Positions 1-64,000 of a stretch of DNA of 64,000 nt are shown here, in pieces. The stretch's first letter is position 1, and every line of letters starts with the position of its first letter. The notes under the pieces were generated by a model. It was not told the DNA's origin. It saw only the letters and a list, made by a program, of their open reading frames with translations, and made no database searches. This DNA is from Prevotella sp. Rep29 (GTDB taxonomy: Bacteria > Bacteroidota > Bacteroidia > Bacteroidales > Bacteroidaceae). Location of the stretch: assembly GCF_019551475.1 (NCBI RefSeq), contig NZ_CP047159.1:1178001-1242000 (forward strand), read 5' to 3'. The position numbers and the translations under genes were made by a program.

Positions 1-411
1 ATGAATAAGGTAATGCTGATAGGTAACGTCGGGAAAGAGCCGGAAGTCAGATATTATGACTCCGAGCAGGTTTGTGCCATGTTCTCATTGGCAACGACGG
101 AACGTGGTTATACATTGGCAAACGGGACACAGGTGCCCGACCATACGGATTGGCATAATATCATTATGTGGCGTGGGCTTGCAAAAATAGCTGAGCGATA
201 TGTCCATAAAGGTGATAAATTGTATATAGAAGGGCGTATTCGTTACAGGACCTACGATGATCAAAAAGGAAAACGTGTTACGGTGACTGAGATTCTTGCA
301 GACGCGATGGAGTTGCTGTCGCCAAAGCAGGACAGAAAGGAAAAGGTTGCTGAAGAACCGACGGCAACAACTGAAGAGAATCAGCCGGATAACGATAAGA
401 TGCCATTTTGA
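1..411 (+). CDS. ssb: single-stranded DNA-binding protein
   Basis: Protein of 136 residues. The N-terminal 105 or so residues form an OB fold that begins MNKVMLIGNVGKEPEVRY, the usual SSB opening. A low-complexity linker follows, and the chain ends in the acidic tail DNDKMPF, equivalent to the conserved tail that recruits replication and repair partners. It binds single-stranded DNA during replication, recombination and repair. The start codon is the first base of the window, so its upstream region is not visible. Its stop overlaps the gldE start by one base (TGATG), so the two are probably co-transcribed. The ssb-gldE order is common in Bacteroidota. Confidence 0.95.
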   Translation: MNKVMLIGNVGKEPEVRYYDSEQVCAMFSLATTERGYTLANGTQVPDHTDWHNIIMWRGLAKIAERYVHKGDKLYIEGRIRYRTYDDQKGKRVTVTEILADAMELLSPKQDRKEKVAEEPTATTEENQPDNDKMPF

Positions 412-1730
412 TGGATACACTTTCACTTCTCTTGTTTGTTAAGTTCGTTGCTCCTGATTCGGGAGTGATTATTGCAGCTGTCTTGGCAGTTGTCCTTTTA
501 GTCTTGTCCGCTTTCGCAAGTGGTTCGGAAGTGGCTTTTTTCAGTCTCTCGCCGAGTGACTTGGGCGAATTGGAAGAGAGCAAGTCGGCTACCGACAAGA
601 ACATTAGGATGCTTCGAGAGGAGAGCGAACGGACACTGGCAACCATCCTGATTACCAATAACTTCGTGAACGTAACTATCATCATGCTTTGCAATTATAT
701 CTTTGCGAAGGTGGTGGATTTCGGGGATGCTGCGTGGCTTCAATTCCTGTGTGTCACGGTGTTGCTTACTTTTTTGCTCCTGTTGTTTGGCGAGATTATT
801 CCGAAGGTGTATAGCCGCCAGTCTCCCTTGGCTTTTTGCCGTCGCACGGTGAATGGGCTTTTGATTGCCCGTAAGTTGTTTTGGCCTGTCGAGAACCTGC
901 TGATGAAGAGCGGTCTTTTGACGAAGCGGGTTGCTCACAAGGAACAACATGTCTTGAGTGTGGATGACCTGGAGCAGGCGTTGGAGTTGACCGACAATGA
1001 AGAGATAAAGGAGGAGAGGAGTATGCTGGAGGGCATCATCCGTTTCGGTGATGAGACCGCGAAGGAGATTATGACAAGTCGCCAGGATATTGTCGACTTG
1101 GACATCCGGAGTCCTTTCCCCGACGTGCTGAAATGTATCGTTGAGAATAACTATAGCCGCATCCCCGTCTATCAAGACACGACGGACAATATTCGCGGTA
1201 TCTTATATATCAAGGACTTGTTGCCCCACCTTGATAAGGGAGCAACCTTCCGCTGGCAGAGTTTGATTCGTCCGCCGTATTTCGTTCCGGAGACAAAAAA
1301 GATTGACGATTTGTTGCGAGAGTTCCAAGAGAACAAAGTGCATATTGCGATTGTCGTTGATGAGTTTGGGGGAACGAGCGGTATCGTTACGCTTGAAGAT
1401 ATTCTCGAGGAGATTGTCGGCGAGATAAACGATGAGTTTGATGAGGAGGAAAGGACGTACACCCGCATCAATCAGAATACTTATATCTTCGAAGGAAAGA
1501 CCCTACTGAGCGATTTCTGCAAGATACTCGACATCGATGATGACGAATTCTCTGAAGTGGAAGGGGAAGCTGATTCGCTTGCCGGTCTCTTGCTTGAACT
1601 GAAAGGAGACTTCCCGGAAATTCATGAGAAGATAGACTATCACCATTACAGTTTTGAAATTCTGGGAATCGAAGAGCGCAGAATTTCACGCGTGAAGGTC
1701 GTTATCCGCAATGTTGATGAAAATAATTAG
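411..1730 (+). CDS. gldE: GldE-like CNNM/CBS transmembrane protein (gliding motility-associated family)
   Basis: Protein of 439 residues from ATG 411; an in-frame TTG at 408 is a less likely start. The order is an N-terminal CNNM/DUF21 membrane domain with several hydrophobic segments (about residues 15-150), a CBS pair (about 205-335, including the TSRQDIVDLDIRSP stretch) and a C-terminal CorC/HlyC transporter-associated domain. Homologues are annotated as gliding motility protein GldE or as hemolysin/CorC-type ion-efflux proteins. In gliding Bacteroidota GldE is linked to GldD and type IX secretion, but most gut members do not glide, so a role in ion homeostasis is equally possible. The family call is firm and the physiological role is inferred. 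Confidence 0.85.
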   Translation: MDTLSLLLFVKFVAPDSGVIIAAVLAVVLLVLSAFASGSEVAFFSLSPSDLGELEESKSATDKNIRMLREESERTLATILITNNFVNVTIIMLCNYIFAKVVDFGDAAWLQFLCVTVLLTFLLLLFGEIIPKVYSRQSPLAFCRRTVNGLLIARKLFWPVENLLMKSGLLTKRVAHKEQHVLSVDDLEQALELTDNEEIKEERSMLEGIIRFGDETAKEIMTSRQDIVDLDIRSPFPDVLKCIVENNYSRIPVYQDTTDNIRGILYIKDLLPHLDKGATFRWQSLIRPPYFVPETKKIDDLLREFQENKVHIAIVVDEFGGTSGIVTLEDILEEIVGEINDEFDEEERTYTRINQNTYIFEGKTLLSDFCKILDIDDDEFSEVEGEADSLAGLLLELKGDFPEIHEKIDYHHYSFEILGIEERRISRVKVVIRNVDENN

Positions 1731-1738
1731 AGAGCCGG

Positions 1739-2347
1739 ATGCCGCTAATTTCGATTGAAACAATAGCAGAAGATGTCTCTTTAGGATTGTGGAAAATAAC
1801 AGAGACAGCGGATGAATTGTATCAGCAATATCCTTTTTTAGAGACTTATAGGGATGAGCTAGACAGGCATTATCGGGCAGAGGCGAGGAAGAAGGAATTT
1901 CTTTGTGTGCATCTGTTGCTGGCACTGATGACGGGCAATCGCCGGTTGAGAGTTGGGCATCTTTCGTCGGGAAAGCCATGCCTGGAGAGCGGACAGCATA
2001 TCAGTATCAGCCATACGAAAGGATATGCGGCGGTGATTCTTTCCGGAAAGCGGACGGTTGCCGTGGATATAGAATATCAGAGTGACAGGGTGCAGCGAAT
2101 TGCTCATAAGTTTATCCGTCCAGACGAAGAAGCCGATACCATTCTCAGCCAACTTCTGCATTGGAGCACGAAGGAAACTCTTTACAAGTATTTCTCGGAG
2201 ACACCCTTGGGGTATTTTGATATGCGGCTGCAACCGTTCGCCGTGGCGGATAGCGGAACCGTCAAGGGGGAGAACCTGACTACGGGCGAAATGTTGCCGG
2301 TCTATTACCGTGTAGCGAAAGATTATGTGCTTACTTTCGCTTTTTAA
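1739..2347 (+). CDS. 4'-phosphopantetheinyl transferase superfamily protein
   Basis: Protein of 202 residues. It has the Sfp/AcpT-type signature: SISHTKGYAAVIL (residues 89-101), then VAVDIE with metal-binding D110 and E112, and WSTKETLYK (142-150) with the catalytic Glu and Lys. Members move the phosphopantetheine arm from CoA to a carrier-protein serine, most often acyl carrier protein. The start lies 8 bases after the gldE stop, so it is the third gene of the ssb-gldE unit. Its last 17 bases overlap the convergent DedA gene. The carrier protein it modifies cannot be read from the sequence. Confidence 0.88.
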   Translation: MPLISIETIAEDVSLGLWKITETADELYQQYPFLETYRDELDRHYRAEARKKEFLCVHLLLALMTGNRRLRVGHLSSGKPCLESGQHISISHTKGYAAVILSGKRTVAVDIEYQSDRVQRIAHKFIRPDEEADTILSQLLHWSTKETLYKYFSETPLGYFDMRLQPFAVADSGTVKGENLTTGEMLPVYYRVAKDYVLTFAF

Positions 2348-2954
2348 TCCAATATCTTACTACGAAGAAAACCGCTACGATTCCAACCAGTGCGATGATT
2401 CCCCATTTGATGTAGTCTCCATATTCTGTGAGCTTGCTTTCCAGTTGGTCTGCCGGCACGATAGTATGCACGTACCATCCCAACGCTGCCAAGATGCAGT
2501 TCCACACACCTGCTCCGATTGTCGTATATAGCAGGAATTTCCAGTAATTCATCTTGGCTATTCCGGCAGGGATGGAAATCAAGTGGCGGATGCCCGGTAT
2601 CAGTCGTCCGCTGATTGTTGCCACCATGCCGTGGTTATAAAAGTATTTCTCGCTTTTTTCTACTTTTTCTTGATTCAGCAAGCATAGACGTCCCCAACGG
2701 CTGTTGGCAAACTTATAGATAATGGGACGTCCCAGATAATATCCGCCGACGTAGTTGATGGTAGCCCCCAGGTCTGCTCCTATTGTAGCGAAAAGAATGA
2801 CGAGGAAGATGTTCAGGTTTCCCGCAGCCGCATGGTATGCCGCAGGAGAAACCACCAGTTCGGACGGTACGGGGACGACCGTGCTTTCAAGCATCATCAA
2901 GAAGGTGATTGTCCCGTAGTTGAGATTGTCAAGCAGGGTGGAAATCCAGTTCAT
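2331..2954 (-). CDS. DedA family membrane protein
   Basis: Protein of 207 residues with four to five hydrophobic segments and the DedA/VTT pattern. It contains the re-entrant region with GADLGATINYVGGYYLGRP and the stretch GRLIPGIRHLISIPAGIAKMNYWKF, which includes the conserved F/G-R-x(3)-G-x-R element. DedA proteins are inner-membrane proteins tied to lipid (undecaprenyl phosphate or phospholipid) flipping and membrane potential. The C-terminal codons overlap the convergent phosphopantetheinyl transferase gene by 17 bases. The start lies 17 bases downstream of the glnS stop, so it may be read with glnS. Confidence 0.88.
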   Translation of the reverse strand: MNWISTLLDNLNYGTITFLMMLESTVVPVPSELVVSPAAYHAAAGNLNIFLVILFATIGADLGATINYVGGYYLGRPIIYKFANSRWGRLCLLNQEKVEKSEKYFYNHGMVATISGRLIPGIRHLISIPAGIAKMNYWKFLLYTTIGAGVWNCILAALGWYVHTIVPADQLESKLTEYGDYIKWGIIALVGIVAVFFVVRYWIKKRK

Positions 2955-2971
2955 GACTATTGATTCGTTTG

Positions 2972-4675
2972 TTATTTATTGATTTTTGCCCACGAGTCTT
3001 TCAGCCCGACAGTCTTGTTGAATATCGGATGTTCGGGTGTGGAATCAATGTCTGCCATGAAGTAGCCGATTCGTTGGAACTGCAGATACTCGCCGGCTTT
3101 CCGTTCGGCAGCATAGGGTTCTACATAACACTCGGTCATGACTTGCAGCGAGTCGGGATTTAACAGTTCGTGGAAATCCTGACCTTCCACAGCGGTATTC
3201 TCCACGTTGAAAAGTCGGTCGTAGATTCTTACTTCGGCTTTTCTGCAATGTTCGGTAGAGAGCCAGTGCAGTGTACCTTTCACCTTGCGGCTTGCACCTT
3301 CTCTTCCGCTCTTGCTTTCCGGATCATATTCCGCATAGATTTCCTCTATTTCTCCCTTTTCGTTTTTCTTACAGCCCGTACACATGATGATGTATGCGTT
3401 CTTCAGCCTCACTTCTTTTCCGGGTGTCAGGCGGAAGAATTTCTTGGGTGCGTCTTCCATGAAATCGTCACGCTCAATCCACAAGGTCTTTGAGAAGGTT
3501 GTCGTATGAGTGCCGTCAGCCTCGTTCTCCGGGTTGTTGATGGCAACCATTTCCTCGGTCTCGTTTTCGGGATAGTTGGTGATGACAAGTTTCACGGGAT
3601 TGAGCACAGCCGACACTCGTGTGGCGCGTGCATTGAGGTCTTCGCGGATGGCTGCTTCGAGCAGTGCCATGTCGTTGAGTGCATCAAACTTGGTATATCC
3701 GATAGAGTTGATGAAGTTTCTGATGCCTTCGGGCGAGTAGCCTCTGCGCCGCATGCCGCTGATGGTCGGCATTCGGGGGTCGTCCCACCCGTTCACTCTC
3801 TTCTCTTCGACGAGTGCCAGCAACTTACGCTTACTCATGATGGTGTAAGTGAGGTTGAGGCGGTTGAACTCAATCTGCACAGGACGGTAGTCGTGCTGTT
3901 GGTCTTTTTCCTGCAGATAGTCGATAAACCTGTCGTACAAGGGGCGGTGGGGCACAAATTCGAGCGTACAGATGGAGTGGGTCACTCCTTCAAAGTAGTC
4001 ACTCTGTCCGTGTGCGAAGTCATACATCGGGTAAGCGTTCCATTTCGTTCCGGTGCGATGGTGCGGCGTATGTATGATTCGATACATGATTGGGTCGCGG
4101 AAGTGCATGTTGGGATTTGCCATGTCCAGTTTGGCACGCAGCACCATGGAGCCTTCCACGGCTTCAGGCGTATTCATCTTCTTGAAGAGGGCGAGGTTTT
4201 CCTCGACGGGACGGTCGCGATAGGGGGAGTTGGTGCCGGCTTCTGTCGGTGTGCCTTTTTGTTCGGCTATTTGTTCCGAAGTCTGTTCGTCCACGTAAGC
4301 CAGTCCTTTTTCAATCAGCCACACGGCGAAGTCCCAGAGTTGCTGGAAGTAGTCGGATGCGTAATAGACGTTTCCCCACTGGAAGCCCAGCCAATGGATG
4401 TCGTTGAGGATATTCTCGACGTATTCGTTGTTTTCCTTGCTCGGGTTGGTATCGTCGAAGCGCAGGTTGCATACGCCATTATATTTTGTTGCGATGCCGA
4501 AGTCCATGCAGATGGCCTTTGCATGTCCTATGTGGAGATAGCCGTTCGGTTCGGGCGGGAAACGGGTTTGTATGCGTCCGTTGTTCTTTCCTTCGGCAAG
4601 GTCTTTCTCTATCATTTGTTCAACAAAGCTGAGGCTTTGTCTTTCTTCATTCGTTTTGATTTCTTGTTTGTCCAT
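2972..4675 (-). CDS. glnS: glutamine--tRNA ligase
   Basis: Class I aminoacyl-tRNA synthetase of 567 residues that charges tRNA-Gln with glutamine. It carries the HIGH motif (residues 48-51, in PPEPNGYLHIGHAKA) and the KMSKS-type motif MSKRK at 280-284. A C-terminal beta-barrel anticodon-binding part ends the chain. ATG 4675 was chosen because MDKQEIK opens the protein just before the conserved core. Codons further upstream are in frame but run through the promoter at 4701-4731. Length and domains are normal for bacterial GlnS. Having glnS agrees with direct charging of tRNA-Gln, typical of Bacteroidota. Confidence 0.96.
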   Translation of the reverse strand: MDKQEIKTNEERQSLSFVEQMIEKDLAEGKNNGRIQTRFPPEPNGYLHIGHAKAICMDFGIATKYNGVCNLRFDDTNPSKENNEYVENILNDIHWLGFQWGNVYYASDYFQQLWDFAVWLIEKGLAYVDEQTSEQIAEQKGTPTEAGTNSPYRDRPVEENLALFKKMNTPEAVEGSMVLRAKLDMANPNMHFRDPIMYRIIHTPHHRTGTKWNAYPMYDFAHGQSDYFEGVTHSICTLEFVPHRPLYDRFIDYLQEKDQQHDYRPVQIEFNRLNLTYTIMSKRKLLALVEEKRVNGWDDPRMPTISGMRRRGYSPEGIRNFINSIGYTKFDALNDMALLEAAIREDLNARATRVSAVLNPVKLVITNYPENETEEMVAINNPENEADGTHTTTFSKTLWIERDDFMEDAPKKFFRLTPGKEVRLKNAYIIMCTGCKKNEKGEIEEIYAEYDPESKSGREGASRKVKGTLHWLSTEHCRKAEVRIYDRLFNVENTAVEGQDFHELLNPDSLQVMTECYVEPYAAERKAGEYLQFQRIGYFMADIDSTPEHPIFNKTVGLKDSWAKINK

Positions 4676-4700
4676 ATTGTTCTTATCTTCACTTATGCTG

Positions 4701-4731
4701 CAAAGATAGTGCAAATCGCTCATAAAACAAA
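4701..4731 (-). promoter_or_regulatory. glnS promoter, Bacteroidetes type
   Basis: Read leftward, a -33 TTTG (complement of 4728-4731) is followed after 19 bases by a -7 TATCTTTG (complement of 4701-4708). This fits the Bacteroidetes primary sigma consensus TTTG-N19-TAnnTTTG. It lies 26 bases upstream of the glnS start. Confidence 0.75.
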
Positions 4732-4835
4732 ACGAATTGGTTATTTTTCTTTCTGTGGGAAAAATATTTTGTCGTTTGTTGTCTGTTGTTTTATTTATTT
4801 CGTAATTTTGTGGGCAGAAATAAAAAGAAAAGACG

Positions 4836-5645
4836 ATGACTTCCGGAGGAAAACGATATCTGCAGGGATTTGGGGTGCTGGTGCTGATACTGGCACTGGT
4901 GCGCTGCATCTTTCCTCGCGTTTCATCATCCTATTCGCCGGGTGTCCCTCTGGTGTCCGTGCAGGATACGCTCTCCGAGGTCCAGGAGGTGGCATCGGTG
5001 GATTCCGTCAAGTCTTCCGTACAGTCACTGTTCCCGTCAGCAACCCGTTTTGAGGATGCTGACGGAAACCTTGTGAAACATCCGATATACAGTGTCCCGA
5101 GCTATTCTGCAGCGTTCCCCGACTCGAACGATGTGCAGATGGAAGCCGCCCGGCAGCATGGCGTTCGGCCGGTGGCTGACAGGGGAGAGGCGGAACGGCG
5201 GAAGATGGAACTGGTCTATATCGCAGCCAATCCTTACTACAAGGTGGACAAACTGTATAGCAGCATTCCTTATCTCGTTCCTCGTGCGGCATTGCTCTTA
5301 CAGGACATCGGGCACAGTTTCTTCGACAGTCTTCAGGTAAAGGGCGTGCCTCTCCATCGTTTCGTGGTCACCAGCGTCTTGCGCAGCAAGGCTGACGTGG
5401 AGCGTCTGCGTCGTCACAACAAGAATGCCACGGAGAATAGTTGCCACATGTATGGCACGACGTTCGACATCGGTTACAACCGCTATGAGGCGGTCTCGGC
5501 TCCCGGCATTTATGTGGGTAGGAAGGTTTCTAACGACACACTGAAGTGGGTGCTGAGCGAAGTGCTGGACGACATGCGCAAGTCGGGCAGGTGCTACATC
5601 AAGTATGAGGTCAAGCAGGGCTGCTTCCACATCACGGTGCGCTGA
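4836..5645 (+). CDS. DUF5715-like protein with M15/VanY-type zinc-site residues
   Basis: Protein of 269 residues with one N-terminal hydrophobic segment (about 9-27), so it is probably anchored and faces the periplasm. The C-terminal half contains VTSVLRSKADVERLRRHN and then S202-x-H204-M-Y-G-x-x-x-D211, with a late H265 in CFHITV. The spacing S-x-H-x(6)-D and H resembles the zinc ligands of D-Ala-D-Ala carboxypeptidases of the M15/VanY fold. That suggests a peptidoglycan-related function, but activity is inference. Related Bacteroidota proteins are catalogued as DUF5715. A -7-like TAATTTTG at 4803-4810 sits just upstream, divergent from the glnS promoter. Confidence 0.7.
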   Translation: MTSGGKRYLQGFGVLVLILALVRCIFPRVSSSYSPGVPLVSVQDTLSEVQEVASVDSVKSSVQSLFPSATRFEDADGNLVKHPIYSVPSYSAAFPDSNDVQMEAARQHGVRPVADRGEAERRKMELVYIAANPYYKVDKLYSSIPYLVPRAALLLQDIGHSFFDSLQVKGVPLHRFVVTSVLRSKADVERLRRHNKNATENSCHMYGTTFDIGYNRYEAVSAPGIYVGRKVSNDTLKWVLSEVLDDMRKSGRCYIKYEVKQGCFHITVR

Positions 5646-5669
5646 TGTTTTTTTCACCAACTGAACCCT

Positions 5670-5884
5670 TGTATAAACATACAGGAATGGGCGTATAAAT
5701 ATACCGTTGAACTTTCGTTTTCCAAAAGTTGAACTTTTAGCTTGCAAAAGTTCAACTTTCAGGCTGCAAAAGTTGAACTTTCAGGACGCGAAAGTTGAAC
5801 TTTTGGAAAGCCATATTTAAGTTATTGAAATACAGGTGTTTACAAATCGTCTTCCGAATCCTTAGCCGTTGTATAAATATACAA
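5670..5884. repeat. palindrome-array element, copy 1 (four units)
   Basis: An intergenic element between the convergent ends of the DUF5715 gene and fbp. AT-rich borders (GTATAAACATACAGG and TGTATAAATATACA) enclose four 13-base palindromes of the form AAAGTT-G/C-AACTTT, spaced about 22 bases apart at 5728-5816. The outermost units extend to TTTTCCAAAAG on the left and CTTTTGGAAA on the right. Related copies lie at 20316, 29174, 49378 and 63700. Function is unknown. Confidence 0.8.
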
Positions 5885-5886
5885 TT

Positions 5887-5921
5887 ACTGCGCCCCGACA
5901 AACGAGCTGTCGGGGCGCAGT
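5887..5921 (-). terminator. strong hairpin after fbp, candidate terminator
   Basis: A perfect 14-base-pair stem (ACTGCGCCCCGACA at 5887-5900 with its complement at 5908-5921) and a 7-base loop, 44 bases past the fbp stop. It has no clear T-run on either strand, so termination is likely but not certain. It could serve the DUF5715 gene on the other strand too. Confidence 0.6.
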
Positions 5922-5965
5922 GAAAAGTTACAGAATTTATATGATTTGCGGTCAAGGGCAGTGGG

Positions 5966-7948
5966 TTATTGCGCCACTTCCTTGATGATGCCGCGTCTGT
6001 ATGCGTACAGCAGTTCCTGGAGATATTCCACCTGCTTTTTGAGTTCCTTTCCCTTATCGGTGTCGGCAACGAGCATTCTGTGCGATGCCATCTCCACAAT
6101 CTGCGTGGTGCTGATAATGTCGGTACCATTTTTGATAGCCTCTTCCGTGCTTGTAAACGGCTGGTGCTGAATCAGTTGGAATCCGCGGCTGTGATGGATG
6201 AGCGTATATCCCGCGATACCTGTTTCTTTGTGATAGGCTTGTGAGAAACCGCCGTCAATCACCATCAGCTTTCCATTGGCTTTGATGGGCGTTTCTCCCT
6301 TCACCACGTGCACGGGAACGTGTCCGTTGATGATGTGCCGGTTCTTTCCTTTGATGCCGAACGCGTCGAGAATATAGTCACATACGGCTTCGTTGTCCCT
6401 CAGTTTGTAATAGTAGCCCTTTTCTTCGTGGAAGGTTTTTTTATCCTCAATGAAGTAACGCTCGAACGTGGACATCTTTGACTTGTCGAACAGCGGCGAG
6501 TCTTTTCCGCACCATAGATACATGAAGTAGTCGATGGCATAGTTCCGCTCCGCGGGGTCGGCACCTTTCTGGAAGGCAGTTCGTATCAGCATGCCCGTCT
6601 GGTGGAGCAGCTCTTTTCCTTTGTATTTCTTTCCGAATACTTCCACCTCTTTGAGCGTTCCGTCTTCGTTGAGGGGAACCGATGCGTGGAAGAGGAGGTT
6701 ATTGTTGCTGATGGTGTACATGCAGCCGTGTGCGAGGATGGTGCGCATGTGGCGCTGCAGTTTTTCGCATTTTGTGAATGAGCGGTGCAGTTTCTCCATC
6801 AGTATCTCTTCGTCGGGTGTGAACTGGTTGGGATTCTTCGGGTCGATGGTCGGGAAGTTGTTGCTGCTCAGCTTGTATTTCTTTCCCTCGAGCATGATGG
6901 TTCCTTTTTTGTAGTCGATATGGTTGAGCAGCATTCGGTCTTGCATGTCCCACTCCGGATACTTTTCATAAAGCTGTGCTTCCTTCTTGAAAAGCATGAT
7001 GGCAATCGCTTTGTGCATGAGGGCGGTAAGTCGCTGGGTCTTCTCGTCCATGTTGCTGCTTTCTGCGCTATATTTAGGAATGAATTCCTCGCAGGGATCA
7101 TTTCCGTAAGTCTCCATGGCGAAGGTGGCAAGTGGCACGAGGTTGATGCCGTAGCCTTCTTCCAGTGTCGTCAGGTTGGCATATCTCAGGCAGAGGCGTA
7201 TCACGCTGCAGATGCAGGCATCGTTTCCTGCACATGCTCCCATCCATACGATGTCGTGGTTTCCCCACTGGATATCCCATGAGTTGTATTCCTCCATCAG
7301 GTCCATAATCAGGTGGGCACCCGGTCCTCGGTCGTAGATGTCGCCCAGGATGTGGAGTTGGTCGATGGCGAGTTTGTGGATGACGCCGGCAATGGCGATG
7401 ACAAACTCATCGGCGCGCCCGATGTTGATGATGGTGTCAATGATGGCACTGACATATCCCGACTTGTTGGCGTCATCGGTGCGCTCGTGCAACAATTCCT
7501 GAATGATGTAGCTGAAGTCTTTCGGGAGTGATTTTCTCACCTTCGAGCGGGTGTATTTGCTGGAAACGTCGCGCAACACGCGAATCAGTTTGTGAAGCGT
7601 GATGTGATACCAGTCGTTCATGTTTTTCTCACACGCTTTTATCAGTTCCAGCTTCTGTTCCGGATAGTAGATGAGCGTGCAGAGGTCTTGCTTTTCAGCC
7701 TCGCGCAATTCGTTTCCGAACAGGTCGTTCACCTTTCGCTTGATGTTTCCTGAAGCGTTTCTCAGCACATGTTGGAAAGCCTCATACTCTCCGTGAATGT
7801 CTGCCAGAAAGTGCTCAGTCCCTTTGGGCAGGTTGAGAATGGCTTGCAGGTTGATAATCTCCGTACTTGCCGCTGCTACGGTCGGGAACGACTGTGAGAG
7901 CAGTTCCAGATACGCCAAGTCTTTTTCGATATCATACTTCTTTTTCAT
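5966..7948 (-). CDS. fbp: class III fructose-1,6-bisphosphatase
   Basis: Protein of 660 residues, the normal size for the Firmicutes/Bacteroidota class III enzyme and about twice that of class I. Metallophosphatase motifs are visible: LADIHGEYEAF (about 48-58), GDIYDRGPG (about 208) and QWGNHDIVWMGA (about 237), which supply the Asp, His and Asn metal ligands, plus a late INGHVPVH. It hydrolyses fructose 1,6-bisphosphate to fructose 6-phosphate in gluconeogenesis, the step a peptide or organic-acid user needs to make hexose. It is the last gene of a leftward operon and starts 4 bases after the upstream glycosyltransferase-like gene stops. Confidence 0.95.
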   Translation of the reverse strand: MKKKYDIEKDLAYLELLSQSFPTVAAASTEIINLQAILNLPKGTEHFLADIHGEYEAFQHVLRNASGNIKRKVNDLFGNELREAEKQDLCTLIYYPEQKLELIKACEKNMNDWYHITLHKLIRVLRDVSSKYTRSKVRKSLPKDFSYIIQELLHERTDDANKSGYVSAIIDTIINIGRADEFVIAIAGVIHKLAIDQLHILGDIYDRGPGAHLIMDLMEEYNSWDIQWGNHDIVWMGACAGNDACICSVIRLCLRYANLTTLEEGYGINLVPLATFAMETYGNDPCEEFIPKYSAESSNMDEKTQRLTALMHKAIAIMLFKKEAQLYEKYPEWDMQDRMLLNHIDYKKGTIMLEGKKYKLSSNNFPTIDPKNPNQFTPDEEILMEKLHRSFTKCEKLQRHMRTILAHGCMYTISNNNLLFHASVPLNEDGTLKEVEVFGKKYKGKELLHQTGMLIRTAFQKGADPAERNYAIDYFMYLWCGKDSPLFDKSKMSTFERYFIEDKKTFHEEKGYYYKLRDNEAVCDYILDAFGIKGKNRHIINGHVPVHVVKGETPIKANGKLMVIDGGFSQAYHKETGIAGYTLIHHSRGFQLIQHQPFTSTEEAIKNGTDIISTTQIVEMASHRMLVADTDKGKELKKQVEYLQELLYAYRRGIIKEVAQ

Positions 7949-7952
7949 AGTG

Positions 7953-9071
7953 TTAAGGTTTTAGGATGATACTTTTTCTTATTTTTTCTGTATGGTTGTC
8001 GTTTCGTTGTCTGACGGGCATGAATCCTTCCGTGAGGAAGAATATTTCCGAGAGTACTTGTTCCATGCGGGCTGTGAAGCGTGCCATTTTCTTCTCCTTG
8101 AGCTCCCGGCATAGCTCGTCCTCGTCGCAGTCGAGTTGTATGAATGTCTGGTATAGGTCGGACAGGTGGCGCAGGGTGACGGTGCGTTTCTTCACATGCT
8201 TCCGTACATCTGCCAACATGCCGACGATTCCGTTCTCCCTATTCAGATGGGTGCTGCTCTCTGTCGGCGGTGCACTGACAGGATGGCGGTAGGGGATTTG
8301 TAACTGTTGAATCTCGATACCTTTCAGGATAAGGTCTGTCACCTCTTCCTTTTGTGTATAGATGAAGATGCGTCTCCACTGTTCTGCGCTCAGTCGTTCC
8401 ATGACGCTCGTGGGGAGACGGTCGGTCTGACGCAGGTCTCCTGAAAGTGCCGTGTGCAACAGATAGCATACGCTCTGTCGCTCGTCCACCGACATTTGTC
8501 GATGAATGTCGCGGTCGATGACTCTCTGGTAGAACGCCTGCATCAGGTGTAGCTGGTCGTGTCGCACCATGGTAATGTGGCGGTTCCACTTGAGTGCGGC
8601 AAGGTTGTCCCTCTCTTGTTCATTGCCTGCATGCAGGGCGCAGCAGTGGCGCACCATGTTGCACTGATAGCAGACGGTGGGCAATAGCCTTGTTTTGAAA
8701 AAGCCTAAGTTCCAAACATGTTTTCGGAGCCGGTCGTGTGGCGACAAGACCACCTTGAAACCCCTCTTTCGCGACCATTTCTCCACGTTGGCACCGAAAA
8801 GATTCCAACTTCCATGTATGTGTACCACGTCGGGCATCACTTGATAGAGAATCTTGATATATTGTGACGGCACCGATATCCACTCGGTCAGCGGATGTCG
8901 GTGATAGATGGTGTGGCAGGTAATGGGCAGGGTGGCAACTTTCTGCATGTCTTCCTCAAAAGCCGCTACGTGAATTTCTGTCGAATCCAGCATGCGTCCG
9001 ATTAGCGACAAGGCGTTGTCGAGCACCTCGTCGTCTTTGTAATAAGGGGGGATGACATGCAGGATTTTCAT
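7953..9071 (-). CDS. glycosyltransferase-like protein, GT4-type N-terminal half only
   Basis: Protein of 372 residues. The N-terminus MKILHVIPPYYKDDEVLDNAL and the stretch MPDVVHIHGSWN match the N-terminal Rossmann half of GT4 (GT-B) glycosyltransferases. A small cysteine cluster (CYQCNMVRHCC, about residues 148-158) follows. The usual donor-binding half with its E-x7-E motif is not recognisable. The rest is charged and helical, with a long DLILKGIEIQQLQIPYRHP region of unknown fold. It may be a degenerate or divergent transferase, or a partner of the GT2 gene it overlaps by 4 bases. Acceptor and donor are unknown. Confidence 0.5.
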   Translation of the reverse strand: MKILHVIPPYYKDDEVLDNALSLIGRMLDSTEIHVAAFEEDMQKVATLPITCHTIYHRHPLTEWISVPSQYIKILYQVMPDVVHIHGSWNLFGANVEKWSRKRGFKVVLSPHDRLRKHVWNLGFFKTRLLPTVCYQCNMVRHCCALHAGNEQERDNLAALKWNRHITMVRHDQLHLMQAFYQRVIDRDIHRQMSVDERQSVCYLLHTALSGDLRQTDRLPTSVMERLSAEQWRRIFIYTQKEEVTDLILKGIEIQQLQIPYRHPVSAPPTESSTHLNRENGIVGMLADVRKHVKKRTVTLRHLSDLYQTFIQLDCDEDELCRELKEKKMARFTARMEQVLSEIFFLTEGFMPVRQRNDNHTEKIRKSIILKP

Positions 9072-10201
9072 AGTTTGTGGCTGATGAAGTCGTATTTGTC
9101 GGCTCTTAAATATCTTATTTTTGCTAAAAGATAGGTCCAGGGCAGTCGCAGCTCATAGAGCGTGACTTTCCATGCGGGTATGCTGAGGTCGAAGCGGCGC
9201 ATGGCTTTCCGGGCAATGACTGTTCTGAGAATGATGGTGATGAGGAGAGCAGCCGCTGCCGCTGCGGTGAGCAGCCATTCTTGTGTAAACAATGAGTAGG
9301 TCAGCGCTCCCAGTATGGCGACATAGTTCAGATACATCATCGCCATGTCGAATCGGTAGGTCAGTCTGGGCATGAACCGCCTCTCCAGATGTTTCTTTGT
9401 TTCTTGATAATAGATGTGTTTGTTCCGCCACGTCTTGAGCGATGGGCAACTTTCCGTCAGCCGTGTCTCTGGGGCAGTGGCGACGGCGGTCATGCCTCGC
9501 TGGGCATACTTGTTTACCATGAAGTCATATTCTCCGCGGATGTATTTGAGGTTTCCTTGGAAGCCATTTCTTTCGAGGAACTCGCTTTTCTTGAAAGCTA
9601 TCAGGGGCATGTTCGTCCTGAATGCCCTTCCTTTTCGGGCTTTCCGCATGAGATAGCAGGCTGTCCGGAAATGCTCAAACTGGTAGTAGGATGGGGTGTC
9701 GGCTTCATATTGGGTATAGCCCATCACGAGATTGTTCTTCTCCGTGAAATGGGCTGCCATGCTCTGAAGCCAGTGGCTGTCGGTGGGAGCCGTTGACGGG
9801 TCAGTCATGATAATCCATTCGTGTTTGGCAGCTTTTACTCCGAGCGTGACAGACAGTTTCTTCCGGCTCATATATCTTGATGAGTCGGGAATGAAGGTAA
9901 TGTATAGATGCGGATTGTCGGCAACTCGTTTCAATACGTCTTCCGTCTCGGCATCGCCTTTTTCTGCAACGACAATCACTTCATAGTCGTTTCCGTACTC
10001 CTGTGTGAGAAAGGCTGGCAGATGGTTTTCGAGTTGTTCGGAATGCCCAAACGCTGTCAGCAGTACCGACACTTTGGGCATTTCCGGCGTTTCATCCGCT
10101 TGCCGGACTGCTGTTATCTTTCTGAAAAAGATGTTGCACAGCGGTGTGACTGCTGCCAGGATAATCAGTGCCGCTGCTGATATGATGAGTTCTGTTGTCA
10201 T
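9068..10201 (-). CDS. membrane glycosyltransferase family 2 protein
   Basis: Protein of 377 residues. An N-terminal transmembrane segment (about 4-27) precedes a GT-A domain with PKVSVLLTAFGHSEQLENHLPAFL and the acidic MTDPSTAPT motif, in the position of the DxD metal site. Two to three C-terminal hydrophobic segments (about 290-335) anchor it with the active site in the cytoplasm. It resembles processive or lipid-linked GT2 enzymes of envelope polysaccharide synthesis. It overlaps both neighbours by 4 bases (ATGA type), so it is translationally coupled to aspartate kinase and to the GT4-like gene. The product is unknown. Confidence 0.75.
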   Translation of the reverse strand: MTTELIISAAALIILAAVTPLCNIFFRKITAVRQADETPEMPKVSVLLTAFGHSEQLENHLPAFLTQEYGNDYEVIVVAEKGDAETEDVLKRVADNPHLYITFIPDSSRYMSRKKLSVTLGVKAAKHEWIIMTDPSTAPTDSHWLQSMAAHFTEKNNLVMGYTQYEADTPSYYQFEHFRTACYLMRKARKGRAFRTNMPLIAFKKSEFLERNGFQGNLKYIRGEYDFMVNKYAQRGMTAVATAPETRLTESCPSLKTWRNKHIYYQETKKHLERRFMPRLTYRFDMAMMYLNYVAILGALTYSLFTQEWLLTAAAAAALLITIILRTVIARKAMRRFDLSIPAWKVTLYELRLPWTYLLAKIRYLRADKYDFISHKL

Positions 10202-11526
10202 GGTTCTGTGTGATAGAATAGGGTGTTGCTCAATCGTTGCAGTGCTTCTTTCTTGTCGGTCATAGACACCAGCAGGGAGATGTTGTGTTCCGATGCGCCG
10301 TAGGAGACCATCTTGACGGGAATGTCTCTCAGCGTGTTGAGGATGACGGCATCGTAGCCAGCCTCTTGAGAGAACAGGTCGCCGACTACGCAGATGACGC
10401 AGCAGTCGGGTTCTGTCTCGACGGTGCCGATGTTTTTCAGTTCCTCCACGATGTCGTCACGGTGGCGGTTGTCGTTGAAACTCAGGGTGACTCCTCCTTG
10501 TGAGGTGCACGCGATGTCAATCGGTGTCTGATAGTGTTCAAAGGCGTCAAACACCTGTTTGAGGAATGTGCTGACGGGTGTCCCTTTCCCTGCATGGACA
10601 GTGATGGCAGTCATGTCGTCTTTGGCAGCAATGGCTTTGATGGTTCCCGTGCAGGTCTCCTGACTGATGAGCGTCCCTTCCGCCTCTGGCTGCATGGTGT
10701 TGAGCAGACGCACGGGCACACCGCTGTCTTTCGCCGGTTGTATGCAAGTGGGGTGGAGGATTTTGGCTCCGAAGAAAGCGAGTTCGGCAGCCTCTTCAAA
10801 ACTCAGTTGGCGCACAGGACTTGTTTTTTCCACGATACGCGGGTCGTTGTTGTGCATTCCGTCGATATCGGTCCATATCTGTATTTCTTCTGACTGGAGC
10901 GCCGCCCCGATGAGCGATGCCGTGTAGTCACTGCCTCCGCGCTGCAGATTGTCGGTCTCTCCGAAGGCATTGCGGCAGATGAATCCTTGCGTGACGTAGA
11001 TTTGGTATCCCTGATGGGTGTCCATCAGTCCGGTAAGCTTTTTCCTGATATAGGGTTGGTCGGGCTCGCCGTATTTGTCGGTCTTCATGAAGTCGAGTGC
11101 CGGCAGGAGCATCGCCTTGATGTTCTGCTCAGTGAGATAGTTGGTCATCATCGTCGTGCTGAGCAGTTCACCCTGCGCCAGGATGTTTTTCTCCTCGTAA
11201 CTTGTGAAAATATCGTTGGTGAACGAGTGGAGATATTCGAAAACCTCCCGAGCATAGGCGTGTGTCTTTTCGCGCCACGTCTCACTCTCATAGAGTTCAT
11301 CTATGTGGTTGCGGTATTTCTCTTCCAGTGTGTCAATCAGTTTGTTTGCCTGTGTCTTCTCTTTTCTGTACAGGTGGTTGCAGATTTCTACCAGCGCATT
11401 GGTCGTGCCCGACATGGCTGAGAGGACGACAAACGTCTGCTCTCCCGATTTGGTGACCAGTGCCGCCACGTTTTTGATGCGTTCTGGGGAGCCGACAGAG
11501 GTTCCCCCGAATTTCATGACTTTCAT
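10198..11526 (-). CDS. lysC: aspartate kinase
   Basis: Protein of 442 residues that phosphorylates aspartate in the first step of the lysine, threonine, methionine and diaminopimelate pathway. The opening VMKFGGTSVGSPERI is the kinase signature. RGGSDYTASLIGAAL and WTDIDGMHNNDPRIV mark the substrate and nucleotide sites. Tandem ACT domains for feedback control occupy about residues 305-440. It is monofunctional, because no homoserine dehydrogenase domain is attached. It lies between an FtsE-like ATPase (6-base gap) and a GT2 gene (4-base overlap), an unusual setting for an amino-acid enzyme. Confidence 0.93.
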   Translation of the reverse strand: MKVMKFGGTSVGSPERIKNVAALVTKSGEQTFVVLSAMSGTTNALVEICNHLYRKEKTQANKLIDTLEEKYRNHIDELYESETWREKTHAYAREVFEYLHSFTNDIFTSYEEKNILAQGELLSTTMMTNYLTEQNIKAMLLPALDFMKTDKYGEPDQPYIRKKLTGLMDTHQGYQIYVTQGFICRNAFGETDNLQRGGSDYTASLIGAALQSEEIQIWTDIDGMHNNDPRIVEKTSPVRQLSFEEAAELAFFGAKILHPTCIQPAKDSGVPVRLLNTMQPEAEGTLISQETCTGTIKAIAAKDDMTAITVHAGKGTPVSTFLKQVFDAFEHYQTPIDIACTSQGGVTLSFNDNRHRDDIVEELKNIGTVETEPDCCVICVVGDLFSQEAGYDAVILNTLRDIPVKMVSYGASEHNISLLVSMTDKKEALQRLSNTLFYHTEP

Positions 11527-11532
11527 TCTTTC

Positions 11533-12210
11533 TTACTCCTTTTCACTTTTCATGGTCATCAGTTCGTCTTCGCATTCATAGACGATGCCGGGGAACTTGT
11601 CCAGCAGCGCCATGTTGTGCGTAGTGACGATGACGGTCGTTCCCTGTTCGCTGATGCTTTTGAGCAGTTCGAAGATATTGTCGGCAGTCTCTTGGTCAAG
11701 ATTACCGGTCGGCTCGTCGGCAAGAATCACTTTCGGGTTGTTCAGCAGTGCACGTGCGATGGAGATTCGTTGTTGTTCACCGCCCGAGAGTTCGTGCGGC
11801 ATGTTCTCGATTTTGCTTTCCATCCCTACTTGTTGCAACACTTCCTCAATCCTGCTTCTGATGTCGTTTTTGTCTTTCCAGTCGGTAGCTCTCAGCACGA
11901 ACTCTAGGTTCTTGAACACGCTGCGGTCGTGCAGCAGTTGGAAGTCTTGGAAGATGATGCCCATCTCCTTGCGGAGTGCGGGAATTTCTTTTCTGCGGAT
12001 GGTGGTCAGGTCGCGTCCGAGCACGGTGGCAGTGTCGCAGCTGTCAATGTCCAGTTCGCAGTAGAATGTTTTCAGCAGCGAACTCTTTCCCGTTCCCACT
12101 TTACCAATGACATATATCAGTTGTCCTTCCTCTGCCGTGAAGTTGATGTCTTTCAGCACGTATTTCTCGTCGTGCGAGATATTGACGTTTTTATATTCTA
12201 TCAGTGCCAT
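11533..12210 (-). CDS. FtsE-like ABC transporter ATP-binding protein
   Basis: Protein of 225 residues from ATG 12210; the codons upstream of it overlap the promoter. It has Walker [10 protein letters not shown] (36-44), the ABC signature LSGGEQQR (141-148), Walker B with ADEPTGNLD (164-172) and a switch histidine in VTTHN. Length and motif context fit FtsE, the ATPase that works with FtsX at the division site to activate peptidoglycan hydrolases. LolD-like transporters look similar. No ftsX is adjacent, which is usual in Bacteroidota. It is the promoter-proximal gene of the leftward operon ending in fbp. Confidence 0.82.
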
Positions 12211-12239
12211 ATTCAATAGTTTGTTATTCTTTTCGTTTG

Positions 12240-12270
12240 CAAAGTTACGATTTAGCGAGAACAATACAAA
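12240..12270 (-). promoter_or_regulatory. promoter of the ftsE-lysC-glycosyltransferase-fbp operon
   Basis: Read leftward, TTTG (complement of 12267-12270), 19 bases, then TAACTTTG (complement of 12240-12247). It starts 30 bases upstream of the FtsE-like start codon. The same core is duplicated 148 bases upstream. Confidence 0.75.
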
Positions 12271-12420
12271 AAGAATCACATTCTTTTTTATTGTCGAGCG
12301 TGAGTAAGTTATAAAAAGTTACGATTTAGCGAGTGAAAAAGCAAATTTATTTGCATTTTTCCGAGCGTTAGTAATTTGGACAATGGTCAAAGTTACGATT
12401 TAGCGAGAACAATACAAAAT
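12240..12420. repeat. triplicated promoter-core repeat
   Basis: The 16-base string GTTACGATTTAGCGAG occurs at about 12244, 12321 and 12392. The first and third copies also share the flanking CAAA before and AACAATACAAAA after, so both keep a complete leftward -7/-33 pair with 19-base spacing. The middle copy has lost the C of CAAAGTTA. A relative, CTACGATTTAAGCGAG, lies inside the hairpin at 15157. This accounts for most of the gap between ftsE and rlmH. Confidence 0.7.
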
Positions 12421-12443
12421 AAAGTTGATTTTATTTTATGGTG

Positions 12444-12493
12444 TAAAGTCCTTAGGGTCTTTAAGGTCCTTAAAGTCTTTAAAGTCCTTAAGG
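12444..12493. repeat. 9-base periodic repeat GTCYTTARR, copy 1
   Basis: About five and a half contiguous 9-base units (GTCCTTAGG, GTCTTTAAG, GTCCTTAAA, GTCTTTAAA, GTCCTTAAG) just past the rlmH stop on its 3' side. Other tracts of the same family lie at 13350, 20208, 25237, 25899 and 51950. Confidence 0.75.
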
Positions 12494-12501
12494 ATAAAAA
12501 T

Positions 12502-12972
12502 TTACTCGTGATGGTACGGCTCGCCTTTGATGATGGTGCAGGCGCGGTAGAGCTGTTCGGTGAAAATCAGTCGCACCATCTGATGGGAGAAGGTCATGGG
12601 TGAGAGTGAGAGCTTCTCGTTTGCCCGCTGATAGACCGCTTCGGAAAAGCCGTAAGGACCGCCAATCACAAAGACGAGGCGGCGACTGACGGCTTGCTTC
12701 TGTTGAAGCCATTTGGCAAAGTCGATGCTGCGGAAACTTTTCCCGTGCTCATCGAGAAGAACGACCGTGTCCGTTGGTTGCAACTGTTTGAGAATCAGTT
12801 CGCCCTCCAGTTTTTTCTGTTGCTCTTCTGAAAGATTTTTGGTGCTTTTCAGTTCGGGGATGATGCTCATGCTGAACGGCATGTAATGACCGATGCGACA
12901 GGCATAGTCGGCAATACATTCCTTGATGTGCGGGTTGACAGTCTTTCCGACCGCGATGAGCTCAGTCTTCAT
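12502..12972 (-). CDS. rlmH: 23S rRNA (pseudouridine1915-N3)-methyltransferase
   Basis: SPOUT methyltransferase of 156 residues that methylates pseudouridine 1915 in helix 69 of 23S rRNA. It begins MKTELIAVGKT and carries the SAM-binding knot motifs LLDEHGKSFRS and FVIGGPYGFSEAV. It ends with FSHQMVRLIFTEQLYRACTIIKGEPYHHE, the conserved RlmH tail. Length matches the family. The first 11 bases overlap the 3' end of the DUF4491 gene, so the two form one transcript. Confidence 0.95.
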   Translation of the reverse strand: MKTELIAVGKTVNPHIKECIADYACRIGHYMPFSMSIIPELKSTKNLSEEQQKKLEGELILKQLQPTDTVVLLDEHGKSFRSIDFAKWLQQKQAVSRRLVFVIGGPYGFSEAVYQRANEKLSLSPMTFSHQMVRLIFTEQLYRACTIIKGEPYHHE

Positions 12973-13267
12973 ACTCGTGCTTACGTTTCGGATTCATGGG
13001 AAACCACCCCTTCTTCACCCGTATTCTTTGGTGGAACAGTTCGCCGATGGACCATATCAGCGAGGCACCCAAAACGCCCAGTAGGGATGAGACAATCACC
13101 GCTTCCACGAACAGGGCAGCAATGATGCTGATGATGCCAGCCACGAGGAAAACCCACCAGTAGCGCGTGCCACTGTGATATTCCACCTTGATGACCAACG
13201 GATGGAAAAGCCCTATTATAAGAAAGGTGGAAACGGCAATGATGATGCCGGTCAGATGTATCTCCAT
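12962..13267 (-). CDS. DUF4491 family small membrane protein
   Basis: Protein of 101 residues from ATG 13267 (MEIHLTGIIIA). Three hydrophobic segments (about 4-24, 37-56 and 59-78) cover most of it, ending in a basic tail with RIRVKKGWF and KRKHEYED. The pattern GLFHPLVIKVEYHSG-x-RYWWVFLVAGI is typical of DUF4491, a family of unknown role found next to rlmH in Bacteroidota. It overlaps rlmH by 11 bases. A longer reading would start in the promoter region and is unlikely. Confidence 0.75.
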   Translation of the reverse strand: MEIHLTGIIIAVSTFLIIGLFHPLVIKVEYHSGTRYWWVFLVAGIISIIAALFVEAVIVSSLLGVLGASLIWSIGELFHQRIRVKKGWFPMNPKRKHEYED

Positions 13268-13281
13268 ATATTTTTTTGCTG

Positions 13282-13341
13282 CAAAGATAATGCTTTTTTT
13301 GTACTTTTGCTTTCTTACATCTGAAAAAAGCACTATCTTTG
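13282..13341. promoter_or_regulatory. divergent -7 elements for DUF4491-rlmH and for the phosphohexomutase
   Basis: A leftward TATCTTTG (complement of 13282-13289) lies 15 bases before the DUF4491 start. A rightward TATCTTTG at 13334-13341 precedes the phosphohexomutase. A -33 candidate TTTG at 13306-13309 for the rightward promoter has a long, 24-base spacer, so only the -7 boxes are well supported. Confidence 0.5.
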
Positions 13342-13347
13342 CATAGA

Positions 13348-13387
13348 ATAAGGACTCTAAGGACCTTAAAGACGCTAAAGACTTTAA
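13348..13387. repeat. 9-base periodic repeat, copy 2 (reverse orientation)
   Basis: Four 9-base units on the reverse orientation (AAGGACYTT-like) between the -7 box and the start codon of the phosphohexomutase gene, so they would be transcribed in its 5' leader. Confidence 0.7.
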
Positions 13388-13407
13388 TTATTAAAAAACA
13401 ATAGATT

Positions 13408-15156
13408 ATGGAGAACAACGAACAACTGATTGCCCAGTGTGAGGCAAGAGCAAAAGAATGGCTTCAGCCAGCGTTTGACGAAGCAACGAGAAAAGCCGTG
13501 CAAGCAATGCTTGACAATAGTGACAAGACCGAACTGATTGATGCGTTCTATCGCGACCTTGAGTTCGGAACGGGTGGACTGCGTGGCATCATGGGTGCCG
13601 GTACCAACCGCATGAATATCTATATCGTGGGAATGGCGACGCAGGGTTTTGCCAACTACATCAATAAAGCCTTCGCAGGGCGCAACGACCTCAGTGTGGT
13701 GGTGGGACACGACTGCCGCAACAACGGACGGCTCTTCGCCGAGACCGTTGCCAACATTTTCTCTGCCAACGGCATCAAGGTTTATCTCTTCGAGAGTCTC
13801 CGCCCGACACCCGAAATCTCCTACGCCATTCGCCACCTCGGCTGTCAGGCGGGAGTGAACGTGACGGCGTCGCACAACCCCAAGGAATACAATGGCTACA
13901 AAGCCTACTGGGACGATGGTGCGCAGGTGCTTGCACCGCATGACAAAGGCATTATCGATGAAGTGAACAAGGTGAAAATCGGCGATGTGAAGTTCGAGGG
14001 CAACAAAGACCTCATTCAGATTATCGGCGGCGAGATGGACTGGGACTATCTGCAGGCAGTGAAAGAGGCGATGGTTGACCAGGAAGTGATTCTCCGTCAG
14101 AAAGACCTGAACATTGTCTATTCGCCGCTGCACGGCTGCGGTCGCGTCATCATTCCCGAGGCACTGCGCTCATGGGGATTCCAGAATATCCACGTGGTGC
14201 CCGAACAGATGGTCATCGACGGCAACTTCCCGACCGTCGTGTCACCCAATCCTGAGAATGCGGAAGCCATGACAATGGGCATGGAGCTCGGAACGAAACT
14301 CAATGCCGACCTTGTCATCGCCAGCGACCCCGATGCCGACCGCCTCGCTATCGTCTGCCGCAATGCGAAAGGGGAGTGGGAGATACTCAACGGCAACCAG
14401 ACGTGCATGATGTTCTGCTGGTATATCATCGCCAACAAGAAGAAACTCGGACAGCTCAAGGGCAATGAATTCCTCGTGAAGACCATCGTCACCACAGAGG
14501 TCATCGCCGAGATTGCCAAGAAAAACGGCGTGGAGCTGCGCGACTGCTACACGGGATTCAAGTGGATTGCCAACGAGATACGCCTGTCGGAAGGTGTGAA
14601 GAAATATATCGGTGGCGGTGAGGAGTCGTTCGGATTCCTGCCCTTCGACAAGGTGCGCGACAAAGACTCACCAGCCTCCATCTGTCTCATCTGCGAGATT
14701 GCTGCCTACGCAAAAGATCAGGGCAAGACACTCTACGACCTGCTCATGGATATCTATCTTGAGTACGGGTTCTCACATGAATATACCATCAACGTTGTGC
14801 GTCCCGGAAAGACAGGTGCCGACGAGATACGCCAGATGATGGAGAACTTCCGTCACACTCCGCCGCAGCAGCTCGGCGGTTCGAAAGTCGTGGTGTGGAA
14901 AGACTTCCAGAATCTCGAGATGCGGAAGGCTGACGGCACCACCGAGCAACTCGCGATGCCCGACAAGAGCAATGTGCTCCAGTGGTTCTGCGAGGACGGT
15001 ACGAAAGTGAGCGTCCGCCCATCGGGTACCGAGCCGAAGATCAAATTCTATCTCGAGGTGAAAGATTCCACCATGCGTTGCGCCGGCTGCTATGAGCGCT
15101 GCCTCGCCGCCAGCCGCGAGAAGATAGAGCAAATCAGGAAAGAACTGGGAGTATAG
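13408..15156 (+). CDS. phospho-sugar mutase (phosphoglucomutase/phosphomannomutase)
   Basis: Alpha-D-phosphohexomutase of 582 residues. The four-domain signatures are present: phosphoserine loop VTASHNPKEYNGYK, metal loop ASDPDADRLA, sugar-binding loop GGGEESFGFLP and phosphate-binding loop RPSGTEPKIKFYLEV. Length fits the long group (PgcA/PGM2-like) that interconverts glucose 1- and 6-phosphate and may use mannose or ribose phosphates. The cytoplasmic product feeds glycogen, nucleotide sugars and glycolysis. It stands alone, with a promoter on its left and a hairpin of 9-base repeats immediately after its stop. Substrate preference cannot be told from sequence. Confidence 0.92.
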   Translation: MENNEQLIAQCEARAKEWLQPAFDEATRKAVQAMLDNSDKTELIDAFYRDLEFGTGGLRGIMGAGTNRMNIYIVGMATQGFANYINKAFAGRNDLSVVVGHDCRNNGRLFAETVANIFSANGIKVYLFESLRPTPEISYAIRHLGCQAGVNVTASHNPKEYNGYKAYWDDGAQVLAPHDKGIIDEVNKVKIGDVKFEGNKDLIQIIGGEMDWDYLQAVKEAMVDQEVILRQKDLNIVYSPLHGCGRVIIPEALRSWGFQNIHVVPEQMVIDGNFPTVVSPNPENAEAMTMGMELGTKLNADLVIASDPDADRLAIVCRNAKGEWEILNGNQTCMMFCWYIIANKKKLGQLKGNEFLVKTIVTTEVIAEIAKKNGVELRDCYTGFKWIANEIRLSEGVKKYIGGGEESFGFLPFDKVRDKDSPASICLICEIAAYAKDQGKTLYDLLMDIYLEYGFSHEYTINVVRPGKTGADEIRQMMENFRHTPPQQLGGSKVVVWKDFQNLEMRKADGTTEQLAMPDKSNVLQWFCEDGTKVSVRPSGTEPKIKFYLEVKDSTMRCAGCYERCLAASREKIEQIRKELGV

Positions 15157-15260
15157 CTGGGAGCACTGGGAGAGCTGGGAGCCCTGAGAACACTACGATT
15201 TAAGCGAGATTCCCAGAATTCTCAGAATTCTCAGACTTCCCAGCCCTCCCAGACTTCCCA
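15157..15260. repeat. hairpin of 9-base CTGGGANNN repeats, copy 1
   Basis: Left arm of CTGGGAGNN units directly after the phosphohexomutase stop, a core CTACGATTTAAGCGAGATT, then a right arm of about six TTCCCAGNN/TTCTCAGNN units. The arms are complementary, so transcribed RNA would fold into a long imperfect hairpin that could end the phosphohexomutase transcript. A sister copy follows the next gene at 15854. Confidence 0.8.
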
Positions 15261-15282
15261 TTAATTATTAAAACCAGAAACA

Positions 15283-15848
15283 ATGTTTGAAGCCAATGAT
15301 TTTCTCCGTTCGAAAGGCGACTACAAAAAGTTGGTCGTCTTTCAGAAGGCGGAATGCATTTATGATTTGACTTGCTATTTTATTGAGCACTACCTTCCGA
15401 AAACAGGCGACCGTACAGTCGATCAGATGAAACAGGCAGCGCGCTCGGGGAAACAGAATATCGCTGAAGGAAATGAGGCAGGCACCACCTCGATGGAAAC
15501 AACATCAAATTGATGAATGTGGCAAAGGCAAGTCTTCGTGAATTGCAGGAAGATTATGAGGACTATCTGCGTACACACGACAGGGTGCCGTGGCTGACTG
15601 ACGATCCGCGATGCCAGTCAGCGCGTGAATGGTGCAAGACACACAGCCGTCCGGCTGACTATCTGAAGGTTTGCAAGATGCGTGACGATGAGACGGTGGC
15701 AAATATCGCGTTGATTCTCATCCACCAGACCGACTATCTTCTACAAAGACTAATCGAAAAACTTAAAGCCGACTTTCTCCGGCATGGCGGCATCCGCGAA
15801 CAAATGTCGCAAGCAAGAAAACAATGGCGAGATAGGAATAAAGGGTGA
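15283..15848 (+). pseudogene. four helix bundle protein, frameshifted
   Basis: Residues 1-74 (MFEANDFLRSKGDYKKLVVFQKAE through NIAEGNEAGTTSMET) and a second frame beginning near 15505 (KLMNVAKASLRELQEDYEDYL) together make one four-helix-bundle protein with the family's suffix domain, about 188 residues. The frames differ by one base near 15500, consistent with a single-base deletion after TSME. A sequencing error is possible. This family includes the S23-type proteins encoded in 23S rRNA intervening sequences. The gene is bracketed by two homologous repeat hairpins (15157-15260 and 15854-15932). Function is unknown. Confidence 0.75.
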
Positions 15849-15853
15849 GAAGA

Positions 15854-15932
15854 CTGGGAGCTCTGGGAAGGCTGGGAGTCCTGAGAGCACTACGACCTCA
15901 AACAAGATTCCCAGCCTTCCCAGTCCTCCCAG
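15854..15932. repeat. hairpin of 9-base CTGGGANNN repeats, copy 2
   Basis: The layout is the same as at 15157: CTGGGAGCT and CTGGGAAGG units, core CTACGACCTCAAACAAGATT, then TCCCAGCCT and TCCCAGTCC units. It lies 6 bases past the four-helix-bundle stop. The two copies flank that gene in the same orientation. Confidence 0.8.
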
Positions 15933-16011
15933 TTATTTTCTTAATAATCCTTAATAGCCCACCCGTTTAGTTAAATAACCTTTCAAAATTACCGAAAGTT
16001 GTAAAAAACTG

Positions 16012-16041
16012 TTTGGGTATCGAACTTATTATTTACTTTTG
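16012..16041 (+). promoter_or_regulatory. promoter of the first LRR cassette
   Basis: TTTG at 16012-16015, an 18-base spacer, then TACTTTTG at 16034-16041. The leader of about 60 bases closely resembles that of the second cassette. An imperfect palindrome AGTTAAATAACC (15969-15980) upstream matches GGTTAAATAACC at 21241 and could be an operator. Confidence 0.7.
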
Positions 16042-16105
16042 CACATCTTTATATAATATAGGGAATACAAAAACGGAATAAGAACAAATTAAAATCATAC
16101 AGAAA

Positions 16106-19100
16106 ATGAAAAAGAAATTACTCTTTTTGTTGCTGATGCTTATGCCGATGAGCGTGATGGCAACCGTTGTCGTAACGATTGATGGTCTGGAATATCTTGA
16201 TGACCAAGATGGAAAAGGACCATACATCTGGGTTGCAGGTTCTGGTAATATCACCACTGAGGATGGCAGAGTATTCGCTCATACCCATTTTATCCCGGGT
16301 CCAGGTATGCGAGGTAATTTTCGGGGGAAGTGGAACAACAATAATCCTAAATGGTATAAGACGGATCTTGATGCTATTGAGGAGCTAGATCCGTCTGGAT
16401 GGAAGAATTTTGATGATTATCAAGGGATAGAGTATTTTCGCAATCTGAAAAAATTACTTATTAATTCATCCGGTGCTGCTTCTGTAAAGTTGGATTTGTC
16501 GAAAAATACAAAGTTGGAGACCTTGACCTTTACGCAGCCAACGATTAGATTGTCTCAATTGAATATCAGCAATACAAAATTGACAAGTTTGTCTATCCCT
16601 TCGGGCTCGGTAAATACGCTTGCAAACTTTATTGCGCGGGATATAAATATTTCATCTTTTGGCATCAATTTCAATAGCTTGAGAGGTTTGAGAGTCTTGG
16701 ATGTGACCAATTCCGGTCTTACATCGTTGGATGTCAGCTCGTGCAGTAACTTGCAATCGCTTACAGCCAACGGGTTGAACCTCACGTCGCTGACACTGCC
16801 TGATAATGATAATCAATTGAAGTTCCTGTACCTGTCCGGGGTTTCGGGGCTGTCCACGTTGGATCTTGCAAGGTATGCCTATTTGGAAGAACTCGATGTG
16901 TCATCATCACAATTTACATCAAAATTGACCTTGCCTACCAACACTGGTTCTTTGAAATATCTCGATGTCAGCAATACCGGGACATATCTTTCAGGCAATT
17001 ACAGTTATGCCGACCCGTGGGATTTGTCAGACTATATCCGTCTGGTTGGAACCGGAGGCTATATGAAATATGACGGTACGGGGTTCCGACAGACGAACGA
17101 TGGTGATGCACCGACGCGAAATCTGATTTTGAGTGCAGATGAAGAAAACTGGGTTATAAGGGATTGGACTGGCTCGCCGGAGGAAGGTGGAACCTTGGAT
17201 CTTTCTTCCTTCTCTAATCTGCGAGGTGTAGAGCTGACCGCCGGCGGTGGTCTTGTTTTGCCTAAAAATCTGACAGGTGCGCTTACAGTCAGATTGACAG
17301 GTAGCCCCAATATCGCTAAGGTTGATTTCTCGGGTATGAAACAATTGAAATTTCTTGATGTGATTGATGTGAAATCTGTTGATGTATCAGAATGTAAAAG
17401 TTTGGTCAATTTAATTTGTAATGGTGATTCCACAAAAGAGTTGAAACTGTCGGCAGACAATGGTGCCCTGAAGTTGTTGAATATTTCTAATTCAGGAATC
17501 AAAACGGTGGACTTGTCGCATAACGAGGCTCCAAACCTTGAGGACTTCAAGTCTTGGTGGGCACCATTAGAGTTGCTCGACTTGTCTGATCATGCAAGCT
17601 TGTCCACGCTCAGTCTTTATCCGGCACTCACTGGAGATGGCAAGGAGTCAATCACTGCCCCTGAAAAAGGAAAGACCTTCTTCAGTGAAGGAAACAAACT
17701 TCGTGTGCTGAGACTGAAACGGTGCAATGCATTGCGGTTGCAGACAGAGTACGATGAAGATCTGGATGCATGGCTCTCCATTCTGCGCTTGAACCCGGGA
17801 CAGATTGGTGGCGCAGAGGATTATGAAATATATGTGGCTTTGGAGGAGCTGGACCTGACGGGAAACACCGCCATAGAGCATATCGCATGCCAGAACAGCA
17901 TGCTGAACAAGTTGATTGTCAATGATTGCACCAACTTGAAGAAGATTGCTATCAACCAAGGTCGCCTGACCGGTAATGGTGACGTGCAGCTGTCAAATTG
18001 CGGAAGTCTCTATAAATTCATCGCAGACCGCCATCCCTGGGAGACGATGGACTTTCTTCTGAAACCCAGTGAAGGGCGTTCGCAGGCTGCCATCGAGGCT
18101 CTGGGATTCTTGCATGTAAATGGCGGTTCATATACGATCTTAACAGACAGGAACCGAGTTGTCAGGGAATATGACGGCGAGCCGATGCTTATCACCAGCC
18201 GCATCAAAGAACTGGACCTCTCACACTTGAAAAACGGAACGTTCAAGGGATTATACTGCGAAGCCAACCTTCTTACCGATCTGGACATCAGCAACCTTGG
18301 TTCAGGCATGACACATTTCTCCGTGAAAAACAACATGATTCTGACCATGGACCTCTCGTCTTTGAATCATACAGATCTGGAGGATGGTCAATGGAGTCCG
18401 CAGGTGGCTTTCCTGGATGTGGAGACGATAAAAGGCAATTACGGTGTAGCGCTCGATACAGGTGCAAAAGACTGGGTGGCACTCAACTTGCCGACAAAGG
18501 GCTATACCCATAAGATGGACAATACCTTGGGCTTGTACCCAAACCTCTATTGTGAGCTGAAAGATTCTGCCCAAATCGCAAGCGAGGCAGATCCTTGGAT
18601 GTGCAAGGTGGAAGAGACCGACTCCCTGGCAAAGCATGCCGGAGCAACGGAGTTTCTGGATGCCAAATTTGATCCGAGTCACACGGGAGAGCACATCTTC
18701 CTGCATTCGCAGAATGAAATGGGATACAAAGACCAGGATCTCTACGGAAAAGTTCTGAAATACAGATATAACACCGGCTATAACCAGACGATAGAAAACG
18801 GCAAGCCGACAGGTATAAAAATTAATGAAGCCGATACGCTTGACGCGCATATAGACGTCCGTGTGCACATCTGGCCCTATATTATGAACCTGAATCACAG
18901 GACCTTGTCAACTCAGTCCAAGGCAAGGGGAGTTAACTATTATTCAAGCACCATCTATCTCGACTATGACGCAGTGATTCCAAAGGGAGTTGAGGTGTAT
19001 TACATTACCGGCGTCACGGATACAACGAAAGTCATATATGGCGGAGGAACTGCTGTTGACAAGCAGTTTGACATGCTCCCGTTCGGTAAAGGCGATGTTG

Positions 19101-19825
19101 ACCTGAGCGACCCGAGCATTGACCTGACCAAACCTGAAAATAACGTCATCCTGCCGGCTTATACACCGGTGTTCGTGAAGTCTAAGAAGGCAGCCGGGCT
19201 TTATGACTTTCAGACGGCATGGGACTTCAAGGAAATAAAAGGCTGGGAAAATATCGCGACGATTGAAGGTTTTGATGAAACGGAGATGCCGATGATTCTG
19301 CATGGCGTGCAGAAAACAGACGGGCGAATCATCAGACCGGAGTATGAACGCAGTGTTGCAGCAGCCTACGAACTCAAGGCCAAACTTGCGAATGATGGCG
19401 TGAAAAACCTGTTGACGGGTATCGCAGGAAAGAAATACAGCACAGCGGATCTGGAGGATAAAAACTTCAATATGTATGAGAAAGCTGACACGACCGTTAC
19501 AAGGAGATCGGTATTGGTGCTGGCAAATGAAACACAGAAGGGAACGCAGATAATAGGCTTCTGGCCGTATAACGGAACAACTGTTGCTGCTCATCGATGC
19601 ATCATCACCGGCGATGATTTCTATGCAGCAACCGGTTCAACCTCTTTGGATGGTGGCACGTTCTATTTCTCTGAAGACAACGAGACCACCGCAATTAAGA
19701 ACATCGACAACGATTCACATCCTGCTGACGACGCTTGGTACACACCGCAAGGCATCCGTCTGAACGGTCGCCCGACGCAGCCCGGCATCTACATCAACAT
19801 GGGCAGAAAAGTTGTCATAAAATAA
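16106..19825 (+). CDS. large secreted leucine-rich-repeat protein, cassette 1
   Basis: Protein of 1239 residues. A signal peptide (MKKKLLFLLLMLMPMSVMA) leads into a non-repetitive cap, then many 20-24-residue LRR-like turns (such as LRVLDVTNSGLTSLDVSSCSNLQSL) from about 110 to 750. The final third is repeat-free, with HIWPYIMNLN, YYSSTIYLDYDAVIPKGVEVYY, a TPVFVK segment and FWPYNGTTVAAHRCIITG. It ends WYTPQGIRLNGRPTQPGIYINMGRKVVIK in overall pattern, a short C-terminal tail common on Prevotella surface proteins that may be a sorting signal. A ligand-binding or adhesin role is inferred from LRR proteins in general. It is paralogous over its whole length to the gene at 21385. Confidence 0.85.
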   Translation: MKKKLLFLLLMLMPMSVMATVVVTIDGLEYLDDQDGKGPYIWVAGSGNITTEDGRVFAHTHFIPGPGMRGNFRGKWNNNNPKWYKTDLDAIEELDPSGWKNFDDYQGIEYFRNLKKLLINSSGAASVKLDLSKNTKLETLTFTQPTIRLSQLNISNTKLTSLSIPSGSVNTLANFIARDINISSFGINFNSLRGLRVLDVTNSGLTSLDVSSCSNLQSLTANGLNLTSLTLPDNDNQLKFLYLSGVSGLSTLDLARYAYLEELDVSSSQFTSKLTLPTNTGSLKYLDVSNTGTYLSGNYSYADPWDLSDYIRLVGTGGYMKYDGTGFRQTNDGDAPTRNLILSADEENWVIRDWTGSPEEGGTLDLSSFSNLRGVELTAGGGLVLPKNLTGALTVRLTGSPNIAKVDFSGMKQLKFLDVIDVKSVDVSECKSLVNLICNGDSTKELKLSADNGALKLLNISNSGIKTVDLSHNEAPNLEDFKSWWAPLELLDLSDHASLSTLSLYPALTGDGKESITAPEKGKTFFSEGNKLRVLRLKRCNALRLQTEYDEDLDAWLSILRLNPGQIGGAEDYEIYVALEELDLTGNTAIEHIACQNSMLNKLIVNDCTNLKKIAINQGRLTGNGDVQLSNCGSLYKFIADRHPWETMDFLLKPSEGRSQAAIEALGFLHVNGGSYTILTDRNRVVREYDGEPMLITSRIKELDLSHLKNGTFKGLYCEANLLTDLDISNLGSGMTHFSVKNNMILTMDLSSLNHTDLEDGQWSPQVAFLDVETIKGNYGVALDTGAKDWVALNLPTKGYTHKMDNTLGLYPNLYCELKDSAQIASEADPWMCKVEETDSLAKHAGATEFLDAKFDPSHTGEHIFLHSQNEMGYKDQDLYGKVLKYRYNTGYNQTIENGKPTGIKINEADTLDAHIDVRVHIWPYIMNLNHRTLSTQSKARGVNYYSSTIYLDYDAVIPKGVEVYYITGVTDTTKVIYGGGTAVDKQFDMLPFGKGDVDLSDPSIDLTKPENNVILPAYTPVFVKSKKAAGLYDFQTAWDFKEIKGWENIATIEGFDETEMPMILHGVQKTDGRIIRPEYERSVAAAYELKAKLANDGVKNLLTGIAGKKYSTADLEDKNFNMYEKADTTVTRRSVLVLANETQKGTQIIGFWPYNGTTVAAHRCIITGDDFYAATGSTSLDGGTFYFSEDNETTAIKNIDNDSHPADDAWYTPQGIRLNGRPTQPGIYINMGRKVVIK

Positions 19826-19835
19826 CGATGACGGT

Positions 19836-20090
19836 ATGAAAAAAGAGAGATATCTAAAACCCGAAATAGAGACGATTCCATACATGGATAAGGACCTGTT
19901 GGAAACTATTTTACCTGGCTCTACCGGAGCTGATGAAGCCTTCGGCAAACAGACCGACTTCGACGAGTCGGATTGGAAAGACGAAGAAGGCAACGGCAAC
20001 GGCGGCGGATGGGATTCGGGCTTCGGTTCGACGGACCCAGATGACAACAATTTGTCGAACGCATTTTTTGAAAACGAATTGGACGAATAA
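19836..20090 (+). CDS. small acidic protein, cassette 1
   Basis: Protein of 84 residues starting 10 bases after the LRR stop. It opens MKKERYLKPEIETIPYMDKDLLETI, then becomes strongly acidic and glycine-rich (TDFDESDWKDEEGNGNGGGW). It has no signal peptide, membrane segment or cysteine. Compared with the protein at 24890, the shared positions are K-x-Y-x-x-P near the N-terminus, then GK-x-TD-x-x-ES-x-W, GG-x-WD-x-x-F-x-ST-x-P and a late FF. Small proteins with a KKxYxxP opening and acidic tail occur after large surface proteins in Prevotella, but no function is known to me. A chaperone, anchor or modified-peptide precursor are all possible. Confidence 0.7.
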   Translation: MKKERYLKPEIETIPYMDKDLLETILPGSTGADEAFGKQTDFDESDWKDEEGNGNGGGWDSGFGSTDPDDNNLSNAFFENELDE

Positions 20091-20131
20091 TTTCACGCTG
20101 AGCCGATAGGAAGCCTGTCGCATAGATGATT

Positions 20132-20189
20132 TCGCGGATGAAACGAAAAGGGAGTAACTCACCGATTCGTTTCATCCGCGATTTTTTTT
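20132..20189 (+). terminator. rho-independent terminator of LRR cassette 1
   Basis: A perfect 15-base-pair stem (TCGCGGATGAAACGA at 20132-20146 with its complement at 20167-20181) and eight T residues. The second cassette ends with a near-identical hairpin. Confidence 0.92.
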
Positions 20190-20207
20190 GCGGTGGGGGA
20201 GGTGGGG

Positions 20208-20301
20208 AGTTTAAGGAGTTTAGGGTCTTTAAGGAGTTTAGGGTCTTTAAAGTCCTTAGGGTCTTTAAAGTCCTTAGGGTCCTTAAGGTCTTTAGAGTCT
20301 C
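20208..20301. repeat. 9-base periodic repeat, copy 3 (longest)
   Basis: About ten units of GTCYTTARR/GAGTTTARG type in a row, immediately after the cassette 1 terminator. Read as codons it gives a VFKVLR-like repeat, a by-product of the 9-base period rather than a gene. Confidence 0.75.
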
Positions 20302-20315
20302 CGGTTAAAACTTCG

Positions 20316-20533
20316 CTTTTGTATATTTATGCATAGGTGGAGGTTTTGCTGCTCGGCGTGGAAGTTGTTGTTAGTCAGTGGGTTAGGAGGTGCTTTCCAA
20401 AAGTTCAACTTTTAGCTTGCAAAAGTTCAACTTTCAGGCTGCAAAAGTTCAACTTTTAGACGGTGAAAGTTCAACTTTTGGAAAACGAAAGTTCAACTGC
20501 ATATTTATACGCCCTTTCCTGTATGTTTATGCG
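20316..20533. repeat. palindrome-array element, copy 3 (reverse orientation)
   Basis: Borders TTTTGTATATTTATGCAT and GTATGTTTATGC enclose five AAAGTTCAACTTT palindromes at about 20398-20495. Relative to the copies at 5670 and 29174 the whole element is inverted. Confidence 0.78.
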
Positions 20534-20542
20534 GGTGAAAAG

Positions 20543-20590
20543 GAGCCCCTCCCTAACCCTCCCAAAGGGAGGGAACGCCTGACGGAAGGA
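20543..20590. repeat. GC-rich hairpin element, copy 1
   Basis: GAGCCCCTCCCTAACCCTCCC, AAA, then GGGAGGGAACGCCTGACGG. The C-rich and G-rich arms pair. The CGCCTGACGGAAG part is the reverse complement of the core of the adjacent 55-base tandem units. A second copy lies at 49772. Confidence 0.65.
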
Positions 20591-20665
20591 AACAATCTCT
20601 AATCATCATTCTTAATTCAAATATGGCGTTTGTAGGGGGCGATCGATGTATCGACCCGAACAGGC

Positions 20666-21159
20666 GACCCCACCCCTGACCCCTCCCCTCGGCGATGGGA
20701 GGGGAGTGTGATTAGTATCTTGTTCCGCTAGGCGTTCCCCTCCCATTTTAGAGGAGTGGAGTGTGATTAGTATCTTCTTCCGTCAGGCGTTCCCCTTCCA
20801 TTTTAGGGGAGGGGAGTGTGATTAGTATCTTCTTCCGTCAGGCGTTCCCCTCCCATTTTAGGGGAGGGGAGTGTGATTAGTATCTTCTTCCGTCAGGCGT
20901 TCCCCTCCCATTTCAGGGGAGGGGAGTGTGATTAGTATCTTCTTCCGTCAGGCGCTCCCCTTCCATTTTAGAGGAGGGGAGTGTGATTAGTATCTTCTTC
21001 CGTCAGGCGCTCCCCTTCCATTTTAGAGGAGGGGAGTGTGATTAGTATCTTCTTCCGTCAGGCGTTCCCCTCCCATTTTAGAGGAGGGGAGTGTGATTAG
21101 TATCTTCTTCCGTCAGGCGCTCCCCTCCCATTTTAGGGGAGGGGTTGGGGTGGGGTGTC
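20666..21159. repeat. tandem array of eight 55-base units with inverted ends
   Basis: Eight units start at 20706, 20761, 20816, 20871, 20926, 20981, 21036 and 21091, an exact 55-base period with few substitutions. Each holds GTGTGATTAGTATCTTCTTC, then CGTCAGGCG, then a hairpin made of CCCCTCCC, a short AT loop and GGGAGGGG. The array is bounded by near-complementary C-rich (20666-20689) and G-rich (21135-21159) ends. There are no spacers and no cas genes. The stretch from 21160 to the second promoter is AT-rich, with no other feature seen. Confidence 0.9.
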
Positions 21160-21306
21160 AATTCCGTCCGAATTAGGTTAATTCTTTTCTTCGTTTAGCG
21201 ATGGAATTAGGTTAATAATATTTAATCTTACGTTCTATTTGGTTAAATAACCTTTTAAAGTAGAGAAAATTTGTAAAAAAAACATTCACATACCAAACTT
21301 ATTACT

Positions 21307-21314
21307 TACCTTTG
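21307..21314 (+). promoter_or_regulatory. -7 element of the second LRR cassette
   Basis: TACCTTTG followed by CACATCTTATATAATATA, matching the first cassette's promoter-proximal sequence. The nearest TTTG (21270-21273) is too far upstream to be a standard -33, so only the -7 box is proposed. Confidence 0.55.
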
Positions 21315-21384
21315 CACATCTTATATAATATATATATGGGAAAACAAGAACGGAATAATAATAAACTTAAAATTATATAAAAGC

Positions 21385-24300
21385 ATGAAAAAGAAATTAC
21401 TCTTTCTATTGTTGATGATTATGCCGATGAGCATGCTGGCGCAGACGGTGGTGACTGATTCTGATACGGGATTGAAATACCTGACGGATGATACGGATTT
21501 GGAAAACAAAAGCAGTTGGTATATCTATGTTGCCTCAAATAATGATATTGGTATGCAGATAGATGGTGTTAATGCTAATTTGTATTTTGTTCCTCATTCT
21601 AATTTCAGACCTTGGATAAGGAATCAGTGTAATGCTGGTACTGATGGTAAAATCTATTGGAGTACGTTGCAGGAGAAAACAAGTTTTTCATTTAATGCTA
21701 CTAATGGGGGTGATAATGCAAACCTCACTTATAAAGGTATAGAATATTTTCCGAATCTGACTTCATTTACGGATGCGAACTCGTCTGGTGCAACATCGAT
21801 AGTAGGCGACTTTTCAAAGAATAAGAAACTGGGTTCGTTGACATGGACTAATTCTACAGCAAAGACTAAAATAACGAGTCTGGATATCAGTAATACGGCG
21901 CTGACCTCTTGGACAGTTCCCACTGGTTCTACTGCCGGTTTTACGTTGACGGCAAAAAATACGGCGCTGACTTCGCTGAATATCGCCTCATCTAACGTTT
22001 CCATATTGGATGTGAGCGGTTCGGCAAATCTGACAACCGTGACAACAAAAACAGCCAATTCCCCATATTTGCGAGAAGTGAATATCGTAGGAACGAATAT
22101 TACCTCTTTGGACCTGACGAAATATACAGGTCTGACGAAAGTCACTTTCGATTATGGTAAGATGACATGGGGAACGTCGGGTGCCGATTTGCTCGTTCCG
22201 TCAGGGTTTATTGCAATACGTAGAGGCAATGTTACGGACTTGCTAAAAAATAAAAATCCACTGACCATAGATGTGACGAACGAAGATGAAAAAGATATTG
22301 ATCTCAGTGGGTGCTCAGGCTTGACTTGGCTCAAGGTGATTGGCGCAACGGGTGTGACTCTTCCTAATCTCAGTGGTTCTTCATTTACCTTAGAAGGTAC
22401 GGGAAGTCCTGATTTGGTGGTAAATTTAGGCTCCCAAACAAGCCTCAAAACTCTCACTCTCATAAACGTAAATGAGATTGATATCTCGAATTGTAGTGCT
22501 CTTAATACTTTGTATTGCTATGACAAAGGAGTCGAGTGGGGCGATGGAACCGAAGGACACAAGGGAGTTATCTTCAATACCGGTGCAGCTTCAGGCTCTG
22601 AGACCTTGCCGAACCTTACAACAATCGATGCCATGAATTCAGGTGTACAGAAGTTGGATTTGACCAATGCCGCCATGAATTTGAATACCATCAATCTTTT
22701 AAATTCAACGACGAAAGAACTTCGCATTCCTAATCATACCAAGATAACTTCCTATAAATATGCTCCTCCAACTTTAAGTTCAGAAACGGGGCTTTTCTTA
22801 GGATACAGCAGTGTTGACACAAAGAATTATTATGGTAAATTTACTGGAGAGGGAAAAGCTATTTGGCATTCAGAGGGTGAGTTTTATTATAATCAGCTCG
22901 AAGTTCTTGATATCAGCGGTACGGGATTAGGCAGCATCGCAATATGGCTAAGTGCTGATGGTTCACTAAACTACAATGAAAGTCCGTTGCGGGAGTTTTA
23001 TGCCAAGGGATGCAATATTACGAGATTTGTAAACTATAATAGTCCGCTGCATACCATTGACGTGCGCGATTGTAGCAAAATGACACATTTCTGGGTTGAG
23101 CAGACCCAGATTGAAACGGTTGACCTGAGCGGATGCACCAGCATTACTTCGTTCAATGCCAAGCGAAATCGCCTGACAGACCTTGACTTCTTGACAATGC
23201 CCTGCACCGGACGAACGGCAACCGACATCGCAAAATTGGCGAATATACAGGTTAACGGCGGAGCATCTGCTTCAAGGATGAAAGATGAAAATGGAAATGA
23301 GAAGGTAATTGTTCGAGATGTTTTCACCAATAAGATAAGCAACGTCAATACGACACATCTTGGCTCAGCATTGGTCACGCTACAGGTGGCAGACAACCTG
23401 TTGCAAACACTTGACATACATAGCGGGTTGACTGGGCTTACATCGTTCCAGTGTGAGAACAATATGCTCCTGACGCTGGATCTCTCAAAACTTCCTGTCA
23501 CGGGTCAGAAAACTGGCTCAAAATGGGGTTGGAATATGGCTGGTGGTGTGATGCAGGTGGGATTCCTGAATGTGGAGGCGATAAAGGGAGAAGCTGAAGA
23601 CGGCTCGCAAGACTGGATTGCAATGTTGCTGCCTAATGGTGGCGGATTTGATCACCTGCTTGACAATACTGTAGGACTCTACCCATCAATTGAGGATGCC
23701 AATGCAGGTACCAATGAGATTGCAGAGGAAGCCAATCCGTTTATGGGTACCCTTGAACATTTTAGCGAACGGATGGGGTATAATGCGGTTTGTCCTGACG
23801 GACATACGACAGAACACCTTTTCCTACATTCCCAAGATGAAATTAAAAGCGATAACGGTGGAAAAGTGAAAGACCAGGACCTCTATGGAAAGGTGTTAAC
23901 TTATAAATACGACACTAAGTTTAATAACGGTCAGCCATCTGGTGTCTTGGATAATCACATCCAAATCCGTGCACATATCTGGCCGTATATCCTGAACATC
24001 AACCCAGCAACCAAAAGTGCTACGGGCAATCCCACGGGTACCAACTATTATTCTTCGACCATCTATCTCGACTACGATGCCCTCATTCCTGATGGCGTGA
24101 AGGTTTATGTGGTTACCGGTCTTAAAGAAGGTTATAAGGAAATAGGTCAGCCCGAAAGCCCTTATGACGCACAGCTCATATTGAAGGAAGTTGGCGTGCC
24201 AGGCGAGGTGCTGCCTGCAAGAACCCCGGTTATTGTTAAGTCGGAAACAGCAGCCGGACTCTATTCGTTCAAGACCGTATGGGACTTCGACTTTAAAGGT

Positions 24301-24888
24301 TGGGAAGACTTTAGCAGACAGCAGGAAATAGCACAGGCGTATGCAGAAAAGGAGGGGATTGATGTGAGTACATTGAGTCCTGTTTTGCATGGTGTGGATG
24401 AAGAGAACATAATCTATCGACCTGAATATGATCCGGCAACATACCCTGAGAAATGGGTGGACCTGAAGAATGGCGGAGAAATGCAAACATATCTGGAGGA
24501 TAATATCCTGAGCGGTACGCTGGTAGATAAGCCCGTTGGGGTAATGTCGGTTTTGACTCTGGGTCGCCAAAAAGCTCCGGATGGCAACGGAAACGTATCG
24601 CTGAAGTTAGGCTTCTGGCGATATAATGGCACCGTGGTAGCTGCTCATCGCTGCTTCATCACTGGTAAGGACTTGGAGGATGCGTTGAAAGCTGGCAACT
24701 TCAATAATTCGAAAGAAGGTGGCGCGTTCTATTTCGGCGATGGTGAAGTAACAGGCATCCGAACCGTTGTGACAGAACCTGAAAAGACGGAACAGGTTGT
24801 TTACGACCTGCAAGGTCGCCGCGTGATCGGCAAACCGGCTCCGGGTATCTATATTGTTAATGGAAAGAAAGTTGTTGTAAAACAGTAA
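21385..24888 (+). CDS. large secreted leucine-rich-repeat protein, cassette 2
   Basis: Protein of 1167 residues, paralogous to the protein at 16106. It has the same signal peptide (MKKKLLFLLLMIMPMSMLAQ), an N-terminal cap with a KGIEYFPNL segment, and LRR-like turns (for example ITSLDISNTALTSW and LREVNIVGTNITSLDL). The repeat-free C-terminal third is also shared, with HIWPYILNIN, YYSSTIYLDYDALIPDGVKVYV, TPVIVKSETAAGLYSF and FWRYNGTVVAAHRCFITG. The tail is VVYDLQGRRVIGKPAPGIYI followed by VNGKKVVVKQ. Divergence is greatest in the repeats and least in the leader and tail, as expected if the repeat surface binds something variable. Function is inferred only. Confidence 0.85.
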   Translation: MKKKLLFLLLMIMPMSMLAQTVVTDSDTGLKYLTDDTDLENKSSWYIYVASNNDIGMQIDGVNANLYFVPHSNFRPWIRNQCNAGTDGKIYWSTLQEKTSFSFNATNGGDNANLTYKGIEYFPNLTSFTDANSSGATSIVGDFSKNKKLGSLTWTNSTAKTKITSLDISNTALTSWTVPTGSTAGFTLTAKNTALTSLNIASSNVSILDVSGSANLTTVTTKTANSPYLREVNIVGTNITSLDLTKYTGLTKVTFDYGKMTWGTSGADLLVPSGFIAIRRGNVTDLLKNKNPLTIDVTNEDEKDIDLSGCSGLTWLKVIGATGVTLPNLSGSSFTLEGTGSPDLVVNLGSQTSLKTLTLINVNEIDISNCSALNTLYCYDKGVEWGDGTEGHKGVIFNTGAASGSETLPNLTTIDAMNSGVQKLDLTNAAMNLNTINLLNSTTKELRIPNHTKITSYKYAPPTLSSETGLFLGYSSVDTKNYYGKFTGEGKAIWHSEGEFYYNQLEVLDISGTGLGSIAIWLSADGSLNYNESPLREFYAKGCNITRFVNYNSPLHTIDVRDCSKMTHFWVEQTQIETVDLSGCTSITSFNAKRNRLTDLDFLTMPCTGRTATDIAKLANIQVNGGASASRMKDENGNEKVIVRDVFTNKISNVNTTHLGSALVTLQVADNLLQTLDIHSGLTGLTSFQCENNMLLTLDLSKLPVTGQKTGSKWGWNMAGGVMQVGFLNVEAIKGEAEDGSQDWIAMLLPNGGGFDHLLDNTVGLYPSIEDANAGTNEIAEEANPFMGTLEHFSERMGYNAVCPDGHTTEHLFLHSQDEIKSDNGGKVKDQDLYGKVLTYKYDTKFNNGQPSGVLDNHIQIRAHIWPYILNINPATKSATGNPTGTNYYSSTIYLDYDALIPDGVKVYVVTGLKEGYKEIGQPESPYDAQLILKEVGVPGEVLPARTPVIVKSETAAGLYSFKTVWDFDFKGWEDFSRQQEIAQAYAEKEGIDVSTLSPVLHGVDEENIIYRPEYDPATYPEKWVDLKNGGEMQTYLEDNILSGTLVDKPVGVMSVLTLGRQKAPDGNGNVSLKLGFWRYNGTVVAAHRCFITGKDLEDALKAGNFNNSKEGGAFYFGDGEVTGIRTVVTEPEKTEQVVYDLQGRRVIGKPAPGIYIVNGKKVVVKQ

Positions 24889-24889
24889 A

Positions 24890-25165
24890 ATGAAAGGAAT
24901 GATGATGGAAAGGAAAAAATATATAAGTCCGCAATCAACAATCGTTTTTTGTGAAAAACGACTTCTTTATACTCCCAGTCAATTTACTGAATGGACAGAT
25001 GAAAACTATGGCAAACGGACCGATTACGAAGAGTCGAATTGGGGCTCTGATGATGACGGTGGTTTGTGGGATCCGAACTTCAGTTCAACGAAACCAAATC
25101 CCGACAAGCTGCCAAGAGGATTCTTTGACGATGATTGGACGTATGGCTTCACACCGAAAAGATAA
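24890..25165 (+). CDS. small acidic protein, cassette 2
   Basis: Protein of 91 residues if begun at 24890, one base after the LRR stop codon. In-frame ATGs at 24899, 24902 and 24905 make MERKKYISPQ (24905) an equally good start that aligns better with its paralogue. It carries YGKRTDYEESNWGSDDDGG, LWDPNFSSTKP and GFFDDDW, which match the acidic protein at 19836 position by position. There is no signal peptide or membrane segment. It ends in a basic FTPKR, unlike the acidic end of its paralogue. The pairing with the LRR gene is conserved, so the two probably act together. Confidence 0.68.
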   Translation: MKGMMMERKKYISPQSTIVFCEKRLLYTPSQFTEWTDENYGKRTDYEESNWGSDDDGGLWDPNFSSTKPNPDKLPRGFFDDDWTYGFTPKR

Positions 25166-25186
25166 AAAGACAATCGCATAAATGAT

Positions 25187-25229
25187 TTCGCGGATGAAAT
25201 GAATCACTCGTTTCATCCGTGAAGTTTTT
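25187..25229 (+). terminator. rho-independent terminator of LRR cassette 2
   Basis: TTCGCGGATGAAATGA (25187-25202) pairs with TCGTTTCATCCGTGAA (25208-25223) through G-T wobbles, followed by TTTTTT. It is clearly homologous to the terminator of cassette 1, so the terminator was duplicated along with the genes. Confidence 0.85.
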
Positions 25230-25236
25230 TAGCGAT

Positions 25237-25269
25237 AAGGGCTTTAAGGTCTTTAGGGACTTTAAGGAG
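25237..25269. repeat. 9-base periodic repeat, copy 4
   Basis: Three to four GTCTTTAGG-like units between the cassette 2 terminator and the IMPACT-family gene. Confidence 0.6.
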
Positions 25270-25284
25270 AAATGATTGAGTTTG

Positions 25285-25872
25285 ATGGATGAATATAAGA
25301 CAATAGAAAAGACAGGGGAGGGCTTCTACAGCGAGAAACGTAGTAAGTTCCTTGCTTTCGCACACCATGTGACGACGGTGGAGGAGGTGAAGGAGTTGAT
25401 TGACGGCTACCGCAAGAAGTTCTATGATGCGCGCCACGTCTGCTATGCTTATATGCTCGGCGCCGAACGGACGGAGTTTCGGGCGAACGACGACGGAGAA
25501 CCATCGAGCACAGCCGGCAAACCGATTCTCGGACAAATCAATTCGCATGAGCTGACGGACGTCATGATAGTCGTCGTGCGTTACTATGGCGGAGTGAACC
25601 TCGGTACGGGCGGACTGATTGTTGCCTATCGCACCGCTGCCGCCGATGCTATTGCCCATACGGAAATCGTGGTGAAGCAGGTGGAGGAGATTGTCACCGT
25701 TCAATTTGACTATACGCTGATGAATGACGTGATGCGCATCGTCAAGGAGATGAGCCCGCGCATCGTCTCGCAACACTTCGACAACACCTGCGAGATGACG
25801 CTCGCCATCCGGAAGAATGATGCCGAAACGCTCAGGAACCGACTTCAGAAAGCAATAACAAAACTCCCCTAA
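25285..25872 (+). CDS. IMPACT/YigZ family protein
   Basis: Protein of 195 residues from ATG 25285 (MDEYKTIEKTGEGFYSEKRSKFLAF). A TTG at 25276, preceded by AAGGAGA, would add three residues. The N-terminal IMPACT domain shows SKFLAFAHHV, CYAYMLGAERTEFRANDDGEPSSTAGKPI and VVRYYGGVNLGTGGL. A DUF1949-like C-terminal domain follows. Bacterial YigZ proteins bind nucleic acid or ribosomal factors, but no precise function is established. The terminator after it contains the stop codon. It is an isolated single gene between repeat tracts. Confidence 0.88.
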   Translation: MDEYKTIEKTGEGFYSEKRSKFLAFAHHVTTVEEVKELIDGYRKKFYDARHVCYAYMLGAERTEFRANDDGEPSSTAGKPILGQINSHELTDVMIVVVRYYGGVNLGTGGLIVAYRTAAADAIAHTEIVVKQVEEIVTVQFDYTLMNDVMRIVKEMSPRIVSQHFDNTCEMTLAIRKNDAETLRNRLQKAITKLP

Positions 25873-25902
25873 AAGCCGAAGCTCTTAGGGGAGTGCTCTT
25901 TT
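25863..25902 (+). terminator. terminator after the IMPACT-family gene
   Basis: A 10-base-pair stem (ACTCCCCTAA at 25863-25872 with TTAGGGGAGT at 25885-25894) followed by GCTCTTTT. The stop codon TAA is part of the left arm. It may also serve convergent pntB. Confidence 0.8.
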
Positions 25903-25938
25903 AAGGACTTTAAGGTCTTTAGGGACCTTAGGGACTTT
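25899..25938. repeat. 9-base periodic repeat, copy 5
   Basis: Four units of the GTCYTTARR family in mixed orientation, between the convergent ends of the IMPACT-family gene and pntB. Confidence 0.6.
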
Positions 25939-25940
25939 TG

Positions 25941-27482
25941 CTAAATTCCTTTGATGAGGGCTGCAAGCGTTTGCTTGGCATCGCCCAGCTCCAGATAGAC
26001 GCCTTTCTCGCGGGTGTAGAGCGGATTCTCCACGCCAGCATAACCCGGCTTGAGGTCGTAGTTGCAGATGATGACCTCTGGTGCTGCGTCCACATTGAGT
26101 ACCGGCATGCCGTAGATGGGTGTTCCCTCTGCATTGCGTGCGGCAGGATTCAGCACGTCGTTGGCACCGATGACTACGACCGCATCCGTCTTGGCAAAGT
26201 CGTCGTTGATGGCTTCCATCTCGAACAGCTTGTCGTAAGACACGTCAGCCTCTGCCAACAATACGTTCATGTGTCCCGGCATACGTCCGGCAACGGGGTG
26301 GATGGCAAAGCGTACGCGTGCACCATTGCTTTCGAGGGTGTCAGCAAGTTGCTTCACGAGGTGTTGTGCCTGTGCGAGTGCCATACCGTAGCCCGGTACG
26401 ATGATTACGTCTTTGGCGGCAGCGAGTACACTGGCAGGTGATGCTGCAGCGGTTTCTTCTGCTGTTGCCGGGGTTGCTTCCATCTGGGCATTCAGCGTAC
26501 CCACACGAGCCTCAAGCTCGCTGACGATGGCTTCGAGTTTCTTGATTCTTTCTTCTAATTGCATAACTCTATTTTCTAATTGTTTTTTATATTCTTCATC
26601 TTGTTGGTTTGTTTCGACCGCTTTCGTCTGTGCCGGAGCAGGGACGGTGGGCGGAATGAGAATCTTGAGCAGGCTGCGGTTCATCGCACGACACATGATT
26701 TGTGTGAGCAGTAGTCCCGAAGCTCCGACGATGCCTCCGACGGCTACGAGGAAAATGTCGCTGATAGCCATACCGGCAATCGAACCTGCCACACCCGAGA
26801 GGGAGTTGAGCAGCGAAATGGTAATGGGCATATCGGCACCGCCTACACGTATGGAGAAGAACAGTCCGAACAGTGCTGAGAAGACAATGCTGCCAATGAT
26901 GAGCAGTGTGGAAGGACCTTCGACGAAGATGCCTGCGATGATACATGCCACGGTAAGTATGAGCAGCAGCATGGTGATGGCAGAATGATTTTGCCAAACG
27001 ATGGGCTTCTGCGGCAATACGCGGTGAAGCTTACCGGCAGCTACAAGGCTTCCGACAAGCGTAATCATACCGACGGCGATAGCCAACAGCGACGTAAACC
27101 GTACGAACGGTTCATAGCCATTCATTGCTATTTCGAAAAGTTGCTCGCTGCTGAATCCCATGCCCGAAGCAGAGAGGATGCCGACAAATGCCGATGCACC
27201 ACCACCGAGTCCGTTGAACAGCGCTACGACCTGCGGCATCTGAATCATCTGCACTTTGCGAGCCATCACACTACCGATGAGTGCACCGATGATAATGGCA
27301 GGATAGATGGTCCATGCAGACACCACGCCACTGAACAGCAGTGTCGCTACCACACCGACCAGCATGGCAAGTGCAGAGAGGAGATTACCGTTGACGGATG
27401 TCTTGACCTTGCTCATCATTGAGATGCCGACCAGGACAGCCACCGAGAGTAACGCACTGAGAATAATCTGTATGATGCTCAT
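25941..27482 (-). CDS. pntB: NAD(P) transhydrogenase subunit beta with inserted coiled coil
   Basis: Protein of 513 residues, about 50 longer than typical PntB. It has an N-terminal membrane domain of about eight segments, with RKVQMIQMPQVVALFNGLGGGASA and the end QIMCRAMNRSL (261-271), and a C-terminal NADP(H)-binding domain III starting DVIIVPGYGMALAQAQ (358). Between them, residues 294-335 form a heptad-rich coiled coil (KKQLENRVMQLEERIKKLEA), and 336-355 an Ala/Thr linker. The enzyme uses the proton gradient to make NADPH from NADH. It overlaps pntAB by 4 bases and is the last gene of the three-gene operon. Confidence 0.93.
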   Translation of the reverse strand: MSIIQIILSALLSVAVLVGISMMSKVKTSVNGNLLSALAMLVGVVATLLFSGVVSAWTIYPAIIIGALIGSVMARKVQMIQMPQVVALFNGLGGGASAFVGILSASGMGFSSEQLFEIAMNGYEPFVRFTSLLAIAVGMITLVGSLVAAGKLHRVLPQKPIVWQNHSAITMLLLILTVACIIAGIFVEGPSTLLIIGSIVFSALFGLFFSIRVGGADMPITISLLNSLSGVAGSIAGMAISDIFLVAVGGIVGASGLLLTQIMCRAMNRSLLKILIPPTVPAPAQTKAVETNQQDEEYKKQLENRVMQLEERIKKLEAIVSELEARVGTLNAQMEATPATAEETAAASPASVLAAAKDVIIVPGYGMALAQAQHLVKQLADTLESNGARVRFAIHPVAGRMPGHMNVLLAEADVSYDKLFEMEAINDDFAKTDAVVVIGANDVLNPAARNAEGTPIYGMPVLNVDAAPEVIICNYDLKPGYAGVENPLYTREKGVYLELGDAKQTLAALIKGI

Positions 27483-27784
27483 TGCTTGTCTCCTTTCTTC
27501 TTATTGAACATCTGGAGCATCCTGTGGGTCACTCCAAAGCCTCCGAATACATTGACGGTAGCCAGCACGATAGCCAGTACGCCAAAAATCTGTGCCAGCA
27601 CGCCCGAGCCGTTCTGCAAGGCAAAGCCCGTAGCAGTGACAGCACCGACCAGTGTGACACCCGACAGGGCGTTCATACCCGACATCAGTGGGGTATGGAG
27701 CAGGCTGGGGACCGTCTTAATAATGAAATAACCCGCTACCGTGCATACCACGAAAACGAGTATCAAAATCCAAGGGTTGATCAT
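27479..27784 (-). CDS. pntAB: NAD(P) transhydrogenase subunit alpha 2
   Basis: Protein of 101 residues from ATG 27784 (MINPWILILVFV). It supplies the membrane segments that sit at the end of PntA in E. coli, with LHTPLMSGMNALSGVTLVGAV and a C-terminal GFGVTHRMLQMFNKK. The split of PntA into two proteins is common outside the enterobacteria. An upstream in-frame ATG would extend into a hairpin and is rejected. It overlaps pntB by 4 bases, which suggests translational coupling within the transhydrogenase complex. Confidence 0.92.
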   Translation of the reverse strand: MINPWILILVFVVCTVAGYFIIKTVPSLLHTPLMSGMNALSGVTLVGAVTATGFALQNGSGVLAQIFGVLAIVLATVNVFGGFGVTHRMLQMFNKKKGDKQ

Positions 27785-27804
27785 ATTACATATGTTATAA
27801 TAAA

Positions 27805-27831
27805 GGGTGAAGGGCATGAAACCCTTCACCC
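27805..27831 (-). promoter_or_regulatory. hairpin between pntAA and pntAB
   Basis: A perfect 10-base-pair stem GGGTGAAGGG / CCCTTCACCC with a 7-base loop in the 63-base gap between the two alpha-subunit genes. There is no T-run on the coding strand, so it more likely stabilises or processes the mRNA than terminates it. Confidence 0.55.
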
Positions 27832-27847
27832 GTCAATTTTCCACTGA

Positions 27848-29005
27848 TTAAAGTCCCATTGCCTCACGAGCACCGGCATGAACCAGTTCGCCGTCGATGC
27901 AGACAAGACTCTTAGCAACCACTTCGTCAGAACGGTCGAGTTCAATCTTGCCGTCCTTCACGAGGTATTTCACGAGGTTGTACATGTTGTTGGAGAACAT
28001 CCAAGTAGAACTGGTCGGCAGCTCGCCTGGAATATTCTTCACGCCCATGATGGTCACACCATGCTTCGTTTCAATGCCACCCTTCGGGGTCAGTTCGCAG
28101 TTACCGCCCTGGTCGATGGAGATGTCAACGATGACAGAACCACGCTTCATGCCCTTCACCATCTCTTCGGTGATGATGATAGGAGCCACCTTGCCCGGAA
28201 TGAGGGCAGAGCAGAACACGATGTCCATCTCCTGAATCGTCTCTTTCAGGTTCTCACGCTCAACGACGAGAACATCGTCCGGCAGACGGAGGGCATAGCC
28301 ACCCTCACCGACAGCGAGCTCTGCGGGAACACCCGTATCTGTCACCTTGGCACCCAGCGATCCAGCGTTCTCGGCAGCCATCGGACGGATGTCGGCAGCA
28401 TAAGTAATCGCACCGAGGCGCTTAGCCGTAGCCAGTGCCTGAAGACCTGCAACACCCACACCGATAACCATCACCTTAGCCGGTTCAATCTTACCTACAG
28501 CGGTAAACATCTGGGGCAAGAAGCGGGTGAGGTGGTTGGCAGCCATCAGGATTCCCTTATAGCCGGCGCAGGTACTCATGGATGTCAGAGCATCGAGGTT
28601 TTGTGCGCGAGAGATACGAGGAATACCATCCAATGTGATGGCAGTAACGCCTTTGGCAGAGAGGTTCTTCACCATCTCGTGGTTCACCGGTGAGGCAGGG
28701 TGGATGAAAGTGATGAGGTACTGACCTTTGTGCATCATGTCCACCTCGTGCTTACCCAACTTCTCGTTGAACAGCGGTTCTTTCACCTTCAGGATAATCT
28801 CAGCCTTGTCATAGATCTCCTGCGGGTTGTCAATCACTTTGGCACCAGCCTGAATGTACTCATCATCGCAGAAGAGTGCACCATCGCCGGCGCTTTTTTC
28901 AACCAATACTTCAAAGCCGTCTTTGACAAATTTCTCGACGGTTTCCGGTGTACATGCAACGCGAGCTTCGTCGTGCATGATTTCTTTTGGAATACCAATA
29001 ATCAT
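27848..29005 (-). CDS. pntAA: NAD(P) transhydrogenase subunit alpha 1
   Basis: Protein of 385 residues forming the soluble NAD(H)-binding domain I. It begins MIIGIPKEIMHDEARVACTPETV and holds the Rossmann motif VMVIGVGVAGLQALATAKRLGA (about 174-195). The conserved RPMAAENAGSLGA and SALIPGKVAPIIITEEMV segments follow. It belongs to the alanine dehydrogenase/PNT superfamily, but pntAB and pntB next to it identify it as transhydrogenase. A leftward -7-like TACATTTG (complement of 29048-29055) lies 43 bases upstream with no clear -33. Confidence 0.93.
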   Translation of the reverse strand: MIIGIPKEIMHDEARVACTPETVEKFVKDGFEVLVEKSAGDGALFCDDEYIQAGAKVIDNPQEIYDKAEIILKVKEPLFNEKLGKHEVDMMHKGQYLITFIHPASPVNHEMVKNLSAKGVTAITLDGIPRISRAQNLDALTSMSTCAGYKGILMAANHLTRFLPQMFTAVGKIEPAKVMVIGVGVAGLQALATAKRLGAITYAADIRPMAAENAGSLGAKVTDTGVPAELAVGEGGYALRLPDDVLVVERENLKETIQEMDIVFCSALIPGKVAPIIITEEMVKGMKRGSVIVDISIDQGGNCELTPKGGIETKHGVTIMGVKNIPGELPTSSTWMFSNNMYNLVKYLVKDGKIELDRSDEVVAKSLVCIDGELVHAGAREAMGL

Positions 29006-29173
29006 AAGTTTAATTTTATATTAAGTTATAAGATGTTTTTCATGCTACAAATGTACGCTTTTTATGTTTGCCATGAGCGCTTACACCATACATTTAACAT
29101 ATTATTAACATTTGTGTTTCCCAATGATGTGAATAATCACGTGAATTCGGTGAAAATAACCCCCAAAACATGC

Positions 29174-29390
29174 CTGCATAAACATACAGGAATGGGTGTA
29201 TAAATATGCAGTTGAACTTTCGTTTTCCAAAAGTGCCACTTTTAGCTTGCAAAAGTTCCCCTTTCAGCTCCTGAAAGTGCCACTTTTGGAGTGCGAAAGT
29301 GGCACTTTTGGAAAGCCCATTCTAACGTGCTGAAATTCAGGTGTTTGCAAAACACAGACCGAAAGCCTCTGTTATGCATAAATATGCAAA
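29174..29390. repeat. palindrome-array element, copy 2 (variant arms)
   Basis: It has the same borders and length as the copy at 5670 (GCATAAACATACAGGAATGG on the left, TGCATAAATATGCA on the right). Three of its four palindromes read AAAGTG-C/G-CACTTT instead of AAAGTT-N-AACTTT, so paired positions changed together. One unit (AAAGTTCCCCTTT) is imperfect. It fills the gap between pntAA and the GH3 gene. Confidence 0.82.
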
Positions 29391-29403
29391 AGCAGCCGGG
29401 TGG

Positions 29404-31761
29404 CTAATTCCCATGTCCGTCGTTCTTGACCGTGAGTGTTCCCGTCAGTCGGATGTCTTCAGAGGAGGCTCCCACCATGATGGTGAAATCACCTGGTTCG
29501 ATGACAGGTTTCATGTCTTTTCCGATGACAGACAAGTCTTCATCAGTCAGGAGGAATTTGATGGTTGTGCTTTCACCCCGTTTGATATGGATGCGCTTGA
29601 AATGTTTCAACTGTTTGAGCGGTTGTACGGTGGAGGCAATCTCGTCATGCAGATAGAGTTGCACCACCTCATCACCATCGTAGTTTCCTGTGTTTCTCAC
29701 ATTGCAACTCACCGTGAACTGTTTCCCGTCTGCCGCAGGTGTGATTTGCAGATGGCTGTATTCGAACGAGGTGTAGCTGAGACCGTGACCAAAAGGATAG
29801 AGCGGTTTGGCGCTCATCTCCACATAGTCGTGTGGAACAGGCGCCTTCTTGTTATAGTAAACCGGGATTTGTCCTACGTTGGCAGGTACCGTAACCGGCA
29901 ATCTGCCTGCGGGGTTGTAGTCGCCGAACAGTACATCGGCAATGGCAGTTCCACCCTCTTCGCCGGGATAATAGGCAGTCAGCAGGGCATCGCCGTTCCG
30001 GTGAGCCCAATTTTTCTCCAACGGTCGTCCCTCAATATAAACAATGATAAGCGGTTTGCCTGTCTGTTTCAGAGCTTCCATCAGCTTCTGCTGATGTCCG
30101 AGCACTCCGAGCGTAGCTCTGTCAAACCCTTCTCCGCAGTCCATGTCGCTAATGGTTTTCGTATCAGCAATGGCTGCTCCCGTCTCCTTGTAGCTTGTCT
30201 TGAAGTCGCGTGCACTCGAACCGCCAACACACACGACGACGGCATCGGCTTTCCGGGCGGCATTAACCGCTTCGGCAATGTTACTTTCCGTCGTGTCGCG
30301 CACGGCACATCCCTTCGCATAAATTACATGTTCGGCACCGATTTTTTTCTTGATTCCGTCCAAGATGGTGATGACCTTCCCGTCAGGTTGCGGAGACGTG
30401 TAATCGCCCAGCATGTTGTAGCAGTTGTCTGCATTTGGTCCGATGACAGCAACGTGCATGTCTTTTTTCAATGGCAGGATGTGCTGTTCATTTTTCAGAA
30501 GCGTGACAGAAGCGCGTGCCGTTTGCAATGCCACTTCTTTAGCCTGTGCCGTTCCCACTTCCCTAGCAGCTTTTTTTGGCTCCACGTATGGATTTTCAAA
30601 GAGCCCCATCTCAAATTTCAGCCGAAGGATGCGTCGGACAGCAGTGTCGATGTCCTTCTCACGGATGAGGTTTTTGTGTACCGCATCACCCAATAAAGCA
30701 TAGGCATTGGCTCCGAGGTCGGCATCAACACCGGCTTGAAGCGACTGGATGCCCGCTTCCTGCAAACTATGGGTGACGTGATAGTTATTGTGCATGACAT
30801 CAATACTATATAAGTCTGAAACGACGAATCCGCGGAAATTCCATTCTCCGCGCAAGACGTCGTTCAGCAGATAGCCATTTGCCGTGCAGGGGATGCCGTC
30901 CATTGAATTGTATGACGTCATCACCGACAGTGCTCCTGCATCAATCGCTTTCCGGAATGGTGGAAGGAAATTCTCCAGAAGTTCTCGTTGTCCGATGAAT
31001 GACGGAGCACCATTTTGTCCGCTCTCCGTGGTGCCGTAAGCGATGAAATGCTTCAGCGTGGCGAGCGTGGAGTAGGGGCGATGGAGCAATCCACCACCAG
31101 TTCCCCGTACCATCGCCGCTCCGATTTCTCCTGTCAGCACAGGATCTTCACCATAAGTCTCTTCCACACGCGACCAGCGAGGGTCACGAGCCAAATCGAG
31201 CACAGGACCGTAACTGATATGTCCTCCCTGAAGGCGAATCTCTTTTCCGATGACTTCACCGACGCGTTCAATCAGTTCCGGCGACCAGGTGGCAGCCATG
31301 CCGATGCCTGTTGGGAAGACGGTGGCACCGATAGCCATGTGACCGTGAGGAGCCTCCTCAGCGAGAAAAAGCGGGATGCCCAGTCGGGTGTTCTCTATCA
31401 CGTAACGCTGTAAGGCATTGCCGGCTTTAGCTGCCAGCTCAGGTGTGAGTCCATTCTCAAGCGATTTCCGGGTCCAGGGGTCTGCCCGATAGGTTGCCCA
31501 TAACATTCCGATATTTCCCTCACGAATATCTTTCTTGAATTTCTCCGAAGGGACGACGTTCTTACCCTGTATGGAATAATAGTCCCATGCCAGTGTGCAA
31601 CGAAGTTGTCCAATCTTCTCTTCAAGCGTCATTCTGCCGATGAGGTCGTCCACCCGTTGGTCAACGGGCAGTGATGCGTCCTGGTAAGGAAACTTTTTTT
31701 GTGCACTGACGGTTATGGAACAGATGACACAAAATCCGAAAAATAATAAAAATCGTTTCAT
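29404..31761 (-). CDS. glycoside hydrolase family 3 protein (beta-glucosidase/beta-xylosidase-like)
   Basis: Secreted protein of 785 residues with a signal peptide (MKRFLLFFGFCVICSITVSA). The order is a GH3 TIM barrel (with LAEEAPHGHMAIGATVFPTG and the nucleophile region GFVVSDLYSIDV), the GH3 C-terminal alpha/beta sandwich, and a fibronectin-III-like domain from about 680. The nucleophile is the Asp of VSDL. It hydrolyses beta-linked terminal sugars in the periplasm. Preference (glucose, xylose, or another sugar) is not predictable. It is the last gene of the leftward glycosidase operon, 30 bases after GH2. Confidence 0.9.
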   Translation of the reverse strand: MKRFLLFFGFCVICSITVSAQKKFPYQDASLPVDQRVDDLIGRMTLEEKIGQLRCTLAWDYYSIQGKNVVPSEKFKKDIREGNIGMLWATYRADPWTRKSLENGLTPELAAKAGNALQRYVIENTRLGIPLFLAEEAPHGHMAIGATVFPTGIGMAATWSPELIERVGEVIGKEIRLQGGHISYGPVLDLARDPRWSRVEETYGEDPVLTGEIGAAMVRGTGGGLLHRPYSTLATLKHFIAYGTTESGQNGAPSFIGQRELLENFLPPFRKAIDAGALSVMTSYNSMDGIPCTANGYLLNDVLRGEWNFRGFVVSDLYSIDVMHNNYHVTHSLQEAGIQSLQAGVDADLGANAYALLGDAVHKNLIREKDIDTAVRRILRLKFEMGLFENPYVEPKKAAREVGTAQAKEVALQTARASVTLLKNEQHILPLKKDMHVAVIGPNADNCYNMLGDYTSPQPDGKVITILDGIKKKIGAEHVIYAKGCAVRDTTESNIAEAVNAARKADAVVVCVGGSSARDFKTSYKETGAAIADTKTISDMDCGEGFDRATLGVLGHQQKLMEALKQTGKPLIIVYIEGRPLEKNWAHRNGDALLTAYYPGEEGGTAIADVLFGDYNPAGRLPVTVPANVGQIPVYYNKKAPVPHDYVEMSAKPLYPFGHGLSYTSFEYSHLQITPAADGKQFTVSCNVRNTGNYDGDEVVQLYLHDEIASTVQPLKQLKHFKRIHIKRGESTTIKFLLTDEDLSVIGKDMKPVIEPGDFTIMVGASSEDIRLTGTLTVKNDGHGN

Positions 31762-31791
31762 GATGTTTCTCTTTTTTCTATTGTTAAGTCT

Positions 31792-34932
<3,141 letters not shown>

Positions 34933-34960
34933 TTATGAATATTTGCTTTGTAATGTTCTG

Positions 34961-37240
34961 TTATTGAACAATTATCTCATCCATGAAGAACCATGCGGGA
35001 TAGCCTACTCCGAAATGCCATGATGGGCAGTTGCCGAGTGTCTCAACATGTACTTTTATGTATCTGCCTTTGACGGGTGAAACGCTCTTGGCTGTTCCCT
35101 TTACAAACTTGACAGAGACATCGCGATCTTCTTCAAAGGTGAAAGAGCCAAAGTCGGTGAACGATTTCCCGTCGGAAGAAACGCTGTAATGTCCACCTTT
35201 TGGTAACAGAATCCATGCACCGAGCTGGTGTAAAAAGTCGGTAGATATGTGATTAAAAGTTTTTTCTTCTCCCAAGTCAAGAATGAAATCGGCATTCTCG
35301 CCTTCCCATCCAACCCAGCTTTCCACGTATGTCGTGCCACCATAGAGACCGTCGGTCAGCGCCTTGTCAGCAATCTTCTGGTAACGTTCTGCCGGTGGGT
35401 TGATAAATGTGACAGTTGCGTTAGCAGCCTTGTTGACTTGCCCACTCGGGAGGAAGCGTTCCCGATAGAGTTTGCAGTAATCGGCTGGCGAGTTTCGGCG
35501 TTCGTTGAGTGTCGGTACGTTGAATGCTTTTGTCCGTCGCTCAAACAAGTCAAGTAGTTTTTTTGTCTTTTCAATGTCCTGATTCTGTTCTGTACGTGCA
35601 ATTTCAAGTTCGGAATACTGCAAAGTGAGCCTGGTCATTTGCACGCGCTTCAGTTTCTCCTCATCGTCTTGTACCGCAGCTTCAGCCTTGTCGAACAACT
35701 CATTGTACGTCTTTCTCAGTTGGGCGTTCAGCATGCCGTCTTTATGTGTGATGGGCGAATCATAAATCCACAACTCCTTACCACTTGCCAACAACGCTCC
35801 CTGCATGATTTTCAGATATTGGTCAAGATAGGGAGCTGCTTTTCCGTAGTATCCTTCCATAAAGGTCCGCATCAACGAGTCTGCATCTTGATAAGGATTC
35901 CACATGAGGCGAGCCATCATGTAGGTGCGCAACTCACCGAAATCCGTTCCCCTCGATGCGTTGATTTGCTCAAATACCATCGTGGCGTGGTGCTGATGAA
36001 AAAGCTGGAGATTCTTTTGCAAGTTGTGGAAATTGGGGAATGGCGATACCACATTGTCAAAATTGATGCCGTAGTCCCACACAAAAATATTGTTGCTGAT
36101 GCGCGACCATCCTTCCAGCGCCTTCACAAAATCCCTTCCTGAAGCATTGTCGGTGAGTGGTACCTCACGTTTGGCATCAATGGAACACAACATAATATTG
36201 ACGTTGGGCAAAGGTCGCGTATGCTTGGGAGGATGCATACTGAACAGATAGGCGAGGGTAGAGAACTGCTTGTCAGGGAATCGTTCCGCCAGACGATTCA
36301 TAAAGCGTATGAGATTGCCCGAAGGCGATCCCTCATATTCATCAACAGCCTTGCAGCGTTCGCATTGGCATTGGGTGAAATTACCGTCGTTTTGGCTGAC
36401 GGAAATCATCTTCATCTGTGGGTGTGCCTTAAAGATGGAGTCGATTTTAGAACATGCCGCCTCGAAAACCTCCTCGTTGGTCAGGCACCATTGGCTATGA
36501 TTGCCAGGCTGACGCTTTCCTTTAATATACGAGTACCATTCCGGGTGTGCTTTCCCATACACCTCTGACGGAAGGATTCGGTTGAACGTGTGAACCCAAT
36601 AGTTAGCAGCGAATTCTTCTTTAGGCTCTTCGAGTCTGAACCAGTCTTTGAATATAGGGTCTTCTATCCCATAGCTCTGTGTTTGTCGGTAGCGGAAGGC
36701 AGGTGTTTCAGTCAGGTTGATTTGTGGGAAAACCAGATTACTTGTCTTTTCAGGCAGGTCGTAAGTTTCGTAGGTGTAGTATCTGACACCGAGATATCGT
36801 TCAAGTAGTGTGACAACAGCATAGATACTCCCTTTCCCGCCACCGGAGAAAATCATGAGCCTGTCATTTTTAGTGACGATTGCAAATGCATCCTCGCTGA
36901 GTTTCTCTCCTAAATCATTGGGGGATAATCCCATTTCCTCTGGGGAGAATCCAATGAAGATATTGTTCTTTTTTGCAATTTCTTTTTTTAATGTTTTGGA
37001 TTGTGCATTGTGAAAAAACGGGAATAGGACAGGGAGTCCTTTTGTATTTGAAATTTCTTTAATAAAACGGTTTAACATGTTGGCTGCCTGTATGTTTTCC
37101 TCTGTTGGAGAAACAACAATATTTGCGATGTACTTCCCATTTTTTACCAATGTTATTTGCGCCTTACATGGAATGCCAGTCAAGGTTATGATAGCAAAAA
37201 ACAGTGCAGCAGAGATTTTACTGTATAATGATTTTCTCAT
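34961..37240 (-). CDS. DUF4838 protein, GH163-like endo-beta-N-acetylglucosaminidase candidate
   Basis: Protein of 759 residues from ATG 37240, with a signal peptide (MRKSLYSKISAALFFAIITL). An N-terminal alpha-glucuronidase-like domain (about 25-130) precedes the DUF4838 barrel, with VSQNDGNFTQCQCERCKAVD, GSPSGNLIRFMNRLAERFPD and GELRTYMMARLMWNPYQDAD. A C-terminal F5/8-type carbohydrate-binding domain starts at about 610. DUF4838 is the domain of GH163, endo-beta-N-acetylglucosaminidases that cut complex N-glycans; family membership is likely, activity inferred. Its first 23 bases overlap the end of the fucosidase gene, and a longer upstream reading is therefore rejected. Confidence 0.75.
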   Translation of the reverse strand: MRKSLYSKISAALFFAIITLTGIPCKAQITLVKNGKYIANIVVSPTEENIQAANMLNRFIKEISNTKGLPVLFPFFHNAQSKTLKKEIAKKNNIFIGFSPEEMGLSPNDLGEKLSEDAFAIVTKNDRLMIFSGGGKGSIYAVVTLLERYLGVRYYTYETYDLPEKTSNLVFPQINLTETPAFRYRQTQSYGIEDPIFKDWFRLEEPKEEFAANYWVHTFNRILPSEVYGKAHPEWYSYIKGKRQPGNHSQWCLTNEEVFEAACSKIDSIFKAHPQMKMISVSQNDGNFTQCQCERCKAVDEYEGSPSGNLIRFMNRLAERFPDKQFSTLAYLFSMHPPKHTRPLPNVNIMLCSIDAKREVPLTDNASGRDFVKALEGWSRISNNIFVWDYGINFDNVVSPFPNFHNLQKNLQLFHQHHATMVFEQINASRGTDFGELRTYMMARLMWNPYQDADSLMRTFMEGYYGKAAPYLDQYLKIMQGALLASGKELWIYDSPITHKDGMLNAQLRKTYNELFDKAEAAVQDDEEKLKRVQMTRLTLQYSELEIARTEQNQDIEKTKKLLDLFERRTKAFNVPTLNERRNSPADYCKLYRERFLPSGQVNKAANATVTFINPPAERYQKIADKALTDGLYGGTTYVESWVGWEGENADFILDLGEEKTFNHISTDFLHQLGAWILLPKGGHYSVSSDGKSFTDFGSFTFEEDRDVSVKFVKGTAKSVSPVKGRYIKVHVETLGNCPSWHFGVGYPAWFFMDEIIVQ

Positions 37241-39062
37241 AACTGATAGGTTCGTTTGCTTGAATGGTTTGTGTTGCCCGGAGCGTGATAAACTTGGCGT
37301 CTGTGGGCGTGAAATAAACTTCCTGCATGATTGGGTTGTTACGAATGTTGGAGAATTCGCCCTTTGCAACAGTTCGCATGTTTTCTTTAGATGTACCCGC
37401 AAGAATTTCGTAATGCGAGATGATACCATGACTTGCAGGCAGGTAGAATAATGAACGCACGGTCTGCGCCTGTTCCAACTCAACGGTAAATTCATTTTCA
37501 GCCGTCAGTTTAATGGATTTTACAGGGAGAGAGGCATGTGATTGCTTTTCCTGTTCGTATGACAAAGTGCCATTGGGAGCATAATAGGCACCAGCTTCAT
37601 TGATACATAGCGGTCCTCTGCTTTCAAGAAAGCGCACCCGCAGTTGCTTGGCTTCAATGGTCTCGAAACGCACCAGTCGCTTATATCCGATGGTTGTCAG
37701 TTCCTCTTTTGCCCGCACCGGCTGCCATTGTGTTCCGGTTTTATACTCGATGGCGAAAGCGCTAACACGTTGTCCGAGTGGTATATATTCTTGAAGTTTC
37801 AGTCTGTTGACCTTCGTCGGTTTTTTGAAAGTGATTGTCAGGTCAGCAGTCGTAATACCGTCCTTTGTAGCCCAGTAAGTATCAAAATTGTCGTCAGTAA
37901 GGTTTTTCACGGTGAACTCCTTACCGCGGAAGCCGGAAGCCTTGATAGTCGCTTTTTTGAGCAAGTTGTCTTTCAGTTCGTTCTGCACTCGCCGGTAGAA
38001 GTTGACAGCATTGGCAGAGTCTGTCGGATGAATCCGTCCGTCTTTTGCTACTGGAAAGTTCACGAGGAACGTACCATTGTGTCCGACCGACCGATAATAC
38101 AAATCGGTCAGTTGGTCAACCGTTTTCACTTTGTCATCTTCCTTTTCGTGGTAAAACCATCCGGGTCTGATGCTCACATTGCATTCTGCTGCCACCCATG
38201 TGTCGCCGTCAGCATGTCCTTGTTGCAGTTCAGGATAGCGGTCATAGCCAGGATAGACTTCATTGATTCTCAGAAAAGACCAGTTCGTTGCAAAGGCATA
38301 TCCTTTCTCATTGCCTACCCAACGACAGCCGGGACCTCCGTCGCTGAAGATGACAGCTTCGGGCTGAAGTCGTTCAATTGTGCGGTGAGCACGCGGATAA
38401 TCATAAAAAGTCTTTCGGTCGATGATGCGATTCTCCCTTGCTCCGCCATAATATCCGTCACCGCCGTTAGCACCGTCGAACCATACCTCAAACACTTCGC
38501 CGTATTGCGTGAGCAGTTCTTCCAGTTGAGCGTGGAAATATTCACGATAGAGCGGTGTCCCGTAAAATGCCTGATGACGGTCCCACGGTGAGAGATAAAC
38601 ACCCATCCGCAGCCCATATTTCCGACAGGCAGCAGCCAGTTCGCCCACGATATCGCCCTTCCCATCTTTATAAGGAGTGTTACGGATGGAATAGTCCGTG
38701 TATTTTGTCGGCCACAGACAGAATCCGTCGTGGTGTTTTGCCGTGAGAATGATACCTTTCATACCTGCATCTTTGCAGGTCTTTGCCCATTGTTCGCAGT
38801 CGAGGTTTGATGGATTGAAAACACTCAACTCCGTATCTCCATAGCCCCATTCCCGGTCGCAGAACGTGTTCAGGCCAAAGTGAATGAAAGCGTAGAGTTC
38901 CATCTGTTGCCACTTTACCTGCTTCGGCTGTGGCAGCGGTGGGATAGGGGTTGGTGTCTGTGCATTCAGCCAACTGCAGCAGAGTGATAAACCGAATGCA
39001 ATGATGCAGATTCTGTGTGTCTGCATCATTGTTCTTATGTGGAAGCGTTTTTTTCTGTACAT
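37218..39062 (-). CDS. glycoside hydrolase family 29 alpha-L-fucosidase
   Basis: Protein of 614 residues from ATG 39062, which leaves a 16-base gap to GH92; MMQTHRICIIAFG at 39029 (603 residues) is an alternative that gives a compact signal peptide ending near LNAQ. The GH29 barrel shows FIHFGLNTFCDREWGYGD, TAKHHDGFCLWPT, and the nucleophile Asp in EVWFDGANGG. One or two F5/8-type C-terminal domains follow. The WFDGANG form resembles subfamily B enzymes acting on alpha-1,3/1,4-linked fucose, as in Lewis structures and core-modified N-glycans. It overlaps the next gene by 23 bases. Confidence 0.88.
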   Translation of the reverse strand: MYRKKRFHIRTMMQTHRICIIAFGLSLCCSWLNAQTPTPIPPLPQPKQVKWQQMELYAFIHFGLNTFCDREWGYGDTELSVFNPSNLDCEQWAKTCKDAGMKGIILTAKHHDGFCLWPTKYTDYSIRNTPYKDGKGDIVGELAAACRKYGLRMGVYLSPWDRHQAFYGTPLYREYFHAQLEELLTQYGEVFEVWFDGANGGDGYYGGARENRIIDRKTFYDYPRAHRTIERLQPEAVIFSDGGPGCRWVGNEKGYAFATNWSFLRINEVYPGYDRYPELQQGHADGDTWVAAECNVSIRPGWFYHEKEDDKVKTVDQLTDLYYRSVGHNGTFLVNFPVAKDGRIHPTDSANAVNFYRRVQNELKDNLLKKATIKASGFRGKEFTVKNLTDDNFDTYWATKDGITTADLTITFKKPTKVNRLKLQEYIPLGQRVSAFAIEYKTGTQWQPVRAKEELTTIGYKRLVRFETIEAKQLRVRFLESRGPLCINEAGAYYAPNGTLSYEQEKQSHASLPVKSIKLTAENEFTVELEQAQTVRSLFYLPASHGIISHYEILAGTSKENMRTVAKGEFSNIRNNPIMQEVYFTPTDAKFITLRATQTIQANEPISYEKIIIQ

Positions 39063-39078
39063 ATTATAATAAGGTGTT

Positions 39079-41355
39079 TCATTTTCTCTTTTTCGTGCCA
39101 ATCTCCTTGCTGAAAGAGTAGGGAGCATCTTCTGCCGATGTTCCTCTCTGGTAGTTGGGTTGCGCACTCATCTTGAACTCCAGCCGTCCGCCGTTGTTCA
39201 AGTCTTTATGCGTGAGATAGTTCTTGGTATATTCACTGCCGTTGAACGTCATTCTGTCAATAAATCGTTCAGCGGAACTGGTCTGGATGACTACTTCTTT
39301 TCCGTTTTCAAGATGCAGCGTTGCCTTTTTGAACAGCGGTGTGCCGAGTACATATTGGTCGGTAGCAGGACACACAGGATAGAACCCCAGTGCCGAGAAC
39401 ACATACCAAGCCGATGTCTGTCCGTTGTCCTCATCACCGCAATAGCCGTCGGGAGCAGCAGAATACATCCGGTTCATCACCTCGCGAATCCAGTATTGGG
39501 TCTTCCATGGCTGTCCGCTGAAGCCATAGAGATAAATCATGTGTTGGATTGGTTGGTTGCCATGTGCATAGTTTCCCATATTCATGATCTGCATTTCGCG
39601 TATTTCATGGATAGGGAAGCCATAATAACTGTCATCATAGATAGGCGGGAGATTGAATACGGAGTCGAGCATGTTGTTGAAATGCTCGCGTCCACCCATC
39701 AGCGTGATGAGTCCCTCGACATCGTGGAACACCGACCACGTGTAGTGCCATGCGTTTCCTTCCGTGAAGGCATCTCCCCATTTCAGGGGATTATACGGCG
39801 ATTGAAATGTGCCGTCTTGCTTCTTTCCACGCATGAGGCGGTGGTCTTTATCGAACAGATGTCGGTAATTCATCGCACGTTTGGCGTAGATATCAATCTC
39901 TTTCTTTGGTTTGCCGAGCGCCTTTCCCAGTTGATAGATACACCAGTCGTCGTAAGCATATTCCAATGTGCGGGCAGCACTCTCATTGATTTTTACGTCG
40001 CATGGCACGTAGCCCAGTTTGTTATAGAGTTCATAACCGACCCTTCCCGTGGATTTTACGTCGGGATGCACCGCATTGGCACCGTGCACGACAGCCTTCC
40101 ACAGTTCTTCAATGTCATAGTTTCGTCGTCCTTTCATGTAGGCATCAGCCACGATAGAGGCAGAATTGTTGCCCACCATGCAGTTCCGATGTCCCGGACT
40201 TGCCCATTCGGGAAGGAATCCGCTTTCCTGGTAGGTATTGACAAGTCCCTCTTGCATCTTCTCGTTCATTGATGGATACATAAGGTTGAGAAGTGGGAAC
40301 AGGCAACGGAACGTGTCCCAGAAGCCCGTGTCGGTGAACATATAGCCGGGACGCACCTGTCCGTTGTAGGGACTGTAATGCACAGGGTTTCCCTTCTCGT
40401 CAATCTCGTAGAAAGAGCGCGGGAAGAGTACCGAGCGATAGAGACAGCTGTAGAACGTGCGGAGTCTGTCGATGTCTGTATCTTCAATCTCTATCTTTCC
40501 GAGCACTTCGTTCCAACAGTCGCGCGCAGCGTTCTTCGTTCCTTCAAATCCACTTGTTGAAAGTTCTTTCAAGTTGCGCTCCGCCTGTTCATAGCTGATA
40601 AAAGATGATGCCACACAGACATTGATTTGCTCGCCTCGCCGTGTCTTCCATCCCACGATAGCGCCGGCATGGTCGCAGTCAATTTCCTTGCTGCCTTCAA
40701 GAATCAGGCTGTCTTTCACCACGGCAACATAATCAAACGGGCGTTCGAATACCATCACGAAATAGTTCTTGAAGTTGGCTGGAACGCCACCGCTGTTGCG
40801 GGTGGTATATCCGATAATCTTATTCTCGTCAGGGATGACTTTCACGTATGAGCCTTTGTCGAAAGCATCTACCACGAGTCGTGCCTCGTCCGTAGCGGGA
40901 TAAGTGAAACGCATGTGTGCTGCACGCATGGTGGGAGCCATTTCTGCCGTCACGTCATAGTCGGCAAGATAGACACTATAATAATAAGGTGTAGCTTTCT
41001 CGGCTTTGTGTGAGAACCAGCTGGCGCGTTTGTTCTCATCAAAAACCGTTCCGACGGTCGGCATCACCGCAAACTGTCCATAATCGTTAATCCACGGGCT
41101 GGGCTGGTGTGTTTGTTTCAGTCCTCGGATTTTGTCGGCACTGTATGTATATTGCCATCCGTCGCCCATCTTCCCCGTCTGCGGTACCCAGAAGTTCATG
41201 CCCCATGGCAGGGCGACGGCAGGGTAGGTGTTACCCGTAGAGAGTTCAAACTTCGACTGCGTGCCGACCAGTGTGCTGACGTAGTCAACTGGTTGTTGTG
41301 CTGTCATTTGTAATGTGAATATGGCAGCGAAAATGGAAAGAAAAGCTCTTCTCAT
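39079..41355 (-). CDS. glycoside hydrolase family 92 alpha-mannosidase
   Basis: Protein of 758 residues with signal peptide MRRAFLSIFAAIFTLQMTAQ. It opens VDYVSTLVGTQSKFELSTGNTYP and carries the GH92 barrel motifs SGFLPEWASPGHRNCMVG, GNQPIQHMIYLYGFSGQPWKT and the late DEDNGQTSAWYVFSALGFYP. GH92 enzymes are calcium-dependent inverting exo-alpha-mannosidases. Members trim alpha-1,2, 1,3, 1,4 or 1,6 mannose, largely from N-glycans. It is the first gene of the operon, about 65 bases downstream of a good promoter. Confidence 0.92.
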   Translation of the reverse strand: MRRAFLSIFAAIFTLQMTAQQPVDYVSTLVGTQSKFELSTGNTYPAVALPWGMNFWVPQTGKMGDGWQYTYSADKIRGLKQTHQPSPWINDYGQFAVMPTVGTVFDENKRASWFSHKAEKATPYYYSVYLADYDVTAEMAPTMRAAHMRFTYPATDEARLVVDAFDKGSYVKVIPDENKIIGYTTRNSGGVPANFKNYFVMVFERPFDYVAVVKDSLILEGSKEIDCDHAGAIVGWKTRRGEQINVCVASSFISYEQAERNLKELSTSGFEGTKNAARDCWNEVLGKIEIEDTDIDRLRTFYSCLYRSVLFPRSFYEIDEKGNPVHYSPYNGQVRPGYMFTDTGFWDTFRCLFPLLNLMYPSMNEKMQEGLVNTYQESGFLPEWASPGHRNCMVGNNSASIVADAYMKGRRNYDIEELWKAVVHGANAVHPDVKSTGRVGYELYNKLGYVPCDVKINESAARTLEYAYDDWCIYQLGKALGKPKKEIDIYAKRAMNYRHLFDKDHRLMRGKKQDGTFQSPYNPLKWGDAFTEGNAWHYTWSVFHDVEGLITLMGGREHFNNMLDSVFNLPPIYDDSYYGFPIHEIREMQIMNMGNYAHGNQPIQHMIYLYGFSGQPWKTQYWIREVMNRMYSAAPDGYCGDEDNGQTSAWYVFSALGFYPVCPATDQYVLGTPLFKKATLHLENGKEVVIQTSSAERFIDRMTFNGSEYTKNYLTHKDLNNGGRLEFKMSAQPNYQRGTSAEDAPYSFSKEIGTKKRK

Positions 41356-41410
41356 AATATAATGAAATTGTTGTTACCTATATATATTAAAATGTGTATC
41401 TCAGAATACG

Positions 41411-41495
41411 CTTATCTTCTGCAAAGATAGTGCAAGTCGAATACAATCAAATTTGTTTGAAATTGCTGAAATGCCGCTTATCTTCTGCAAAGATA
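41411..41495 (-). promoter_or_regulatory. duplicated promoter region of the GH92-GH3 operon
   Basis: A leftward TATCTTTG (complement of 41422-41429) with TTTG (complement of 41448-41451) at 18-base spacing forms the main promoter. The string CTTATCTTCTGCAAAGATA at 41411-41429 recurs at 41477-41495, giving a second -7 box without a clear -33. The rest of the gap to the ATPase gene (41496-41715) is AT-rich with nothing recognised. Confidence 0.65.
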
Positions 41496-41715
41496 CATTT
41501 TTTTTGTCACTTTCTCATGTATAACAGCCGTTAATTTAGTTTAGAAGTATAAAAATAAGTTAGAAAAATATAGAAGAAAGCAGCTTTCTTCAAATAATAA
41601 AAAAACGAAACAGATAGCAGACATTCTCTCCAAGTTCCCTATGTGACAAATTTCGTGTTAATAATACTATAACATTATGATGTATCTATAATTGAAACCA
41701 TCTTTAATTGCATTC

Positions 41716-42909
41716 TTAATACAACATTCCAAAAAGCCATAATGGAATTTTGTTATCATGACCAATATCTATATTATCACTGACAACATAACTGTTTTCT
41801 ATGCCTTTTATTTGAGTAAAGCCTTTGTTTTTTCCTCCAACTTCAAAAAGCCAACGACCATCCACCATCAAATCTCCTTTACTTGGCATGGAAAGTTGAT
41901 GGCTGACTGCAAGTTGGGATGCAAAGTATGTCTCACGCATAGTTCCCGCTTCAGTATGAGGTGTCAGACAATACATCAAATTTGTGTTATAGAATAGTAT
42001 CTTTTCAGGCTTTGTCAAACTATTCATTCCTTTGTCTGTAGCATAGAGCCGACGTATCAAAGCGGCTTTGTCCATCAGATTGAGAAGTTTCAAAACATTG
42101 TTACGAGAAGCTTGTAGTGCTACGCAAAGATTGGAGATATTCAATGTGTAGGGTGAACTTTCTGCAAGAATGGCAAGTAGCTGTTTGGTTTTGTAGATAG
42201 AATCATATTCAATGTTGCTGACAGAAGGAATTTCGCTGCTTATAATCGTATCTATCACTTGTTGCAGTCGGTCTGTAAAGCCATCTCCCTCCTCACGATA
42301 GAAAGGATAATAACCAGACTCCAGATATTTCTCGAAGTGTTGTAGTATTCTCACTTTCGATGTTATTTGTGATGCTTGTATAAAATGATCATGCAGGACA
42401 GTTTCCAACGGAAGTACTGGCAAATTGGTGATCTGCTCCAATTGTAGGTATTCTCTGAAAGACAATCCTTCCATTGTGTACTGTCTGTGACGGCGCGATA
42501 AGTCACCCATTAACGATTCTTCCAGTTTCAGCATGGAAGAGCCTGTTAGCACAATATGCAATTGTGGATAGGCATCATATATATTTTTTATTTCTTGTTG
42601 CCATCCCTTGTATTTATGAACCTCATCAAGAAATAGGTGAGTTCCCCCATGGGTATAATGATACTCAGCCAAGTCTAATATAGAGTGATTGACAAACCAG
42701 ATATGGTCAAGTGTCGCATACAATGCTTTTTGCTTTTCAGGGAATGTGCGTAATATATGTTGAAGAAGCATCGTTGTTTTGCCCACTCCTTTGGCTCCTT
42801 TGATTACAATCAGCTTGTTGTCCCAATTTATTTTTTCATACAGATATCTGGTGAATTCCAAATTTGTCTCTGCCAATAATCGGCCATAGGTTTTATATAA
42901 TCTGTCCAT
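41716..42909 (-). CDS. AAA family ATPase (AAA_14/DUF4143 type)
   Basis: Protein of 397 residues with Walker A GAKGVGKTT (about 39-47), Walker B HLFLDEVHK (about 91-99) and sensor LTGSSMLKLE. The C-terminal part has a winged-helix-like region (LNISNLCVALQASRNNVLKLLNLMDKA) and a nuclease-like end (KGDLMVDGRWLFEVGGKNKGFTQIKGIEN). These orphan ATPases are abundant in Bacteroidota and archaea. Their role is unknown, with defence, toxin-antitoxin and regulatory ideas untested. It has its own promoter and repeats upstream and interrupts the glycan region. Confidence 0.85.
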   Translation of the reverse strand: MDRLYKTYGRLLAETNLEFTRYLYEKINWDNKLIVIKGAKGVGKTTMLLQHILRTFPEKQKALYATLDHIWFVNHSILDLAEYHYTHGGTHLFLDEVHKYKGWQQEIKNIYDAYPQLHIVLTGSSMLKLEESLMGDLSRRHRQYTMEGLSFREYLQLEQITNLPVLPLETVLHDHFIQASQITSKVRILQHFEKYLESGYYPFYREEGDGFTDRLQQVIDTIISSEIPSVSNIEYDSIYKTKQLLAILAESSPYTLNISNLCVALQASRNNVLKLLNLMDKAALIRRLYATDKGMNSLTKPEKILFYNTNLMYCLTPHTEAGTMRETYFASQLAVSHQLSMPSKGDLMVDGRWLFEVGGKNKGFTQIKGIENSYVVSDNIDIGHDNKIPLWLFGMLY

Positions 42910-42933
42910 TTGCTGAAATAATTAAAACTGTCG

Positions 42934-42965
42934 CAAAGTTAGAAATTTTACTTTGAAAAAGCAAA
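42934..42965 (-). promoter_or_regulatory. promoter of the AAA ATPase gene
   Basis: Read leftward: TTTG (complement of 42962-42965), 20 bases, TAACTTTG (complement of 42934-42941), 25 bases before the start codon. Confidence 0.7.
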
Positions 42966-42980
42966 GAATAACTCGAAAAT

Positions 42981-43065
42981 TAACTTTGTAAAGTGAAAAA
43001 TGGGTATTTAAATTAACTTTATAAAGTGAAAAATGGGTATTTAAATTAACTTTGTAAAGTGAAAA
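42981..43065. repeat. 33-base direct repeats upstream of the ATPase promoter
   Basis: Two full and one partial unit start at 42981, 43014 and 43047. Each begins TAACTTTG/ATAAAGTGAAAA, which contains the small inverted repeat ACTTT-AAAGT and a rightward -7-like box, and continues ATGGGTATTTAAAT. They sit 16 bases upstream of the leftward -33, a position suitable for operator sites. Confidence 0.8.
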
Positions 43066-43130
43066 TTACCTTAGCGAACACACAAAAAGGAAATTGAAAA
43101 GTAAGAATGAGTTTATAATGTACAGGTATC

Positions 43131-43169
43131 GAAAAGCGGGATATACCCATTCGGCATATTCCGCTTTTC
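43131..43169 (-). terminator. hairpin after the secreted protein gene, candidate terminator
   Basis: A 14-base-pair stem (GAAAAGCGGGATAT with ATATTCCGCTTTTC, one wobble) and an 11-base loop, 41 bases past the stop of the gene at 43210. It would end the SusC-SusD transcript. Confidence 0.6.
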
Positions 43170-43209
43170 ATATTTGTAGGAGAGTTTTATTAAGATAAGC
43201 ATTTTTCTG

Positions 43210-43869
43210 TTAGTTGATAATCGATTGTAATAGTTCATTGACTTCTGCAGGATTACTAAAATCAACTTTTAAGTCGTTGATGCTCTTTTCAATTCTTTCT
43301 CTCTTGTCTGGAAAGAGTTTAAGCAATGACTTTTTGTCTTTGAAAAGTTTTGTTTTTTTTCCAATAGTTAAATGGTAAGTGTGGCGTGGGATATATTCCC
43401 ATGCTTCGATGTTGCTATAGCGCCCTTCTTGAGGAACATGTCCCATGCTTTGTAAGTCAATGGTCTCAATGCCATTGGCTTGAGTTTTGATGCCCATTCC
43501 TCGATTCATTTTCCCACGATTGGCTGCTGAAAGTTTATAGTCAACTTTCAGTTCGTATGATGGGCTTTTATAATATACTTCCAGAAAACGATTCTGGTAT
43601 GGAATCATTTTGTGGTTTCCAAGAAAAATAGTATCAATGGTAGCAATATCTACCAGTTCCAAGTTTAAATTAAATTGATCTAAGAACTCCATTCTTTGTT
43701 TCTCACAGTTATAATCAAAACGTTCACGCAGAGGCAAACCGTCTTTTACTGTGGCTATGCTCCATATTTCTTTACCAATGAGATATGGACTTTTGATGAC
43801 ATTCGATTGTGCAAAGACAGACATTTGTGTCATCAGTAATAAAAACAAAATATATTTAGAGTTTTTCAT
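43210..43869 (-). CDS. secreted protein of unknown function downstream of SusD
   Basis: Protein of 219 residues from ATG 43869 (MKNSKYILFLLLMTQMSVFAQ, a clear signal peptide). No family was recognised. The mature part is rich in beta-type segments (YLIGKEIWSIATVKDGLPLR, RFLEVYYKSPSYELKVDYKL, IEAWEYIPRHTYHLTIGKK) and ends in a charged helical stretch KLFPDKRERIEKSINDLKVD. The MEFLDQFNLNLELV segment suggests an amphipathic helix. It has no cysteine beyond residue 60 and no lipobox. It follows SusD in the same direction, so a periplasmic accessory or enzyme for the imported substrate is possible. A hairpin between them may lower its expression. Confidence 0.6.
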   Translation of the reverse strand: MKNSKYILFLLLMTQMSVFAQSNVIKSPYLIGKEIWSIATVKDGLPLRERFDYNCEKQRMEFLDQFNLNLELVDIATIDTIFLGNHKMIPYQNRFLEVYYKSPSYELKVDYKLSAANRGKMNRGMGIKTQANGIETIDLQSMGHVPQEGRYSNIEAWEYIPRHTYHLTIGKKTKLFKDKKSLLKLFPDKRERIEKSINDLKVDFSNPAEVNELLQSIIN

Positions 43870-43883
43870 GACTGTATTGTTAA

Positions 43884-43917
43884 AACGTGGCTGCAACACA
43901 AAGGTTACAGCCACGTT
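43884..43917 (-). terminator. partial terminator between SusD and the secreted protein
   Basis: A 10-base-pair stem AACGTGGCTG / CAGCCACGTT with a 14-base loop. In the direction of transcription it is followed by TTTTAAC. It is likely an attenuating terminator that lowers downstream expression relative to susC and susD. Confidence 0.65.
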
Positions 43918-43960
43918 ACATTTAATCATTTATTGGATTTTGCCCAACTTACTAATATAA

Positions 43961-45673
43961 TTAATAAGGAAGGTTTACCACAGTGTACCATTTACCAGCA
44001 GGCTTAGCCCAGAACAAAGCATTGTTCCACTCTCTCGATTGGTTAGAAAGGCGGCTGATAGCCTCATTCATGTTTTCAAGATTGTTTGTTGTCTCACTTG
44101 AAGGATAGACGATGCGATCCATCGGAAGTGGAATAACAAAGTTGGCGTCGCCAGAGAAGTCACGGAACTCAAGTTTCGGGAAACCTGTACGGCGGACATC
44201 AGCATACGCCTGCTCCTGATGCAGCATTGAGAAGTGCAGCCAGCGCTGTTCGCAAATAGTCTCAAGCTTGTCATTTGCATTGGTCCACAGGTTTTCGATG
44301 TAAGAAGTTGCATCGGGCTGATCTACGGCAGTACGGAACACCGACTTGGCGTTTTCTGCATAGTAGAGGTCAACAGATGCCTGTACGCCCTGCTTGAAAT
44401 AGTTCTCTGCAGATCCGCTGATGATGCCACGCTGAGCAGCTTCTGCAAGTGTCAGCAACATTTCTGCCTTGGTCATGATAGGATGCATGAAGTAAGCATT
44501 GTTGATGAATGTTGCAGAGTCAACAGTTGCGTAATAGCGATAGGTAGCTTCTTTGAGCCATCCGTTGTAATACTGATCGTTGAATGTCTGGTGATAGTCA
44601 AAGATGTGAACCGTACCATTGTCAGATGCGTCAAACATTACAGCTGCGCGTGGGTCTGCACCGTCAACATGTATGTTGCTATTATGGTTCATGGTTGCAC
44701 CTTCTGGAAGGTTCAGGATTTCTGCCATCTTATATGACAGACGTGAAAACTGGCGAGTCCACTCGTTCCAGCCACCGCCCCAGTTCATACCATTACCATC
44801 GTTGTAGCAGAATGCTACGATAGACGGATCAGCAAAACCAGTTACGCAGTCCTGAGCATCAGCAGCAACATTGCTGGCAATCTCTTTCAGTACAGACTGT
44901 CCTGTAGATGTCAGAGAGCCTTGTGTTGATACGCGGAGAGCCATGCGGGCACGGAGACCGATAGCATAAGAAGCCCACTTAGAAACATCACCGGCAAAAA
45001 GCATATCCTGACCAGCGAATGTTGAAGGAGCAGTAGCATTCTTAATGCGACTGTAAATAGTACCCAGACCTTCGTATGTCTGATCAACTCCGTTCACGTC
45101 TGTGATGGTTGCACCGTTTAGCATCAACTCATAAAGCGTTTTTGCATCGTCGTAAGATGCTTTACTATCGGCGATATTTGCTGATACTTGGATGTTACAT
45201 GCATTGATGAAAGGAATGTCGCCCCAAAGGTCGATAGCCTTTTGTACCTGATCATAAATCCATACCGTAGCACAGTCCATGTAAAGCTGGTTGTCCGCTT
45301 TTTCGTCTGCAGAGAGGTTGTTGAATGTGTGGCGCATCAGTTTGTACTGGGCAAGGTCTTCATAGAAGTTTGACCAACGGTCGTTTCCGTAGCTAATGTA
45401 ACTGCCAGTACCTTCGTAGTCAGCATCATTTGTAAAGTGACTAGATACTTGTGCATATACACCAATTTGTGGGAGTTCGAATGTACACAATCCCCAATAG
45501 GTGTGCATGCCGTAAGTACGACCTGTCCATACAACTCCAGTAAACAACTTATCGCAAGATACAGATGTCGTCTTTGAAGGATTGTTGTATTTTGATGTAT
45601 AGTCATCATCAGCGCATGATGTGATAGACATGGCTACTACAACACCTATTACGAAAAATAATATTTTTTTCAT
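43961..45673 (-). CDS. SusD/RagB-like outer membrane lipoprotein
   Basis: Protein of 570 residues with a lipoprotein signal (MKKILFFVIGVVVAMSITSC, lipobox Cys at 20) followed by DDD, an export-type acidic stretch. The helical TPR core shows LSADEKADNQLYMDCATVWIYDQ and DLWGDIPFINA, which resembles the nutrient-binding SusD-like_2 group rather than classical SusD. It ends NNALFWAKPAGKWYTVVNLPY. SusD-like proteins close the SusC barrel on the cell surface and capture ligand. The gene starts 33 bases after susC. The ligand is not predictable, although neighbouring enzymes point to glycans. Confidence 0.9.
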   Translation of the reverse strand: MKKILFFVIGVVVAMSITSCADDDYTSKYNNPSKTTSVSCDKLFTGVVWTGRTYGMHTYWGLCTFELPQIGVYAQVSSHFTNDADYEGTGSYISYGNDRWSNFYEDLAQYKLMRHTFNNLSADEKADNQLYMDCATVWIYDQVQKAIDLWGDIPFINACNIQVSANIADSKASYDDAKTLYELMLNGATITDVNGVDQTYEGLGTIYSRIKNATAPSTFAGQDMLFAGDVSKWASYAIGLRARMALRVSTQGSLTSTGQSVLKEIASNVAADAQDCVTGFADPSIVAFCYNDGNGMNWGGGWNEWTRQFSRLSYKMAEILNLPEGATMNHNSNIHVDGADPRAAVMFDASDNGTVHIFDYHQTFNDQYYNGWLKEATYRYYATVDSATFINNAYFMHPIMTKAEMLLTLAEAAQRGIISGSAENYFKQGVQASVDLYYAENAKSVFRTAVDQPDATSYIENLWTNANDKLETICEQRWLHFSMLHQEQAYADVRRTGFPKLEFRDFSGDANFVIPLPMDRIVYPSSETTNNLENMNEAISRLSNQSREWNNALFWAKPAGKWYTVVNLPY

Positions 45674-45706
45674 AGTTGTATCAATTATATTAATTAATGA
45701 TTATAA

Positions 45707-48700
45707 TTAAAATTTAGCACGCAGTGAGAAACCAAACGTACGGCTTGCTGCTGAAGAGTTACCAGCAACTGCCTGGCCAATCCAGTTCGTACCGTCACCA
45801 GATTCAGCATCCATATCTTTGAGATTTTTGAAGATGTAGAACAGGTTACGTCCGTAGAATGAAAGTGTCAAGCTTTCGCATCCGAAAGTCTTTGTGATAC
45901 TTGTCGGGAATTGATAGCCAATTGACAGCTCACGGAGTTTCATGTAAGAGTTATCTTGTATAGCATCCTCATATGAGCGGTGAATATTACCAGTTCCCCA
46001 ACCATAAAGAGCACTATAATACTGTCCTGCAGGAACAATCACATCGTTAGGTGTTCCGTCTGCACGAACGCCGTCAACTAAGATACCATCATTGAATTGC
46101 AGATATCCAGCAGGAGCTGTTCCTGCAATTATCGTTCCATCAGAAGATACATTGTTGTCCTTGTAGTAGTATGCCAAACCACCATGTCCTTCACGTCCAT
46201 CGAGAGTCTTTTCAAGAATACCGGTGTTCATCGCATACTGCCAGTACTGGTTCAATACTTTGCCACCAAAACGGAAGTCGAAAGTAGCATCTAAGAATAC
46301 TTGCTTGTAGCGAAGGCTTGCAGAAACACCACCTACGCCCTTCGGCATAGCGTTACCAGCTTTGCTCAAAGTATTCTCACGGAGAGGCAGACCCTGTTCG
46401 TCAACAATCAGCTTGCCATTGTCATCGCGTTGCCATTTATATACATACCAGTCACCCATTGGCTGATCTACGTATGAATACAGATTGGCTGCGTTGTTGT
46501 CAAATGATTTGTGCAGAATGTTGTCAAGACCATCCATCAGTTTGGTTACCTTGTTCTTGTTGAACGCAATATTTGCGCGCAAGTCCAATTGCCAATCTTT
46601 TGTCAGGATAGGAGTTCCATAAACAGCAAATTCAAGACCGCTGTTCTTCAACTCACCAATGTTCAGGAGGATAGAGCTACCACCAGCTGTCTTAGCGAGT
46701 GAAATAGGAAGAATCTGGTCTTTAACGGTGTTGTTATAGTATGACAACTCGAAACCGAGGCGGTTGTTCAAGAACTTCGATTCGATACCGAGCTCAAATT
46801 CATGTTTCTTCTCAGGTTTCAGAGATAGGTTTCCAAGATTGCCACCGATAGTGTTGTAAAGGTATGAACCAACAATAGATTGGTTGTAAAGAACGTTTGC
46901 TCTATACACTTCAGGAGCATTACCTACGATACCATAAGATGCACGAATCTTTCCATAATTCCACCAAGTTGGTTTTTTATCTTTCAGCAATTCAGTGATG
47001 ATAACACTGGCATTGATTGAAGGATATGTGAAACTGTTGTAGTCAGGAGCGAGGGTAGAGATTTTCTCATTACGCAGAGTTGCCTCCAAGTAACCCCAGT
47101 TGTCATAACCATAACTTACGGTTCCAAAGATTGCGGTACGCAGCGTATTGATGTCTTCCATACCTGCACCGGGCGTTAAGTTAGATGCTGCAAGGTTAAA
47201 CCAGTTGGTAATAGAGAGACCACCGTTTGTCCAAACATTTGTAGAGAATGTCTTTTCGCGACGACCAGAAACACCGAAGTTAGCAGTCACATTGTGCTTC
47301 TCAGCAAAGGTGCGGTCGAACATCAACATAATGTCACCATAATATGTCTCAAATTTACGATTCATCAGAGAATAACCTCCCAGGTCGCCTGCGTTAGAAG
47401 TGTAACCGATAGCGCGTTTAGCACGGCTACGACCTTCAATATCCTCAGCTGTCAAGTCTGTAGCAACACGTCCACGAAGGGTAAGTCCAGGAATGATTTC
47501 CCAAGAAGGAGTGATACCTGCGATGAAGCGGTTGTGCTTTTCTTCCTGCATGTTACCAATGATGTTCCACATGTATTCAGTCATCAAAGCAGAAGTTCCT
47601 GGCTCATACGCAAGGTTCTCCTCAGGAGTTTCAGAAAGACCATCGCTAGTACTGAAGATGAAGCCTTGTGATGTGGTAGTTTTGTTAACCATCAAATCAA
47701 TATCGTCGAATGAACCAACCATACCGCCGAAGTTGAGTGTAATACGGCTAACACGATAAGCACGGTTCTTGATGTTTTGGCGCAGATATTGTGCCGTGAA
47801 ATCAAGTTTCAAGTTCTTAAGAATATTAATCGTACCATTCAGTGAGAAGTTGTGCTTATTGTTATTTGAGTTGTACTGCATTGCTTTTACATTATTATAT
47901 GTATAAGCGAAACGTACGTTACCCCAGTCGCCAGCTTTTGTGATGGCAGCGTTGTATTGCTGGTTAAATCCTGTACGGAAGATGTTCTTCCAAGGGTTAC
48001 CCATACTGCTGAATTTACGGGTTTTTCCGTCCCAATAGAGTACATCACTACCGTCGTAGCGAGGTCCCCAATAGCTATTGGTTGCCTGAACAGATCTATA
48101 AGTTTGACCATTGTACTCTCTCTCAACGAAACCGCCAGTTCGCAATGCATAAGGAGAAACTTCTCCACGTGTTCCAAAGGTACCAGGACCAAATTCCTCC
48201 TGAATTTCAGGAAGGTATGCAGCGTTTTCAATACTGAGGTTTGCACCAAATTCAACACCTACACCTTGTTGTCCGCGACCGCTCTTAGTTGTGATAACCA
48301 CAACACCGTTGGCGGCTTCAGAACCATACAATGCAGATGCAGCAGCACCCTTCAAAATAGAAATGCTTTCAATGTCCTCAGGGTTGATGTCAACCAAACC
48401 GTTTGAGTTGATTCGGGTGTTCTGCCAGTAATCAACTTCTGTGTTTGCATCACCGTTACGAATGGGCACACCGTCCATCACGATGAGAGGCTGGGTTGTA
48501 CCTGTAATTGATGACAAGCCACGGACGTTGATAGAAACAGAAGATGTTCCACCACCAGGAGCTGCTTGGATACGTACACCCGCAGCCTTACCATACATGG
48601 CTGTTGCGAAAGTAGGTGCTCCTACGCGGGTTATTTCTTCGGCACCGACGGTAGATACGGCATATCCCAACTTACGGGAATCCTTCTTAATACCAAGTGC

Positions 48701-49045
48701 AGTTACAACGACTTCACCAAGGCTGGTTGTCGTTTCATACATTACCACATCAACGGTTGTACGACCATTGACGGGCACCGTTTGAGTCTCGAAACCAATG
48801 TAAGATACTTCCAAATTTGCATTTGGAGCACAGTTGATGGTGTAAAAACCATCTACATTGGTTGCAGCTCCTAGTGTGGTTCCTGCAACTTTTACAGAAG
48901 CTCCGATTACCGGTTCTCCCTTTTCGTCAGTTACAGAACCCCTGACAGTGATGTCTTGCGCGTACATCAATGTAGCGCAGAGCATAAATAATCCTGTCAA
49001 GCACGCTCTCAGAGAGCGATGAAAATTGTTTTCTTTCTTTTTCAT
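45707..49045 (-). CDS. SusC/RagA family TonB-linked outer membrane transporter
   Basis: Protein of 1112 residues. A signal peptide (to about residue 29) leads into a carboxypeptidase-like regulatory domain (ITVRGSVTDEKGEPVIGASV through VNGRTTVDVVMYE), then the plug domain with MDGVPIRNGDAN and the SusC signature DIESISILKGAAASALYGSEA. The 22-strand barrel ends in AASRTFGFSLRAKF with a terminal aromatic. It imports ligands captured by the SusD partner using TonB energy. No extra N-terminal signalling domain is present. It has its own promoter (49144-49175) and is the first gene of the susC-susD-unknown unit. Confidence 0.95.
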   Translation of the reverse strand: MKKKENNFHRSLRACLTGLFMLCATLMYAQDITVRGSVTDEKGEPVIGASVKVAGTTLGAATNVDGFYTINCAPNANLEVSYIGFETQTVPVNGRTTVDVVMYETTTSLGEVVVTALGIKKDSRKLGYAVSTVGAEEITRVGAPTFATAMYGKAAGVRIQAAPGGGTSSVSINVRGLSSITGTTQPLIVMDGVPIRNGDANTEVDYWQNTRINSNGLVDINPEDIESISILKGAAASALYGSEAANGVVVITTKSGRGQQGVGVEFGANLSIENAAYLPEIQEEFGPGTFGTRGEVSPYALRTGGFVEREYNGQTYRSVQATNSYWGPRYDGSDVLYWDGKTRKFSSMGNPWKNIFRTGFNQQYNAAITKAGDWGNVRFAYTYNNVKAMQYNSNNNKHNFSLNGTINILKNLKLDFTAQYLRQNIKNRAYRVSRITLNFGGMVGSFDDIDLMVNKTTTSQGFIFSTSDGLSETPEENLAYEPGTSALMTEYMWNIIGNMQEEKHNRFIAGITPSWEIIPGLTLRGRVATDLTAEDIEGRSRAKRAIGYTSNAGDLGGYSLMNRKFETYYGDIMLMFDRTFAEKHNVTANFGVSGRREKTFSTNVWTNGGLSITNWFNLAASNLTPGAGMEDINTLRTAIFGTVSYGYDNWGYLEATLRNEKISTLAPDYNSFTYPSINASVIITELLKDKKPTWWNYGKIRASYGIVGNAPEVYRANVLYNQSIVGSYLYNTIGGNLGNLSLKPEKKHEFELGIESKFLNNRLGFELSYYNNTVKDQILPISLAKTAGGSSILLNIGELKNSGLEFAVYGTPILTKDWQLDLRANIAFNKNKVTKLMDGLDNILHKSFDNNAANLYSYVDQPMGDWYVYKWQRDDNGKLIVDEQGLPLRENTLSKAGNAMPKGVGGVSASLRYKQVFLDATFDFRFGGKVLNQYWQYAMNTGILEKTLDGREGHGGLAYYYKDNNVSSDGTIIAGTAPAGYLQFNDGILVDGVRADGTPNDVIVPAGQYYSALYGWGTGNIHRSYEDAIQDNSYMKLRELSIGYQFPTSITKTFGCESLTLSFYGRNLFYIFKNLKDMDAESGDGTNWIGQAVAGNSSAASRTFGFSLRAKF

Positions 49046-49143
49046 TTGCTTCTAAATTAAGGATTCATAAAAGTTAATAATTTAATATGTTAATAGGTTG
49101 AAATTTTCCCATATAGTTTTTGTCTTTTCGTTAAAATTCGACC

Positions 49144-49175
49144 CAAAATTAGCGCTTTTTCTATTACCCTCCAAA
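49144..49175 (-). promoter_or_regulatory. susC promoter
   Basis: Read leftward: TTTG (complement of 49172-49175), 20 bases, TAATTTTG (complement of 49144-49151). The leader to the susC start is about 90 bases. Confidence 0.72.
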
Positions 49176-49377
49176 TTTTTTAAAAAGTTTTTTTTATAAG
49201 TGTAAAAAGAGCTTTAAAGGGTGGGTTTGCTGATTTGAAAGTGATTTCGTGGAATTTATTTGAAATTGAAAGGCGAAACTGCGAAAAGGTTATATTTATA
49301 CAGAAATTGAGGTTCGATTTTGAGAAATATTATGACAACGAAAATTTTGAAAATAGAAACGTAAATTCATATTGTTT

Positions 49378-49500
49378 GTATAAATAAACGTATTTTGAGG
49401 TCTGAAATCGCAAAAGTTGCACTCTTGAATTCTAAAAGTTGAACTTTCAGGAGCCAAAAGTTGTACTTTTAGGGTGTAAAAGTTGCACTTTTGCAAGCCG
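49378..49500. repeat. palindrome-array element, copy 4 (degenerate)
   Basis: Left border GTATAAATAAACGT, then four units: AAAGTTGCACTCTT, AAAGTTGAACTTT, AAAGTTGTACTTT and AAAGTTGCACTTT. The inner bases are eroded but the five outer pairs AAAGT/ACTTT are kept in three of the four units. Confidence 0.65.
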
Positions 49501-49601
49501 ATTTTGCCCGTTTTTGGCCCATTTTTCTGCTATTTTGGTTAACTTTTCCTCAGCTGTTTTCTTGTTGCCCTTGGTTTTCAGAGGGTTACGCCGATGCGCG
49601 T

Positions 49602-49651
49602 GCTTGCGATATTTGCGACCGACCGAAACTTTGGTCGAAAATATTGCAAGC
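49602..49651. other. long imperfect hairpin in the susC-GH97 gap
   Basis: Arms at 49602-49620 (GCTTGCGATATTTGCGACC) and 49633-49651 pair over 19 positions with two mismatches around a 12-base loop. No gene or T-run is attached. It could be a structured RNA, a decayed mobile element or a terminator remnant. Confidence 0.6.
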
Positions 49652-49714
49652 AGGAGCGTTATAACGGCATTTTCGATGTGTATATTCATACGGAAAGAGC
49701 GTATAAATATGTAA

Positions 49715-49776
49715 TGGGAGCACTGGGAATTCTGGGAATTCTGGGAATTCTGGGAGTTCTGGGAGCACTGGGAGCC
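49715..49776. repeat. 9-base CTGGGANNN repeat, copy 3
   Basis: Seven contiguous 9-base units (CTGGGAGCA, CTGGGAATT three times, CTGGGAGTT, CTGGGAGCA, CTGGGAGCC). Unlike the copies at 15157 and 15854 it has only one arm. Confidence 0.75.
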
Positions 49777-49826
49777 CCTCCCTGACCCTCCCCCAAATGG
49801 GGAGGGAATGCCTGACGGGGGAGGGA
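49772..49826. repeat. GC-rich hairpin element, copy 2
   Basis: GAGCCCCTCCCTGACCCTCC, CCCAAATGGGG, AGGGAATGCCTGACGG: homologous to 20543-20590 and able to fold on itself. It lies 16 bases from the GH97 stop and could act as its terminator. Confidence 0.65.
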
Positions 49827-49841
49827 ATCTGTGAAAAGCGC

Positions 49842-51989
<2,148 letters not shown>

Positions 51990-51997
51990 TGACTTTG

Positions 51998-52028
51998 CAA
52001 AGGTAGTGGTTTTCTTTCGTTTTGCAAA
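51998..52028 (-). promoter_or_regulatory. GH97 promoter
   Basis: Read leftward: TTTG (complement of 52025-52028), 19 bases, TACCTTTG (complement of 51998-52005). The region between this and the rightward citrate lyase promoter holds nothing else recognised. Confidence 0.75.
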
Positions 52029-52120
52029 AGAAACGCGGCTTTTTGTTGGCTTTTTGATGGGTTATTTGTAAAAAATCATGTCAAAAAGAGAATGTGCGTC
52101 TCGATTTTTTGTGAAAAATA

Positions 52121-52152
52121 TTTGGAGGGTATTGAAATAATCCATATCTTTG
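52121..52152 (+). promoter_or_regulatory. promoter of the citrate lyase operon
   Basis: TTTG at 52121-52124, a 20-base spacer, TATCTTTG at 52145-52152. Transcription would begin near 52159, at the 5' edge of the cobalamin aptamer. Confidence 0.8.
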
Positions 52153-52155
52153 TAG

Positions 52156-52318
52156 CGTGAATTTGGTTCACGGATGGAAACAGACGTGATGAAAAGGGAA
52201 TCAGGTGTGAAACCTGAACAGTGCCCGCTGCTGTAAGCTCATTGTGTCATCGACTGAAAAGCCACTGTCCAACTGACGGGAAGGTGCCGGTGATTGAGTA
52301 AGTCAGAAGACCTGCCGG
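52156..52318 (+). ncRNA. cobalamin (vitamin B12) riboswitch
   Basis: The conserved aptamer blocks occur in order: GAAAAGGGAATCAGGTGTGA (52191-52210), AACAGTGCCCGCTGCTGTAA (52217-52236), GCCACTG (52261-52267), GACGGGAAGGTG (52274-52285) and AGTCAGAAGACCTGCCGG (52301-52318). Together they match the B12 box and core of the class I cobalamin riboswitch. It folds around adenosylcobalamin and normally lowers expression when B12 is plentiful. A 163-base stretch separates it from citD. No clear terminator is seen there, so control may act on translation. B12 uptake or synthesis genes, its usual targets, are absent here. Confidence 0.93.
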
Positions 52319-52481
52319 TTCATTTGTTTTGGAAATCCCCGGGGCTTGGGATGGATGAAAGAGTTCAGTAGTCTTGGCTTGGAAAACGGTAGAAGAACGG
52401 TGTATGCTGTTTGACGGTTGTCTATGGTATAAGATGAAAATCTTTCGGAATTTATTAACACATTATTTATATTATAGTATT

Positions 52482-52763
52482 ATGGAAATGAAGACAGCTT
52501 TTGCCGGTACACTTGAATCCGGTGATGTTCTGATTCAGATTGTGCCCACCGAAGAGGCTGGGTTGAAAATCAATCTTGACAGTACGGTTGCCTATCAGTT
52601 TGGCGACCAAATTAAGAAAGTCATTGCCGATACCCTCAAGGATTTAGGCATAGAAAACGCCATGGTCAATGCGACGGACAAGGGTGCACTCGACTGCACG
52701 ATACGTGCCCGTGTGACTGCGGCTGCCGTTCGTGCGACGGGTAAGGATGTTTGGAAAGATTAA
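52482..52763 (+). CDS. citD: citrate lyase acyl carrier protein (gamma subunit)
   Basis: Protein of 93 residues from ATG 52482; MKTAFAG at 52488 is an alternative start. AGTLESGDVLIQI contains the serine (13 or 11 by start) that carries the phosphoribosyl-dephospho-CoA prosthetic group. DKGALDCTIRARV is the second family signature. It is the swinging arm that presents the acyl group to CitE and CitF. First gene of the operon behind the B12 riboswitch, with an A/T-rich ribosome-binding region. An upstream in-frame extension overlaps the leader and is not supported. Confidence 0.93.
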   Translation: MEMKTAFAGTLESGDVLIQIVPTEEAGLKINLDSTVAYQFGDQIKKVIADTLKDLGIENAMVNATDKGALDCTIRARVTAAAVRATGKDVWKD

Positions 52764-52785
52764 AAATAAAAAACAAAATAAGATT

Positions 52786-53676
52786 ATGCAAAGGTTAAGA
52801 AGAACAATGATGTTTGTTCCAGGTAACAACCCCGCCATGATGCAGGATGCCTTTATCTATGCACCCGACTCCATCATGCTCGACCTGGAAGACTCAGTGA
52901 CCATGGCAGAGAAAGATGCTGCCCGTCTGCTGGTGTACAATGCGCTGAAAACCATCGACTACGGAGACACGGAGATGGTGGTGCGTATCAATCCACTGAA
53001 CACTCCGTACGGAAAGAAAGACGTTGAGGCGATGGTGAAAGCCGGTGTTCACGTCATCCGTATGCCGAAAACCGAAACGGCAGACGAGGTGCGCGAGGTG
53101 GAACAGGAGATTGAAAAAATCGAAACCGAACTGGGATGTGTGGGCAGAACAAAGATTATGGCTGCCATTGAGAGCGCTCTGGGTATCGTCAATGCCTACG
53201 ATATCGCCATCGCTTCAAAGCGTATGATGGGTATTGCGCTCGGTGCGGAAGACTACTGCGCCAACCTGAAGACGCAGCGCACACCGGGCGGTGCGGAGCT
53301 GCTGCTGGCACGCGAGACCATCGTTGTGGCGGCAAGGGCTGCCGGAATCGACGCACTGGATACCGTCTATTCGAATCTCAACGATATGGAAACCTTCCGT
53401 AAGGAGGTGGAACTGATTAAGACGTTGGGCTTTGACGGTAAGTCGATCATCAATCCACGTCAGATAGAAATCGTAAACGAAGTGTTTGCACCGAAAGAGA
53501 AGGATATTGAGAAAGCACAAACTATACTCGCTGCCATCAAGGAGGCAGAGAAGCGCGGTTCGGGCGTGATTGCCGTGAACGGAAAGATGGTCGATCGGCC
53601 TGTGGTGCTCAGGGCACAACGCACGATAGACCTTGCCATTGCATCGGGTATTTTATCAAAGGAGGACGTAGAATGA
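52786..53676 (+). CDS. citE: citrate lyase beta subunit (citryl-ACP lyase)
   Basis: Protein of 296 residues from ATG 52786 (MQRLRRTMMFVPGNNPAMMQ). The barrel carries DSIMLDLEDSVTMAEKD, with the metal-binding Glu/Asp, VVRINPLNTPYG, and KIMAAIESALGIVNAYDIA. It cleaves citryl-ACP into oxaloacetate and acetyl-ACP. Length agrees with CitE of other bacteria (about 300). The start is 22 bases after citD, and the end overlaps citF by 4 bases. It also resembles citramalate and malyl-CoA lyases, but the full citDEFXCG set supports a citrate lyase-type complex. Confidence 0.95.
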   Translation: MQRLRRTMMFVPGNNPAMMQDAFIYAPDSIMLDLEDSVTMAEKDAARLLVYNALKTIDYGDTEMVVRINPLNTPYGKKDVEAMVKAGVHVIRMPKTETADEVREVEQEIEKIETELGCVGRTKIMAAIESALGIVNAYDIAIASKRMMGIALGAEDYCANLKTQRTPGGAELLLARETIVVAARAAGIDALDTVYSNLNDMETFRKEVELIKTLGFDGKSIINPRQIEIVNEVFAPKEKDIEKAQTILAAIKEAEKRGSGVIAVNGKMVDRPVVLRAQRTIDLAIASGILSKEDVE

Positions 53677-55211
53677 ATAGCATAAAAGACAGGGCAGCGC
53701 TTATTGAGGCAGCAGCTGCAAAGATGGGAAAACAAACCTATCAGGACGGTGTACACGTGAAAGTGGCAACGCCGCGAAGTGAGTATCAGAAAGAGAGTTC
53801 GAAAGTGGTGACGCTGGAGGAAGCCATCCGCAAGACCGGTCTCAAGGACGGAATGACGATTTCGTTCCACCACCATTTCCGCAGTGGCGATAAAGTCATC
53901 AATATGGTTGTGGATAAACTGGCGGAGATGGGATTCAAGGATTTGCATATCGCTTCGTCCAGTCTGATTGACGTGCACGAACCGCTTATCGAACATGTGC
54001 GCAATGGCGTGATTACCCGCATTTCCACATCAGGACTGCGCGGCAAACTCGCGAAGGAAATTTCGCACGGACTGATGAAAGAGCCTGTGGTGTTCCGCTC
54101 GCATGGTGGTCGTGGTAGTGCGATTGCCAATGGCGACCTGCATATTGATGTCGCTTTCTTAGGCACATCATCGAGCGACCCGCTCGGAAATTCCTGCGGC
54201 TATTCGCGTTCAGAAAACGCCAAGTCTATCTGCGGTTCGCTGGGATATGCACTGCCCGATGCGCAGTATGCAGACAAAGTGGTGATTCTGACCGACGACC
54301 TCGTGTCGTACCCGAACACGCCGAATTCCATCTCAGAACGCAATGTGGATTATGTTGTTGTGGTAGATTCCGTCGGCGACTCTTCGAAGATTTCGTCAGG
54401 AGCTATTCGTGACACGAAGAATCCACGCGACATCCTGCTCGCACAGCAGGCTGCCAAAGTGATTATCAACAGCGGCTACTTCAAAGAGGGATTTTCTATC
54501 CAGACAGGTTCTGGAGGAGCTTCGCTGGCTGCCGTGAAATTCATCCGTGAGAGCATGATAGAAAAGGGCATCAAAGCCAGCTTTGCTTTGGGAGGAATCA
54601 CTGCCCACATGGTGAAGATGCGCGAGGAAGGACTCATCGAGCGCCTGATAGACGTGCAGTCGTTTGACAAGGTTGCAGCCGAATCGCTGAAGAGCGACCC
54701 GATGCACAAGGAAGTTTCGTCCAACGAATATGCCAGTGCTGATGAGCCCGGTTCGGCTACGCACTATCTGGATATGGTGATACTCTCGGCATTGGAAGTG
54801 GATGTCAACTTCAACGTCAACGTACTTGTCGGCAGCGACGGCATCATTCGTGGTGCTGTTGGTGGTCACCCGGATACATCAGCCGATTCAGCGCTTTCAA
54901 TTATTGTCTGCCCGCTCTTGCGTGGCCGCATCCCTTGTGTGGTGGAAGAAGTGACGACACTCATCACTCCGGGTTCGACGGTTGATGTGGTGGTGACCGA
55001 ATATGGTATTGCCGTGAACCCACGTCGTCCGGAAATCGCTGAGCGACTGACGAAAGCCGGACTGAAGGTGGTGGACATCCATTCGCTGAAAGAGCGGGCT
55101 GAGAAAATCATCGGAACACCGGCACCGTTGCCGTTCGGCGACAAGGTGGTGGGTATCGTGATGAATCGCGATGGTTCCGTACAGGATGTGATTAAGAATA
55201 TCATCGACTAA
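53673..55211 (+). CDS. citF: citrate lyase alpha subunit (citrate:acetyl-ACP transferase)
   Basis: Protein of 512 residues, the normal CitF size. It exchanges the acetyl group on the carrier protein for citrate. Signatures include GMTISFHHHFRSGDKVINMV near residue 70, FRSHGGRGSAIANGDLHIDVAF, FSIQTGSGGASLAAVKF and VVTEYGIAVNPRRPEIAERL, as in the family I CoA-transferase relatives. It overlaps citE by 4 bases and is followed 18 bases later by citX. Citramalate lyase alpha subunits are close relatives, so substrate needs a test. Confidence 0.94.
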   Translation: MNSIKDRAALIEAAAAKMGKQTYQDGVHVKVATPRSEYQKESSKVVTLEEAIRKTGLKDGMTISFHHHFRSGDKVINMVVDKLAEMGFKDLHIASSSLIDVHEPLIEHVRNGVITRISTSGLRGKLAKEISHGLMKEPVVFRSHGGRGSAIANGDLHIDVAFLGTSSSDPLGNSCGYSRSENAKSICGSLGYALPDAQYADKVVILTDDLVSYPNTPNSISERNVDYVVVVDSVGDSSKISSGAIRDTKNPRDILLAQQAAKVIINSGYFKEGFSIQTGSGGASLAAVKFIRESMIEKGIKASFALGGITAHMVKMREEGLIERLIDVQSFDKVAAESLKSDPMHKEVSSNEYASADEPGSATHYLDMVILSALEVDVNFNVNVLVGSDGIIRGAVGGHPDTSADSALSIIVCPLLRGRIPCVVEEVTTLITPGSTVDVVVTEYGIAVNPRRPEIAERLTKAGLKVVDIHSLKERAEKIIGTPAPLPFGDKVVGIVMNRDGSVQDVIKNIID

Positions 55212-55229
55212 GCACACATTATTTAATAT

Positions 55230-55739
55230 ATGGAGATTACGCTTGACCAGTTGTTGGAAAGCCGAGACAACCGATCTGCCATGCAAAAGGATTTGATGTC
55301 AAAGAATCCTGAGCAGACGTTGGTGTGTTTCACGGTGGTAATGCCAGGACAGGTCAAGCGTAACCGTTTGTCTGCCGTTATCGCGGAGGCAGGAATGGAA
55401 GCCCTGCGAGAGCGGTTTGGCGGAGACATCTTCCAGTGTATCGAGCGTGACCTTGAAACGGGCTTTGAGGCATATCTCCTGCTCTCCGTTCCAAAGATAG
55501 AAGCGAAGCAGACGCTATGTGAGATAGAAGACCGTCACCCGTTGGGCAGGCTTTTTGATATGGATGTCATTGACGCGACGGGTGTCCCTATATCTCGCAG
55601 CGATGCGCAGCGTCCGGCAAGAAAATGCCTGATGTGTGACAACGAAGCGCGCGTTTGCATGAGGAATAACACGCATACACAAAGTGAATTGCATGAGTGC
55701 ATCCATCAAATGGTAGAGCAGTATGTACGACGAGTTTGA
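55230..55739 (+). CDS. citX: apo-citrate lyase phosphoribosyl-dephospho-CoA transferase
   Basis: Protein of 169 residues. It attaches the prosthetic group made by CitG to the CitD serine. The C-terminal half shows HPLGRLFDMDVIDATG, then RKCLMCDNEARVCMRNNTHT, matching the R-C-x2-C-x4-A-x2-C-x-R-x3-H pattern of CitX. The N-terminal LLESRDNRSAMQKDLM is also typical. Slightly shorter than the E. coli protein (about 183). Its last 17 bases overlap the start of the citC-citG fusion, which argues for coupled translation. Confidence 0.9.
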   Translation: MEITLDQLLESRDNRSAMQKDLMSKNPEQTLVCFTVVMPGQVKRNRLSAVIAEAGMEALRERFGGDIFQCIERDLETGFEAYLLLSVPKIEAKQTLCEIEDRHPLGRLFDMDVIDATGVPISRSDAQRPARKCLMCDNEARVCMRNNTHTQSELHECIHQMVEQYVRRV

Positions 55740-57468
55740 AATACGCCAAGTGCCACTTTCGCTGAAAACCAGTCGGCAAAAAGTAGAGCGATTCTTGTCT
55801 GAGAATAATCTGAGATTGGACGAGCTCGACTATTATGCTGGCATCTTTCCGTTCCGAGAGGAGCAGTTGCTTGGTGGTGGCGGCTTGCAGCGCAATGTTA
55901 TCAAATGTATTGCCGTCAATGAGACGCTGCGTGAACACCAGATGGGACTTAAGTTGATTTCGCATCTGATTAATGTAGCAGTCAATAGCGGATATGAAAC
56001 GGTGCGTGTTTTCACGAAACCAGAGAACAAATACATCTTTGAAAGTATTGGCTTTTCTCTTGTAGGAACAGCACCAAAGGCGATTTTCATGGAAATCGGT
56101 CAGAACGGTATCAGCGCCTATTGCAAATATCTTTCCGTTCTCAAACGCGAGGGACGGAATGGTGTAATTGTAATGAATGCCAATCCTTTCACCAAAGGAC
56201 ACCGTTTCCTCATAGAGAAGGCATCGAAAGAGGTTGACAACCTGTATGTCATCGTTGTAAAAGAAGACCTTTCGCTCTTTTCTTATATGGAGCGAAAAGC
56301 GATGGTGGAGGCAGGTTGTAAGGACCTCGGCAATGTGGTCGTTTGTGACGGGAGTGACTACATTATCTCAGCACAGACGTTTCCGACCTACTTTTTGAAA
56401 GAATTGTCAGACGCATCCGACACTCAGATGAGTTTGGACCTGAATATTTTCGCTCACCATATTGCACACGCTTTGGATGCAAAGGTTCGTTTCGTGGGAA
56501 CTGAACCGACCGACCGATTGACGGGCAGATACAACGAACTGATGCGCGAAATTCTTCCGAACTATGAAATAGAGGTGATAGAGATTGACCGCATGTGCCA
56601 AGACGGTGGCGATATCGTCAGCGCTTCGGCCCTTAGACAGCATCTGGACAGCGGTTCTTTCTCGAAAGCAAAGGAGTTGGTTCCTCCCTCGACTGTTCCT
56701 TACCTGATTTCACGGCTGGCTTTGGATGCGCTGGAAGCAGAACTCTCCCTGACTCCCAAACCCGGACTTGTTGACAGAAAAGACAGTGGTGCTCATCAAG
56801 ATATGGACTACGAGCTCATGATGCGCAGTATTGCTGCACTCCGTCCTTATTTCAATCAACTGGCGTTGATGGGTTATAACGAAAAGATGCCAGAGGTGGA
56901 AGAAGTGATAAGTGTCGGACTGGCTGCTGAACAGGCGATGCTGAAAGCAACGTCGGGAGTGAACACCCATAAGGGAGCGCTGTTTGCATTGGGACTGACG
57001 ATTGTGGCAGCTGCCCATCTTGCATTCCAGAGAGGTGAGTTGGATTCCAAGCTGCTGCAGAAACACATATCGGAAATCGCCGAGCAGATACCATCAGCCA
57101 AGGAGACGCATGGAGCTGCTGTCGTTGAGCGTTATCAAATAGGCGGAGCACTTGCGGCAGCTCGCGATGGCTACCGGCAGTTGTTTGATGATTGGCTGCC
57201 ATGTCTGCAGGCGTTGAAAGACGCTCCGGATGGTCTGCACAAAACACTTTTGCGAGTGATGATGACCCTCGATGATACTAATGTATATTATCGCAAAGGA
57301 GCAGCAGCCGTCAAGATGATGAGGACAGCGGCAGGACAACTGCTGGAGGATTTCTCAATCGAAAAACTTGGAGAACTGAATGAAGGGTTTATTCATGAAA
57401 ACATCTCACCTGGAGGTTCGGCAGACATGCTTGCATTGACTATTTTCGTAAATTCAATATTATCTTAA
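55723..57468 (+). CDS. fused citrate lyase ligase (CitC) and triphosphoribosyl-dephospho-CoA synthase (CitG)
   Basis: Single protein of 581 residues. Residues 1-135 are a GNAT-like domain (ETVRVFTKPENKYIFESIGF). Residues 145-330 are the CitC nucleotidyltransferase with MNANPFTKGH (151-160), which acetylates the prosthetic group using ATP and acetate. Residues 335-581 are CitG, with TPKPGLVDRKDSGAH (344-358), SGVNTHKGALFALG (411-424) and SPGGSADMLA near the end, which makes the prosthetic-group precursor from ATP and dephospho-CoA. The usual genes are separate, or citG is fused to citX. Both halves keep their motifs, so both activities are likely. Confidence 0.9.
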   Translation: MYDEFEIRQVPLSLKTSRQKVERFLSENNLRLDELDYYAGIFPFREEQLLGGGGLQRNVIKCIAVNETLREHQMGLKLISHLINVAVNSGYETVRVFTKPENKYIFESIGFSLVGTAPKAIFMEIGQNGISAYCKYLSVLKREGRNGVIVMNANPFTKGHRFLIEKASKEVDNLYVIVVKEDLSLFSYMERKAMVEAGCKDLGNVVVCDGSDYIISAQTFPTYFLKELSDASDTQMSLDLNIFAHHIAHALDAKVRFVGTEPTDRLTGRYNELMREILPNYEIEVIEIDRMCQDGGDIVSASALRQHLDSGSFSKAKELVPPSTVPYLISRLALDALEAELSLTPKPGLVDRKDSGAHQDMDYELMMRSIAALRPYFNQLALMGYNEKMPEVEEVISVGLAAEQAMLKATSGVNTHKGALFALGLTIVAAAHLAFQRGELDSKLLQKHISEIAEQIPSAKETHGAAVVERYQIGGALAAARDGYRQLFDDWLPCLQALKDAPDGLHKTLLRVMMTLDDTNVYYRKGAAAVKMMRTAAGQLLEDFSIEKLGELNEGFIHENISPGGSADMLALTIFVNSILS

Positions 57469-57499
57469 TACAAAATATTAACTTTTTAATCTTAAAATC

Positions 57500-59743
57500 A
57501 TGGTTGAACTAATCAAACAAGGAGTTTATCTACTCAACGGTTCAGAAATCGCAACGAATGCTGCGAATGTTCCTTCTCCAGACGACGCTCGGGAGAACAC
57601 CATCACTTATCAGATTCTCCGCGCACACGACGTGGAAGGCGGTAAGGGTAAGAAAATGCGTATCAAATTCGATGCGATGATGTCACACGACATCACTTAT
57701 GTGGGCATTATCCAGACGGCTCGCGCAAGCGGCTTGAAGAAATTCCCCATTCCTTACGCAATGACCAACTGTCATAACTCTCTCTGCGCCGTTGGTGGTA
57801 CCATCAACGAGGATGACCACGTGTTCGGTCTCTCCGCAGCAAAGAAATATGGCGGTATCTATGTGCCAGCCAATCAGGCAGTCATCCATCAGTATGCCCG
57901 TGAGGCAATGGTGAAGTGTGGTAACATGATTCTCGGTTCCGACAGCCATACGCGTTATGGTTCACTCGGAAACATGGGTGTCGGAGAAGGTGGTGGCGAG
58001 CTCGTTAAGCAGCTGTTGGAGAACACTTGGGACATCAATGCGCCTGAAGTGGTTCTCGTTTGGCTCGAGGGTGCGCCTCGCAAGGGTGTCGGTCCTCACG
58101 ACGTAGCTATCTCGCTCGTGAAGGCAGTCTTCGACAATGGTTTCGTGAAGAACAAAGTGTTGGAGTTTGCCGGTCCCGGCGTGAAAAATCTTCCGATTGA
58201 CTTCCGTAACGGTATCGATATCATGACGACGGAAACAACCTGCTTGAGCTCTATCTGGGTGACCGATGAGGAGGTGAAGCATCATTACGATATTCACTGC
58301 CGTCCCGAAGACTACAAAGAGTTGCAGCCGGGTGCGGTGGCTTACTATGACGGAATGATTCGCATCGACCTCTCTAAGCAGGAGTCAATGATTGCATTGC
58401 CGTTCCATCCGTCAAATGCCTATACCATTCACGAGTTGCAGGCAGATCCTGAGCGCATTCTCCGTGAAGTGGAAGAGGATGCTAAGAAGCGCTTCGGTGA
58501 TAAGATTTCTGTTGATTTGGTCAGCAAGGTTCAGAATGGTAAGGTGATGGCAGATCAGGGAATCATCGCCGGCTGTTCAGGAGGAACCTACGACAACCTC
58601 AGTGCTGCAGCTGCGATATTGAACGGCAAGTCTGTCGGCAATGATTATTTCACCATTTCTGCTTATCCGCAGTCAGTGCCAGTATATATGGCTACAACTC
58701 GAAATAAGATTGCCGAAGAACTGCTTGAGGCTGGTGTCGTGATTAAGCCGGCATTCTGCGGACCTTGCTTCGGTGCAGGTGATGTGCCGTCGAATAACGG
58801 TCTGAGTATCCGTCACACCACACGTAACTTCCCCAACCGTGAAGGTTCAAAACCTGGTCAGGGACAGATTTCGCTCGTGGCATTGATGGACGCACGTTCA
58901 ATTGCTGCAACAGCAGCTAACGGTGGCATTATCACAGCAGCTACTGATATTGATTTCGAGGATACACACAAGCCCTACGACTTCGATGCGAAGATTTATG
59001 AGCGCCGTGTTTATAATGGCTATGCGAAAGCAGATGACAGCCAGGAACTCAAATACGGTCCGAACATCAAAGACTGGCCTAAGATGTATCCGATGGAGGA
59101 GAACATGTTGCTCGAGTTGGCAGCAGTCATCCACGATCCGGTGACGACGACCGACGAGTTGATTCCTTCCGGTGAGACGTCAAGCTACCGCTCTAATCCG
59201 CTGAAACTTTCCGAGTTTGCACTGTCGCGCCGTGTACCGGAGTATGTTGGCATCAGCAAGCGCATACAGTCGGAAGACCTGGAGCGTCGTGCAGGTAATG
59301 TGCCTCAGAATGTCTGTGATGCGCTGGCGAAAGTTGGTGCTGATGCGAAGAATACTTCATTCGGTTCTTGCGTCTTCGCCAATCGTCCTGGTGACGGTTC
59401 TGCACGCGAGCAGGCAGCATCTTGCCAGAAAGTGCTTGGCGGTGATGCCAACATCTGCTATGAATATGCGACAAAACGCTATCGCAGCAACTGTATCAAC
59501 TGGGGTATCGTGCCGTTCACCATTGCACAGGAGACACCGTTCGACTATACCGCTGGTGATTTCGTGTTTATTCCCGGTATTCGCGAGGCAATTCTCGGAG
59601 GCAAAGAGGAAATTGATGCGAAGGTTATCACAGCCAATGGCGTGAAAGACATCCACCTCTTCTTCCAGAACCTGACTGCCGACGAGCGTCAGATTCTTGC
59701 CGACGGCTGTCTGATGAACTACTATGCTGCACAGCGCAAATAA
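57500..59743 (+). CDS. aconitate hydratase
   Basis: Protein of 747 residues, the mitochondrial/Bacteroidota-type aconitase. It interconverts citrate and isocitrate with a 4Fe-4S cluster. The cluster cysteines lie in IIAGCSGGTYDN and PAFCGPCFGAGD. Further active-site segments are GSDSHTRYGSLGNMGVGEGG, ANGGIITAATDIDFEDTH and the swivel-domain GSCVFANRPGDGSAREQAA. It starts 31 bases after citC-citG with no hairpin between, so it is in the riboswitch operon, an uncommon partner for citrate lyase. Confidence 0.95.
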   Translation: MVELIKQGVYLLNGSEIATNAANVPSPDDARENTITYQILRAHDVEGGKGKKMRIKFDAMMSHDITYVGIIQTARASGLKKFPIPYAMTNCHNSLCAVGGTINEDDHVFGLSAAKKYGGIYVPANQAVIHQYAREAMVKCGNMILGSDSHTRYGSLGNMGVGEGGGELVKQLLENTWDINAPEVVLVWLEGAPRKGVGPHDVAISLVKAVFDNGFVKNKVLEFAGPGVKNLPIDFRNGIDIMTTETTCLSSIWVTDEEVKHHYDIHCRPEDYKELQPGAVAYYDGMIRIDLSKQESMIALPFHPSNAYTIHELQADPERILREVEEDAKKRFGDKISVDLVSKVQNGKVMADQGIIAGCSGGTYDNLSAAAAILNGKSVGNDYFTISAYPQSVPVYMATTRNKIAEELLEAGVVIKPAFCGPCFGAGDVPSNNGLSIRHTTRNFPNREGSKPGQGQISLVALMDARSIAATAANGGIITAATDIDFEDTHKPYDFDAKIYERRVYNGYAKADDSQELKYGPNIKDWPKMYPMEENMLLELAAVIHDPVTTTDELIPSGETSSYRSNPLKLSEFALSRRVPEYVGISKRIQSEDLERRAGNVPQNVCDALAKVGADAKNTSFGSCVFANRPGDGSAREQAASCQKVLGGDANICYEYATKRYRSNCINWGIVPFTIAQETPFDYTAGDFVFIPGIREAILGGKEEIDAKVITANGVKDIHLFFQNLTADERQILADGCLMNYYAAQRK

Positions 59744-59782
59744 AAGAAACAATCAATTATCAACAAATAACAATTAAAGAAA

Positions 59783-61000
59783 ATGGATACAAAGAAAATT
59801 CAAATGACCACTCCATTGGTAGAGATGGATGGTGACGAGATGACCAGAATCCTCTGGAAAATGATTAAGGACGAGCTGATTCTCCCGTTCGTGGATCTGA
59901 AAACAGAATACTACGACCTCGGTCTTCCTAAGCGTGACGAGACACGCGACCAGATTACTGTTGACTCGGCTGAGGCAACGAAGAAGTATGGTGTGGCTGT
60001 GAAGTGTGCGACCATTACGCCGAACCATCAGCGTATGGACGAATACAAGCTCCATGAAATGTGGAAGAGCCCTAACGGAACGATTCGTTCGATTCTCGAC
60101 GGTACTGTTTTCCGTACACCAATCACCATTCCTTCCATCAAACCGGCAGTGAAAAACTGGGAAAAGCCGATTACCATTGCCCGTCATGCTTACGGTGACG
60201 TTTACAAGAGCGTAGAAATTCGCGTGACAGAACCGGGTACTGCCAAGATGGTTTTCGAAGGTGAGAGTGGCAAGAAAGAAGAAGTGGTTATCCACAATTT
60301 CAAGGGCGAAGGTGTGCTTCAGGGCATGCACAACACCGACAAGTCTATCCGCTCGTTTGCACATAGCTGCTTCAAGTTCGCGCTCGACACAAACCAAGAC
60401 GTTTGGTTCTCAACAAAAGACACGATATCAAAGAAATACGATGCACAGTTCAAGATTATCTTTGAGGAAGTGTTTGAGGAATATAAAGCTGAATTTGAGA
60501 AGAAAGGACTCGAGTATTTCTATACGCTTATCGACGATGCTGTGGCACGTGTTATCCGTTCTAAGGGTGGTTACATCTGGGCATGTAAGAACTATGACGG
60601 TGACGTGATGAGCGATATGGTTTCTACCGCATTCGGTTCACTCGCCATGATGACGAGCGTCCTCGTAAGCCCGGACGGAAAATACGAGTATGAGGCTGCG
60701 CACGGAACCGTTACGCGCCACTACTACAAATATCTCAAGGGTGAAGAGACATCGACCAACCCGATGGCTACCATCTTCGCATGGACAGGTGCCTTGCGCA
60801 AGCGTGGTGAACTGGATGGCATCAACGAGCTCGTGAACTTCGCCAATCAGTTGGAAGGCGCATGTTTCGACACACTCAACGAGGGAATCGTGACCAAAGA
60901 CCTTGTGAACCTGATGGAAGGAATTACTCCGACAGCAGTCAACTCTGCTGGCTTCATCGGTGCTATCCGCGAGCGTCTTGAGAAGCGTCTGGCAAACTAA
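59783..61000 (+). CDS. icd: NADP-dependent isocitrate dehydrogenase
   Basis: Protein of 405 residues of the homodimeric, eukaryote-like type II group. It starts TPLVEMDGDEMTRILWKMIKDE, with substrate-binding SPNGTIRSILDGTVFR, metal-binding SKGGYIWACKNYDGDV, and EAAHGTVTRHY plus a downstream basic residue as expected for NADP. It converts isocitrate to 2-oxoglutarate, CO2 and NADPH, and the reverse reaction is possible at high CO2. Start 39 bases after aconitase. It is followed by a rho-independent terminator, so it closes the operon. Confidence 0.95.
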   Translation: MDTKKIQMTTPLVEMDGDEMTRILWKMIKDELILPFVDLKTEYYDLGLPKRDETRDQITVDSAEATKKYGVAVKCATITPNHQRMDEYKLHEMWKSPNGTIRSILDGTVFRTPITIPSIKPAVKNWEKPITIARHAYGDVYKSVEIRVTEPGTAKMVFEGESGKKEEVVIHNFKGEGVLQGMHNTDKSIRSFAHSCFKFALDTNQDVWFSTKDTISKKYDAQFKIIFEEVFEEYKAEFEKKGLEYFYTLIDDAVARVIRSKGGYIWACKNYDGDVMSDMVSTAFGSLAMMTSVLVSPDGKYEYEAAHGTVTRHYYKYLKGEETSTNPMATIFAWTGALRKRGELDGINELVNFANQLEGACFDTLNEGIVTKDLVNLMEGITPTAVNSAGFIGAIRERLEKRLAN

Positions 61001-61017
61001 AGTAATGACTGGAAAGA

Positions 61018-61049
61018 CTGCCAAAGGGTGCAAGTCCTTGGCAGTTTTT
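61018..61049 (+). terminator. terminator of the citrate lyase-aconitase-icd operon
   Basis: CTGCCAAAGG pairs with CCTTGGCAG (one bulged base), followed by TTTTT, 18 bases past icd. Confidence 0.88.
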
Positions 61050-61083
61050 CTTGTTTTGTTTACGCTCATTACTAAAAAAGTGC

Positions 61084-61091
61084 TACCTTTG
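61084..61091 (+). promoter_or_regulatory. -7 element before the NfnAB-like gene
   Basis: TACCTTTG, 32 bases before the start codon. The nearest TTTG (61055-61058) has a 25-base spacer, longer than usual. Confidence 0.5.
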
Positions 61092-61123
61092 CACGTCGTT
61101 TAGTAAATAAGTAACATGGCATT

Positions 61124-63484
61124 ATGAATAAGATTGTACGAAAGGAGCAATTCTCTGAGAAAGTTTTTTTGCTTGAAGTGGAGGCTCCGCTGATTGCGAA
61201 AAGTAGGAAAGCCGGTAATTTTGTCATCGTGCGCGTTGGTAAAAAGGGTGAGCGGGTGCCGCTGACCATAGCCGATGCCGACATCAACAAAGGCACCATC
61301 ACGTTGGTAGTGCAGGCGGTCGGGCTTTCTACCACCAAACTCTGTGCACTGAACGAGGGCGACTTGATTGATGATGTCGTAGGACCGTTGGGTAATCCGA
61401 CACATATCGAGAAGTTCGGAACCGTGCTTTGTGCAGGCGGTGGAGTAGGTGTAGCCCCGATGCTGCCGATTATCAAGGCGCTGAAAGAGGCGGGCAACCG
61501 CGTGCTTTCCGTCTTGGCAGGAAGAAGTAAAGACCTCATTATCCTCGAAAACGAAGTACGTAAGTATAGCGACAAGGTGGTCATCATGACCGACGACGGC
61601 TCGTATGGCGAGAAAGGTGTCGTGACAGTAGGAATGGAAAAGCTCATTAATGAAGAGCATGTCGATAAGGCGTTCGCCATTGGACCGGCCATCATGATGA
61701 AGTTCTGCTGTCTGCTTACGCAGAAATACAACATCCCCACCGACGTTTCGCTCAATACCATCATGGTTGACGGAACGGGAATGTGCGGCGCGTGCCGACT
61801 GACTATCGGCGGAAAGACAAAGTTTGTCTGCATCGACGGACCTGAGTTTGATGGATTCCAGGTTGATTGGGACGAGATGTTCAAGCGCATGGGCACCTTC
61901 AAGCGGGTGGAAGCCGAAGACATGAAAAACCTTCAGGCGCATATTGACAGCGTCCAACCGCAAGCCGCTGCCGAAAAGACTTCCCATGGAGTGGAGGAGA
62001 GCACGGCAGCCTGTGGCGGTCAATGCACTATTGAGGAGCTGACCGACCGCGACGCCGCATGGCGAAAGGAATTGCGCGCATCGATGAAACCGAAAGAGCG
62101 CACGCAGATTGCGCGTGTCATCATGCCCGAACTTGACCCGGAATATCGTTCGAAGACACGTCTGGAAGAGGTGAACACCGGTCTGACCAAAGAGATGGCG
62201 ATGACCGAAGCCAAGCGCTGTCTCGACTGTGCAAAGCCGACGTGCGTGGAAGGCTGTCCTGTCAATATCAACATCCCATCGTTCATTAAGAATATAGAGC
62301 GCGGAGACTTCCTCTCGGCAGCCAAGGTGCTCAAAAACACATCCGCACTTCCAGCAGTCTGCGGTCGCGTTTGCCCGCAGGAGAAGCAGTGCGAGAGCAA
62401 GTGTATTCATCTGAAGATGAACGAACCAGCTGTCGCTATCGGGTATCTGGAGCGTTTCGCTGCCGACTATGAGCGCGAAAGCGGACAGATGTCTGTTCCC
62501 GAGATTGCCCCGGCAAACGGCATGAAGATTGCTGTCGTGGGTTCAGGACCAGCAGGACTTTCATTCGCCGGCGATATGATTAAGAAGGGATATGACGTGT
62601 ATGTGTTTGAAGCATTGCACGAAATCGGCGGTGTCTTGAAATACGGAATTCCCGAATTCCGTCTGCCGAACGCTATCGTTGACGTGGAAATAGAAAACCT
62701 CAAGAAGATGGGTGTGCATTTCCAGACCGACGTGATTGTCGGAAAGACCATCAGCGTCAGCGAACTCGAGGCTGAAGGATTCAAAGGAATCTTCGTGGGT
62801 TCGGGCGCCGGACTGCCCAATTTCATGAACATTCCCGGCGAGAACGCCATCAACATCATGTCGTCAAATGAGTATCTCACGCGTGTCAACCTGATGGATG
62901 CAGCAAGCGAGACCACCGATACGCCCATCAACAAAGCCAAGCACGTGCTCGTGGTGGGTGGCGGAAACACGGCGATGGACTCCTGTCGCACGGCGAAACG
63001 GCTCGGTGCTGACGTGACACTCGTTTACCGGCGCTCTGAAGAAGAGATGCCCGCACGCCTCGAGGAGGTGAAACATGCGAAAGAAGAGGGCATCGACTTC
63101 CTCACGTTGCATAATCCCATCGAATACATTGCCGACGAGAACGGAGCCGTAAAAGCTGCCGTGCTGCAGGTGATGGAGTTGGGAGAGCCTGACGAGAGCG
63201 GTCGCCGGAGCCCCGTTCCTGTGGAAGGGAAGACGGTCACGCTGGATGTTGACCAGGTGGTAGTTGCCGTAGGCGTGTCGCCGAACCCGTTGGTTCCGAA
63301 GTCAATCGAAGGACTTGAACTCGGCAGGAAGAACACGATTGCCGTGAACGACGAGATGCGGAGCTCGATTCCGACCATCTATGCCGGCGGCGATATCGTG
63401 CGCGGCGGTGCAACGGTCATCCTCGCCATGGGTGACGGACGACGGGCGGCACTCAATATGGACCGTCAGCTGAGCGGAAAATAA
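61124..63484 (+). CDS. fused NfnAB-like ferredoxin-NAD(P) oxidoreductase (GltD/PyrK-type)
   Basis: Protein of 786 residues. Residues 1-275 are a PyrK/NfnA-type FAD/NAD module with RVPLTIADADINKGT, GGGVGVAPMLP and a 2Fe-2S site pattern D216-x4-C221-x2-C224-x11-C236, three Cys plus one Asp as reported for NfnA. Residues 320-786 are a GltD/NfnB module with two 4Fe-4S motifs (RCLDCAKPTCVEGCP and CGRVCPQEKQCESKC), FAD-binding VVGSGPAGLSFAGDM and NADP-binding VVGGGNTAMDSCRTAKR. Databases often call it dihydroorotate dehydrogenase B/glutamate synthase. A fused electron-bifurcating Nfn fits better, because no pyrD or gltB is adjacent. Confidence 0.85.
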   Translation: MNKIVRKEQFSEKVFLLEVEAPLIAKSRKAGNFVIVRVGKKGERVPLTIADADINKGTITLVVQAVGLSTTKLCALNEGDLIDDVVGPLGNPTHIEKFGTVLCAGGGVGVAPMLPIIKALKEAGNRVLSVLAGRSKDLIILENEVRKYSDKVVIMTDDGSYGEKGVVTVGMEKLINEEHVDKAFAIGPAIMMKFCCLLTQKYNIPTDVSLNTIMVDGTGMCGACRLTIGGKTKFVCIDGPEFDGFQVDWDEMFKRMGTFKRVEAEDMKNLQAHIDSVQPQAAAEKTSHGVEESTAACGGQCTIEELTDRDAAWRKELRASMKPKERTQIARVIMPELDPEYRSKTRLEEVNTGLTKEMAMTEAKRCLDCAKPTCVEGCPVNINIPSFIKNIERGDFLSAAKVLKNTSALPAVCGRVCPQEKQCESKCIHLKMNEPAVAIGYLERFAADYERESGQMSVPEIAPANGMKIAVVGSGPAGLSFAGDMIKKGYDVYVFEALHEIGGVLKYGIPEFRLPNAIVDVEIENLKKMGVHFQTDVIVGKTISVSELEAEGFKGIFVGSGAGLPNFMNIPGENAINIMSSNEYLTRVNLMDAASETTDTPINKAKHVLVVGGGNTAMDSCRTAKRLGADVTLVYRRSEEEMPARLEEVKHAKEEGIDFLTLHNPIEYIADENGAVKAAVLQVMELGEPDESGRRSPVPVEGKTVTLDVDQVVVAVGVSPNPLVPKSIEGLELGRKNTIAVNDEMRSSIPTIYAGGDIVRGGATVILAMGDGRRAALNMDRQLSGK

Positions 63485-63511
63485 ACGATATAACATCGTT
63501 ACACTGAAACG

Positions 63512-63549
63512 ACCTGCATCGCTTTTTTATGGAGCGGTGCAGGTTTTTT
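63512..63549 (+). terminator. terminator of the NfnAB-like gene
   Basis: An 11-base-pair stem ACCTGCATCGC / GCGGTGCAGGT (one wobble) with a T-rich loop and TTTTTT at the end. Confidence 0.9.
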
Positions 63550-63699
63550 CGTGATATTGGCAGAAAAAACACTGTTTGCAGTGGTGGCAAAAATGGAAAA
63601 CAGGACTGCAAAAAGGTCGCAAGACGGAGTGCAAAATGTCATTTTCTTTTTACAAAAATCAGGGTCTGGAATGCTGAAATTTCCGGAGTAATATTTATG

Positions 63700-63845
63700 C
63701 GTAGAACTGTATAAAAATACAGGTTAAACTTTCGTTTTCCAAAAGTTCAACTTTTGGAAACGACTTTCCAATATTTTGATTATCAGTTGTTTACGAAAGC
63801 GAATATGAAACGTGATGCACTGCATAAAAATACAAAAGTGCATGT
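63700..63845. repeat. palindrome-array element, copy 5 (single unit)
   Basis: Borders of the GTATAAAAATACAGG and GCATAAAAATACAAAA type. Inside is one perfect palindrome at 63738-63762, with 12-base arms TTTCCAAAAGTT and AACTTTTGGAAA around a single C. This appears to be the smallest form of the element. The sequence from 63550 to 63700 has nothing recognised. Confidence 0.75.
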
Positions 63846-63949
63846 TGCTTAATAGGGCAATTATTCTCATTTCTTTACAAAACAAACAGGATGTTACTTC
63901 ATCGGGTTAATTTCTTTGTCAGGCGGACTTATAATTCGGATATTTTGCC

Positions 63950-63957
63950 TAACTTTG
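63950..63957 (+). promoter_or_regulatory. -7 element of the gene at the window end
   Basis: TAACTTTG, 23 bases before the ATG at 63981. No well-placed -33. Confidence 0.45.
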
Positions 63958-63980
63958 TGGGCGAAAAGATTGTTTAGCGT

Positions 63981-64000
63981 ATGGAAAATAATGATTTGAA
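63981..64000 (+). CDS. start of a gene cut by the window end
   Basis: ATG followed by six codons or so (MENNDL). Placed because it follows a -7 element at a normal distance. Too short to identify. Confidence 0.35.

Follow-up and report, generated by a model that had tools for sequence, protein, structure and literature searches.

A cobalamin riboswitch aptamer precedes a citrate lyase-aconitase-isocitrate dehydrogenase operon in Bacteroidales genomes that encode the B12-dependent methylaspartate pathway

Results

The window, meaning the whole 64-kb stretch of DNA analyzed here, carries on its forward strand seven genes behind a cobalamin aptamer, in the order citD-citE-citF-citX-citCG-aconitase-icd, which were identified with NCBIfam profiles and their cut-offs. 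The gene for the citrate lyase acyl carrier protein or gamma subunit, citD (52482 to 52763; TIGR01608, 111 bits, cut-off 63.5), is followed by citE for the beta subunit (52786 to 53676; TIGR01588, 462 bits, cut-off 443), citF for the alpha subunit (53673 to 55211; TIGR01584, 710 bits, cut-off 501), the holo-ACP synthase gene citX (55230 to 55739; TIGR03124, 157 bits, cut-off 105) and a citC-citG fusion of citrate lyase ligase and triphosphoribosyl-dephospho-CoA synthase (55723 to 57468; TIGR00124, 308 bits, cut-off 262). The citrate lyase set is therefore full, comprising citD, citE and citF with the maturation genes citC, citX and citG, the CitG half of the fusion scoring under its own equivalog cut-offs (TIGR03132, 241 bits versus 282). 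An aconitase-family hydratase of the PRK11413/YbhJ type (57500 to 59743; NF008503, 1209 bits, cut-off 641; PF00330), assigned as aconitase by its context, and icd for NADP isocitrate dehydrogenase (59783 to 61000; NF006156, 647 bits, cut-off 335) complete the series. The intergenic gaps are, in order, 22, -4, 18, -17, 31 and 39 nt, in agreement with the first-pass annotation, which put all of them below 40 bases and also a terminator after icd. The latter was recognized by eye as a stem with a T-run on the forward strand at about 61017 to 61050, closing the operon; a consensus terminator scan did not list it. In all four aptamer-bearing loci, an NfnAB-like fusion lies downstream of icd (here at 61124 to 63484, forward strand; NF009414, 1357 bits, cut-off 1103), which is probably a separate transcript, with a TACCTTTG box ahead of it at 61084. 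We know of no enzyme family of this operon that uses B12, and the earlier statement to that effect agrees with established knowledge of these families. The citrate lyase-aconitase-icd cluster as such occurs in many Bacteroidales.

The aptamer had been placed near 52140 to 52480, with an Rfam model proposed as a check. This check was run with cmscan, and RF00174 matches 52147 to 52333 on the forward strand over the full model (positions 1 to 189) with 99 bits (E 1.6e-23; gathering score 31.5), the sole Rfam match over the gathering score within the window. The promoter proposed to coincide with the aptamer start was likewise recovered: an exact TTTG-N20-TATCTTTG, which we take to be the Bacteroidota promoter consensus, lies at 52121 to 52152 (forward strand) on the 5' edge of the aptamer and is the only exact match within 51901 to 63900. 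The same exact motif is found at the aptamer 5' edge in L005, L006 and L150, i.e., in all four aptamer-bearing leaders. The aptamer thus sits in the 5' leader behind the predicted promoter, 148 nt (52334 to 52481, forward strand) ahead of the citD start. This linker is poorly conserved and diverges between the four loci, all of which keep the aptamer core and the promoter. The consensus scan listed no intrinsic terminator between the aptamer and citD, and folding of the leader was no better than that of shuffled sequences (z -0.17; 45 of 100 shuffles equally good), making whole-leader folding uninformative; neither approach therefore identified an expression platform in the leader.

Strict regular expressions for the aptamer were dropped since, of the four riboswitches in this genome, they detected only one. 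They were replaced by a looser scan, by Rfam (on the window and 16 fetched loci only) and by our own model, R1, built on six sequences with the window, L005 and L006 among them. R1 scores the window aptamer, one of its training sequences, at 164 bits and L150, its sole held-out positive, at 150 bits. Locus L147 gave a weak R1 match (13.7 bits, E 0.23) without Rfam support and was rejected as an aptamer carrier.

Both B12-dependent enzymes that the first-pass annotation suggested looking for, methylmalonyl-CoA mutase (mutAB) and glutamate mutase, are encoded in the window's genome. Glutamate mutase belongs to a glm operon at genome positions 2117240 to 2123748, where glmS, glmL, glmE and mal exceed their NCBIfam cut-offs and where homologues of CmlA (E 1.4e-149) and CmlB (E 2.5e-30), both versus PDB 9erq, are also found. 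Judging from sequence and the depositors' names, CmlAB is a candidate citramalate lyase of the methylaspartate route's own, which frees CitDEF from having to act in that route. A class I fumarase, the candidate mesaconase, is encoded approximately 1.2 kb past the glm operon; in L006, where glmS and the aptamer are 2.6 kb apart, a class I fumarase is the sole frame of 90 or more amino acids between them. No match to citrate synthase (PF00285) was found in this one genome. KorA scores over its cut-off, and a neighboring frame was named KorB-like by eye. The glm operon, the missing citrate synthase, CmlAB and the stoichiometric equivalence discussed below go beyond the first-pass annotation.

We compared 55 distinct citF-positive genomes in which the leader was covered and glutamate mutase was tested. 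All four aptamer-bearing genomes have the glm operon, one of them cut off by a contig end: GlmE was found in G000, G151 and G303, and G150 shows only the 3' end of the operon at the end of its contig. GlmE was found in none of the 51 leader-covered citF-positive genomes without the aptamer and is, among the citF-positive genomes tested, restricted to the aptamer-bearing ones. G303 was a prediction that held, having been picked by GlmE and citF and its aptamer confirmed afterwards. Fisher's test gives 2.9e-6 for 4/4 versus 0/51, and 0.002 without G303 and with L005 taken as GlmE negative, both being indications of size only, as the genomes are related. Phylogenetically, the window clusters with L005 and L006 in a single clade, outside which the best tree places L150; the AU test (p 0.25) does not reject a common origin of all four aptamer-bearing operons, nor is their grouping in a single clade supported. 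With L005 treated as glm positive, only two independent pairs are available (sign test p 0.5), and no more than one or two evolutionary events underlie the association of aptamer and glm.

The comparison genomes are mostly MAGs, and the association comes mostly from draft genomes. Completeness of 90% or more with contamination of no more than 5% is documented for only four GlmE-negative genomes, including G127, which has a short leader, and GlmE is present in one of five such high-completeness citF-positive genomes, that of the window. In a search of 398 genomes, all 13 GlmE matches fell within the 175 of high quality and none within the other 223, and absence of GlmE from drafts is therefore weak evidence. 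GlmE also occurs in 11 further genomes of the same genus. Across the order it exceeds its cut-off in 9 of 393 genomes, and out of the eight besides the window's, a clear CitF is found only in G631, with two more giving partial matches of about 20 bits. Since GlmE is present without a clear CitF in seven of these eight other Bacteroidales, cit genes as a backup are not a requirement of the methylaspartate pathway. G631 belongs to a different family; its GlmE is distant, its CitF has 42% identity, and the 14 kb around CitF show no acn, icd or aptamer, so this genome was not taken as a further example of the arrangement.

Discussion

Cobalamin riboswitches change expression depending on their ligand, usually by turning it OFF. 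We see an even chance that an OFF riboswitch here releases the cit-acn-icd operon as a B12-free substitute for the B12-dependent methylaspartate route, the counterpart that the genome encodes in its glm operon. The broader proposal, that the riboswitch toggles the whole glutamate fermentation between routes with identical overall products and different acetate labelling, is put forward tentatively, at slightly under an even chance. From the chemistry of the two routes, acetate would derive from C1-C2 of glutamate in the methylaspartate pathway and from C4-C5 by way of Si-citrate and citrate lyase. With ample B12 coenzyme, the riboswitch would shut the operon, and glutamate would be converted to 3-methylaspartate by GlmSE, to mesaconate and NH3 by Mal, to citramalate by the class I fumarase acting as mesaconase and finally to acetate and pyruvate by CmlAB. 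Under B12 shortage, the operon would be made, and glutamate would pass through 2-oxoglutarate to isocitrate, with Icd working reductively, and on to citrate, which citrate lyase would split into acetate and oxaloacetate, the latter yielding pyruvate and CO2. On paper, the net reaction from glutamate through 2-oxoglutarate and citrate to acetate and pyruvate equals that of the methylaspartate route, assuming that NADP(H) is common to glutamate dehydrogenase and Icd. We infer the OFF direction, the flux direction, the role of the mesaconase and the functional substitution.

The first-pass annotation had proposed that the operon offsets either methylmalonyl-CoA mutase or glutamate mutase, and the genome comparison separates the two to some degree. 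The glutamate mutase half gained support from the confinement of GlmE to aptamer-bearing citF-positive genomes; the other half fared worse. It would have succinyl-CoA pass through KorAB, Icd, aconitase and citrate lyase, as in a reductive TCA cycle, giving an outlet for electrons and carbon when propionate formation stops. The presence of mutAB, KorA and the KorB-like frame would fit this, and in the related X. ruminicola, propionate formation depends on B12, according to PMC11575231. However, frames of the size of methylmalonyl-CoA mutase with a B12-binding domain, the features from which the enzyme was inferred in the comparison genomes, occur in 3/4 aptamer-bearing genomes and also in 12/23 distinct citF-positive genomes without a found aptamer, so that this enzyme separates the two groups poorly. 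In X. ruminicola KHP1, PMC11575231 reports four cobalamin riboswitches, none near the propionate genes. We consider this explanation rather unlikely. Both routes could also run in the biosynthetic direction, the methylaspartate enzymes supplying glutamate when B12 is present and the cit-acn-icd enzymes converting acetate and oxaloacetate to 2-oxoglutarate when it is not. The lack of a citrate synthase match is in its favor, and the stoichiometric equality holds in reverse too, but the equilibria of citrate lyase and citramalate lyase lie toward cleavage at cellular concentrations and KorAB would be a simpler way to 2-oxoglutarate, making this improbable.

It is very improbable that the aptamer is incidental or inert, gained by rearrangement and uncoupled from the metabolism of the operon: the unrecognizable expression platform and the poorly conserved linker would be expected from this, but not the retention of aptamer core and promoter in all four loci despite the divergence of that linker. 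We give hardly any credence to CitDEF being the citramalate lyase of the methylaspartate pathway. This has been proposed for clostridial clusters, in which CitDEF homologues beside glm genes are assigned to citramalate (PMC4682846), and the glm and cit operons are adjacent in L006. Against it stand the CmlAB homologues of the glm operon itself and the placement of CitDEF in one operon with aconitase and icd, a gene order also seen in relatives where GlmE was not found; moreover, a lyase repressed by B12 would be off while the mutase is active.

Citrate fermenters have a citrate lyase cluster, citCDEFXG, and the operon described here has the same subunits and maturation genes; it differs from that cluster in having no citrate transporter and in its linkage to aconitase and icd, and its genome gave no citrate synthase match. 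It shares the acn-icd pair with the citrate synthase-aconitase-icd cluster of Bacteroides, except that citrate lyase genes occupy the place of citrate synthase. The methylaspartate pathway converts glutamate to NH3, acetate and pyruvate, as set out in PMC4682846, and the glmS-glmL-glmE-mal genes and the class I fumarase as mesaconase candidate resemble the genes described there. In contrast to those clusters, the lyase candidate here is of the AtuA/DUF4387 type (CmlAB, PDB 9erq) and not CitDEF, which is encoded together with acn and icd in a different operon, behind a B12 aptamer.

RF00174 is known ahead of B12-independent isoenzymes, as with metE versus metH, and the isofunctional replacements named in the available parts of PMC3766115, PMC2211319 and PMC9600662 are swaps of single enzymes. 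As in those switches, RF00174 here precedes genes with B12-independent products, and the genome encodes a B12-dependent alternative as well, but the unit replaced would be a whole pathway with no individual steps in common. Our literature search found no described case, as the first-pass annotation had stated.

In conclusion, in these Prevotella-like gut bacteria the glm pathway accompanies the aptamer in all four genomes found to have it, and none of the examined relatives lacking the aptamer showed the pathway. This pattern suggests that, under B12 shortage, the cell exchanges an entire pathway for one that needs no B12. To our knowledge, the isofunctional replacements known so far exchange single enzymes; the kind of switch is thus familiar, and the swap at the level of a pathway would be new. 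If true, one pathway is replaced by another that shares no step with it and has the same net reaction, for which isotope labelling gives a clean prediction. It would also offer a possible role for the citrate lyase-aconitase-icd cluster, which here belongs to a genome where citrate synthase gave no match, and would tie the supply of B12 in the rumen and gut to amino acid fermentation.

Results

A full-length cobalamin aptamer (RF00174) at 52147-52333 on the forward strand of the window (cmscan, 99 bits, E 1.6e-23) is the sole RNA family above the gathering cut-off in the whole 64 kb. The motif TTTG-N20-TATCTTTG, which we take to be the Bacteroidota-type promoter consensus, has an exact match with its 3' end at 52152 and no second one within 51901-63900, so that the transcript is expected to start at about the first helix of the aptamer. 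Beyond the aptamer, the same strand carries citD, citE, citF, citX, a citC-citG fusion, an aconitase-family gene and the NADP isocitrate dehydrogenase gene icd, separated by 22, -4, 18, -17, 31 and 39 nt. The terminator scan listed no intrinsic terminator upstream of citD, and a terminator-like stem with a T-run at about 61017-61050, absent from that list, was identified by eye. The covariance match, the gene order, the gaps of at most 39 nt and this stem confirm the riboswitch and operon described by the first-pass annotation. The aconitase (57500-59743) is of the PRK11413 (YbhJ) type and scores far under the cut-offs of the mitochondrial-type and AcnA families, its activity being assigned from context. 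The next gene, at 61124-63484 and with a promoter box of its own, encodes an NfnAB-like fused transhydrogenase, which could provide NADPH or ferredoxin if the operon's enzymes run reductively; this fusion lies 3' of icd in all four aptamer-bearing loci.

The genome (a single contig of 2.73 Mb, 99.6% complete) holds four cobalamin riboswitches: the one ahead of the cit operon, two preceding genes judged by eye to be TonB-dependent-receptor-like, and one with no obvious gene. The last (L003:1501-1682; genome 1755160-1755341) is strong, at 93 bits, and a terminator-like stem seen by eye some 200 nt further on suggests a short RNA or peptide as its possible target. Citrate synthase (PF00285) was not found in this genome by a search that was positive in 13 of 14 control genomes. 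KorA scores above its cut-off, and a KorB-like frame, recognized by eye, adjoins it. The two B12-dependent enzymes for which the operon had been suggested to compensate are both present: the B12-binding domain PF02310, which covers only part of B12 enzymes, matches methylmalonyl-CoA mutase (MCM) and a 137-aa glutamate mutase subunit S.

The subunit S gene is the first of the glm operon (genome 2117240-2123748), which continues with glmL, glmE, mal, an AtuA-family gene and a DUF4387 gene. In a comparison with solved structures, the last two products matched subunits A (E 1.4e-149) and B (E 2.5e-30), respectively, of what the depositors of PDB 9erq and 9evf named citramalate lyase. AtuA and DUF1446 are presumably one family. 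About 1.2 kb past the operon, beyond one 168-aa frame, lies a class I fumarase gene with 88-90% identity to the copy in L006, one of the other aptamer-bearing loci. According to PMC4682846, the class I fumarase family includes mesaconases, enterobacteria carry a DUF1446 gene of unknown function 3' of mal, and it is unclear what becomes of citramalate. With these CmlA and CmlB homologues and the nearby fumarase, the genome thus appears, from its gene content, to hold a B12-dependent pathway that turns glutamate into acetate and pyruvate and includes a lyase of its own. In three genomes with glm and without citF (L146, L147 and L148), the genes 3' of the glm operon encode first a protein of some 314 aa, with no Pfam match for the L146 and L148 copies, and then a class I fumarase divided into an alpha and a beta gene.

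A contig scan gave 80 citF loci, 46 of them with complete citE, citF, acn and icd; part of this order is missing from L007, L009, L038, L056 and L057 though their contigs continue, and others end too early. With loci from additional genomes included, 74 distinct loci besides the window (76, minus two duplicates) had at least 1,000 nt ahead of citE, and the aptamer preceded citD in three of these: L005, L006 and L150 (genomes G150, G151 and G303). A GlmE search (PF06368) in 59 citF-positive genome handles, 56 distinct once three duplicates were removed, was positive in the window's genome and in G151, whose glm operon, fumarase gene and aptamer-cit operon adjoin one another. G150 gave no GlmE match; cmlA-cmlB, the 3' end of a glm operon, stands exactly at a contig end. 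Independently, GlmE was found in 13 of 398 same-genus genomes, only two of which, the window's and G303, carry citF, and in G303, picked by GlmE and citF, the aptamer was then found ahead of citD. All four aptamer-bearing genomes thus have the glm operon (in G150 only that 3' end), and GlmE was found in none of 51 leader-covered genomes without the aptamer (those of 47 loci plus G010, G047, G069 and G123), nor in two whose leader is uncovered (L011 and G141). One further genome (G631, L160 on contig C21) has a distant GlmE and a distant CitF (42%), possibly of a CitDEF-type citramalate lyase, with no acn, icd or aptamer within 14 kb.

The association between aptamer and glm is clear but shallow, because the compared genomes are mostly MAGs, in which a gene absence may be an assembly gap, because the 13 GlmE matches of the genus search all come from its 175 high-quality genomes and none from the remaining 223, and because only two independent pairs are available. 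The GlmE-negative citF-positive genomes known as high quality number only four, including G127 with its short leader. A tree of 48 operons, built on CitE, CitF, Acn and Icd, unites the window, L005 and L006 in a clade with support, and its sister group is made up of five operons in which no aptamer was found, including L011; L150 stands apart, and a single origin of the aptamer-bearing operons was not rejected (p-AU 0.25).

Discussion

We propose that the cit operon is a B12-free substitute for the B12-dependent breakdown of glutamate via methylaspartate. Thermodynamics favour the cleavage direction, which is therefore the one preferred here. With B12, the operon would be silent, and glutamate breakdown would pass through methylaspartate, mesaconate and citramalate; without it, glutamate mutase would stop and the operon would be expressed, so that 2-oxoglutarate would be reductively carboxylated to isocitrate and converted to citrate, which would be cleaved to acetate and oxaloacetate. 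On paper, both routes turn glutamate and H2O into NH3, acetate and pyruvate, provided that Icd works with the same cofactor, NADP(H), as glutamate dehydrogenase and that oxaloacetate is decarboxylated. Repression is the action of most cobalamin riboswitches, according to PMC11575231.

The idea that the operon compensates instead for MCM is weakened by its distribution, as judged from a PF02310 search in 31 handles with MCM called from frame size. An MCM-sized frame (714-756 aa) occurs in three of the four aptamer-bearing genomes, as this idea would have it, but also in 12 of 23 distinct citF-positive genomes (24 handles) without a found aptamer, a set that includes G127 and one additional genome with a 363-aa frame, so the mutase is common without the aptamer. 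In addition, X. ruminicola KHP1 has propionate genes without a nearby cobalamin riboswitch, yet a propionate output under the control of B12 (PMC11575231).

Cobalamin riboswitches are well established as controls of isofunctional replacements for B12-dependent enzymes (PMC3766115, PMC2211319 and PMC9600662). Among the titles and abstract starts listed for open-licence PMC papers on cobalamin riboswitches together with citrate lyase, citrate or glutamate mutase, we found no description of the present arrangement. The isofunctional replacements known to us exchange single enzymes, whereas the cit operon would stand in for an entire pathway; both the set of genes under control and the extent of the replacement would then be new.
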